Positions 1 through 39,471 of a stretch of 39,471 nucleotides of DNA are shown here, in pieces. The position numbers and the translations under genes were made by a program. A model generated the notes under the pieces. That model ran no database searches, was not told where the DNA came from, and was given only the letters and a program-made list of their open reading frames with translations. Every line of letters begins with the position of its first letter. Position 1 is the stretch's first letter. Source of the stretch: Acidobacteriota bacterium. Lineage in GTDB: Bacteria > Acidobacteriota > UBA6911 > JACQTF01. The DNA is taken from positions 1 through 39,471 of the forward strand of contig JACQTF010000085.1 in assembly GCA_016210925.1 (NCBI GenBank). The letters are read 5' to 3'.

Positions 1-297
1 CGTCAGTGAGAGGGCGATCAGGGAGACCACCAGCCGCGTCTTGAACCTCGCTCCGGGCTTTTGGGCCCGTCTCTCAAAATACAGCTTGATCAGGTTCCGG
101 CCCAGGACGAAGGCCAGCACCATGATCAGCAGGAAGTTGAGGGCGGAAAATACGGCCACCAGGACGGTGGCCGCGCCGAACTTGGGAGAGCCCACCGACG
201 TGGGACGCAAAAAGAGCTGCGTCAGGATGAAACTCAGCAGGAAGAAGAGCATCAGCCCGCCGAGGATCTTCAGTGTCCGTGCGCGATTGCCGGCCAT
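1..297 (-). CDS. NtrY-like sensor histidine kinase, N-terminal part only
   Basis: Ninety-nine codons are visible before the window edge cuts the gene. They encode two probable membrane helices (about residues 9-29 and 45-66), then the segment GRNLIKLYFERR followed by a basic linker and the start of a third hydrophobic stretch. That pattern is typical of the amino terminus of NtrY-type kinases that sense through a membrane and periplasmic region. PAS, HAMP and kinase domains would lie outside the window, so the kinase call rests on the N-terminal pattern alone. The ATG at 297 has no strong ribosome site; an in-frame TTG four codons upstream, preceded by AAGG, is an alternative. It lies 60 bases after the TPR gene of the ABC operon and may be co-transcribed. 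Confidence 0.55.
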   Translation of the reverse strand, partial: MAGNRARTLKILGGLMLFFLLSFILTQLFLRPTSVGSPKFGAATVLVAVFSALNFLLIMVLAFVLGRNLIKLYFERRAQKPGARFKTRLVVSLIALSLT

Positions 298-357
298 GGG
301 AGAGTCCAAAGCACCTTGAACATTCTATCACAGGGGTTCAGGGACGCCCGGCGCGAC

Positions 358-1416
358 CTACCTGTCACCGGCGTCCGCAGCATATTTCTCTCGCAGAACG
401 GTCAGATAGGTGTCGCGGTATTCTTTGAAGGTCTTGAAGTGGCGCATGGTGGAATCCGGGGCCTGGGAAATCTGGCCCGTGGCGGCGTCGTACCGATAGG
501 GGAACCCGCCAGGATCTTGGGGCAGGCCTCTCAGCAATCCCGCGCCGATCATCTCCTGGAGGGACTCAGGCTTCCTGGTGAATCGCTGCTGAAACCGCTC
601 CACCAGGAACTCCAGGGTCCAGATGTCTTCGTCCACCCGGATGCTCAGCAGGTGATTGTAAGCGTTCTGCTTGAGCTGCTCGTTGCGGGCCTCCTCGTGC
701 TGTTTCTGCCACAGGTACTTGGCCGTCTCGATGGCGCCGCCCTTGGCGAAAAGGGTTGCTGCGACCGCTTCCATCCAGGGAGGTGCTTCGGGGACGCGGG
801 CACCTTCCACAAACACCTCGCCGGCCTTTTGGAAGTCGTGCAGTTCCCAGTAGTAGAGAAACCCCAGGTCGAAGTAGAGGCGCCAGCTCCCGGCATTGGC
901 GGCGATTCCTTTGCGCAACAGGCGGATTCCCTTGTCGGGCCGGCCCAAGCCCATGGGCTGGGCCGTGGAGAGGAAAGTGGCGCCAAACTGATAGGCCGGG
1001 ATCATGCGGGGATCCAGATGGGTGGTGATCTCCAGCAGCGGTTCCAGCAAGTCGTAGCGCACCTGCGCGGAGTCCTTCTTCTTCCCGCCGTAGTATTGGA
1101 TCGTGCGCAGCCAGTACAGGTCCGCGGCCAGCGCCCGGTATCCCAGGGTCATGCGTTCGATCACTTTTCCGGAAGCCAGATACAGCACCTCTTCGGTGCT
1201 GTGGTACTGGCCCCTCGCCAGGTCTATTCCCTGCTGGAGTCGGGACAGGGCAAGGAATCCCACCACCAGGAGCGCTGCCAGACCGCCATAGAGGAGGACG
1301 GCGGACCTCCCGCGAGCTTCCATCGGGTGTGAAGTCCGGGCTTGGGCGGGACCCCCGCACCTACCATTCTTGTCGCTTAAATCGATCTCATTTGCGTTTG
1401 GTAGGTCGGGGGTCAT
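358..1416 (-). CDS. Membrane-anchored TPR-like protein, third gene of an ABC exporter operon
   Basis: A 352-residue protein with a short cytoplasmic tail, one membrane helix (about residues 38-57) and a helical repeat region (about 100-250) that reads as divergent tetratricopeptide repeats, for example around GKGGAIETAKYLW and LYFDLGFLYYWELHDF. Its ATG overlaps the TGA of the permease gene (ATGA), so translation is probably coupled and the product is likely an accessory subunit of the ABC system. I do not recognise a named family. The function is not known; a scaffolding or substrate-handling role on the outer face of the membrane is inference from topology and context. Confidence 0.7.
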   Translation of the reverse strand: MTPDLPNANEIDLSDKNGRCGGPAQARTSHPMEARGRSAVLLYGGLAALLVVGFLALSRLQQGIDLARGQYHSTEEVLYLASGKVIERMTLGYRALAADLYWLRTIQYYGGKKKDSAQVRYDLLEPLLEITTHLDPRMIPAYQFGATFLSTAQPMGLGRPDKGIRLLRKGIAANAGSWRLYFDLGFLYYWELHDFQKAGEVFVEGARVPEAPPWMEAVAATLFAKGGAIETAKYLWQKQHEEARNEQLKQNAYNHLLSIRVDEDIWTLEFLVERFQQRFTRKPESLQEMIGAGLLRGLPQDPGGFPYRYDAATGQISQAPDSTMRHFKTFKEYRDTYLTVLREKYAADAGDR

Positions 1417-2186
1417 TTGAAGTTCCTGTGCTGGAAGATGATTAGGCTGCAGCCGAGCACCAGCGCCACGTACAGCAGCCCATAGGCGACCGACGTGCCC
1501 ACGAAGCTGGCGGTCACCGGCTCCAGATGGGCCACGGGCTGGATGATATTAAAGTTGCCGTAATTGGGGAGCAAATAATAAAGCACATCGCACAGACCCG
1601 AGACGAACGACGATTCGGTGAGGTTGCCGAAGTGCTTCAGGTCGGCGTTGAAGTGTCCGATGATCCAAAGGAAGAACGTGAAGGCCGCCGACAGCAGAGG
1701 TGTGGAAAAAGAAGAGAACATGAGGGCCAGCGACGTGGTGAGGGCCAGCTCGAAGAAAATCAGGAGGACTGCCCAAAGAATCAAACCGTGGGACCACTGA
1801 AGCCCCCTCTCCAGGTAGAAAAGGGCTGCGTAGATCGCTGCGGTCATCACGGCCACGTTCACCAGCAGGGTGAAGAGCAGGCCCAGGTACTTTCCCAGGA
1901 TGAATTCCCACCGGTGGATGGGCTTGGCCAGCAGGCTATAAATGGTTCTCTTGTCGATCTCCTTGTACACGAGGCCGATCCCGATGAAGATGGCGATCAT
2001 CGTCCCGAAGAGGGACACCGCCGAGAGGCCCAGGTCGATGATGATCTTGCGCTCCTGGCCGATGGAGATTTCGCTCAAGACCAGGGAGCTTGCGATCATC
2101 AGCAGGGCGAACAGGAGGAGGTTGTACAGGACCTTCTCCCGCACCGATTCCTTGAAGGTGTTCGAAGCGATGTGGCCGATCTTCAT
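1413..2186 (-). CDS. ABC-2 type transporter permease
   Basis: A 257-residue integral membrane protein with about six hydrophobic helices (first near residues 21-41, second near 55-76, last near 230-250). The N-terminal KESVREKVLYN motif followed by a helix and the phrase YSLLAKPIHRWEFILGKYLG are typical of ABC-2 permeases in gliding, nitrous-oxide (NosY-like) or multidrug-type exporters. It overlaps the ATPase gene upstream and the TPR gene downstream by four bases each (ATGA), so the three are one transcriptional and translational unit. The substrate cannot be told from sequence. The permease probably works as a homodimer with the adjacent ATPase. Confidence 0.85.
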   Translation of the reverse strand: MKIGHIASNTFKESVREKVLYNLLLFALLMIASSLVLSEISIGQERKIIIDLGLSAVSLFGTMIAIFIGIGLVYKEIDKRTIYSLLAKPIHRWEFILGKYLGLLFTLLVNVAVMTAAIYAALFYLERGLQWSHGLILWAVLLIFFELALTTSLALMFSSFSTPLLSAAFTFFLWIIGHFNADLKHFGNLTESSFVSGLCDVLYYLLPNYGNFNIIQPVAHLEPVTASFVGTSVAYGLLYVALVLGCSLIIFQHRNFK

Positions 2187-3160
2187 GAGCCTGCTTCCCG
2201 CTTTTCGGTTCCCCCCTGCCCCGGGTCCCGCGCATCGCTTTGGTCCATGGCCTTCAGGAAATAGTCCTCCAGCGATTCCCGAACGGGATTGATCGAGATC
2301 AGCTTGCCTTTCCCTTCCCGGATGAGCCTCAAGCTCTGTTCAACGACGCCGTCGTCCGCCATGCGCAGATGAAGCCGCTCTCCCAGCCGGTTTGCCTGGA
2401 GGGCCAGCCTTTCCAATTGGGTGGATTGCGGCGGGGCCACGTTGGTCGCCACCAGTTCGAGGGAGGTGATCTCCATGCGCAGGATGTCGGTCAGCTTGCC
2501 GCAGTCCACCAACCGTCCCCGGTTGAGGATGGCTACCCGGTCGCAGAGGGACTCCACGTCCGGCAAGATGTGGGAGGAGAAGAAAACCGTGACGCCCCGC
2601 TGGCGCTGCTGGAGGATAATTTCACGGACCTCCCGGCGCCCCAGCGGATCCAGGCCAGACATTGGCTCGTCCAGGAACAAAACACGGGGATCGTTGATGA
2701 GAGCCTGGGCCACACCGATGCGCTGCAGCATCCCCTTGGAGTATTTTCGGAGCGGCAGGAGCCGGGCGTCCCCGATTCCCACCGCGTCGAGCAAATCCGC
2801 CGTCCGACGCCGCACCTCTCGGGGCCCGAACCCGAAGATCCTGCCGCAATAGGACAGAAATTCCTCGCCCGTCAGGTAGTCGTAAAAGTAAGGGCTCTCG
2901 GGCAGGTAGCCTATCCGGGCATGCACCGAAACGTCCGAGATGGGGCGCTCGAGGATCCAGGCGCTTCCCGAGGTCGGGTACAGGAGCCGCATGAGGATCT
3001 TTAAGGTGGTGGTCTTGCCGGCGCCGTTGGGTCCCAGGAAACCGAAGATCTCCCCTTCCTCGACCTCCAGGCAGAGATGGTCCAGTGCCCGAAACGGCTT
3101 CTTCCGAAAGAAGCCGATCTGGAAATCTTTCGTGAGATCGCGGAGTTCAATGACCTTCAT
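2183..3160 (-). CDS. ABC transporter ATP-binding protein
   Basis: A 325-residue ATPase. Walker A is GPNGAGKTT (residues 43-51), the signature is [10 protein letters not shown], Walker B is [13 protein letters not shown], and the H-loop histidine is in FFSSHIL. A C-terminal extension of about 100 residues follows the nucleotide-binding domain, as in DrrA/NosF-like subfamilies. It drives the ABC-2 permease encoded immediately downstream with an ATGA overlap. The ATG at 3160 has no convincing Shine-Dalgarno, but a near-consensus promoter ends only eight bases before it, so the mRNA is probably leaderless or nearly so. Confidence 0.92.
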
Positions 3161-3168
3161 GGCCGCCT

Positions 3169-3197
3169 ATTGTACAAAGCGCCAGGCCGGGTGACAA
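3169..3197 (-). promoter_or_regulatory. Sigma-70-type promoter of the ABC operon
   Basis: On the minus strand TTGTCA (3197-3192) and TACAAT (3174-3169) are separated by exactly 17 bases. The predicted transcription start falls at about 3160-3163, at or within a few bases of the ATG of the ATPase gene, which implies a leaderless transcript. Confidence 0.65.
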
Positions 3198-3384
3198 GAA
3201 GCCAAGAAGCCTTCCCTGCCTGCCACTTCGCACCGGGCTTTTGTAAGGCGAGCACCCCACCCAACCCCTTGGGAGATCGTCCTACGTTGCTGGAGAATCC
3301 CGGACGTGGGTTAGTTACGTTAGATGTGGAACCTATGTTGGAACGTTGATGGGACGACCGAATGTCGCACGCTCCGGACGACCT

Positions 3385-3800
3385 TCATGAACACGCCTTG
3401 GTGGGAAACCAATCTGCAAGCAGCTTCCGAAATTCTACAAAGGCTGGATCGGTGCACCGTCGAAGACTAACGTTCCTTGCGAGCTGCCCGTAAATGGAGG
3501 AGGAGCGCGGTCTGCGAACCCACCGGAGGGCCCTTTCGGTAGCCTTCTTGGGATCTTCCGGCTTGGGTGTACCGGCTGGCCACATCCCCTCGGCGCGCAA
3601 CCATGTTCGCAGGTCCGGCTGTCGCCCTGCCCACCCGAGGCAGCGATCCACGTGCGGGGAGCTGCTCCAAACCCAGACTTCCAGTTCCGGATCCAGTACG
3701 AGGGCCGCAGCCCGGTCACCCCAGCCTGCTGCGGCGAGTTTGGCAGTGACCACCTGTTCCATCTCCTCTCTGGTCTGCCGGGCCTGGCCACTTCCCACGC
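3385..3800 (-). pseudogene. 5'-truncated partner gene of the adjacent AAA ATPase
   Basis: About 138 codons ending at 3385 form a coherent protein fragment with the segments GWGDRAAALVLDPELEVWVW, PHVDRCLGW, RPRSSSIYGQLA and RCTDPAFVEFR. I recall such segments from the C-terminal half of a protein usually encoded just downstream of AAA15-type ATPases; the family has no name I can give. The frame stays open upstream to 3945, but that part is the antisense-free shadow of the ATPase 3' end in another frame. The ATPase reading passes straight into this fragment near 3800 with no room for its own start codon and N-terminal half, which points to a deletion that fused the two genes. Function and activity are unknown; it is probably dead. 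Confidence 0.5.
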
Positions 3801-4809
3801 GATCCAAGCACGCCTCCCGCAAAAAGTACACCCAGGTTGGTTTCACCCCTCCAATTGCGAAGCGCCGGATGCTCTGTGCCTCGGACGATATCCGTAGCGC
3901 CACTTTCGGTTTTTGAAAAGCAAAGTACCTGCGAGACTGGCGCAAGGCTGAGGATGACCGGAGAGTGCGTCGCTAGGAGAATCTGCGCTCCGTACACTGA
4001 GGAAAGCGATTGGAACATAGTTTCCACAGCCCGCGGATGGATGCCGTTTTCCGGTTCTTCGACGAGATAGATACCCTCCAAATCCACCAGGTAGGCGGGT
4101 AGGGTCAGGGCCAGCAGTCTTAGCGTACCATCGGATGCTGTCCAGGACGGCACTTCCAGATCATTCCGGTAACAAATCACCAAGTAGCGATGACGATCCT
4201 CAGGCCGTTCGATCGTTCGGACGTCCGTTAAGTCGGTCAGAGCTGTCCGAAGGTGCTGGACCCATTCTTTGTGTTTCCGAGGATGCGCCTTCTTCAACCG
4301 TTCCACGACCCAGGGCAGGTTGGAGCCATCGGGACGGAATTGTCTGGGTCGCCCAGGGGGGCTGGGCCTGCGCATCAGTACGCTGTTGAGCACCAGCCTC
4401 TGGATTCCCTCCATCAGAACCCCTTTAAGCCAGGTCGCGACCGGAAACTTCGACTCATCCTCAGGCAGGTTCGCCAATGCTGACTTAAGCGGTCCCAGTT
4501 TGAATGCATGATCCCACCTTTTGCCCGTTTCGTCATAAAAATTGTCGTTGCCGCCGGCGACCTTGTTAACCACGGTCTTGGCATTCTTTGCTATCTTGGG
4601 ACTGATCAATGTGGCCGGGGGAACGGGCTCCATAGGGAAGAGCGTCCGTTGCCTGGCCCGCCGGAGACTAGGTCCCCCAAGAACGCCACCACATCGAGAA
4701 ATGTCGTCTTGCCGCTCGCATTTGGCCCCACCAGGACGTGGAAGTTATCCATCGCACGGCTCACGTACCGGAGACAGCGAAAGTTCAGGGCCTCAAGAAG
4801 TGTGATCAT
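3801..4809 (-). pseudogene. AAA15/OLD-like ABC-type ATPase, internally deleted and frameshifted
   Basis: The start at 4809 encodes the N-terminal ATPase strand and Walker A (HVLVGPNASGKTTF), then DLVSGG, after which the frame runs into a stop at 4606. The downstream part continues in another frame from about 4657 (RQRTLFPMEPVPPATLISP onward) and carries the Walker B region YLVEEPENGIHPRAVE and the H-loop LLATHSP, ending near GVLFAGGVL at about 3803. In intact relatives as I remember them, roughly 100 residues lie between the Walker A segment and the PPATLISP segment; here they are missing and the frames do not match. The pair resembles ATPase modules found in defence loci. It sits between rlmB and the ABC operon as an inserted, decayed unit. 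Confidence 0.65.
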
Positions 4810-4857
4810 CGCAAGGCTCCCATAGGGTCGTTTGACAGCTGTCTGGCCCAGCGGTTA

Positions 4858-5691
4858 CTACCCGTCTGGGGGGCTCAGGGAGGCACGTTGGCGGAGGATC
4901 TCGTACAGGACCACGCCGGCTGCGACCGAGACGTTGAGGGACGCGACGCCGCCCTGCATGGGCAGGCGGGCCAGGAAGTCGCACTTTTCCTTGACCAGGT
5001 GTCGGATCCCTTTCTCCTCGCCGCCGAGCACGAGGGCGATGGACTGGAGGTAGTCCACCTCGTGCCAAAGCTTTTTTGCCTTCGGGTCCAGCCCCACGAT
5101 CCAGAAGCCGTCCTTCTTCAGGTCTTCCAGCAGTTGTGCGACGTTGACGATCTGGGCGACGGCCACGTGCTGGATGGCCCCGGCGGAAGCGCGAGCGGTG
5201 CCCGGTGACAGACCCGCGGCGCGTCGTTCCGGGATGAACACGCCATCCACGCCCGCAGCGTCTGCGGTGCGGAGGATGGCTCCCAGGTTTTGAGGATCTT
5301 CGATTTCGTCCAGCACCAGGACCAGGGCGGGCTTGCGGGCTCGGGCCAGGATCCCGGCGTAGGTCTCATAGGGCTGGGCGGCCTGAACAGCCACCACCCC
5401 TTGGTGGTGGATGGTGCCCGACTCCCGCCTCAACTGATCCGGCTTCTCGAAGCGGACCGGGACCCCCGCCTGACGGCAGAGGGTTTCGATCTCCTTCAGC
5501 CGCGGGTTGCGCGTGTCTTCCTCCAGGATCACCCGCTGTAAGGGGCGCCGGCCGGCCTGGAGCGCCTCCCGGACCGGATGGATACCGTACAGGAGCGCCT
5601 GGTCGTTTCGACGCCGGATCCGGTCGTCGTAATTACGCATGGTATCGCGCCTCCGGCTGTGATCCGGGCGTGGTCGCCGATCTTTTCTCAT
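4858..5691 (-). CDS. rlmB: 23S rRNA (guanosine-2'-O)-methyltransferase RlmB, SpoU/TrmH family
   Basis: A 277-residue SPOUT methyltransferase. An N-terminal substrate-binding domain begins at LLYGIHPVREAL; the catalytic trefoil-knot domain carries motif 1 (LDEIEDPQNLGAILRTADAAG), motif 2 (LVLGGEEKGI) and motif 3 (LPMQGGVASLNVSVAAGV). The enzyme family methylates a guanosine of 23S rRNA with S-adenosylmethionine. The ATG at 5691 has GGAG five bases upstream; a second ATG at 5640, preceded by GGAGG, would remove a basic tail of 17 residues and is equally possible. It follows gltX by 26 bases and is probably the last gene of the radA-to-rlmB operon. Confidence 0.88.
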   Translation of the reverse strand: MRKDRRPRPDHSRRRDTMRNYDDRIRRRNDQALLYGIHPVREALQAGRRPLQRVILEEDTRNPRLKEIETLCRQAGVPVRFEKPDQLRRESGTIHHQGVVAVQAAQPYETYAGILARARKPALVLVLDEIEDPQNLGAILRTADAAGVDGVFIPERRAAGLSPGTARASAGAIQHVAVAQIVNVAQLLEDLKKDGFWIVGLDPKAKKLWHEVDYLQSIALVLGGEEKGIRHLVKEKCDFLARLPMQGGVASLNVSVAAGVVLYEILRQRASLSPPDG

Positions 5692-5717
5692 GGGTGCTCC
5701 GATCCTCTTACGAAAGC

Positions 5718-7220
5718 CTACTTCCGAATGCCAGTCCTCAGGCTCAGCGCCTGGCGCAGCCTCTCCCGACAACCCGGAATGGGCTGCGGCAGAGGCAGAA
5801 CTTTTGCCTTTTCGAAAATAGGGATCAATTTTTCCAGTTCGGGTCCTTTCTCCGCTCCCGTCAGGGCCGCGCGGAGGGGATGGAAAAGGTTCCGGCCTTT
5901 TTGTCCCGTTTGCCTTTGGACTTGCTGGGCAGCTTTCCGATAGTCCTCGACCGTGAGGGGATCCCGCTGCTCGAACTCCCTGTCAAAAGCCTCGACGACT
6001 TGCCGTGCCTCCTCGGAAGCCAGGCTCTCTCTCGACGCCGGCTCGAAGGCGGCTGGGTCGAACTGAAAAATGAGCCCGCTCTTCTCCACGACCTGGTCCA
6101 GGCGATCCAGGTAGCCCAGGATGGCGTCCATCACGTCGCCCAGCCAGTCTTCCACCGCACCATTGGCACCCGGAGTCAACAGTCCCGCAGCGCAGAAATA
6201 GCGCTTACTCAGCTCCGCCAGCCGGGCGCGGCCGACCGACTTCAGGTAGGCACGGTTGATCCAGTTCAGCTTGTCCGGGTCGAAAACCGCCGCTGCCTTG
6301 GAGACCTTTCCCAGCTCGAAGGACCTGGCGATTTGCTCCAGCGAGAGAATTTCCTTGCCTTCTTCCGGAGGAGACCAGCCCAGCAGCGCCAGGTAGTTGA
6401 CCAGCGCTTCCGGCAAGTAGCCCTGATCGCGAAAGCTGGAGACCGAGGTGGCCCCGTGGCGCTTGCTCAATCGCGTGTGGTCCTTCCCCAGAATGGTGGA
6501 GAGGTGGGCGAAATGCGGCGGAGTCCAGCCGAGGGCCTGGTACGTCAAAATCTGACGCGGCGTGTTCGAGATGTGGTCATCCCCCCGGATGACGTGGCTG
6601 ATCTTCATCAGCGCATCATCGATGACCACCGCGTAGTTGTAAGCGGGGTGCCCATCGGAGCGGAGCAGCACCGGATCCCCGATGACGTCGCTGGAGAACT
6701 CCAGTTCGCCGTGGACCAGGTCCCGGAAACGGACGGGTCCTTCCGGCACCCGGAGGCGGACGGCGGACGGCTCGCCTCGCTCGAGACGGCGCTGGGCTTC
6801 TTGCGGGGGGATGGAGCGGCACCGGCCCGAGTACTTGGGCGGCCGTCCCTCGGCCAGCAGACGCTGCCGGTCTGCCTCGATCTCCTCGGGGGTGCAAAAG
6901 CAATAGTAGGCTCTCCGGTCGTCGAGAAGCTGGCGGGCGTATCGCTGATAGAGCTCGAGACGATCCGACTGCCGATAGGGACCGCAGGCGCCACCCACGT
7001 CCACCCCTTCGTCCCAATCCAGCCCCAGCCAGCGCAAATCTTCTACCAGACGGGTCTCGTATTGTGCCTCCGAGCGCTCCGCGTCCGTGTCCTCGATGCG
7101 GAGGACGTACGCGCCGTCGTGTTTGCGAGCAAACAGCCAGTTGAACAGCGCGGTGCGGGCGTTGCCCACGTGCAGGTACCCCGTCGGACTGGGCGCAAAT
7201 CGGACTCGAACTTTCTCCAT
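5718..7220 (-). CDS. gltX: Glutamyl-tRNA synthetase
   Basis: A 500-residue class I aminoacyl-tRNA synthetase that charges tRNA-Glu in the cytoplasm. The HIGH motif appears as PSPTGYLHVGNART near the N terminus, and the KMSKS motif as RLSKRHG near residue 245. The zinc-site pattern CFC followed by KYSGRC is retained. The C-terminal anticodon-binding domain is full length. I chose the start at MEKVRVRFAPS because family members begin there; it lies five bases after the ispF stop. Bacteria of this type often use a non-discriminating GltX with GatCAB, but that cannot be judged here. Confidence 0.95.
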   Translation of the reverse strand: MEKVRVRFAPSPTGYLHVGNARTALFNWLFARKHDGAYVLRIEDTDAERSEAQYETRLVEDLRWLGLDWDEGVDVGGACGPYRQSDRLELYQRYARQLLDDRRAYYCFCTPEEIEADRQRLLAEGRPPKYSGRCRSIPPQEAQRRLERGEPSAVRLRVPEGPVRFRDLVHGELEFSSDVIGDPVLLRSDGHPAYNYAVVIDDALMKISHVIRGDDHISNTPRQILTYQALGWTPPHFAHLSTILGKDHTRLSKRHGATSVSSFRDQGYLPEALVNYLALLGWSPPEEGKEILSLEQIARSFELGKVSKAAAVFDPDKLNWINRAYLKSVGRARLAELSKRYFCAAGLLTPGANGAVEDWLGDVMDAILGYLDRLDQVVEKSGLIFQFDPAAFEPASRESLASEEARQVVEAFDREFEQRDPLTVEDYRKAAQQVQRQTGQKGRNLFHPLRAALTGAEKGPELEKLIPIFEKAKVLPLPQPIPGCRERLRQALSLRTGIRK

Positions 7221-7225
7221 GGGTG

Positions 7226-7693
7226 TCACAGGGACTTTTCCAGAAGGGCCGCCGCCTGGGCAACGATCCCGTCGGCGGCGCGGCCTTCGCCCGATTTGAC
7301 CTTCACGTTGACGGCTTCCGCCCCCACTCGCAGCACCGCCGCAATCTTCTCTTTCATGGCGGGGAGGTGGGCTGCCAGGCGCGGGCGGTCCGCGATCACC
7401 ACCGCATCCACGTTCACCACCTGGAAACCGGCCTCCGTTATCAATTCCAACACCCGTTCCAGCAGGAGAGCGCTGGAGATGTCCTTGTATTTCGGGTCCG
7501 TATCCGGGAAGTGGCGGCCCAGGTCTCCCAGGGCGGCCGCCCCAAGGAGGGCATCCGCCACGGCGTGCAGGAGCGCGTCCGCGTCCGAATGGCCCTGCAG
7601 CCCGCTGGGGAAGGGGATTTCCACGCCGCCCAGCAGGAGCTTTCGACCCGAGGCCCAAGTGTGAAAGTCGTAACCGATTCCGATGCGGATCAT
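7226..7693 (-). CDS. ispF: 2-C-methyl-D-erythritol 2,4-cyclodiphosphate synthase
   Basis: A 155-residue MEP-pathway enzyme that cyclises CDP-ME 2-phosphate with release of CMP; it forms a trimer in the family. Visible signatures are the metal-binding GYDFH near the N terminus and HSDADALLHAVADALLGAA with FPDTDP. The C-terminal segment is KVKSGEG in place of the commoner KATTTEGLG, a divergent but still glutamate-containing version. The gene begins four bases after the ispD stop, giving the classic ispD-ispF pair. Confidence 0.94.
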   Translation of the reverse strand: MIRIGIGYDFHTWASGRKLLLGGVEIPFPSGLQGHSDADALLHAVADALLGAAALGDLGRHFPDTDPKYKDISSALLLERVLELITEAGFQVVNVDAVVIADRPRLAAHLPAMKEKIAAVLRVGAEAVNVKVKSGEGRAADGIVAQAAALLEKSL

Positions 7694-7697
7694 GACC

Positions 7698-8387
7698 TCA
7701 GCGGCCCGCGAGGCGACGGAAGATCAGTTCGGCCACCCGCAGGTCCTTCCGAGTCGTGATCTTGAAGTTCCACTCGGAACCGTCCACGAGCGTCACGGGC
7801 TGGCCCAGCCTCTCCACCAAGCTGGACTCGTCGGTTCCATAGAAACCGTCGGCCCGGGCCTGCTCCAGGGCGTTTTGCAGCACCTGGAAGCGAAATCCCT
7901 GGGGCGTTTGGATGCCGCGGAGCCGGTCGCGGTCCAGGGTGCGATGGGAGGTTCCGGAAACCTCCACGACGGTGTCGGGCAGCGGCAGGGCGGGCACGGC
8001 GGCACCGGTGGCCGCGGCCGTCCGGATGACCGAGCGGATCAACCTGCGCTCCACCAGGGGACGGACGCCGTCGTGGACCAGCACCACGTCCACGTCTGAT
8101 GGCAGGGCCTGAAAACCGTTGAACACGGAATCCTGCCGCTCCCGGCCGCCGCACACCGCGATCAGGCGCGGGTCCCGCAGCAGGCTTCCTGCGACCTTCC
8201 GGAAGTAGGGCATGTCCTTTTTCGCGAGGACCACGACGATGGACCGGACATTCCGGAGCGGCAGGAAGCGCTCGAGGGTTCGCACCACCACGGGCCGGCG
8301 CCCCAGCGGTAGAAACTGCTTGGGACGGCCCGCATTTCCCATGCGACGGCCTCGGCCAGCCGCAGGGATAATCACCCCCACTTTCAC
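7698..8387 (-). CDS. ispD: 2-C-methyl-D-erythritol 4-phosphate cytidylyltransferase
   Basis: A 229-residue nucleotidyltransferase that couples CTP to MEP, the step before IspE. It shows the CTP-binding loop PAAGRGRRMG with PKQFLPLG, then GGRERQDSVFNGF, VHDGVRPLV, TPQGF, TDESSLVE and NFKITTRKDL. The likely start is a GTG at 8387 and there is no clear Shine-Dalgarno. Immediately upstream is a perfect 8-bp hairpin and then a 217-bp foldback element that separates ispD from the PIN/TRAM gene, so expression of ispD may depend on read-through across that element or on a promoter inside it. Confidence 0.94.
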   Translation of the reverse strand: MKVGVIIPAAGRGRRMGNAGRPKQFLPLGRRPVVVRTLERFLPLRNVRSIVVVLAKKDMPYFRKVAGSLLRDPRLIAVCGGRERQDSVFNGFQALPSDVDVVLVHDGVRPLVERRLIRSVIRTAAATGAAVPALPLPDTVVEVSGTSHRTLDRDRLRGIQTPQGFRFQVLQNALEQARADGFYGTDESSLVERLGQPVTLVDGSEWNFKITTRKDLRVAELIFRRLAGR

Positions 8388-8403
8388 GGCGAAGACTCAG
8401 CGT

Positions 8404-8422
8404 GTGCCGGTGAAACCGGCAC
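8404..8422. repeat. Short perfect hairpin upstream of ispD
   Basis: GTGCCGGT and ACCGGCAC form an eight-base-pair stem with a three-base loop, 17 bases before the ispD start and abutting the left end of the foldback element. There is no U-run after it in either direction, so it is not a classic terminator. Confidence 0.6.
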
Positions 8423-8639
8423 TAGTGCATCGTCTGATTAGGTCTTTACATTATTGGCCCCTGGAAGGGCACGGCTTCAGCCGTGCCGAACGCTTGGACG
8501 ACTAAGAATAGGCTTTAGCCCCTGAGGCCACTCCATCACCTCAGCGGCTAAAGCCATCCGTGTTTGATCTCTACGCGGCACGGCTGAAGCCGTGCCCTTC
8601 CAGGCTAATAATCCAAGGAACTTGTCGGACGCTGCACTA
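8423..8639. mobile_element. Foldback MITE / REP-like element, 217 bp
   Basis: Three nested inverted repeats make the whole element one long hairpin. The outer ends are imperfect (about 27 of 36 positions match) and start with perfect TAGTGCA/TGCACTA. Next comes a perfect 27-bp pair, 8461-8487 against 8577-8603, each arm itself a palindrome of GGCACGGCT and AGCCGTGCC around a 2-base loop, as in REP sequences. Inside is a 17-bp pair with one mismatch, 8511-8527 against 8539-8555. No coding frame is present. The right end overlaps the stop codon of the PIN/TRAM gene. Mobilisation by a transposase elsewhere in the genome (RAYT or IS) is inference. Confidence 0.75.
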
Positions 8640-9674
8640 GGCGATGGACTTGCGCTCGTCCTGGTGGTAGCCGCGCTTGCCTTCGTCGTCGGCGTCCTCC
8701 GTGAAGCGGCCGAAAATCATCTTTCCGGCTGTGGTCTGGAGGACGCTGGTGACCTGGATGTCCACGGTTTTGCCGATCAGTCGCCGCGCGTTGTCCACCA
8801 CCACCATGGTCCCGTCGTCCAGGTAAGCCACGCCCTGGTTGGGTTCCTTCCCCTCTTTCAGGATGAACACCTTCATGGTCTCGCCCGGGAGCACCACGGG
8901 CTTGAGGGCGTTGGCCAGCTCGTTGATGTTGAGCACCTCCACGCCGCGGAGCTGGGCCACCTTGTTCAGGTTGAAGTCGTTGGTGACGATCTTGGCGCCC
9001 ATCTCCCGGGCCAGATCAATGAGCTTCAGGTCCACTTCCTTTGACTCGTGGGTGTCCCTTTCTACGATCTGGACCTGGGAGCCCAGCTTTTTCTGGACCC
9101 GTTGGAGGATGTCCAAACCCCGCCGCCCGCGGTTCCGCTTGATGGAGTCCGGCGAGTCGGCGATCTGTTGCAGTTCGCGAAGCACGAACTGCGGGACGAC
9201 CAGGGTCCCTTCCAGGAAACCCGTCTCGCAAATGTCGGCCACCCGGCCGTCGATGATGACGCTGGTATCGAGAATCTTATAGATGCGCTTCTGGGTTTTC
9301 TCGGCGAAGACGCCGCCCAGGAAGGTCAAATCCAGGAACTCGCCCTTGGAGGCCCCCACCAGCAGCCCCAGATAAGCCAGCAACAGCAGAAGTGCCGTTT
9401 GGAGGAAGTTCTCCGTTCCCTCCGAGACGTTTAGCCGGGCGATGATCAGGCTGAGCAGGCTGGCGCCCAGAATTCCCAAAGCCAGGCCGATGAGGGCACC
9501 CGCGATGGTCTTCAGAGTCACGCTTCGCAGCTGGATTTCGCCGGCGGCAATCCCCAGCCCCAGGAGCGCGCAGAGCAGCGCGCCATAACCCGGAGCCAGG
9601 CCAAAGGGATGAAAGAAGTAACCCATGACCGAGAGAGCGACCACAAAGATAACGCGAACCATCCATGCAAACAT
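8637..9674 (-). CDS. Membrane PIN/TRAM-domain protein (YacL-like putative ribonuclease)
   Basis: A 345-residue protein with four hydrophobic helices in the first 120 residues, a PIN nuclease-like domain (starting ILDTSVIIDGRVADI, with acidic residues also in ELQQIADS, GLDIL and IVTNDFNLNKVA) and a C-terminal TRAM RNA-binding domain (about 260-330). YacL-family proteins are usually beside radA and ispD, as here. The ATG at 9674 is chosen because AAGGAGG lies seven bases before it; a GTG three codons upstream overlaps the ribosome site. The last codons KSIA end at a TAG that lies in the terminal repeat of the neighbouring foldback element, so the original C terminus may have been different. RNA or DNA substrate is unknown. 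Confidence 0.9.
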   Translation of the reverse strand: MFAWMVRVIFVVALSVMGYFFHPFGLAPGYGALLCALLGLGIAAGEIQLRSVTLKTIAGALIGLALGILGASLLSLIIARLNVSEGTENFLQTALLLLLAYLGLLVGASKGEFLDLTFLGGVFAEKTQKRIYKILDTSVIIDGRVADICETGFLEGTLVVPQFVLRELQQIADSPDSIKRNRGRRGLDILQRVQKKLGSQVQIVERDTHESKEVDLKLIDLAREMGAKIVTNDFNLNKVAQLRGVEVLNINELANALKPVVLPGETMKVFILKEGKEPNQGVAYLDDGTMVVVDNARRLIGKTVDIQVTSVLQTTAGKMIFGRFTEDADDEGKRGYHQDERKSIA

Positions 9675-9759
9675 GGGCCTCACCTCCTTGTGGCGGACCG
9701 CGATCGATCGAATCTTATGAACATAGGATCATGCCCTTCCGCTTCGGCACCCTAAAGTG

Positions 9760-9788
9760 ATGATACGGCAACCGGCGCGGATTCGCAA
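9760..9788 (-). promoter_or_regulatory. Candidate sigma-70 promoter of the PIN/TRAM-isp-gltX genes
   Basis: On the minus strand TTGCGA (9788-9783) and TATCAT (9765-9760) are spaced by 17 bases. The predicted start near 9753 leaves an mRNA leader of about 80 bases before the PIN/TRAM ATG. It lies in the 161-base gap after radA. Confidence 0.45.
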
Positions 9789-9835
9789 TTTAAACTTGAC
9801 ACCCGATGCTCCTCTCCGTTGCCTGCGGCAGCAAT

Positions 9836-11194
9836 CTAGATGAACAGGTGCTGCAACGATTCGGCCACGTGGCGCAGGCCAATGACCTCGATACCGGTCA
9901 CCGGGCTCTGGAGGGGCAGGTTGCTGGCTGGCAGCAGGCAACGCTGAAACCCCATGTGGGCCGCTTCGCGAACCCGGAGATGGGCCTGGGCCACCGCACG
10001 CACTTCGCCGGAGAGGCCCACTTCGCCGAACACGGCGGTGTAGGGGTGGAGGGGCTTGTTGTGGAGCGACGAGGCGATGGCGGCCACGATGCCCAGGTCC
10101 GCTGCCGGTTCTTCCACGGTAATCCCTCCGGCCACATTGAGGAAGACGTCGTTTCCTACCAGGTGATACCCCAATCGTTTCTCCAGCATGGCCATGAGCA
10201 AGGAGACGCGGTTGGGGTCCACGCCGGTGGCCATGCGCTTGGCGGTGGCATAGGGGGTGGCGCCGACCAGCGCCTGCAGCTCCACCAGGATCGGGCGCGA
10301 ACCCTCCAGGCAGCACAGCACCACGGAGCCGGCGGATCCCACGGGACGCTCGGCCAGGAAAAGTCTCGAGGGATTCTCGACGCCCTGCAGCCCGGCCTCG
10401 GTCATTTCGAAGACGCCCACTTCGTTGGCGGCCCCGAACCGGTTTTTGACCGCCCGCACCACCCGGTGATTGTGATGGCGTTCGCCTTCGAAATACAGGA
10501 CGGCGTCCACGATGTGCTCGAGGGCCTTGGGCCCGGCGATGGCTCCTTCCTTGGTGATGTGTCCGATGAGAAACACGGGAACCGTGTGACCCTTCGCGAA
10601 CAGGAGGAACTGGGCCGCCACCTCCCGCACCTGGCTGATGGTGCCCGGGGCGGAATCCAACTTCAGGGAATAGATCGTCTGCACCGAATCCACAATCACC
10701 GCATCGGGAAGCAAGTTCGCGCACTCCTCGAAAATGCGCTCCAGGCAGGTCTCGGAGAGCAGGTACAGGCGCTGCGCCTGGATCCCCAGGCGCTCGCCCC
10801 GCATCTTGATCTGCCGGTCTGATTCTTCGCCGGAAATGTACAGGACCTTCTTGCCAGCCTGGCTCAGCTGTTCTGCGATCTGAAGCAACAGGGTCGATTT
10901 CCCGATTCCCGGCTCTCCGCCCAGCAGGACCAAGGACCCGGGGACCACGCCGCCTCCCAGCACTCGGTCGAACTCGGCGTTCGCCGTCGGATGGCGCACG
11001 AAGTCGTCGAATGGGATTTCGCGGTAGAGCTTCGGATGAGTCAGGGGCAGGCGCAGGTCGGCGGCGGCTCTGGTCTCCGACGGAGCCCGCTCCTCGGCCA
11101 GGCTGTTCCAGGCGCCGCATCCCGGGCAGCGCCCCAGCCACTTGGGGCTCAGGTGCCCGCATTCCTGACAGGCGTAATGCGTCTTGTCTTTCAT
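9836..11194 (-). CDS. radA: DNA repair protein RadA/Sms
   Basis: A 452-residue RecA-related helicase that helps branch migration and processing of recombination intermediates. Domains in order: a C4 zinc finger (C9, C12, C23, C26), a RecA-like ATPase with Walker A GGEPGIGKST (residues 92-101), the RadA-specific KNRFG motif (250-254), and a C-terminal Lon-protease-like domain with the VAGGITVEEPAADLG region. Length is normal for the family. The gene is divergent from the HExxH protein gene at 11288, with 93 bases between the two starts. Confidence 0.96.
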   Translation of the reverse strand: MKDKTHYACQECGHLSPKWLGRCPGCGAWNSLAEERAPSETRAAADLRLPLTHPKLYREIPFDDFVRHPTANAEFDRVLGGGVVPGSLVLLGGEPGIGKSTLLLQIAEQLSQAGKKVLYISGEESDRQIKMRGERLGIQAQRLYLLSETCLERIFEECANLLPDAVIVDSVQTIYSLKLDSAPGTISQVREVAAQFLLFAKGHTVPVFLIGHITKEGAIAGPKALEHIVDAVLYFEGERHHNHRVVRAVKNRFGAANEVGVFEMTEAGLQGVENPSRLFLAERPVGSAGSVVLCCLEGSRPILVELQALVGATPYATAKRMATGVDPNRVSLLMAMLEKRLGYHLVGNDVFLNVAGGITVEEPAADLGIVAAIASSLHNKPLHPYTAVFGEVGLSGEVRAVAQAHLRVREAAHMGFQRCLLPASNLPLQSPVTGIEVIGLRHVAESLQHLFI

Positions 11195-11287
11195 GGACCG
11201 ACCCGTGCCACAGGGGCAAAAAGCGATAAAATCATCCGTTTCTCGAGTAGAATGTCACGAATCTTTCACGAAAGCGGTGGAATTTCA

Positions 11288-12568
11288 ATGCGAATCTCGC
11301 GAAGCGTCTTCCTGGCTCCCGCCCTTGTCGTGGCCTCGCTGGCGTATTCCGTCCAGCCGCAAAGGCCCGACCCGGCGTCGCTGTTGCGCGCGGCCGATGA
11401 GGTGCTGCGACAGGTGGGGGGACTCCGGGCGCTGAACCCGAAAGGGCCGGTCAAAAAGGGCGTCCGGAGCCGCGAGGAAATCCGCGGCTACCTCATCGAA
11501 CGCATCCAGAAGGAGAATCCGCCGGACGAGTTACGGATCGAGCAAAGGGTGCTTGCGGCCCTGGGCTTGTTGCCGGAAGGCTTCGACCTGCACCAGACCC
11601 TGGTGGATCTTCTCACGGAGCAGGTCATCGGCTACTACGACCCGGTCGTGAAGACCTTCTTCATCGCCGACTGGGCACCTCCTTCGCTGGTGCGTCCGGT
11701 GATGGCTCACGAGCTGGTCCACGCCCTTCAGGACCAGCACTTCAACGTATCGCCCTTCCTGGAGAAAGTGCCCGGCAATGATGACGCTACCCTGGCGCGG
11801 GGGGCGTTGCTGGAGGGCGACGGCATGATGGTCATGCTGGACTATGTGATGCAGCCCACGGGTGCCACCACCGACCAGATGCCGGACCTCCTGCCTTTGC
11901 TGCAACAGCAGGCATCCCAGATGAAGCAGTTCAGAGCATTCGCCGAATCGCCGCGGCTGCTGCAGGAGATCCTCATGTTCCCCTATGTGCACGGGGTGGG
12001 TTTCATCCAGGCAGCCCGGAAGAAAGGAGGGTGGGCGGCGGTCAACAAGGTCTACGGCGACCTTCCCCGCTCCAGCGAGCAGGTGATCCATCCGGAAAAA
12101 TATCTCGGGGTGCGGGACGATCCCGAGACCGTGAACCTGCCGGATCTTTCTGCGGGCCCGCTGGCGGGATGGAGAAAGGTCTATCAAAATGTCCTGGGCG
12201 AGTTCGTGCTGGCGCAGTGGTTCCAGCAGTTCGGGGACCCCGAGGAGGCTTCGGCCGCGGCGGCAGGATGGGACGGGGATCAGATCCAGGCCTACGAGGG
12301 CACGGAGGGCAAGCTGGCCCTGGTCCTCCTGAGCGCCTGGGATTCGGACCGGGACGCGCAGGAATTTTGCGACGGTTACGCCTCGCTGGTGAGAGCTCGC
12401 TACAAGACGGGACCTCCAAAGACAGAGCGGCGGAACATCACGGAATATTCAAGCACCTGGGACGTCGCCCAGGAGAAGATCCTGCTGCAGCGCCGGGGCC
12501 GCCGCGTCCTGGTTGCCGAGCGGATCCCCGGAACATCCGTGGCTGCGTTGTCCGCCTCCCGCTGGTGA
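11288..12568 (+). CDS. Secreted zinc metallopeptidase-like protein (HELVH)
   Basis: A 426-residue protein with an N-terminal signal peptide (about residues 1-23). A zinc-binding HELVH motif at residues 141-145 sits in MAHELVHALQDQHF, and ALLEGDG about 30 residues later could supply the third, glutamate ligand as in gluzincins. The rest is helical and gives no named domain I can assign. I chose the ATG at 11288, with GGTGGA upstream, because the hydrophobic signal begins right after it; an ATG at 11252 would add 12 residues. It is a single gene, divergent from radA and convergent with alr. Export and hydrolysis are inferred from motif and signal. Confidence 0.8.
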   Translation: MRISRSVFLAPALVVASLAYSVQPQRPDPASLLRAADEVLRQVGGLRALNPKGPVKKGVRSREEIRGYLIERIQKENPPDELRIEQRVLAALGLLPEGFDLHQTLVDLLTEQVIGYYDPVVKTFFIADWAPPSLVRPVMAHELVHALQDQHFNVSPFLEKVPGNDDATLARGALLEGDGMMVMLDYVMQPTGATTDQMPDLLPLLQQQASQMKQFRAFAESPRLLQEILMFPYVHGVGFIQAARKKGGWAAVNKVYGDLPRSSEQVIHPEKYLGVRDDPETVNLPDLSAGPLAGWRKVYQNVLGEFVLAQWFQQFGDPEEASAAAAGWDGDQIQAYEGTEGKLALVLLSAWDSDRDAQEFCDGYASLVRARYKTGPPKTERRNITEYSSTWDVAQEKILLQRRGRRVLVAERIPGTSVAALSASRW

Positions 12569-12588
12569 ACGCTCCGCCCGCCGGTCAT

Positions 12589-13725
12589 TCAGACGTACAA
12601 TCGTGGCACCCGAGGGTGAATGTTGCAGAGCACCTCGTAAGGGATCGTGTTCCGGATCGCGGCATGGTCCCAGGCGGTGATGCGGAAATCGCCGCTGGTG
12701 CCCAGGAGAATCACTTCGTCTCCGGCCCGCGCGTCGGGGAAATCGGTCAGATCCACCAGAGCCATGTCCATGCTGATGGTGCCCACCAGGGGCGCCTGCC
12801 GGCCCCGGATGAGGACCTGGCCCTGGTTGGAGAGCGCCCGCGAGAGCCCGTCATGATAGCCCACGGGCAGGGTGGCGATGCGGCTGTGGCGGGCGGTGAT
12901 GGAGGTTCCTCCGTATCCCAGGGGCACACCTGCCGGAACCTCCTTCAGGAGAGCGACCCGGGTCTTCCACTGCAGGATCGGTTCCACGTGCAGCGGATCG
13001 CCGGCGCAGTTCTGGGGATAGTACCCGTACAGCAACAGCCCAGGCCGGACCATGTAGAACCAGGAAGCGGGAAAACGAAGGATGGCGGCGCTGTTGGCGG
13101 CGTGCTTGATGTCAAAACGCAGGCCTCGCTCCTCCAGCGTCCGCATCACCTCGGTGAAGCGCACGAGCTGCTGGTGGGTGAGCTCCTCCCGGCTGTCGTC
13201 GGCGCAGGAAAAATGCGTCATCAACCCTTCCCATCGCAGCGATGGCAACTGGCGGGCCTTTTCCATGAAGGGAACGATGTCTCGAGGCGAAACGCCCAGC
13301 CTTCCCATCCCCGTGTCCACTTCCAGGTGGACCGCGAGCTGAGTTCCGGCCGCCTCCGCGGCGGCCGCGAGCCTCTGGAGGGAATTCATGTCGCTCGCCA
13401 CCGGCGTGAGCTGATGGCGAAGGAACAGGGATTCCTGGCCGGGCCAGCAACCGCCGAAGACCAGGATCGGAATGGAAATGCCCGCTTCCCGAAGCTGTAC
13501 CCCTTCTTCCGCCAGAGCCACGCCGAGCTGGTCGGTCCCAGCTTCCACCAGGGTTCTGGCGACGAGCACGGAGCCATGGCCGTACGCGTCCGCCTTGACC
13601 ACGGAAAGGATCCGGGTGTCGGGGGAAAGATAATGGCGCAGCGCACGAAAATTTTGGGACAGTCGCGTCAAGCTGACTTCGACCCACGTGGGACGCCGCC
13701 CCTCCGATGCATTCTGCTGGAACAT
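12589..13725 (-). CDS. alr: Alanine racemase
   Basis: A 378-residue fold-type III PLP enzyme that interconverts L- and D-alanine for peptidoglycan. The PLP lysine is K44 in VVKADAYGHG; the catalytic tyrosine is Y271 in PLGYGGTS; MVRPGLLLYGYYP and GTISMDM are the other family signatures. The length is standard. It ends 20 bases from the convergent metallopeptidase gene without an obvious terminator between them, and follows dnaB after a repeat-bearing gap of 92 bases. Confidence 0.95.
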   Translation of the reverse strand: MFQQNASEGRRPTWVEVSLTRLSQNFRALRHYLSPDTRILSVVKADAYGHGSVLVARTLVEAGTDQLGVALAEEGVQLREAGISIPILVFGGCWPGQESLFLRHQLTPVASDMNSLQRLAAAAEAAGTQLAVHLEVDTGMGRLGVSPRDIVPFMEKARQLPSLRWEGLMTHFSCADDSREELTHQQLVRFTEVMRTLEERGLRFDIKHAANSAAILRFPASWFYMVRPGLLLYGYYPQNCAGDPLHVEPILQWKTRVALLKEVPAGVPLGYGGTSITARHSRIATLPVGYHDGLSRALSNQGQVLIRGRQAPLVGTISMDMALVDLTDFPDARAGDEVILLGTSGDFRITAWDHAAIRNTIPYEVLCNIHPRVPRLYV

Positions 13726-13747
13726 ACCTTGCTAAACGTGAAACTTT

Positions 13748-13811
13748 GAAACCTGAAACCTGAAACAAAAGCTCTTAATTTCAGGTTTCGAGTTTCGGAG
13801 TTTCGGGTTTC
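13748..13811. repeat. GAAAC-type direct and inverted repeats between dnaB and alr
   Basis: GAAACCTGAAAC-like units are repeated in tandem at 13748-13766, and the complementary TTTCAGGTTTC units recur at 13779-13811. The best stem pairs 13755-13765 with 13779-13789 perfectly (11 bp, 13-base loop). No U-run follows. It may be a decayed repetitive extragenic element or an intercistronic hairpin. Confidence 0.6.
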
Positions 13812-13817
13812 CGACAG

Positions 13818-15158
13818 CTACTCGTCGCCCTTCCAGAGGTTTTCGAATTTGGTGAAGGGTTTCAGGAAGGCGAGCTCGAAGGAATCCGTGGGGCCATTGC
13901 GCTGCTTGCCCAGGATGATCTGGGCCTTGCCCTGGTTTTCCTCCGTCCGCTTGTACTCCTCTTCACGAAAGATGAACATCACGACGTCGGCGTCCTGCTC
14001 GATGCTTCCGCTCTCCCTCAAGTCGGAGAGCTGCGGACGATGGTCGCCCCGGCGGTGCTCCGGGGCCCGGCTCAGTTGGGAGAGGGCCACCACGGGAATC
14101 TCCAATTCCTTGGCCAGCCCCTTCAGGGCACGGGAGATGGCGGAGATTTCCTGGGTTCGGTTTTCCCCCTTGGCGGAGATCAGTTGGAGGTAATCAACGA
14201 TGAGCAGGTCCAGGCGGTGCTCGGTTTTCAGCCGGCGGGCCTTGGAGCGAAGTTCCACAATGGAAAGAGTCGCCGAGTCGTCGATGAAGATCCGTGCTTT
14301 GGAAAGCTGGTCCAGGGCGGTCGCCAGACGCGCCCAGTCTTCGTGACCCAGGTGGCCGGTGCGCATCTTGTGGGCGTCCACCCGTGCCAGGGAGCACAGA
14401 AGGCGCATGACGATCTGAGGCGCCGACATCTCCAGGCTGAGGATGCCCACGACTTTTTCCTGGACAATGGCGGCATGCTGGGCAACGTTCAGGCAAAAGC
14501 TCGTCTTGCCCATCGCGGGGCGCGCCGCCACGATGATCAGGTCCGATCGCTGGAGACCGGAGGTGAGGGTGTCCAGGTCGGTAAAGCCGGTGGCGATCCC
14601 GGTGGTCTTGAGCTTTTGTTCGGAGAGATCCTGGAGGTACTTATAGGTTTCCTTCGCTAACGGCTGCAACGCCACGAAACCCTTGCGGACCTTTTCCTGG
14701 GCGATTTGAAAGATCTGCTGCTCCGCTGCCTCCAGGATGTCCAGGGCTTCCTCCTGGTCCTCGAAGCATCGGTTCATCAACTGATTGGAAAGGTAAATCA
14801 GCTTCCGAAGGATGGACCGTTCTTTCACCATCCGGGTATAGGCGTCGATGTTGTCGACGACCGGAACACCATCGATGAGGGAGGCCAGGTACGCGACGCC
14901 GCCCGAGGCCTCCAACAATTCCTTCCGCTGCAGTTCGTCCTTGAGGGTGAGCAGATCGATCGGTCGGGTCTTCTCCGACAGCTCGCCCATGGCGGTGAAG
15001 ATGACCTGATGGCGGTCCATGTAGAAATCGTCCCGGCTCAGAACCTCGGCGGCGTGATTGAACAGATGGTTCTTCTGCAGGACCGCTCCCAGGATGGAGC
15101 GCTCGGCCTCATCGCTGTGGGGCAGGACTTTGTCCAGGGTGGAATCGATGGTCGTCAT
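13818..15158 (-). CDS. dnaB: Replicative DNA helicase DnaB
   Basis: A 446-residue hexameric helicase of the replication fork. The N-terminal DnaB domain starts at LPHSDEAERSILGAVL; the RecA-like domain has Walker A ARPAMGKTSF, the SLEMSA segment, Walker B LLIVDYLQLIS and the SGSIEQDADVVMFIFR motif near the end. No intein is present. I chose the ATG at 15158 because it matches the usual DnaB start; upstream in-frame ATGs at 15179 and 15176 are possible and none has a strong ribosome site. It follows rplI by 112 bases, the order rpsF-rpsR-rplI-dnaB being widespread. Confidence 0.95.
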   Translation of the reverse strand: MTTIDSTLDKVLPHSDEAERSILGAVLQKNHLFNHAAEVLSRDDFYMDRHQVIFTAMGELSEKTRPIDLLTLKDELQRKELLEASGGVAYLASLIDGVPVVDNIDAYTRMVKERSILRKLIYLSNQLMNRCFEDQEEALDILEAAEQQIFQIAQEKVRKGFVALQPLAKETYKYLQDLSEQKLKTTGIATGFTDLDTLTSGLQRSDLIIVAARPAMGKTSFCLNVAQHAAIVQEKVVGILSLEMSAPQIVMRLLCSLARVDAHKMRTGHLGHEDWARLATALDQLSKARIFIDDSATLSIVELRSKARRLKTEHRLDLLIVDYLQLISAKGENRTQEISAISRALKGLAKELEIPVVALSQLSRAPEHRRGDHRPQLSDLRESGSIEQDADVVMFIFREEEYKRTEENQGKAQIILGKQRNGPTDSFELAFLKPFTKFENLWKGDE

Positions 15159-15270
15159 GGACGGAGCGAACCCCATCATAGCCAGGGGGAGGGAGGATGG
15201 CAAGAGCGAGATGCGCGAGCTTACGCCCTCTGGGATGCGAGGGGCCGGAGGATGACACCCGCCTCTTGCC

Positions 15271-15717
15271 TCATTCTTCCTTCACCACGTCCAGTGGCAC
15301 TTCCACGGTGACTTCCCTGTGCAGGCGGATCGGGACCCGGTAGGAGCCCAGGGTACGGATGGGATCTTCCAGCTGGATCTTTCTCTTGTCGATCTCGAAG
15401 CCCTTTCCCGACAGGGCCTCGGCAATGTCCATGGCGGTGACCGAGCCGTACAGCGCGTCCTGCTCGCCGGTCTTCCGGGCGATCGTCAGGGTGACGGGTT
15501 GGAGCTGACGGCCCAGAACCTCTGCGTCGTCCTTCTCTTTCGCTTCGTGCTTGACCTCCGACTTTCGCCTCTGCTCGAAGCCTCGGATGTTGGCCTCCGT
15601 CGCGAGAGCTGCCAGCCGTTTCGGGATCAGGTAGTTGCGGCCGTAACCGTCGGCCACCTGGAGCACGTCGCCCCTGTGGCCGAGATTGTCCACGTCCTGG
15701 GTCAGAATAATTTTCAT
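15271..15717 (-). CDS. rplI: 50S ribosomal protein L9
   Basis: A 148-residue protein with the N-terminal RNA-binding domain (MKIILTQDVDNLGHRGD, then GYGRNYLIPKRLA), a long charged connecting helix (QRRKSEVKHEAKEKDD) and the C-terminal domain. The start is set at MKIILTQ, the family start; an open frame continues upstream into rpsR and is not coding there. It is co-oriented with rpsR (14-base gap) and dnaB. Confidence 0.96.
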   Translation of the reverse strand: MKIILTQDVDNLGHRGDVLQVADGYGRNYLIPKRLAALATEANIRGFEQRRKSEVKHEAKEKDDAEVLGRQLQPVTLTIARKTGEQDALYGSVTAMDIAEALSGKGFEIDKRKIQLEDPIRTLGSYRVPIRLHREVTVEVPLDVVKEE

Positions 15718-15731
15718 GGGTGTGGGAATCC

Positions 15732-15977
15732 TTATTCGGCCACGAACGGCAGCAGCGCCAGATGCCGGGCGCGCTTGATGGCCAGCGACAGCCGGCGCTG
15801 GTGGATGCTGCACACTCCCGAGATGCGACGGGGAAGGATCTTCGCCCTCTCGGGGATGAACTGTTGCAACAGCTTAGCGTCCTTGTAGTCGATGTGGTCG
15901 ATCTTCTCCACGCAAAACTTGCACGCTTTTCTCCTGCGAACGACGAACCGCCTTGCGCCGCCAGCTCGACTGCTCAT
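15732..15977 (-). CDS. rpsR: 30S ribosomal protein S18
   Basis: An 81-residue basic protein with the S18 core [19 protein letters not shown], followed by [22 protein letters not shown] and the usual LALLPFV end. It retains the CxxC pair that in some lineages binds zinc. S18 binds S6 on the platform of the small subunit. The gene is preceded by AGGAG and by a strongly folded intercistronic sequence rather than by ssb. Confidence 0.96.
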
Positions 15978-15991
15978 CTTTTTCTCCTACT

Positions 15992-16094
15992 GGTGCCGTT
16001 CCAACGAATTTGCCGTAGTGGTGTGCCCCCTGGGTTCGGACCTGTGGCACCCACAGCTTCGGCGGGGCTCGTAGGAAAAAGTTGGAACGGTACC
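15992..16094 (-). promoter_or_regulatory. Structured intercistronic RNA between rpsF and rpsR
   Basis: Read on the minus strand, a 14-bp outer stem with one mismatch (16081-16094 against 15992-16005) encloses a middle stem (GCCCC at 16068-16064 with the G-run opposite 16025-16030) and a perfect apical hairpin CTGTGG-GTG-CCACAG (16056-16042). Each side of the apical stem carries a CCGA in the unpaired part. This is known to be the kind of place where the S6:S18 complex represses its own mRNA, although the described motif lies in rpsF leaders. Binding here is a hypothesis. Confidence 0.5.
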
Positions 16095-16097
16095 GTG

Positions 16098-16505
16098 CTA
16101 CGCTCCGGCGACTTGTGCCGCCCCTTTCTCGGGTTGGGGAGATTCCGCCGGAATACCCTTCTTGTGGGCCCGCTTCCTGGCCCGGTCCTCTTTCATCTTC
16201 TCCTGGTGCTTCAGGTCCTCGTCGATTCGCACGGAGAGGAACCGGATGATGAAATCGGTGACCTTGAAGCGGCGTTCCAGCTCCGCGATGGCTGCCCCGT
16301 CTCCCTTGAGGGTCAGAACGACATAGTAGGCTTCGCCGAACTTCTTGATCCTGTAAGCCAGCTTTCGCTTGCCCCAATCGCTGATGTTCACCACCTGGCC
16401 GTTTTTGGCCTCCGCGACTCCCTTCATCTGCTGGGTGTAGTTTTCCACCTCTTCCTTGGAAAGGGTGGGTGCCGCGATGAAAGTGACTTCGTACGTTCGC
16501 ACCAT
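16098..16505 (-). CDS. rpsF: 30S ribosomal protein S6
   Basis: A 135-residue protein with the ferredoxin-like S6 fold: MVRTYEVTFIAAPTLS at the start, then WGKRKLAYRIKKFGEAYYVVL and FKVTDFIIRFLSVRID. The C-terminal tail is longer than usual and highly charged, then Ala/Gln/Pro-rich. A GAGGAG four bases before the ATG is a strong ribosome site. It forms the rpsF-rpsR-rplI group; ssb, often between rpsF and rpsR, is absent. Confidence 0.95.
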   Translation of the reverse strand: MVRTYEVTFIAAPTLSKEEVENYTQQMKGVAEAKNGQVVNISDWGKRKLAYRIKKFGEAYYVVLTLKGDGAAIAELERRFKVTDFIIRFLSVRIDEDLKHQEKMKEDRARKRAHKKGIPAESPQPEKGAAQVAGA

Positions 16506-16540
16506 GTTTCTCCTCAGATGCTACAGGGAAACTATTCATG

Positions 16541-18547
<2,007 letters not shown>

Positions 18548-18580
18548 TCGTTTGCTCCTTGGCCGGATGATCGTGATGGT

Positions 18581-18648
18581 CGTGAGGGAGGCCTTTCCGC
18601 GGATGCTGGCGCAAGCCGGCCTCTATGCTCGAGGGCCCCTCCCTCACG
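18581..18648. repeat. Inverted repeat between pth and hppA
   Basis: An 11-bp perfect stem pairs 18581-18591 with 18638-18648, loop 46 bases. One arm contains the pth stop codon and the other lies just before the hppA ribosome site. It could stabilise the pth 3' end or attenuate hppA; there is no U-run. Confidence 0.5.
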
Positions 18649-19210
18649 TGGTGGCGTTGAAGAGAGACATGGCCTTGGCCGCGCCCTCCCGGAGCAGCAC
18701 CTCCAGAGCCTGAATGGCCCGGTGGATCATGGCCTCCAGCTCCAGCATGCGTTGCCGCGGAAACTTCGCCAGAACATAGGCCACGGGGTCCGAAATCTGC
18801 TCGTCTTCCCGGATTCCCAGGCGGATCCGGGTCAGCTCCTGCGATCCCAGGTGCTGGATGATGGACTCGATGCCCCGGTGGCCCGCCGAGCCGCCCCGCT
18901 CCCGGATGCGGATCCGACCGAAAGGGAGATCCAGGTCATCGTAGATGATGATCAGGTCCTTCGGACCCAGGCCGTGCCGCAAAGACAAATCCGCTGCGGC
19001 CCTCCCGCTGAGGTTCATGTAGGTCTGGGGCTTGGCGAGAAGGACCCGCTGGCCGAACAGCGTGGTTGCCAGCGTCAGGGAAGAACCTTCCCAGGATTTG
19101 AATTTCAGGGCCAAATCCTGGGCCAGGGCGTCCAGGACCAGAAACCCGGCGTTGTGCCGGGTGAAGACGTATTCCGGTCCCGGGTTGCCCAAACCTAAGA
19201 TCAGCTTCAC
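18644..19210 (-). CDS. pth: Peptidyl-tRNA hydrolase
   Basis: A 188-residue enzyme that frees tRNA from dropped-off peptidyl-tRNA. Signatures: LILGLGNPGPEYVFTRHNAGF (with the catalytic histidine in RHNAGF), KPQTYMNLSG, IIYDDLDLPFG and GGSAGHRGIESI. The start is a GTG at 19210 without a clear ribosome site. It follows rplY by about 95 bases, the conserved prs-rplY-pth order. Confidence 0.95.
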   Translation of the reverse strand: MKLILGLGNPGPEYVFTRHNAGFLVLDALAQDLALKFKSWEGSSLTLATTLFGQRVLLAKPQTYMNLSGRAAADLSLRHGLGPKDLIIIYDDLDLPFGRIRIRERGGSAGHRGIESIIQHLGSQELTRIRLGIREDEQISDPVAYVLAKFPRQRMLELEAMIHRAIQALEVLLREGAAKAMSLFNATT

Positions 19211-19305
19211 AAAGGACTCTGGCGGGTGCCCCTTCCGCGTTGCATCCGGGTAGCCTTACCCCAATCCGTCGGCGACACCAGGCCCCCCGGGAGATTCCGG
19301 AGATC

Positions 19306-19992
19306 CTACTCCTCCTCTTCCTCCTCTTTCGCCTTGGCGGCCTCCCCTTCCTCGACCGGCTTACCTTTCTTGATGACTTCCGGTTCTGCGACCTCAGCGA
19401 CGGGCACTTCGGCCGGGGCAGCGACCTCCTCGGCCCTGGGCGGGACGACGGTCAGTATCACCGTGTCCGGATCTTCCAGCAGCTTGAGGTTCTTGTCGAG
19501 GTTCAGGTTGGACACCCGCAGGGAGTCAGCGATCTCCAACTCTGAGACGTCCACCTTGATGTGGTCCGGGATGTCCTTGGGCAAGCATTCCAGCTCGATC
19601 TCCCGGGTCACCAGATCCAGGATACCGCCCTGCAACTTGACTCCCTGGGGAACCCCCACGATCTCGATGGGCACTTTGACCTTGATAGCCACGTCCATGG
19701 CGATGGTGACCAGATCGGCGTGCAGCAGGTGCCCCCGGACAGGGTCCAGCTGGAAGTCCTTGATCATCACGTTCGTTTTCTTTTTCCCATCGATGGACAG
19801 GGTGAAGATGGTGTTGCGGCCGGTCTCGGAATGAAAGATGGCCAGCAGCTCGTCGGGATCCAGAGTGATGGGTGTCGCCGGCTTGCCTTCCCCGTAGACC
19901 ACCGCCGGGATCTTTCCCTGACGCCTCAGTTGTCTGGCGAAAGTGGTCCCCGTCTGCTCCCGCTGGGTGGCTTCCACGTAAAATTCTTGCAT
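19306..19992 (-). CDS. rplY: 50S ribosomal protein L25/Ctc, long form
   Basis: A 228-residue protein: an N-terminal L25 domain that binds 5S rRNA (FYVEATQREQTGTTFARQLRRQGKIPAVVYG), then the TL5/Ctc-type beta domain (ECLPKDIPDHIKVDVSELEIADSL), and a very acidic tail ending in six or more glutamates. AGGAG lies upstream of the ATG. It lies between prs and pth as in many bacteria. Confidence 0.94.
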   Translation of the reverse strand: MQEFYVEATQREQTGTTFARQLRRQGKIPAVVYGEGKPATPITLDPDELLAIFHSETGRNTIFTLSIDGKKKTNVMIKDFQLDPVRGHLLHADLVTIAMDVAIKVKVPIEIVGVPQGVKLQGGILDLVTREIELECLPKDIPDHIKVDVSELEIADSLRVSNLNLDKNLKLLEDPDTVILTVVPPRAEEVAAPAEVPVAEVAEPEVIKKGKPVEEGEAAKAKEEEEEE

Positions 19993-20062
19993 GAATTCTC
20001 TCCTGCGGTACCTTTCTCCATCCGGCAGGGGCTTGGTGCCGCCCGCTGGAAAATCATCTGCA

Positions 20063-20986
20063 TCAAACGAAGAGCTTGCTGACGGAGGTCTCCTCGTGAA
20101 TGGACTGGATCGCCTCCCCCAGGAGCCAGGCGATGCTCAAGACTTTGAGTTTGGGCGACTGCTTTCCGTTGAGGGGAATGCTATTGGTGACGATCACCTG
20201 TTCGAACCCGGCCCCGTTGATCCGATCCAGGGCCGATCCGGACAACACGGCATGGGTGGCGGCAGCGTAAACCTTTCGAGCACCTTGCTTGAGCAAGGCC
20301 TCGGCAGCTTGAATCAGAGTTCCTGCCGTATCGATCATGTCGTCGATGATGAGGGCCGTCTTTCCTTCGACTTCGCCGATGACGTGCATCACCTCTGCCA
20401 CGTTGGCCTGAACGCGACGCTTGTCCATGATGACCAGGCTGGCATCCAGGCGCTTGGCGTAGGCCCTGGCCCTTTCCACGCCCCCCGCGTCGGGGGCCAC
20501 CACGGTGAGATCGGGCAGGTTCAGTTTGGACACATACTCCAGGATCACAGGGGCGGCGAAAAGATGGTCCACGGGAATGTCGAAGAAGCCTTGAATCTGG
20601 CCCGCATGGAGGTCCATGGTCAACAGGCGGGTGGCACCCGCCGCCTGGATCAGGTCAGCCACCAGCCTGGAAGAGATCGGGACCCGTGGCTTGTCCTTTC
20701 GATCCTGCCGGGCATATCCGTAGTACGGGATCACCGGCGTGATGCGCCGGGCCGACGACCGTTTGAAGGCGTCGATCATCAGCAGCAGTTCCACGAGGTT
20801 CTCGTTCACGGGGTGACACGTGGGCTGAACTATGAACACATCCTGGCCGCGGACGTTTTCCTGAATCTGAAAATAAATCTCACCGTCGCTGAATCGATCT
20901 ACTTCCGACTCCCCCAGGCTCACGTGCAGGTGGTCACAGATCTCCTGTGCCAGGGGGCGATTGGCGCTTCCCGAAAAGACCTTCAA
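20063..20986 (-). CDS. prs: Ribose-phosphate pyrophosphokinase
   Basis: A 307-residue class I PRPP synthetase (ribose 5-phosphate plus ATP to PRPP). Seen are the N-terminal KVFSGSANRPLA, RFSDGEIYFQI, the ATP-flexible loop YYGYARQDRKDKPR, the DLHAGQIQGFFDIPVDHL segment and the PRPP loop IIDDMIDTAGTL. The only usual start codon in frame is a TTG at 20986, poorly placed for the ribosome; GGAGG lies eight bases before an in-frame CTG at 20998, which would add LLDQ, a sensible family N terminus. It is downstream of tRNA-Gln and ispE and upstream of rplY. Confidence 0.95.
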   Translation of the reverse strand: MKVFSGSANRPLAQEICDHLHVSLGESEVDRFSDGEIYFQIQENVRGQDVFIVQPTCHPVNENLVELLLMIDAFKRSSARRITPVIPYYGYARQDRKDKPRVPISSRLVADLIQAAGATRLLTMDLHAGQIQGFFDIPVDHLFAAPVILEYVSKLNLPDLTVVAPDAGGVERARAYAKRLDASLVIMDKRRVQANVAEVMHVIGEVEGKTALIIDDMIDTAGTLIQAAEALLKQGARKVYAAATHAVLSGSALDRINGAGFEQVIVTNSIPLNGKQSPKLKVLSIAWLLGEAIQSIHEETSVSKLFV

Positions 20987-21042
20987 TTGATCCAGCAGGG
21001 CCTTTCCCTCCAGAGGTCAAAATGCAGCTTCAGTTCATGGAG

Positions 21043-21114
21043 CTGGGGCGGGAGGATTCGAACCTCCGAATGCGGGTTCCAAAGACCCGTGCCTTACCGC
21101 TTGGCGACGCCCCA
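21043..21114 (-). tRNA. tRNA-Gln (anticodon UUG)
   Basis: A complete 72-base cloverleaf on the minus strand. The acceptor stem TGGGGCG pairs with CGCCCCA, the D arm is GCC...GGC, the anticodon stem is CGGGT/ACCCG with loop CTTTGGA giving anticodon TTG, and the T arm is GGAGG-TTCGAAT-CCTCC. The discriminator is G and CCA is not encoded. It lies between ispE and prs, a widely conserved place for tRNA-Gln. Confidence 0.96.
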
Positions 21115-21157
21115 TCAAGACCATCCGGCGCCTCTCCTGGACGAGGGGCGCAACCTC

Positions 21158-22084
21158 CTATGATAGTTCAAACCGCCTACCTTGAGGAGCGGTGAAGAGC
21201 GAAGCCCGGTACTCCTCCGCTCCCACCGGGTCGGCGACGCAGCAGGCCCAGCCGGGCCGCCTCACGGAATCGACCGCCCGACGAGCTGCCTCAGGGCTCT
21301 CGAACCACCCGAAGATCGTTGATCCGCTTCCGGACAGCAGGGCGGCACGAGCCTGCCCGTGCAAGAGCTGTTCTTTGATTTTTTCCAGGAGCGGATAGAG
21401 ACGAAAGAGGGGAGGTTCGAAATCATTAAACAAGCACTCGGCCACCCCCGACGCGCTCCGGATCGCGTCGCACAAACCCCTAATTTTACTCTCCCCCTCC
21501 AGGCTTGTCAATCGCGACTCCACGAGTTGATAAGCGCTTGCCGTGGGAACAGAGAAGCCGGGATGAACCAGGGCGAAGTGCGCCGCCGGCGCGTCCGGAA
21601 GGGGTTCCAAGATCTCGCCCCGCCCTCTGCCCAGGGCCGTTCCGCCCACCAGAAAGAAGGGGACATCGGATCCCAAGGCGCCGCCCAAGGAAGCCAGTTC
21701 CCGGGGAAGCAGCTTCAGGTTCCACAGCCGGTTCAGGGCCAGCAAGGTGACCGCCGCGTTGCTGGAGCCACCTCCCAGGCCCGCCCCCACGGGGATGCTC
21801 TTGCGCACGGAGAAGTGCGCCCCCTGGCGCACGGAACGCTGCTGCTGCAGCAGGTGGGCCGCCCGGAGGATCAGGTTATTGTGATCGGAAGGAAGAGTGG
21901 GGTCATTCGAAGCCAGCGAAAGGCCTGAGGGGCGATTCTCCACCTCAATCTCGTCGTACCAACGGATGGTCTGAAAGACAGTGCGAAGCTCGTGAAAGCC
22001 GTCCTGACGCCTGCCGAGGATCGACAGCCCCAGGTTGACCTTGGCATAGGAGCGCAGCACAAGCGACTGCATACGATCGCCCAT
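21158..22084 (-). CDS. ispE: 4-diphosphocytidyl-2-C-methyl-D-erythritol kinase
   Basis: A 308-residue GHMP kinase that phosphorylates CDP-ME, the MEP step between IspD and IspF. AYKVN-type start is seen as SYAKVNLGLSILGRR, the ATP loop as PVGAGLGGGSSNAA, and the third motif as LLSGSGSTIFGWF. Two starts are possible, ATG at 22084 or at 22072; neither has a strong ribosome site. It follows the TPR gene by 43 bases and precedes tRNA-Gln and prs. Confidence 0.93.
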   Translation of the reverse strand: MGDRMQSLVLRSYAKVNLGLSILGRRQDGFHELRTVFQTIRWYDEIEVENRPSGLSLASNDPTLPSDHNNLILRAAHLLQQQRSVRQGAHFSVRKSIPVGAGLGGGSSNAAVTLLALNRLWNLKLLPRELASLGGALGSDVPFFLVGGTALGRGRGEILEPLPDAPAAHFALVHPGFSVPTASAYQLVESRLTSLEGESKIRGLCDAIRSASGVAECLFNDFEPPLFRLYPLLEKIKEQLLHGQARAALLSGSGSTIFGWFESPEAARRAVDSVRRPGWACCVADPVGAEEYRASLFTAPQGRRFELS

Positions 22085-22089
22085 CGATG

Positions 22090-22114
22090 GACCAATGACG
22101 ACTGACCAATGACG
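22090..22114. repeat. Two-copy direct repeat before ispE
   Basis: GACCAATGACG occurs at 22090-22100 and 22104-22114 (period 14). It lies in the 43-base gap between the TPR gene and ispE. No function can be assigned. Confidence 0.5.
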
Positions 22115-22127
22115 GGGTTTCGGGGGA

Positions 22128-24065
22128 TTACGGCTTCTTCTTGTCCAGCAGCTTCCGGACGTGGCTGACCTTGTCCCGGATCTTTGCCAGCTCTTCGTCT
22201 TCCGCGGCGTAAGCGATCGACTTGAGCCACGCCTCGTGAGCTTCCTTGTACTGACCTCTTTTGAAATACAGTTCCCCGAGATGGTCGTGAATGGTGGGGT
22301 CGTCCTTGGCGCGCTGGGCTGCCTTGATCAAGTTTTCCTCGGCCCGATCAAACTCGTTCAGCTTGAAGTAAGCCCAGCCCAGGCTGTCCAGAAAAGCTCC
22401 ATTGTGGGGTTCCAGGTCCACGGCCTGCTGGATGTGCCGCAGGGCATCCTGCAGGTTGGTTCCCTGCTCGGTCCACATGTAGCCAAGATAGTTCAAGGCG
22501 TTGGCATTCTCGGGGCTGCGGCGGATGATCCCTGCAAAGACCTCTTCGGCCTTCCGATAGTTCTTCTGTCGCTCGAAGGCGGCCCCCAGTTGATATTGGA
22601 GGGCTTCGTTGTTCGGATTCAGCTCGACTGCCCTGCGCAACACTTTCTCGGCCTCGTCGTACCGCTTGACCTGAAAAAAGAGCTGGCTCCAACCGAGGTA
22701 GGCTTCCACATCACCGGGGTGCTGCTTGATCCATTGTTCCAGGAGCTGGATGCCGGGCTTGAGCTGTCCGTTGGCCGCCAGCACCTGGGCGTGGGTGATG
22801 AGGATGGCCCGCTCCTGGGGAAACTTCCGGAGGGCTTCCCCGCTCAAAGCCAGGGCTTTTTCGTTTTGCTTGGCCTGGCGGTAGGCGTTGATCAGGTACC
22901 AGTACCCGCGGAAGTTGTCCGCGGGGAGCAACTCCCTGGTCTTCTCGAAAGCGCGAATGGCTTCGTGGTGACTTCCCAGCTCCTGGTGGAGGAACCCCAT
23001 CTGGGTGAGGAGGAGGATGCGGTTGCGCTGGGCCAGGTTGGCATCGGCGAGGTTGTCCAGGCTGTCCAGGAGGGACTGAAACGTGGAGAGGGCTTGTTCG
23101 ATCTCGCCGATCTCCTGAAGGGTGCGGCCCTTCTCCCAGCCGACGGCCAGATCGTCCGGCTCCAGCTTCAGCGCCCGGTCGAAGCTCTCTATCGCCCGGG
23201 CATAATCCCTTTCTGACCGGTAGGCCTTGCCCAGCTCAAACCAGGCCCGGTCATCCCGCGGGTTCTCCTCCACCACTTTCGCCAGAAGATCGATGGCTTC
23301 CTTACCGCGTTTCATCTGGCTGTAAGTGGCGGCCAGTTCCCGGGCCACTTCGATATTCCGGGGCGCAGCCTCATGTGCCTTCTGGAATGTGGAAAGGGCC
23401 TCGTCCCATCGCTCGGCGCGGCGCTCCATCTCTCCTCGGAACAAGAGGTAGCGCAGGTTGTCCGGTTGGAGCTGCAGAGCCTTCTGGATCTGATCGAGAG
23501 CTTTCTCCCAATCTCCGGCATCGCGGAATGCCTGGGCCGCCAGCTCGTAAGCTTCTTCGTTGTCGGGCTGAAGCTGGGTCAGTTGCTGAAAAGCTTGGAC
23601 GGCCTTGTCCGTCCGGCGGGCGTCCAGGTAGAGCCGTCCTAGGGCGTGAAGGGCGAGAGCATCGGAGGGGTCGATCCGAACCACTTCTTCGTATTCGTGG
23701 ATGGCTTGCTGGATGAGGTTTTGATTTTCCGAGCTGCGCAACCGGAAATAGATGTTGGCCAGCAGAAAGTGAGCGGACTTGTTATTCGGATCGAGCTCGA
23801 TGGCCTTCCGAGATTCCTTGATGGCCTCCTGCAGGTTGCCGCTCCGTTCCAGGGCGCCGGCCATCTCGGAGTGCAGTTGGGCACTCTGGGGATCCGACTC
23901 GATGGCGAGGCGGAACTCGGAGAGGGACTTGGAAAACTCTCCCTGGGCAGCGTGCAGCTTGGCCAGCGCGAAGTGATAGTACGCATCGGGCTTTCCCCGT
24001 GGAACGTCCGCGCCCGGGGAAGTCGAGAGCGCCAGGGAAAATACAACCAATGGCCACATTTTCAC
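22128..24065 (-). CDS. Exported TPR-repeat protein, 645 residues
   Basis: A signal peptide (about residues 1-18) is followed by an almost continuous array of roughly 15 tetratricopeptide repeats from residue 27 to 620. Clear units include ALHALGRLYLDARRTDKAVQAF, AWFELGKAYRSERDYARAIESF and LGWAYFKLNEFDRAEENLIKAA. No enzyme domain or lipobox is seen, so it is probably a periplasmic scaffold. The start is probably GTG at 24065 (AAAGG about eight bases upstream), with an ATG two codons later as alternative. A good promoter lies just before it. The partner is unknown. Confidence 0.88.
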   Translation of the reverse strand: MKMWPLVVFSLALSTSPGADVPRGKPDAYYHFALAKLHAAQGEFSKSLSEFRLAIESDPQSAQLHSEMAGALERSGNLQEAIKESRKAIELDPNNKSAHFLLANIYFRLRSSENQNLIQQAIHEYEEVVRIDPSDALALHALGRLYLDARRTDKAVQAFQQLTQLQPDNEEAYELAAQAFRDAGDWEKALDQIQKALQLQPDNLRYLLFRGEMERRAERWDEALSTFQKAHEAAPRNIEVARELAATYSQMKRGKEAIDLLAKVVEENPRDDRAWFELGKAYRSERDYARAIESFDRALKLEPDDLAVGWEKGRTLQEIGEIEQALSTFQSLLDSLDNLADANLAQRNRILLLTQMGFLHQELGSHHEAIRAFEKTRELLPADNFRGYWYLINAYRQAKQNEKALALSGEALRKFPQERAILITHAQVLAANGQLKPGIQLLEQWIKQHPGDVEAYLGWSQLFFQVKRYDEAEKVLRRAVELNPNNEALQYQLGAAFERQKNYRKAEEVFAGIIRRSPENANALNYLGYMWTEQGTNLQDALRHIQQAVDLEPHNGAFLDSLGWAYFKLNEFDRAEENLIKAAQRAKDDPTIHDHLGELYFKRGQYKEAHEAWLKSIAYAAEDEELAKIRDKVSHVRKLLDKKKP

Positions 24066-24088
24066 GGAAATACCTTTCAGCGCTGAAA

Positions 24089-24117
24089 ATTATGTCACAC
24101 GGGTCCGGACAAGTCAA
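24089..24117 (-). promoter_or_regulatory. Sigma-70-type promoter of the TPR gene
   Basis: On the minus strand TTGACT (24117-24112) and CATAAT (24094-24089) are spaced by exactly 17 bases. The predicted start near 24082 leaves a leader of about 17 bases to the GTG. ispE, tRNA-Gln and prs downstream may be read from it. Confidence 0.65.
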
Positions 24118-24152
24118 AGCGGGAACGGGCTTTCTGTCGTGAGCCGCACGCA

Positions 24153-24611
24153 TTAAGAATCGGTGCACCGGATCCTGCGGCCGTCTCCTCCCAAGTCCTC
24201 TAAGAATATCTTCAGCGGATGTTCGGGTAGAAACAGCAGCTTTTCGGCCCACTCGATGATGACGATCGCGTCCTCGGAGAACAGATCCTCCAGGCCGATG
24301 CTTTCCAGGTCGCGCAAACCCTCCACGCGATAAAGATCCACGTGAAAAATATTGCAGCGCCCCTGGTATTCATGGATCAAGGTGAAGGTAGGAGAGGTGA
24401 CGTCGTCGGTGGTCTGGACCTCCAGGCCCAGAGCGAGTCCCTTGGTAAGGGTGGTCTTACCGCTTCCGAGGGGCCCATAGAGCAGCAGAGTGCGCGGCGG
24501 TTCCAGCCGGGCCCCGATCCGACGGCCCACCTCCAGGGTTTCTTCTTCGGAGTGGGTTTCGAAGACTTCTTCCATGAGGGGCTTGCGATGCGCTTCTTCC
24601 CGCTCGGGCAA
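24153..24611 (-). CDS. tsaE: tRNA threonylcarbamoyladenosine biosynthesis ATPase TsaE
   Basis: A 152-residue P-loop protein that works with TsaD and TsaB in t6A37 synthesis. Walker A is YGPLGSGKTTL; the family motifs DDVTSPTFTLIHEYQG, NIFHVDLYRVE and IVIIEWAEKL follow. The longer start is TTG at 24611, preceded by CGGAG; an ATG at 24575 would give the more usual 140-residue protein beginning MEEVFETHS. It lies 50 to 86 bases after nnr, a gene pair found together in many genomes. Confidence 0.93.
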   Translation of the reverse strand: MPEREEAHRKPLMEEVFETHSEEETLEVGRRIGARLEPPRTLLLYGPLGSGKTTLTKGLALGLEVQTTDDVTSPTFTLIHEYQGRCNIFHVDLYRVEGLRDLESIGLEDLFSEDAIVIIEWAEKLLFLPEHPLKIFLEDLGGDGRRIRCTDS

Positions 24612-24661
24612 GCATCTCCGGGATCATACCGAATCGGGGCTAGCCCACGGGCGAACATAGG

Positions 24662-26260
24662 CTAGTTCCTGGACCTCGCGGGATTCCCGAGGACTTGCTG
24701 AAAAGCGTCGGCCAGGGAATCCAACAGGTCCCCGGCTACCAGCGATTCTTCGCCGCGGCGCGCTGCGGCCAGATCCCCGGCCAGACCGTGCGCGTACACC
24801 GCAGCCGAAAGAGCTGCGGCGTACTCTTTCGGGTGGCCTTCCGGTTGGCGTTTCACCAGGAACGACGCGACCACGCCGGTCAGGACATCTCCCACGCCGG
24901 CGGTGGCCATTCCCGGATTCCCAGTGGGACAGACGTAGACCTGACCGCCCGGGTCTGCCACCAGGGTCCGGTGCCCCTTCAGGATGACGTAAATGCCCTG
25001 TTCCCGAGCCAGAGTGCGGGACAGGGAGACGCGATTTTTCAGGACTTCCGAGGTGGAAAGGTTCATCAGGCGCCCCATTTCACCCGGATGGGGGGTGATG
25101 ACCAGCGGCAGGCCCTTATGATTCTGAAGCAGCTGCCTTTCTCCGCGAAAACCGTTGAGCCCGTCGGCGTCCAACACGAGCGGAACGGGAGAAAACTTGA
25201 CCAGTTGTCGCACAAAAGTCACCGTGCTGGGATGCGTGCTGAGTCCCGGTCCCAAGGCCAGGACGTCGGAATCTTCCAACAGCCGCAGGACGCGGTCCAG
25301 CGCCGCCTCCGAGATGGTTCCCTCTCCGGTCTCCTCCAATCCTTCGGTCATGAGCTCATAAAACTGGCTGGCGACCACGGGTTGAGACCCTCGGGGCGTC
25401 GCGATGGTCACGAGACCTGCCCCGGACCGAAGGGCGCCAAAACCCACCATGGCCGCCGCCCCGGTCTTTCCTCGGGAACCCGCGACTACCAGGATTCGGC
25501 CATAGTCCCCCTTGTGGGAGGTGGGGCGCCGAGGAGGAATGGTGCCGCGCACGTCCTCCGGCGTGATCAGGTTCAGAAAATACCGTTCGTCCTGCAAGAG
25601 GCTGTCGGGGGATCCGATGGGGCGAATGAAAAGCTTGCCCACCGCCTCCGCCGCATCTCCCAGCAGGTGGCTCACTTTCGGAGCGGTGAAGGTCACGGTG
25701 ACGTCGGCCACGACGCTGGGATGCTCCCGGCTCTCGGAGTCGCAAAACAGCCCGGAAGGGATGTCGATGGAGACATTTTCTCCCCGAGATTCGTTGAGCC
25801 CCTGTATCACTTCCGCGTACAGCCCCTCGACGGGTTTGGTGATCCCGGTGCCCAGGAGGCCGTCAATCTTGATGTCGTATTGGTCCAGCTGTTGGGCCGC
25901 CCGGCGCCACTCTTCGGTGGTAGTAACCTCCCGGAGCTGGATCTCCTCGATTTTTTCCAGAATCTTCAGGTTCGTGAGGGCATCCCCCTGGTACTGATCT
26001 CGGGCTGCCAGCAGGTACACCTCGGGGGCGATCCCTTTCATGGTCAGCTGCCGGGAGACTACCATCGCGTCGCCCCCGTTGTTGCCCTTGCCGCAGAAGA
26101 TGCCGATCTTTTTCGTGGGAAGATCCGGGTAGACCTCCTGGAGGACGGAAACGACCTGGATGCCCGCGTTCTCCATCAAGATCAGCCTCGGGATGCCGAT
26201 TTTCTCGCAAGTGACGTGGTCGATCTCATTCACCTCCGAGGCCTTCAGGATCTTGATCAT
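24662..26260 (-). CDS. nnr: Bifunctional NAD(P)HX epimerase / dehydratase
   Basis: A 532-residue fusion that repairs hydrated NAD(P)H. The N-terminal YjeF epimerase domain (residues 1 to about 215) has MENAG, GIFCGKGNNGGDAMV and the SIDIPSGL motif. The C-terminal ribokinase-like dehydratase domain (about 230-520) has LVVAGSRGKTGAA, LALGPGLS, VLDADGLN, ITPHPGEMGRL and the catalytic loop NPGMATAGVGDVLTG. The ATG at 26260 directly follows the promoter without a ribosome site. The relic integron cassette ends about 90 bases upstream. Confidence 0.95.
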   Translation of the reverse strand: MIKILKASEVNEIDHVTCEKIGIPRLILMENAGIQVVSVLQEVYPDLPTKKIGIFCGKGNNGGDAMVVSRQLTMKGIAPEVYLLAARDQYQGDALTNLKILEKIEEIQLREVTTTEEWRRAAQQLDQYDIKIDGLLGTGITKPVEGLYAEVIQGLNESRGENVSIDIPSGLFCDSESREHPSVVADVTVTFTAPKVSHLLGDAAEAVGKLFIRPIGSPDSLLQDERYFLNLITPEDVRGTIPPRRPTSHKGDYGRILVVAGSRGKTGAAAMVGFGALRSGAGLVTIATPRGSQPVVASQFYELMTEGLEETGEGTISEAALDRVLRLLEDSDVLALGPGLSTHPSTVTFVRQLVKFSPVPLVLDADGLNGFRGERQLLQNHKGLPLVITPHPGEMGRLMNLSTSEVLKNRVSLSRTLAREQGIYVILKGHRTLVADPGGQVYVCPTGNPGMATAGVGDVLTGVVASFLVKRQPEGHPKEYAAALSAAVYAHGLAGDLAAARRGEESLVAGDLLDSLADAFQQVLGNPARSRN

Positions 26261-26266
26261 GGCCCC

Positions 26267-26295
26267 AGATTTGCACAGTTTGCCAGGTGTGTCAA
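26267..26295 (-). promoter_or_regulatory. Candidate leaderless promoter of nnr-tsaE
   Basis: A consensus TTGACA (26295-26290, minus strand) is 17 bases from AAATCT (26272-26267), a poor -10. The start of transcription would coincide with the nnr ATG. The perfect -35 is the main support. Confidence 0.4.
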
Positions 26296-26349
26296 ACGAA
26301 GGGGGGTGGCCGGGCCCCGACCCTCCCGACCCTAAAGTTTTTGCGCTCG

Positions 26350-26428
26350 GCCTAACGGACGGCGGATGGTAATCCGCAGGCCGATAGGGCGGCCCGAAGC
26401 GCGTCGGCTGGATCGCGCGATGTTAGGC
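26350..26428 (-). repeat. attC-like integron recombination site
   Basis: Read on the minus strand, the site starts with GCCTAAC (26428-26422) and ends 79 bases later with the complementary GTTAGGC (26356-26350), the two outer core boxes (RYYYAAC and GTTRRRY) of integron attC sites. The TAA in the first box is the stop codon of the GNAT gene, as is common for cassettes. Inside are a perfect GCGGAT-GGTA-ATCCGC hairpin and further G+C-rich pairing; clean inner L boxes are not evident. Length is within the usual attC range. Confidence 0.65.
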
Positions 26429-26884
26429 ACCGTGTTCGGACCTGAGCTCCCATTCCCAAACCTCACCGTCCTCCGGGTGAACAACGCTACCCCTTAGCGC
26501 GAAGCCCAGTTTCTCGAGGATTCGGGTCGATGCGTTTCGTTCGGGTAGTGTCTGCGCTGTGACCGTGATGCCAGGTTCGGCCGCTTTGGCCAAGGCCAGG
26601 AGTTCGCGCGCCATCGAAGTCGCGATTCCGCAACCTTCGAATTCAGCGAAGGTGAAATACGCGATCTCTACTTCCCCCGAGGCAGGCGGCGCCTTGAAGC
26701 CACAACTCCCAACGACGCACTCGCCAGTCAGCGCAAGGTACACCAGCCAAGGCGAAACGAACCCGACCCTTTCGTACAGCAAGGCCGTCGCCGCGCACAC
26801 TTCCTTCACAAGTTCGTTCAGCTGCAAGCTGGATTCGCTTGGTGCGCCCGAACGACCGATTGGCAGAAGCCGTAGTTGCTGCAT
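26423..26884 (-). CDS. GNAT-family N-acetyltransferase carried in an integron-type cassette
   Basis: A 153-residue acetyl-CoA-dependent acetyltransferase of the RimJ/RimL-like group. The acetyl-CoA segment is EIAYFTFAEFEGCGIATSMARELL, and LPERNASTRILEKLGF is the C-terminal motif. The ATG at 26884 lies 11 bases after a GTTAGGC core, and the TAA stop lies inside the following attC, so gene and site form one cassette. An open frame extends 17 codons farther upstream across the core site but the cassette boundary argues against it. GNAT genes are common cassette cargo; the substrate (small molecule, antibiotic or protein) is unknown. Confidence 0.85.
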   Translation of the reverse strand: MQQLRLLPIGRSGAPSESSLQLNELVKEVCAATALLYERVGFVSPWLVYLALTGECVVGSCGFKAPPASGEVEIAYFTFAEFEGCGIATSMARELLALAKAAEPGITVTAQTLPERNASTRILEKLGFALRGSVVHPEDGEVWEWELRSEHGA

Positions 26885-26895
26885 TGTCGTCGTGT

Positions 26896-26902
26896 GCCTA
26901 AC
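26896..26902 (-). repeat. GTTAGGC core site at the start of the GNAT cassette
   Basis: GTTAGGC on the minus strand, identical to the R' box of the downstream attC, lies 11 bases before the GNAT ATG. It marks the presumed insertion boundary. I see no matching RYYYAAC box within the 100 bases upstream, so it would be an attI-like junction or a truncated attC. Confidence 0.55.
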
Positions 26903-26953
26903 AATGAGTGATTGCGAACCCCAGCTTCCGCACACTGCAGCCGTCGTAGTCTA

Positions 26954-26976
26954 TTGCCGCCCGCCACGGGCGGCAA
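26954..26976. repeat. Perfect 9-bp hairpin between integrase relic and cassette
   Basis: TTGCCGCCC and GGGCGGCAA pair perfectly around a five-base loop. No U-run follows on either strand. It lies in the 167-base stretch between the integrase fragment and the cassette boundary. Confidence 0.6.
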
Positions 26977-27068
26977 CGCGTCGATATGTGCCATGCCCGT
27001 CATATGATACTACGATTTGGTCTGGCGCAAGGGCCGCCAGGAACGCCGCCCCGGGCGCAGTCTAAGGC

Positions 27069-27383
27069 CTACAGCACCGCCGTCGCTTGTTTCTGCGTGG
27101 ACGCGCTGACGTGTGCACCCACAGCCAGGCGTGACAGGAACTGCGCCACCTCCGGAGCGCCCCTGGTCGCCGGATGGCGCTTGCCGTGAAACAGGATGAA
27201 CCGGCGGGTCCACCCCACACAGGCCTCCTCGGTGCGGCGACTGTAGTGGCGGACACGAAGAGCGTGGCGTACTTGATCCAGGAGCTTGGGTTTCCGCTCA
27301 GCCTCGCCCTCTTCGTGGGCCGTCAGTGCATCGGTATCGAGTGGCATCTTCTTCCACACGTGAGGGTGAACGCCGTGCTCCAT
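27069..27383 (-). pseudogene. Integron-integrase-type tyrosine recombinase, N-terminal fragment
   Basis: A 104-residue frame holding only the SAM-like DNA-binding N-terminal domain: KLLDQVRHALRVRHYSRRTE, then GWTRRFILFHGKRHP, APEVAQFLSRLAV and VSASTQKQATAVL, where it meets TAG at 27071-27069. The RHYSRRTE / FILFHGKRHP / SASTQ pattern is that of IntI-like recombinases. The catalytic domain with R-H-R-Y is absent and the sequence after the stop is unrelated. It runs in the same direction as the GNAT cassette, the arrangement of so-called reverse integrases. The fragment cannot be active. Confidence 0.7.
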
Positions 27384-27899
27384 CGGGCATATCCAGTGAC
27401 ACCCCCTATGGCTGAGGCCCCGGATAGTCCCTCAGTCATTGTCTGATCGGCCGGGGACCGATGGCGTGGGGGAAGTCACGCGGGCTAACGGCACGATCCT
27501 CGCCTCGTAGATGAGTCGCTCCAGGAGACGGGCGAGGTTCCCTCGATGCCCTTCTACGATTTCTTCAGGCTTGGATCTGGTCCGCCCGCGGGTAAAAGCC
27601 GGTGTGGTCGGAGGTAAACCGGCGGGAACAGATGTAATCCAGGGGTGATCCTGGGCTCCTTGCGGATCGCCTCTTCGATCTGGTCCCATGAGGTAATCGA
27701 CCGCCTTGTCGCCCAACCCGCGGGCTGGGGGCGGGGCAAAGGTAGGATCGCCGGGCCACTACGGTCTAACTACCGGAGAATGTCCCAAAAACGGCTGGGG
27801 CCGGGCTGACACGCCGGAAGGATCCATCCTGCAAGGATGCCTTTCAGGGCCAGAGGCCGAACGGGATGTCTTCCCTTCTGCCAGTATTCTCCCACTGGC
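27384..27899. other. Gap without a convincing gene; decayed coding traces
   Basis: Between the integrase fragment and the M48 promoter no intact gene is seen. On the minus strand around 27480-27740 pieces in different frames look protein-like (WDQIEEAIRKEPRITPGLH in one, KPEEIVEGHRGNLARLLERL in another), as if one frameshifted reading frame once crossed the region. I do not recognise it. No repeats or tRNA are visible. Confidence 0.4.
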
Positions 27900-27928
27900 T
27901 TGACACGGGAGGACCGGGGCACTAAAAT
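27900..27928 (+). promoter_or_regulatory. Consensus sigma-70 promoter of the M48 protease gene
   Basis: TTGACA at 27900-27905 and TAAAAT at 27923-27928 are separated by exactly 17 bases. The predicted start near 27935 gives a leader of about 70 bases. Confidence 0.75.
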
Positions 27929-28005
27929 AACTTTAGTTGGAAGAATTTTTGAAACTTCTCTATCTGGCGAAATTCTTCAAGATGGTAACCTCAAGGGGTG
28001 AACCC

Positions 28006-29031
28006 ATGACTCGATCCAAAGGGGTCCTGCAGATCGTTTTGGTCTTTCTGATGGTGGCGGGCGCGATTCCGGGGGCAGGGTGGGCCTCCAGGCGCCATGC
28101 CGATGTGGACAAGATTGGTCAGCGGGACATTAATGGTCGGGTCGCGTGGTTTTTCCCAAATTTCGTCTCCCTGGACAAGGAGATTGAGATTGGGGCCCAG
28201 GTCGCTGGCCAGTTCGAACAGACGGCCAAGCTCATTGACGATCCCGTGGTCAATGAGTACGTGGACCGGCTGGCGCAGAATGTGGTCCGCCATTCCGACT
28301 CCAAGGTCCCGTTCCACGTCAAGGTGGTAGACACGGATGAACCCAATGCCTTCGCCCTTCCCGGGGGTTACTTCTTCGTCAACAAGGGACTGATCCTGGC
28401 GGCGGAGGACGAAAGCCAGCTGGTGGGCGTCATGGCCCACGAAATCGCCCACGTGGCCGCTCGACACGCCACCGAGCGAATGACCAAAGCCCAGCTCCTT
28501 CAGTTCGCTGCCCTCCCTTCCATTTTCATCGGCGGTTATGGTGGTTACGCGATTCAGAACGCCCTGGGACTGGGAATCAACCTGGGTATCCTGGGCGTCA
28601 CCAGGGAATCGGAGGAAGAGGCGGACCAGTTGGGAGTGCAATACACCTGGAACTCGGGGTACGACCCTGCCGCGTTCGTGTCGTTTTTCGAGAAGCTCTC
28701 GGCACAGGAGAAAAACAAACCGGGTACCTTCGCTGGCTTTTTCCGGACCCACCCCACGTTCGACGACCGAATCACCAAGGCCAGCGAAGAGATGCGGTAT
28801 CTTCCTGCCCGGGAGGAATACGTTCTGACCACGTCCGAGTTTGATCGGGTCAAACAGCGGATCACTGAGCTGGACACCGCCGCCAAGTCCGCCGGCAACC
28901 TGGGAGCGGCTCCGGCCAAGACCAAGCCCACGCTGAAGCGGCGAACGGGTGCCGACGATCAGGAGGATAAGTCCAAGCGAGAGAAGCCCACGTTGAAACG
29001 GCCCACCGATCAGCAGCCCCAGCAGCCTTGA
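28006..29031 (+). CDS. Exported M48-family zinc metalloprotease
   Basis: A 341-residue protein with an N-terminal signal peptide (cleavage near GAGWAS, residue 28). HEIAH at 145-149 binds zinc and ESEEEADQLG (201-210) supplies the third ligand, as in periplasmic BepA/LoiP-like M48 proteases that check outer-membrane proteins. TPR repeats of BepA are lacking; instead the C terminus is a charged tail with KPTLKR twice. The ATG at 28006 follows AAGGGG; a longer frame from 27937 would overlap the predicted transcription start. It stands before the TolC-like gene but 223 bases away. Confidence 0.9.
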   Translation: MTRSKGVLQIVLVFLMVAGAIPGAGWASRRHADVDKIGQRDINGRVAWFFPNFVSLDKEIEIGAQVAGQFEQTAKLIDDPVVNEYVDRLAQNVVRHSDSKVPFHVKVVDTDEPNAFALPGGYFFVNKGLILAAEDESQLVGVMAHEIAHVAARHATERMTKAQLLQFAALPSIFIGGYGGYAIQNALGLGINLGILGVTRESEEEADQLGVQYTWNSGYDPAAFVSFFEKLSAQEKNKPGTFAGFFRTHPTFDDRITKASEEMRYLPAREEYVLTTSEFDRVKQRITELDTAAKSAGNLGAAPAKTKPTLKRRTGADDQEDKSKREKPTLKRPTDQQPQQP

Positions 29032-29254
29032 TATTAAGCTTTCACCGTCAGCAATCAGCTGAAACTGAATGATGGCGGCTGAACGCTGAGGCCGCATTCC
29101 CATCGGTCGGTTCAGACGACTGCCCGCAAGTCTGCCCCCATCCGCTTTTTCGAAACAATCCTCGGCGCGGCTGCGTATGATACTCTGCGGTCCGGGGGAT
29201 CTTGCGACGCCGCCCCGGGACGTTCACGATCTTTAAATTCTCAGGAGCGATACA

Positions 29255-30865
29255 ATGAACAGAGCATTCTTGCTGGCCGGTGCGATGGTGTTTTTCCCCG
29301 GCTCGTTGTCCGCCCAGACCTCCTCCCAGATGGGCCCTTACGACACGTTCGTGCAGCGAGCCGAAAAGAGCGGTAAGGCGTTCAAGGTCACCATGGATCA
29401 GGTGATCAAGATGGCCCTGGAAAACAACCTGGAAATTCGCATCGAAGACTATAACGAAGAGCTCTTCCAGCACCGGGTCCGCGGCTCGTACGGCTTCTAC
29501 GATCCTGTGGTAGGGGGCGGGCTCGGGTACAACCGGAACAACATCCCCTCGGGCAACATCCTTAACGCCGGTGCGGGGCTGAATCTCTTCTTCCGCGAGG
29601 GCTACTCGTGGGACTGGTTCTTTCGCCAGAACCTGCCCCAAGGGGGCGACGTCAACACCGCCTTGACCACGACCCGGGACGCCACCAACAGCCTGTTCGC
29701 TTCCGTAAACCCCAGCTACAACGCCAACCTGCTGATGACCGTCACTCAACCTCTGCTGAGGGATTTCGGAATGAACGCGGTCAAACGCCAGATCCGGATC
29801 GTGCAAAAGGACCGAGAGATCAGCGACGCCCAGTTTGCCCAGCGGGTCAGCGATATCATCGCTCAGGTGCAGCGCCTGTACTGGGATCTGACGCTGGCTA
29901 TTCGGGACCAGGAGATCCGCAAACAGTCCATGGAACTGGCGCGCATTCAACTGGAAAACAACAAGAAACGGGTGGAGATCGGGACGCTGGCCCCCCTGGA
30001 CATCACCAAGGCCCGGGCGGAGGTGGCGCGGCGTGAGGAGGAGGTGATCGCCGCGGAGGCCAGGATTCAGACCGCGGAAAACCTGTTGAAGGGCATGCTC
30101 TCGGAGGACCCTCAATCCCCTCTCTGGGGACTTTTCCTGATCCCCATCGAAGATCCCAAGTTCCGGGACCTTCCGCTGGAGCTGAACAAGGCGATCAGCA
30201 CGGCTTTTGAGAACCGGCCGGAGCTGGAGCAGTTGCGTTTGGAGATGGAGAAGAACGGCATCCAGACCCAATACCAGCAAAACCAGGGACGATGGAGACT
30301 GGATCTCTCGGGCCAGTTTGGAACCCGTGGCTTGGCGGGATTCAGCCATTCCCGGGTATTCGTCGATCCCACCGGCAACCGGGTCGTGGTGCCGGAGTTG
30401 TCCAGGGGTGCGGGCGACGCCTACAGCCAGGTGTTCACAGGGGACTTCCGGAACTACCAGGCCGGGGTCCGGTTGGAGATTCCCCTGCGAAACCGGAGCC
30501 ACGATGCCGAGCTGGGACAGCTGAAAGTGACTGAGCGGCGGCTCCTGGCCCAGAGGAAAAACCTGGAACAACAAATCATGGTGGAGGTGCGCAACGCCAT
30601 TCAGAACATCGAGATCGCCAAGAAGCGCCTGGATTCTGCCCGACTGGCCCGGGAGCTCTCACAGGAACAGCTGGACGGCGAGACCAAGCGCTTTCACGCG
30701 GGCCTCTCCACCAACTTCGAGGTCCTGCAATACCAGCGCGATCTGTCTCTGGCCCAGTTGTCGGAGACCCAGACCCTCATCGATTATCAGAAAGCCATCA
30801 GCGACCTGCAAAAGGCCATGTTTACCATCGTGGATGAGAACGCTATACACATTGCCCGGGAGTGA
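29255..30865 (+). CDS. TolC-family outer-membrane efflux protein
   Basis: A 536-residue protein with a signal peptide (cleaved near SLSA, residue 20) and two long coiled-coil halves typical of TolC: first repeat from VTMDQVIKMALENNLEIRI, second from PLELNKAISTAFENRPELEQL, with FEVLQYQRDLSLAQLSETQTLIDYQKAISDL-like helix at the end. AGGAG precedes the ATG. It forms the outer-membrane channel of a tripartite exporter or type I system, but no membrane-fusion or inner-membrane partner is adjacent. A weak TATGAT lies near 29178; no good -35 is seen. Confidence 0.9.
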   Translation: MNRAFLLAGAMVFFPGSLSAQTSSQMGPYDTFVQRAEKSGKAFKVTMDQVIKMALENNLEIRIEDYNEELFQHRVRGSYGFYDPVVGGGLGYNRNNIPSGNILNAGAGLNLFFREGYSWDWFFRQNLPQGGDVNTALTTTRDATNSLFASVNPSYNANLLMTVTQPLLRDFGMNAVKRQIRIVQKDREISDAQFAQRVSDIIAQVQRLYWDLTLAIRDQEIRKQSMELARIQLENNKKRVEIGTLAPLDITKARAEVARREEEVIAAEARIQTAENLLKGMLSEDPQSPLWGLFLIPIEDPKFRDLPLELNKAISTAFENRPELEQLRLEMEKNGIQTQYQQNQGRWRLDLSGQFGTRGLAGFSHSRVFVDPTGNRVVVPELSRGAGDAYSQVFTGDFRNYQAGVRLEIPLRNRSHDAELGQLKVTERRLLAQRKNLEQQIMVEVRNAIQNIEIAKKRLDSARLARELSQEQLDGETKRFHAGLSTNFEVLQYQRDLSLAQLSETQTLIDYQKAISDLQKAMFTIVDENAIHIARE

Positions 30866-30870
30866 GGCAT

Positions 30871-30921
30871 GAGGATCGAGAATCGAGGATTGAGGATTGC
30901 AATTCTCGATCCTCGATTCTC
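30871..30921. repeat. Two overlapping, mutually exclusive 13-bp inverted repeats
   Basis: 30871-30883 pairs perfectly with 30902-30914, and 30878-30890 pairs perfectly with 30909-30921, so the two stems compete. The region is built from repeated GAGGATCGAGAAT-like units. It begins five bases after the TolC-like stop codon and may act as a 3' stabilising structure or be repetitive DNA. No U-run. Confidence 0.65.
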
Positions 30922-30983
30922 AGCGGGTGAGGCGCCGCATTCGCGCTGCCGGGGCCAGGAAATATGCTAGAGTAAGCAGCCTG

Positions 30984-31829
30984 ATGGAAGGCATATCACC
31001 GCTGCTGGCTGCCGTCTTCGTCACCGGGTTGGTCTTCGGCAGCTTCCTCAACGTTTGCGTCCACCGAATACCCAGGGAGGAGTCGGTCGTGACTCCTCCT
31101 TCCCGCTGTCCCCGCTGCCGGGGGCCCATCCGCCCTTACGACAACATTCCTCTACTCAGCTTTGTCCTGCTGCGCGGGAAGTGCCGCCTTTGCGCCGCTC
31201 CCATTTCGTGGACCTACCCGCTGGTGGAGCTGGTGACCGGCTGTGTCTTCATCATTGCCTACCTGCGGAATGGGTGGTCCGCGTCGTTCCTGATCGACCT
31301 GCTGTTCTCTTGCATGATCATCGTCTTGGTCTGGGTGGACTATCAACACAAGATCCTGCCCGACAAGGTCACTTTGCCGGGCATTGTGCTGGGCGCGGCC
31401 CTGGCACCTCTGCGCCCCCCTCATTTTTGGGCGTGGGGCGACGTCCCACTGTCGGAGAACGGGTTTGGGCTGAATCTCACCACGCAGTCCTTGACCCAGC
31501 CCTTGTGGGGTGCACTGGTGGGAGGCGGTGCCCTGTGGTTGGTGGGGACGGCGTACCTGAAGCTGCGTCAGATCGAGGGCCTGGGCTTCGGCGACGTGAA
31601 GATGATGACCATGGTGGGGGCCTTCCTGGGATGGAAGCTGACCGTCCTCACCATCTTTCTGGGTTCCGCGGGAGGCGCGGTCCTGGGCACTTTCCTGATC
31701 CTGTTCAAGGGCAGGGACCTGAAACACCAGCTTCCCTTCGGCAGCTTCCTGGGTGTGGCGGCGCTGGCATCGCTTTGGGCGGGACGAGACCTGCTGCGCT
31801 GGTACTGGGGCGTTAGTTCCGATCCTTGA
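30984..31829 (+). CDS. pilD: Prepilin peptidase (A24 family, PilD/GspO)
   Basis: A 281-residue inner-membrane aspartic protease that cleaves and N-methylates type IV prepilins and pseudopilins. The N-terminal half has the two CxxC pairs (CPRCRGPI and CRLCAAPI) with YDNIPLLSF between; the catalytic aspartates are in VWVDYQHKILPD and GLGFGDVKM. About eight helices are present. The start at ATG 30984 fits MEGISPLLAAVF; the ribosome site is weak. It lies 81 bases before the histidine-kinase gene and close to the pseudopilins that are its likely substrates. Confidence 0.94.
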   Translation: MEGISPLLAAVFVTGLVFGSFLNVCVHRIPREESVVTPPSRCPRCRGPIRPYDNIPLLSFVLLRGKCRLCAAPISWTYPLVELVTGCVFIIAYLRNGWSASFLIDLLFSCMIIVLVWVDYQHKILPDKVTLPGIVLGAALAPLRPPHFWAWGDVPLSENGFGLNLTTQSLTQPLWGALVGGGALWLVGTAYLKLRQIEGLGFGDVKMMTMVGAFLGWKLTVLTIFLGSAGGAVLGTFLILFKGRDLKHQLPFGSFLGVAALASLWAGRDLLRWYWGVSSDP

Positions 31830-31910
31830 TGGCCTGAGGGGCCCGGGAGCCCTCCGTCGGATCCTGGTCCCTCAAGGAATGAAGGTTCGCTTCCTCGTGC
31901 CGGGAGCGTC

Positions 31911-33731
31911 GTGAAGAACCTGAGATACGAGACCCAGATTCGAGTCTTTTTCCTCCTCTTCGTTCTCGTCCTGATCCTGATCAATTTCCACAGCATCCAT
32001 TTGTATTACCGGAGCCGCAATGCCGTGCGGGAGATGGAGCTGGCAGCCGTCCGGCACCTGACCACGGCGTTTTCCAAGGAACTGGAACCCCAGTTGCGGG
32101 TCTCCGACCTTCGGGATCCCGGGCTCGCTGCGAACTTTCAACTGATTGCCGAGCGCTATCCGGTCCGGGAAGCCTTTTTGTACGACGACCAGGGCCGTCT
32201 GGTCAGAACCGTTGCCCTGACGGACGCCGCAAGCCTGGGCGCGGTTCCGCTGGATCGGGCCTGGACGGCCAGGCTGAAGTTCAATCCCAGCGTTGCCGAA
32301 TATCGTTCGTCCACGGCCGGCGCCGACCTGTTCCTCTCCGGGTTTGCGTTGCGAGACTCTTTTGGCGAGGCCACGGGATACGCGGTGCTGGTGGTGGAAC
32401 AGCCGCGGTACTGGGAAGGCGAGCAACGGGCACGCCTGCTGCTGACCTTCCAGCTTTTGGCGTTGGTCGTCGTGGTTCTGGCGATCGTGGCTTTTAGCCG
32501 CTGGCTGGTGGTGCCCTATCGGAAGCTGATGAAGACCGCCGAGTCAGCCACCGCCCCCGGAGGCGGCGCTCGGGACGAACTGGCGTTTCTGGTCCAAACC
32601 TTCCAGGGATTGTTCGCCCGACTGAAGGAGAAGGAAAAGGAGCTGGAGCGCCTCCACCGGATGGAGAAGGAGAGGGCCGAGCGCACCGAGGCCTTCAGCG
32701 AGAAGGTCGTCTCCAGCATCCAGAGCGCCCTGTTCACCGTGGACCGGCAGGGAACCATCCTGACCTTCAACCCGGCAGCCGAGGAGATCTTTGGTCGCTC
32801 TCGGAGCGACGTCGTCGGTAAACCCTACGGCGACTTGGTTGAGACCTCATCCCAATTTACGGATCTGCTGGAGCAGTGTCTGAAACAGGAGCGTTCGGGG
32901 ACCCTGAGGAGGGTGGAGATTCGGACCCGAAAAGATCAGAGGAAGTACCTGGGCATCTCCGTCTTTCCTCTGAAAGAGCGCGGGGAGAACGAAGGTGCGC
33001 TCTGCCTCATCTCGGACCTGACCGAGATCATCGAGTTGCAGCAGCAGGTGAAGCTGAGGGAGAATTTCGCGGCCCTGGGGGAGATGTCGGCTGGGATCGC
33101 TCACGAGTTCAAGAATTCTCTCGCCACCATTGCGGGCTATGCCCAGTTGCTGGAGCGGGTCGCTGATTCCCCGGACATGCGCAACAACGCCCAGGCCATC
33201 GCAGAGGAGACGCGGACCTCAGTGCAGATGGTGACCCGGTTCCTGGAGTTCGCCCGGCCCTACCAGCTGAACCCGGTGAGCTTCCTCTTGGACGAGGTGC
33301 TGGCGCGCTGCGTCGCGGACCTGCAGGGGGAAGAGCGGTTCCGCCACATCCAATTCGAACTCTCCCCCTCCGACCAGCAGATCCATGGAGACCCGGTCCT
33401 CGTCCGGCGGGCTCTGGCGAACCTGCTTCGGAACGCTGCTGAGTCCATCCCCCCGGACGCTCCCTCGGCCCGCGTGTCGGTGGAGTGCACCGTAGACCCG
33501 GGTGCGCCCCGGCGCGTCCGCATTCGCATCACTGACACCGGAACCGGCATCGCTCCTCAGAATCTGAAACGGATCTTCGTGCCTTTCCACACCACCAAGG
33601 CTTCCGGCACCGGCTTGGGACTGGCCATCTCTCAAAAAATCATCCTCTTCCACAATGGGAGGATTGAAGCCTCCTCCCATCCCGGCACCGGTAGCACTTT
33701 CACCGTTGTCCTGCCTCTGGCCGCTGATTGA
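31911..33731 (+). CDS. PAS-containing sensor histidine kinase (PilS/NtrB-like)
   Basis: A 606-residue kinase. One helix at residues 11-31, a periplasmic sensor region to about 176, a second helix (177-196), a HAMP-like linker and coiled coil to 260, a PAS domain (about 263-375) and the kinase core. The phospho-accepting histidine is H398 in AGIAHEFKNSLA; N box NLLRNAAESI, G1 DTGTGI, and G2 GTGLGLAI follow. The start is GTG at 31911 with GGGAG four bases before it. HEFKN is the H-box form of kinases that pair with NtrC-type regulators, but no response regulator is in the window. It may control the pilin genes downstream. Confidence 0.92.
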   Translation: MKNLRYETQIRVFFLLFVLVLILINFHSIHLYYRSRNAVREMELAAVRHLTTAFSKELEPQLRVSDLRDPGLAANFQLIAERYPVREAFLYDDQGRLVRTVALTDAASLGAVPLDRAWTARLKFNPSVAEYRSSTAGADLFLSGFALRDSFGEATGYAVLVVEQPRYWEGEQRARLLLTFQLLALVVVVLAIVAFSRWLVVPYRKLMKTAESATAPGGGARDELAFLVQTFQGLFARLKEKEKELERLHRMEKERAERTEAFSEKVVSSIQSALFTVDRQGTILTFNPAAEEIFGRSRSDVVGKPYGDLVETSSQFTDLLEQCLKQERSGTLRRVEIRTRKDQRKYLGISVFPLKERGENEGALCLISDLTEIIELQQQVKLRENFAALGEMSAGIAHEFKNSLATIAGYAQLLERVADSPDMRNNAQAIAEETRTSVQMVTRFLEFARPYQLNPVSFLLDEVLARCVADLQGEERFRHIQFELSPSDQQIHGDPVLVRRALANLLRNAAESIPPDAPSARVSVECTVDPGAPRRVRIRITDTGTGIAPQNLKRIFVPFHTTKASGTGLGLAISQKIILFHNGRIEASSHPGTGSTFTVVLPLAAD

Positions 33732-33828
33732 GTTTCCCTCCGCGGTCCGGCACCCGGACTACTGGTTGACGCCCCCCTTTTTTTCGCAAATTTTCCTCCT
33801 CCTTGGTTTCAGTCTCCAGGAGGTGCTG

Positions 33829-34251
33829 ATGGAGAACAAGAGGGGTTTTTCCGTGGTGGAACTGATGGTGGTCATGGCGGTGAGCGCCATTCTCTTGTCC
33901 GTGGCAGCCCCGTCGGTGTGGGCCCTCTTTCGAAGCTACCGCCTTGAATCGGGTGCTCGCGAAGTCGCGGGCGCGCTCCAGCAGGCTCGAGCCCAGGCCA
34001 TCACTCAAAACCTGTCGGTGCGGGTCCGGTTCAAAACGGGAAGCGGGGGCTACAGGTTGGAGACCGGGGAATCGGTCGTGATGTACGAACTGCCACCGCG
34101 AGTTCGCTTTGGTGCTGTGCCTGCACAAGGGATTTTCTTTCATTCCCGGGGGAATGCCGCTCCAGCAGGCTCCGTCGTCCTCTGGAGCGAGGACCGAGCT
34201 CGAAAAGTCGTGGTTTCCATCTCAGGAAGGATTCGAATCACGGATCCTTGA
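33829..34251 (+). CDS. GspH/FimT-type pseudopilin (first copy)
   Basis: A 140-residue minor pilin. The prepilin peptidase site is NKRG/FSVVELMVVMAV (glutamate at +5) followed by a single hydrophobic helix and a small beta domain ending SGRIRITDP. AGGAGGTG precedes the ATG. A TTGACG/AATTTT pair (33766-33794, spacer 17) upstream could be a weak promoter. The gene is the first of five type IV pilus-like minor pilins. Confidence 0.88.
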   Translation: MENKRGFSVVELMVVMAVSAILLSVAAPSVWALFRSYRLESGAREVAGALQQARAQAITQNLSVRVRFKTGSGGYRLETGESVVMYELPPRVRFGAVPAQGIFFHSRGNAAPAGSVVLWSEDRARKVVVSISGRIRITDP

Positions 34252-34376
34252 GGAGAGTTTAAGGGAGCTTGCGACTGTTACAAATAGTTACAGACCGGGC
34301 CGTCGCCAGGCTGTGTTAGAATTGCATTCAGCCGGGTTAGCCCTCTGACCTCAGTTCTTTAACACACCTTGAAGGG

Positions 34377-34391
34377 TGGCATGAGGATTGC
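34377..34391 (+). promoter_or_regulatory. Candidate sigma-54 promoter before the second pseudopilin
   Basis: TGGCATGAGGATTGC has GG and GC spaced by ten bases, as required for a -24/-12 element (consensus TGGCACN5TTGC). The predicted start near 34403 gives a 34-base leader to the ATG at 34437. A competing explanation is a 19-codon reading frame starting with ATG at 34381, which has AAGGG upstream and overlaps the pseudopilin start. Confidence 0.4.
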
Positions 34392-34436
34392 GTCTTTCAA
34401 CGGCCTGAAAGCGAGGCTGAGGGCGACGATCGCACG

Positions 34437-34892
34437 ATGATGACGGTAAGGCACGATCACGAGCGCGAAACCGGGCTGACGGTGGTGGAGTTACTCATCC
34501 TCGTCCTGACCCTGGCCATTCTCGTGGCAATCGTGGTTCCTGTTTATTCCCAGTTCGTGACCGCGTATCGCCTCTCTGCCGCGGCCAGCCTGGTCGCCGG
34601 GGAACTTCAAGCGGCCCGGATGCTGGCGGTCGCCGAGAACAACCAGTACGATCTGACCATCAACGGGGTTAACTTTCAGATCACCGATCCCAGCGACGCT
34701 AACAATCCGCCCCGGACTGAAAAGTTTTTGCCCCCGGGCGTGACCTTTAGTCAGACGCCGGCGCAGCCCATCCGATTCCGCTCCCGGGGCGAGGCCAACC
34801 CGTCGGGGACGGTGGTCGTGAGCAACGACTCGGGCACCATCACCATCGCTGTGGAACCGGCAGGGACCGTGCGGGTCACCGATAACCGGTAG
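34437..34892 (+). CDS. GspH/FimT-type pseudopilin (second copy)
   Basis: A 151-residue minor pilin. The leader is 13 residues, the cleavage site is RETG/LTVVELLILVL with glutamate at +5. After the helix comes a GspH-like domain with FLPPGVTFSQ and FRSRGEANPSGTVVVSN. It is diverged from the copy at 33829 but shares the plan of both. The ribosome site is weak, so translational coupling to a short upstream frame or a leader from the sigma-54-like site is possible. PilV, PilW and PilX-like genes follow. Confidence 0.88.
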   Translation: MMTVRHDHERETGLTVVELLILVLTLAILVAIVVPVYSQFVTAYRLSAAASLVAGELQAARMLAVAENNQYDLTINGVNFQITDPSDANNPPRTEKFLPPGVTFSQTPAQPIRFRSRGEANPSGTVVVSNDSGTITIAVEPAGTVRVTDNR

Positions 34893-34917
34893 GGAGATTC
34901 TAGTGAAGGAGCACCAG

Positions 34918-35343
34918 ATGCGGCTCGGGGAACAGCGCGGATTCACCCTCATCGAGACCATGGTCGCCATGGTGATCTTGATCTTCGGGGTGATCGCGGT
35001 GTCCAACCTGTTCATCGTGGCCGTCTCTAACAACGCGCTCGCCCGCTCGAAAACTACCGCCATGGCCACGGCGCAGCAGAGGATGGACGAGCTCAAGCGG
35101 GCCTACGTCAAAGATCCGTCCGCCTTCCCCACCGGGATCGCGAATCCCATCACGGTCCAGGTCAAAGACCCTCTCAAGTCGTCGAATAACATCATGAGCG
35201 AGTACACGGTGAGCTACACGTGGGCGGCTGGCCCCGGAAACTCCAAGACGGTGGAAGTCACGGTGCGGCCGACAAGAGCGCGGGCCGGGATGAACAAGAC
35301 GGTGATCCTCCGCTCGATCTTTTCCCTGACCTTCGAGGAATGA
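34918..35343 (+). CDS. PilV-like minor pilin
   Basis: A 141-residue minor pilin with site EQRG/FTLIETMVAMVIL (glutamate at +5), a helix, then ATAQQRMDELKRAYV, a typical PilV/GspI-like sequence. I chose ATG 34918 because AAGGAG lies six bases before it; a GTG at 34903 would add five residues. It is 25 bases downstream of the second GspH-like gene and overlaps the next gene's neighbourhood (gap two bases). Confidence 0.87.
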   Translation: MRLGEQRGFTLIETMVAMVILIFGVIAVSNLFIVAVSNNALARSKTTAMATAQQRMDELKRAYVKDPSAFPTGIANPITVQVKDPLKSSNNIMSEYTVSYTWAAGPGNSKTVEVTVRPTRARAGMNKTVILRSIFSLTFEE

Positions 35344-35345
35344 CC

Positions 35346-35999
35346 ATGAATTCTGGCGAGCGAGGTTTCAGCTTGATCGAGTTGCTGGTGGCGACCCTGG
35401 TGCTCACCGTCATTTCCGGGGCCATGTTCACCCTGCTGACCAAGGATCAGGAGACGTTTGTGGCGGAGAACGATTTTGTGGAAGCCACCCAGAACGCTCG
35501 GCTGACCATGGACATGGTCTCGTCGGTGGTGCGACAGGCGGGAAACAATCCCAACGGGGTGGCCCTGACCCCGTTCACGCTCGTCAATTGGTACAACGAT
35601 GCCAACAACAACGTCGTCTGCCGGGAGATTAGCATCCAGAGCGACATCACAGGGTCCACCAGCCAGGCCAACGGGACGGGCGATCCGGACGGGACGGTGA
35701 ACAGCCCGTGGGAAAACGTGACCTTCCGGTTCGCGTCGGGAACGCCCCTCGGGGAAGTTCAGATGCGCACCACCGCAGCCGGGCCGTTCCAACCCATAGC
35801 CAAGAACATCCAGGACGTGCGCTTTCTTTCCTTCGACAAGAATGGCGCTGCCACCAGCACGGCTGCCGATATCGCCAAGATCGGGATTCAAGTCGATGTG
35901 AGGACCACGTACCTCGATCCCAAAGCTCGCTCCCAAGGACTGACTCTGTACCGCTCCTTTACCCTGACCTCCGACGCCTACGTTCGCAGCAAGCAATAG
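35346..35999 (+). CDS. PilW-like minor pilin
   Basis: A 217-residue minor pilin with site GERG/FSLIELLVATLVL (glutamate at +5) and a larger beta-rich domain (VTFRFASGTPLGEVQMR, IQDVRFLSFDKNG). An in-frame ATG at 35340 overlaps the stop of the PilV-like gene (ATGA) and would add MT. With the other minor pilins it would form the tip or priming complex of a type IV pilus or related secretion system. Confidence 0.87.
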   Translation: MNSGERGFSLIELLVATLVLTVISGAMFTLLTKDQETFVAENDFVEATQNARLTMDMVSSVVRQAGNNPNGVALTPFTLVNWYNDANNNVVCREISIQSDITGSTSQANGTGDPDGTVNSPWENVTFRFASGTPLGEVQMRTTAAGPFQPIAKNIQDVRFLSFDKNGAATSTAADIAKIGIQVDVRTTYLDPKARSQGLTLYRSFTLTSDAYVRSKQ

Positions 36000-36030
36000 T
36001 CTGCGTGCCGGCACCCGCGCGAAGGATAAC

Positions 36031-37609
36031 ATGATGCGTCTGCAACCCTGGATTCGCTCGCAGCGAGGTACTGCCTTTTTCCTGGCCATCATCGCCCTCA
36101 CCCTGCTTTCTCTGCTGGGCTTGTCGGTCAGTTTCGAGGGCCTCTCGGAACTCACCATCAGCGACAACTTCGAGAGCGACACGGAGGCCTTGCTCCTGGC
36201 CGACACCGGCCTGAACCATGCCCGGGAAGAGCTGAGAGGCCTTTACGATCCCAACGATCCCAACGATGAAGTGGGGTTTGACTTCCTCCTGCGGGGCCCG
36301 AATGCCACTGCGGACCCGCAAGGCACTGGTGGTTTTGCGGCGCGGAATCCCTTGACCTTCTCCACCGCCCGCCTCATGGATCCGGCCTACTTCACCGCCA
36401 CGATCACGGACGACGGAATCCTCTGGAAGAGGAACGCCGCCGGAAACCCCGTCCGGGTCATCCCGGAGTCGGGCATTGTGCAGCGTGCCGCCCGGGGCGC
36501 CGATGGAAAGTACGGCACCTCCGACGACACGCTGTATCTGCAGAACCCGGGTCCGGACCAGATCCTGGATACCTCCGATGACACGTTCATGCCGCCGGGC
36601 GCATACACCAGCGGCGACTGGATCATGGGCCGGTATTTCTTGAAGGTCACCGATGACGACCAGGCCCCCGACGAGGACGGCAACGCCTACGACGATGCGA
36701 ATGGGAAAGTGATTGTCCGGAGCATGGCCATCCGCAACTCACTGGCCATGGCCAGCAGGCCGCGCCGGAACTCGGTGGCGGTGGTGGAGGCGGTTCTGTC
36801 CCGGGACCTGTCCCTGGAGCTGGAGGGCCCGCTCACCATCGAAGCGACGTCCGTCAATTCCGCGGTCAGCGGGAACGCCTTCGAACTGAATGGGAATGAC
36901 CGCTCGGGGCGTAAGCCCGCCAAGCCCGGCGTGGGTTTCATGCTGGACAACCCGCCCAGCAACGCTCATGACCCGGCCATCGACTTCTACAATAGCCTGA
37001 GCCAGCAGCAGAAAAATAACATCCGGGGCGCGGCCAGTAACATCCCTGAGATCACCGATACCTCCATTGGAGACGTAACCACCGAGACCCAGAGCGGACC
37101 CAACTCGGTGCTCCTGGACCCCAACGAATTGGCGGGCCTGATCGACAAGCTCCGGGATATCGCCAAAGCGGACGGCACCTATTACGGGACGGATCAGACC
37201 TGGTCCGGAAACAACACCCGGTTCGGCGCCCCCGACGACCCCAGGATCACCTTTATTGACGGAAGCCTGAACCTGAGCGGAAACGCCACGGGCAAGGGCA
37301 TCCTGGTGGTGACCGGAGATGCCAATCTCAGCGGGGGGGCTGGACTTTGAAGGCATCATCCTGGTGGTGGGGACGGGACACTTCGACGCTTCAGGCGCCG
37401 ATAAGACGATCTATGGCGGGATCTTTGTGTCCGAAATGATCAACGAGGGCACGGCCGAAAATCCCGACTACGCCTTCGGTGAGGCCACGATCCGGATCGA
37501 TGGCCGAACGGTGATCCGGTACGACAGCTTTAACATCGAGACCTCCCTCAACTACCTTCCGCTCCGCCAATGGAGTTGGCGCGAGGTGCGTCCCGAGTTG
37601 GATCAATAA
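36031..37609 (+). pseudogene. PilX-like minor pilin component, split by a frameshift at a run of seven G
   Basis: An N-terminal RSQRGTAFFLAIIALTLLSLLGL helix matches the PilX N-terminal domain, which lacks the +5 glutamate. It has a long domain rich in Asp-Gly-Asn and ends after GDANLSGGAG at TGA 37348-37350 (439 residues). The same protein continues in the next frame, LDFEGIILVVGTGHFDASG to 37609. Removing one G from the run 37333-37339 restores a single 525-residue protein. The split is a sequencing or assembly error, a true mutation, or a slippage switch. AAGGATAAC precedes the ATG. No PilY1 gene follows. Confidence 0.8.
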
Positions 37610-37858
37610 AGCCCAAGTCGGCTGTAGCTGAGCGACTGGGGAGAGGATGCGGAGGACTCAGAGTTCGATAAGGCCCGCAATACTTCCTGGGCACGGCCGC
37701 TCGGAAAGATCCTCGAGTTTGACGCACTCCTCTGCGACTTGGAGATGACGGTCGAAGGCTGCCCCGCCGTCCCTGCGGGTGGTTGAGCTCGATCGCCCGA
37801 ACGCCACACGGTTGTCAGCTAAATGGGAGGGAGGAGTATGCTATGATGTCCCTATCGA
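37610..37858. other. Gap after the pilin genes; possible antitoxin remnant and weak promoter
   Basis: No intact gene. A reading stretch LSDWGEDAEDSEFDKARN at about 37628-37680 after a stop resembles the C-terminal end of small antitoxin-like proteins and may be a remnant. A TTGTCA (37812) with TATGCT (37837), spacer 19, is a weak promoter candidate for the DUF4258 gene, and GGGAGGGAGGAG (37825-37836) is a purine-rich stretch before ATGs at 37840-37859. Confidence 0.35.
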
Positions 37859-37920
37859 ATGGGATCTGACGATCCACGTTTGGACGAGTCCGACGGCTCG
37901 TCGAGACAGGCCGGTACCGC

Positions 37921-38184
37921 TTGACGCTCCACGCAGAAAATGAGCGGGATCGGGACCGCATCTTGGTTCGGGAGATTGAAGAGGGGCTTCGCTCTCCACG
38001 GACCGAGATCATCGAAGATTATCCCTCCGACCCTCGCGGCCCGTCGTTTCTGTTGCTCGGGTTTACCGAGGGGGGGATGCCCATTCACGCTGTTTGCGCC
38101 CTCACAGAGGTACTGGTGATTGTCACAGTTTATCGACCTGATCCGTCACGATGGATCGAGTGGCGGAGACGCTGGGAGGTATGA
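37921..38184 (+). CDS. DUF4258-like small protein (toxin-like), probable frameshift at its 5' end
   Basis: An 87-residue protein with the DUF4258 pattern: LHAENERDRDRI, EIEEGLRSP, DYPSDPRGPSFLLLGF, IHAVCALTE and VTVYRPDPSRWIEWRRR. This family is often the toxin-like half of a pair with a YgiT-type zinc-finger protein, as found next door. The only start in this frame is TTG at 37921, which would cut the first helix. Upstream, VRRLVETGRYR continues in the same frame, while the ATG at 37859 (MGSDDPRLDE) is in another frame, so one base was probably gained or lost near 37890. Activity is uncertain. Confidence 0.75.
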   Translation: MTLHAENERDRDRILVREIEEGLRSPRTEIIEDYPSDPRGPSFLLLGFTEGGMPIHAVCALTEVLVIVTVYRPDPSRWIEWRRRWEV

Positions 38185-38188
38185 CGGG

Positions 38189-38416
38189 ATGGACCGTTGT
38201 TACTTTTGCCACGGGAAAGTGACCGCGAAAAGGATTGAGCATCTCCACCGGTGGGGCGAGGCTCTCTTACTAGTGAAGGGGCTCCCAGCGGAAGTATGCG
38301 AAGAGTGCAAAGAAGTCTACCTTCCCCCCGCCTCACTTCATGTCCTCGATGATCTCATGGCGAGGCGCGAGACTCTTACCGAGTTCGTCCAGATCCCCGT
38401 TTACTCTCTTCCCTGA
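38189..38416 (+). CDS. YgiT-type zinc-finger protein (antitoxin-like)
   Basis: A 75-residue protein with two CxxC pairs, CYFC at residues 4-7 and CEEC around 37-40, and a C-terminal YLPPASLHVLDDLM segment as in the N-terminal domain of MqsA-like antitoxins. No helix-turn-helix is present. The ATG at 38189 has GGAGGT eight bases upstream and lies four bases after the stop of the DUF4258 gene, so the two are an operon. The toxin-antitoxin role is inferred from pairing. Confidence 0.85.
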   Translation: MDRCYFCHGKVTAKRIEHLHRWGEALLLVKGLPAEVCEECKEVYLPPASLHVLDDLMARRETLTEFVQIPVYSLP

Positions 38417-38650
38417 CTCCTGCCGACGACCGAATTCTAACTCTGACTGTCGGCTGGGACTTCAATAGATAGCGGCCGGGCATGGGGAAGAAGTTTACTC
38501 GTCCCGCGCCCACACCAGGCCGGAAGCATGTCCAATTGAGCTTTTCGGCCGCACCTGGCTGGCTTTTTTACCGAGGCGTGCCATCCTTTGGGGAAATTGC
38601 GGCTTTGGGGGCTGTGGGGGCTGCACCGTCGCCTATCAACTCATTTAAGA

Positions 38651-38697
38651 ATCTAACCCTGTGGGATATCGTCTTGTCATCTGAGATCTAACCCTGT
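38651..38697. repeat. 12-bp direct repeat at the presumed end of the transposon
   Basis: ATCTAACCCTGT occurs at 38651-38662 and at 38686-38697; the second copy contains the stop codon of the transposase relic. Such spaced copies could be sub-terminal transposase-binding sites. The 38417-38650 stretch before it has no gene I can support. Confidence 0.4.
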
Positions 38698-39471
38698 TTG
38701 GTTCGATGCCGAACGTGGATCGGAATGCCAAAGGCTTCAGAGATGGCCCGCAAGGATTCCCTCTCGATGCGAGTGAGGGGCTCCTGGGTTTGGTTGTTTG
38801 AAATGGTCCGTGCCGGGCAGGGGGCTGCCCGCTGGTGGGCCAGTTGATAGATCTTGTCCAGTTTTCGGTCGATGGCTTTCGACAGTTCGAAAGGATCCAG
38901 CCGATCCCGAAGGTTTCTGAGTTCGGCGATACGGACCGGGTCCCCCTGCTGGGAGGCGATCAGACGTTCCAGAGGGGTCTGAGGTTTCTCATAGAGCCTT
39001 TTGAGCCTGGGGCCCACGCGGACCTTCTGGAGGAGCTTTACGGACGACTGGATCTGCCCCTCTCGACAGTATCGATAGAGGTGGTCGCTAATGAACTCCG
39101 AGCCGTTGTCCGAATCAATGCCCCGAAGGACAAAGGGCAGAGCGGTGCGCATCTCGTCGAGGGCCTCCCGTACCCCAACCTGGCCCTTTCCCAGGACGGC
39201 TTTGGTTTCCACCCACGTGGTGTGGATGTCGGTAAGGTTGAGGGAATGGATGAACTCCCCCTCGGCCGACGGCCCGGAATGGGACACCAAGTCGACCTCG
39301 GTGAACCCCGGTGCGGTCACGTCCCAATGGTCGGTCTTGATGGGAATCTGGTGTTTCAACAGGGTCCCCGGCTTGGTGCGGCTGTAGAGCCTCCTTTTGA
39401 GCTGTGCCTTCTAGGCCCAAGGCAACCAGAGGGGCAGCAGAGCCTTCGGCTCGACTGAGCTCGCCGAAGTC
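38688..39471 (-). pseudogene. DDE transposase (integrase catalytic domain), deleted and cut by the window edge
   Basis: The frame 39412-38688 encodes RLYSRTKPGTLLKHQIPIKTDHWD, EVDLVSHSG (first catalytic Asp region), GIDSDNGSEF (second Asp), then jumps at about 39048 from YCREGQIQ to SVKLLQKVRVGPRLKRLYEKPQTP. In relatives as I remember them, about 55 residues with the third catalytic residue (HIEQKNW) lie there. A TAG at 39415-39413 also interrupts the upstream frame. The element cannot transpose by itself. Confidence 0.8.

Follow-up and report, generated by a model that had tools for sequence, protein, structure and literature searches.

A probable relic of an inverted chromosomal integron with a GNAT gene cassette between nnr and an M48 protease gene in an Acidobacteriota bacterium

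Results

The window, i.e., the whole 39,471-bp stretch of DNA analyzed here (contig C47 of the genome, G000), carries a compact group of minus-strand features in front of nnr. Reading from position 27383 down to 26260, these are a 104-codon open reading frame (ORF), 167 nt, a GTTAGGC heptamer, 11 nt, a gene for a GNAT acetyltransferase, a segment bounded by GCCTAAC and GTTAGGC, 89 nt, and nnr, which starts at 26260. The original prediction had described the heptamers correctly: the GNAT stop codon TAA (26425 to 26423) lies within GCCTAAC (26422 to 26428), GTTAGGC follows at 26356 to 26350, giving 79 nt from one box to the other, and a further GTTAGGC (26896 to 26902) is found 11 nt before the GNAT start codon at 26887. 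The GNAT ORF itself (26423 to 26887, 154 aa) is intact and matches Pfam Acetyltransf_3 (1.3e-12), with full-length homologues at 36 to 57% identity in many phyla. It reads toward nnr, with 162 nt from its stop to the nnr start, and at this distance and orientation read-through of a GNAT transcript into nnr is possible. No relative of the protein was found in the PDB, and on plasmids there were three distant matches, for which a cassette context was not seen.

We compared this region with 19 loci carrying the M48 protease gene from other genomes of the same class. In 18 of them, nnr and the M48 gene are divergent neighbors with starts 152 to 324 bp apart and without the insert, while the gap in the window is 1745 bp, so that approximately 1.5 kb was gained here. 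The gain sits between the native leader of nnr (26261 to 26349, minus strand), which was delimited from the relatives with divergent nnr and M48 genes and is kept 3′ of the insert, and a promoter-like site of the M48 gene at the far edge (27900 to 27928, plus strand; TTGACA-17-TAAAAT, 11/12). The insert had also been predicted to lie just before the nnr promoter; in the nnr leader, the search for sigma-70-like sites gave a lone TTGACA (26295 to 26290) and no full match. The insert had been predicted to consist of an attC site, a GNAT cassette, and an integrase fragment; all three are there in some form, but they are not the only contents. A 153-bp scrap of an amidohydrolase gene (27561 to 27713, minus strand), with its frame broken by 1-nt indels, lies 5′ of the integrase fragment and is 89% and 81% identical at the DNA level to intact genes on two other contigs of the same genome, C146 (625 aa) and C227 (644 aa), respectively. 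An Rfam scan of the window gave one tRNA and nothing else.

The 104-aa ORF (27069 to 27383, minus strand) is the remains of an integron integrase gene. In NCBIfam it matched integron integrase models only (PRK15417, 1.9e-20; TIGR02249, 2.9e-18), and not those of XerC or phage integrases, with its residues from 34 onward corresponding to integrase positions 1 to 72. The remnant proper (27069 to 27284) thus covers profile residues 1 to 72 of 315 and ends before the catalytic domain, and a functional intI gene is lacking at the window locus. Its sole match in the PDB was Vibrio IntI4 (2a3v, 2.9e-11), and its Pfam label is Phage_int_SAM_4. The insertion specific to IntI proteins lies outside the remaining part, but is present in the intI copy on contig C134. 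The nearest DNA relatives are an intI remnant on contig C181 (84% identity) and intact IntI genes of genome G002 that have attC sites downstream. As predicted, the fragment lies within 170 bases of the cassette, the distance to the cassette boundary being 167 nt. This gap (26903 to 27068), where attI would be expected, has no recognizable features: no similarity was found to sequences downstream of intact intI genes, and there was no match to the attI form of the relatives, in which AATCAATA precedes GTTRRRY.

GTTAGGC or its complement occurs exactly three times in the 39,471 bases, compared to about 1.9 expected, and at least three copies were found in 34 of 100 shuffled windows. The count alone is therefore unremarkable, and what surprises is the clustering of all three copies inside 553 bp and their spacing. 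The two boxes flanking the 79-nt segment, R″ (GCCTAAC) and R′ (GTTAGGC), are complementary at 7/7 positions, and the window has one perfect RYYYAAC..GTTRRRY pair at 50 to 130 nt, compared with a mean of 0.08 after Markov shuffling (such a pair was present in 8 of 100 shuffled windows). The segment between GTTAGGC at 26896 to 26902 and the R″/R′ pair at 26350 to 26428 holds one gene, as expected for a gene cassette; the former box would be the 5′ boundary (attI or previous attC junction) and is placed with respect to the ORF just as it is in the cassette on contig C74 of the same genome.

We trained a covariance model (R1) on 26 attC sites, all taken from genomes of the phylum other than the present one. 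In the window, it ranked the predicted attC site (26350 to 26428, minus strand) first at 20.5 bits (E = 0.0017), followed by a match at 15.8 bits. The R1 alignment contains R″, R′, and three further pairs only, and genome-wide the site has an E value of about 0.15 and is the weakest among the listed attC sites, so that the claim could not rest on the model by itself. At 37 loci of GNAT homologues in named genomes, R1 gave no attC above 13.3 bits, although the model is trained on this phylum and may miss weak attC sites elsewhere.

The weak score reflects a damaged site, and the attC proposed originally is real in its R″/R′ pair and covariance rank but is not a whole attC. R″ and L″ are normal-looking (GCCTAACATCGCGCGATCCAGCCGAC), and the segment comprising the spacer, L″ (CGCGATCCAGCCGAC), and the beginning of the loop (26389 to 26421) belongs to the attC of the GNAT cassette: positions 26389 to 26417 share 22 identical nucleotides in a row with an attC on contig C107 (score 46; null maximum 28 in 1000 shuffles). 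The inverted L″/L′ pair with an extrahelical base is missing, since other sequence replaces L′; the L″/L′ pairing score is 4.5, versus at least 7 in the attC sites of relatives, which were listed at a cut-off of 6.5. The replacing sequence (26357 to 26401, minus strand) is the remnant of an ORF-less module beginning with GATGGCG, with a score of 44 each to the module on contig C134 of the same genome and in genome G157 (null maxima 27 and 28; 2000 shuffles). The 3′ half of the site scored 35 against the module copy on contig C172, versus a null maximum of 37 (2000), and 37 versus 27 in another test (1000 nulls). The two halves overlap by a 13-nt direct repeat, CGCTTCGGGCCGC (26389 to 26401), the second copy of which reads CGCTTCGCGCCGC. 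On contig C172, the undeleted arrangement is found, with an attC, then the module, and then an R′ box. A slippage deletion is thus the best account of a composite joined on a 13-nt repeat, and the simplest reading of these alignments is that the GNAT attC once had a module behind it and that such a deletion took L′ together with the first part of the module. Just beyond R′, an 18-nt similarity (CGTTAGGCCGAGYGCAAA) was seen between window positions 26340 to 26357 and contig C181 (L062:1090-1100), which may be fortuitous or mark a common landing sequence.

The module is a gene-free hairpin starting GATGGCGCGG, whose first bases are GATGGCG and not GTTRRRY. Copies were found on contigs C134 (L058), C172 (L233), C107 (L137), and C204 (L234) of this genome, on C46 of G157 (L171), and on C63 and C95 of G011 (L266, L268), i.e., in genomes of three family groups; with the pattern used, it is rare (3 of 396 genomes). 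It starts after attI in C134, C204, and G157, and after the L′ arm of an attC plus spacer in C172, C107, C63 of G011, and probably C95. The motif that precedes it at the attI-type starts, AATCAATA, is the one that precedes GTTRRRY beside intI in intact relatives (L120, L131). Every copy thus begins at the IntI crossover point, and these starts together with the first bases GATGGCG suggest a cassette with a G|AT core. Tentatively, and with less than even confidence, we propose that the module could be a mobile IntI substrate in which the non-canonical core GATGGCG takes the place of GTTRRRY.

The prediction of one captured cassette was right in that there is a single GNAT cassette, but the site also holds the remnant of an ORF-less one, and many more cassettes and attC sites are found elsewhere in the genome. 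With R1, about 25 further attC-like sites (at least two dozen) were detected at 21 to 61 bits, mostly 26 to 61, on contigs C10, C27, C52, C74, C75, C107, C120, C132, C134, C147, C149, C159, C172, C181, C186, C201, and C204. Some of them, e.g., on C74, are isolated, with no intI match on the same contig. On C106 (L065, L240, L242), about six attC sites lie 3′ of a C-terminal intI remnant on the same strand, and this is likely the main cassette array of the genome. Candidate attC pairs from a simple R-box scan (on C6, C145, and similar contigs) had no covariance-model support and were dropped. Five loci of the genome have both an intI remnant and attC sites (C47, i.e., the window, C52, C106, C134, and C181), and in each of them intI and attC share a strand, with the remnant on the 5′ side. 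The assembly, which is 90% complete, yielded no open intI of full length: the best-preserved copy, on C134, is split over three overlapping frame pieces, the C6 piece has an internal stop, and the remaining pieces are short. Since a draft assembly may contain erroneous frameshifts, the absence of an intact integrase is provisional. About 160 bp 3′ of intI on C134 (L058:1480-1640, L262, L263) contain repeated GTTCCGTATAAG/CTTATRCGGAAC motifs and are conserved on C204 (94%) and, over part of their length and without intI, on C86 (88%); this is probably an attI with predicted integrase binding sites.

An integrase upstream of its cassettes on the same strand, as found in the window and predicted as a reverse-integrase arrangement, is the inverted layout. 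We scored 71 loci of the phylum with intact intI by their nearest attC. In 27, the array is on the intI strand, beyond the 3′ end of the gene (inverted), 23 are divergent (classical), one (L120 of G002) has intI flanked on either side by same-strand attC sites, and for 20 no attC lay in range. The inverted layout thus accounts for 27 of 51 scorable loci, which is not an unbiased frequency, as the attC list was partly hand-chosen and family f31 gives most of the classical cases. Outside f31, inverted integrons outnumber classical ones (L118 to L230). Of 396 genomes sampled from the phylum, 109 gave a strong intI match (E ≤ 1e-100), and the single genome G002 has, along with fragments, four intI genes of full or almost full length, each accompanied by attC sites (L120, L124, L127, L128). 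In a tree of the 71 IntI proteins and two pieces of the present genome, the C134 IntI grouped with L122 of the same class, which is inverted (100/97), and the C6 piece with L127, L124, and L197, likewise of this class and of inverted layout (95/87). Layout was strongly clustered on the tree, with at least four changes needed for the inverted group.

Discussion

The locus between nnr and the M48 gene, both housekeeping genes, very probably holds an inverted-type chromosomal integron that is now dead; integrons are devices with which bacteria capture genes. The original prediction of a decayed integron with a captured GNAT cassette is upheld by the exclusive matches of the fragment to IntI, the first rank of the site in the covariance search, and the relatives without the insert; none of the outcomes that had been named as refuting it was observed. 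The integron inserted between these two genes would have carried, on the minus strand throughout, intI, attI, and two cassettes, one with GNAT and one without an ORF. One deletion would have removed intI residues 73 to 315 and probably attI as well, and a second, between the two 13-nt repeats, would have taken L′ of the GNAT attC and the start of the ORF-less cassette. IntI recombines folded single-stranded attC hairpins in which both the R and the L boxes are paired. With L′ missing, the window site should be no substrate for IntI, and the integrase encoded here, lacking its catalytic domain, is dead. Hence, the GNAT gene can probably no longer be excised but is fixed in place, and would persist, reading toward nnr, like any ordinary gene of the chromosome. 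The data directly support the parts with their order and strand, the insert as compared with relatives, the loss of L′, and the homology of both halves of the site, and from this arrangement we infer in which order the deletions occurred, that recombination was lost, and that GNAT is expressed.

Stump and cassette could also be separate arrivals, which would count against a dead integron. A lone cassette may have been put here off-target by an IntI encoded elsewhere (an attG-type insertion), next to an unrelated intI stump. Off-target integration by a remote IntI is accepted as one source of CALINs (PMC8618304), attG sites have been described (in work cited in PMC12901181), isolated attC sites such as that on C74 exist in this genome, and no attI was recognized at the window locus. 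We nevertheless regard this as unlikely, as the stump and the cassette are separated by 167 nt and are oriented as at each of the four remaining loci with an intI remnant and attC, which makes two independent arrivals less likely.

The stump would have no bearing on integrons at all if it derived from another tyrosine recombinase (phage, XerC, or IS-associated). The N-terminal domain alone is left, the IntI-specific insertion falls outside it, and the Pfam label is that of a phage integrase domain; this is very improbable, however, given that NCBIfam and PDB returned only integron integrases and IntI4, respectively, and that the stump is closest at the DNA level to the C181 remnant and to the intact, attC-associated IntI genes of G002. 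Finally, the 79-bp inverted repeat might be fortuitous and GNAT an ordinary gene beside unrelated debris, which would fit with L″ and L′ not pairing, with homologues whose loci lack attC at the above cut-off, and with three GTTAGGC per window not being rare. Such a coincidence is scarcely credible for a repeat that shares 22 nt with a clear attC of the same genome, has both cassette boundaries at the expected places and an IntI stump adjacent, and has an R-box pair of a kind found in just 8 of 100 shuffled windows.

Taken as a dead integron, the relic is ordinary in kind, the kind being already known, and instructive in detail. It illustrates how the capture of a gene may become permanent by loss of the integrase together with breakage of attC through short-repeat slippage. 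Standard detection would miss the GNAT gene beside nnr because of the weak attC score, the single attC, and the truncated intI; by default, IntegronFinder 2 reports CALINs only with two or more attC sites (PMC9024848). The locus also draws attention to a genome rich in cassettes in which no intact integrase was detected, and to a phylum in which the inverted layout is common. The sole part that might be new is the ORF-less module. If our tentative reading of it is true, these integrases would tolerate G|AT as the core of both their own attI and their own attC sites, and a tiny gene-free cassette would spread between lineages.

In IntegronFinder terms, the window resembles a CALIN or solitary attC, i.e., a cassette with attC and no functional integrase, and loss of intI is a named origin of CALINs (PMC8618304). 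It differs in that its single attC is itself broken and that the intI stump is still there. Inverted integrons are known from Treponema (PMC3607928), and T. denticola has an inverted (reverse) chromosomal integron with the same layout as the window, where, in contrast, intI is cut to 72 residues, attI is unrecognizable, and one cassette is left. Inverted IntI proteins are a recognized sub-clade of the soil/freshwater clade (PMC8352920), while in the tree of our sample the layout changes several times and not once; a literature search for reverse integrons in Acidobacteria found no paper under those words. ORF-less cassettes are likewise known from Treponema, including in first position by attI (PMC6557892), and from Xanthomonas. 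The module shares with them the lack of an ORF and, at some of its starts, the position by attI, but its boundary is GATGGCG instead of GTTRRRY.
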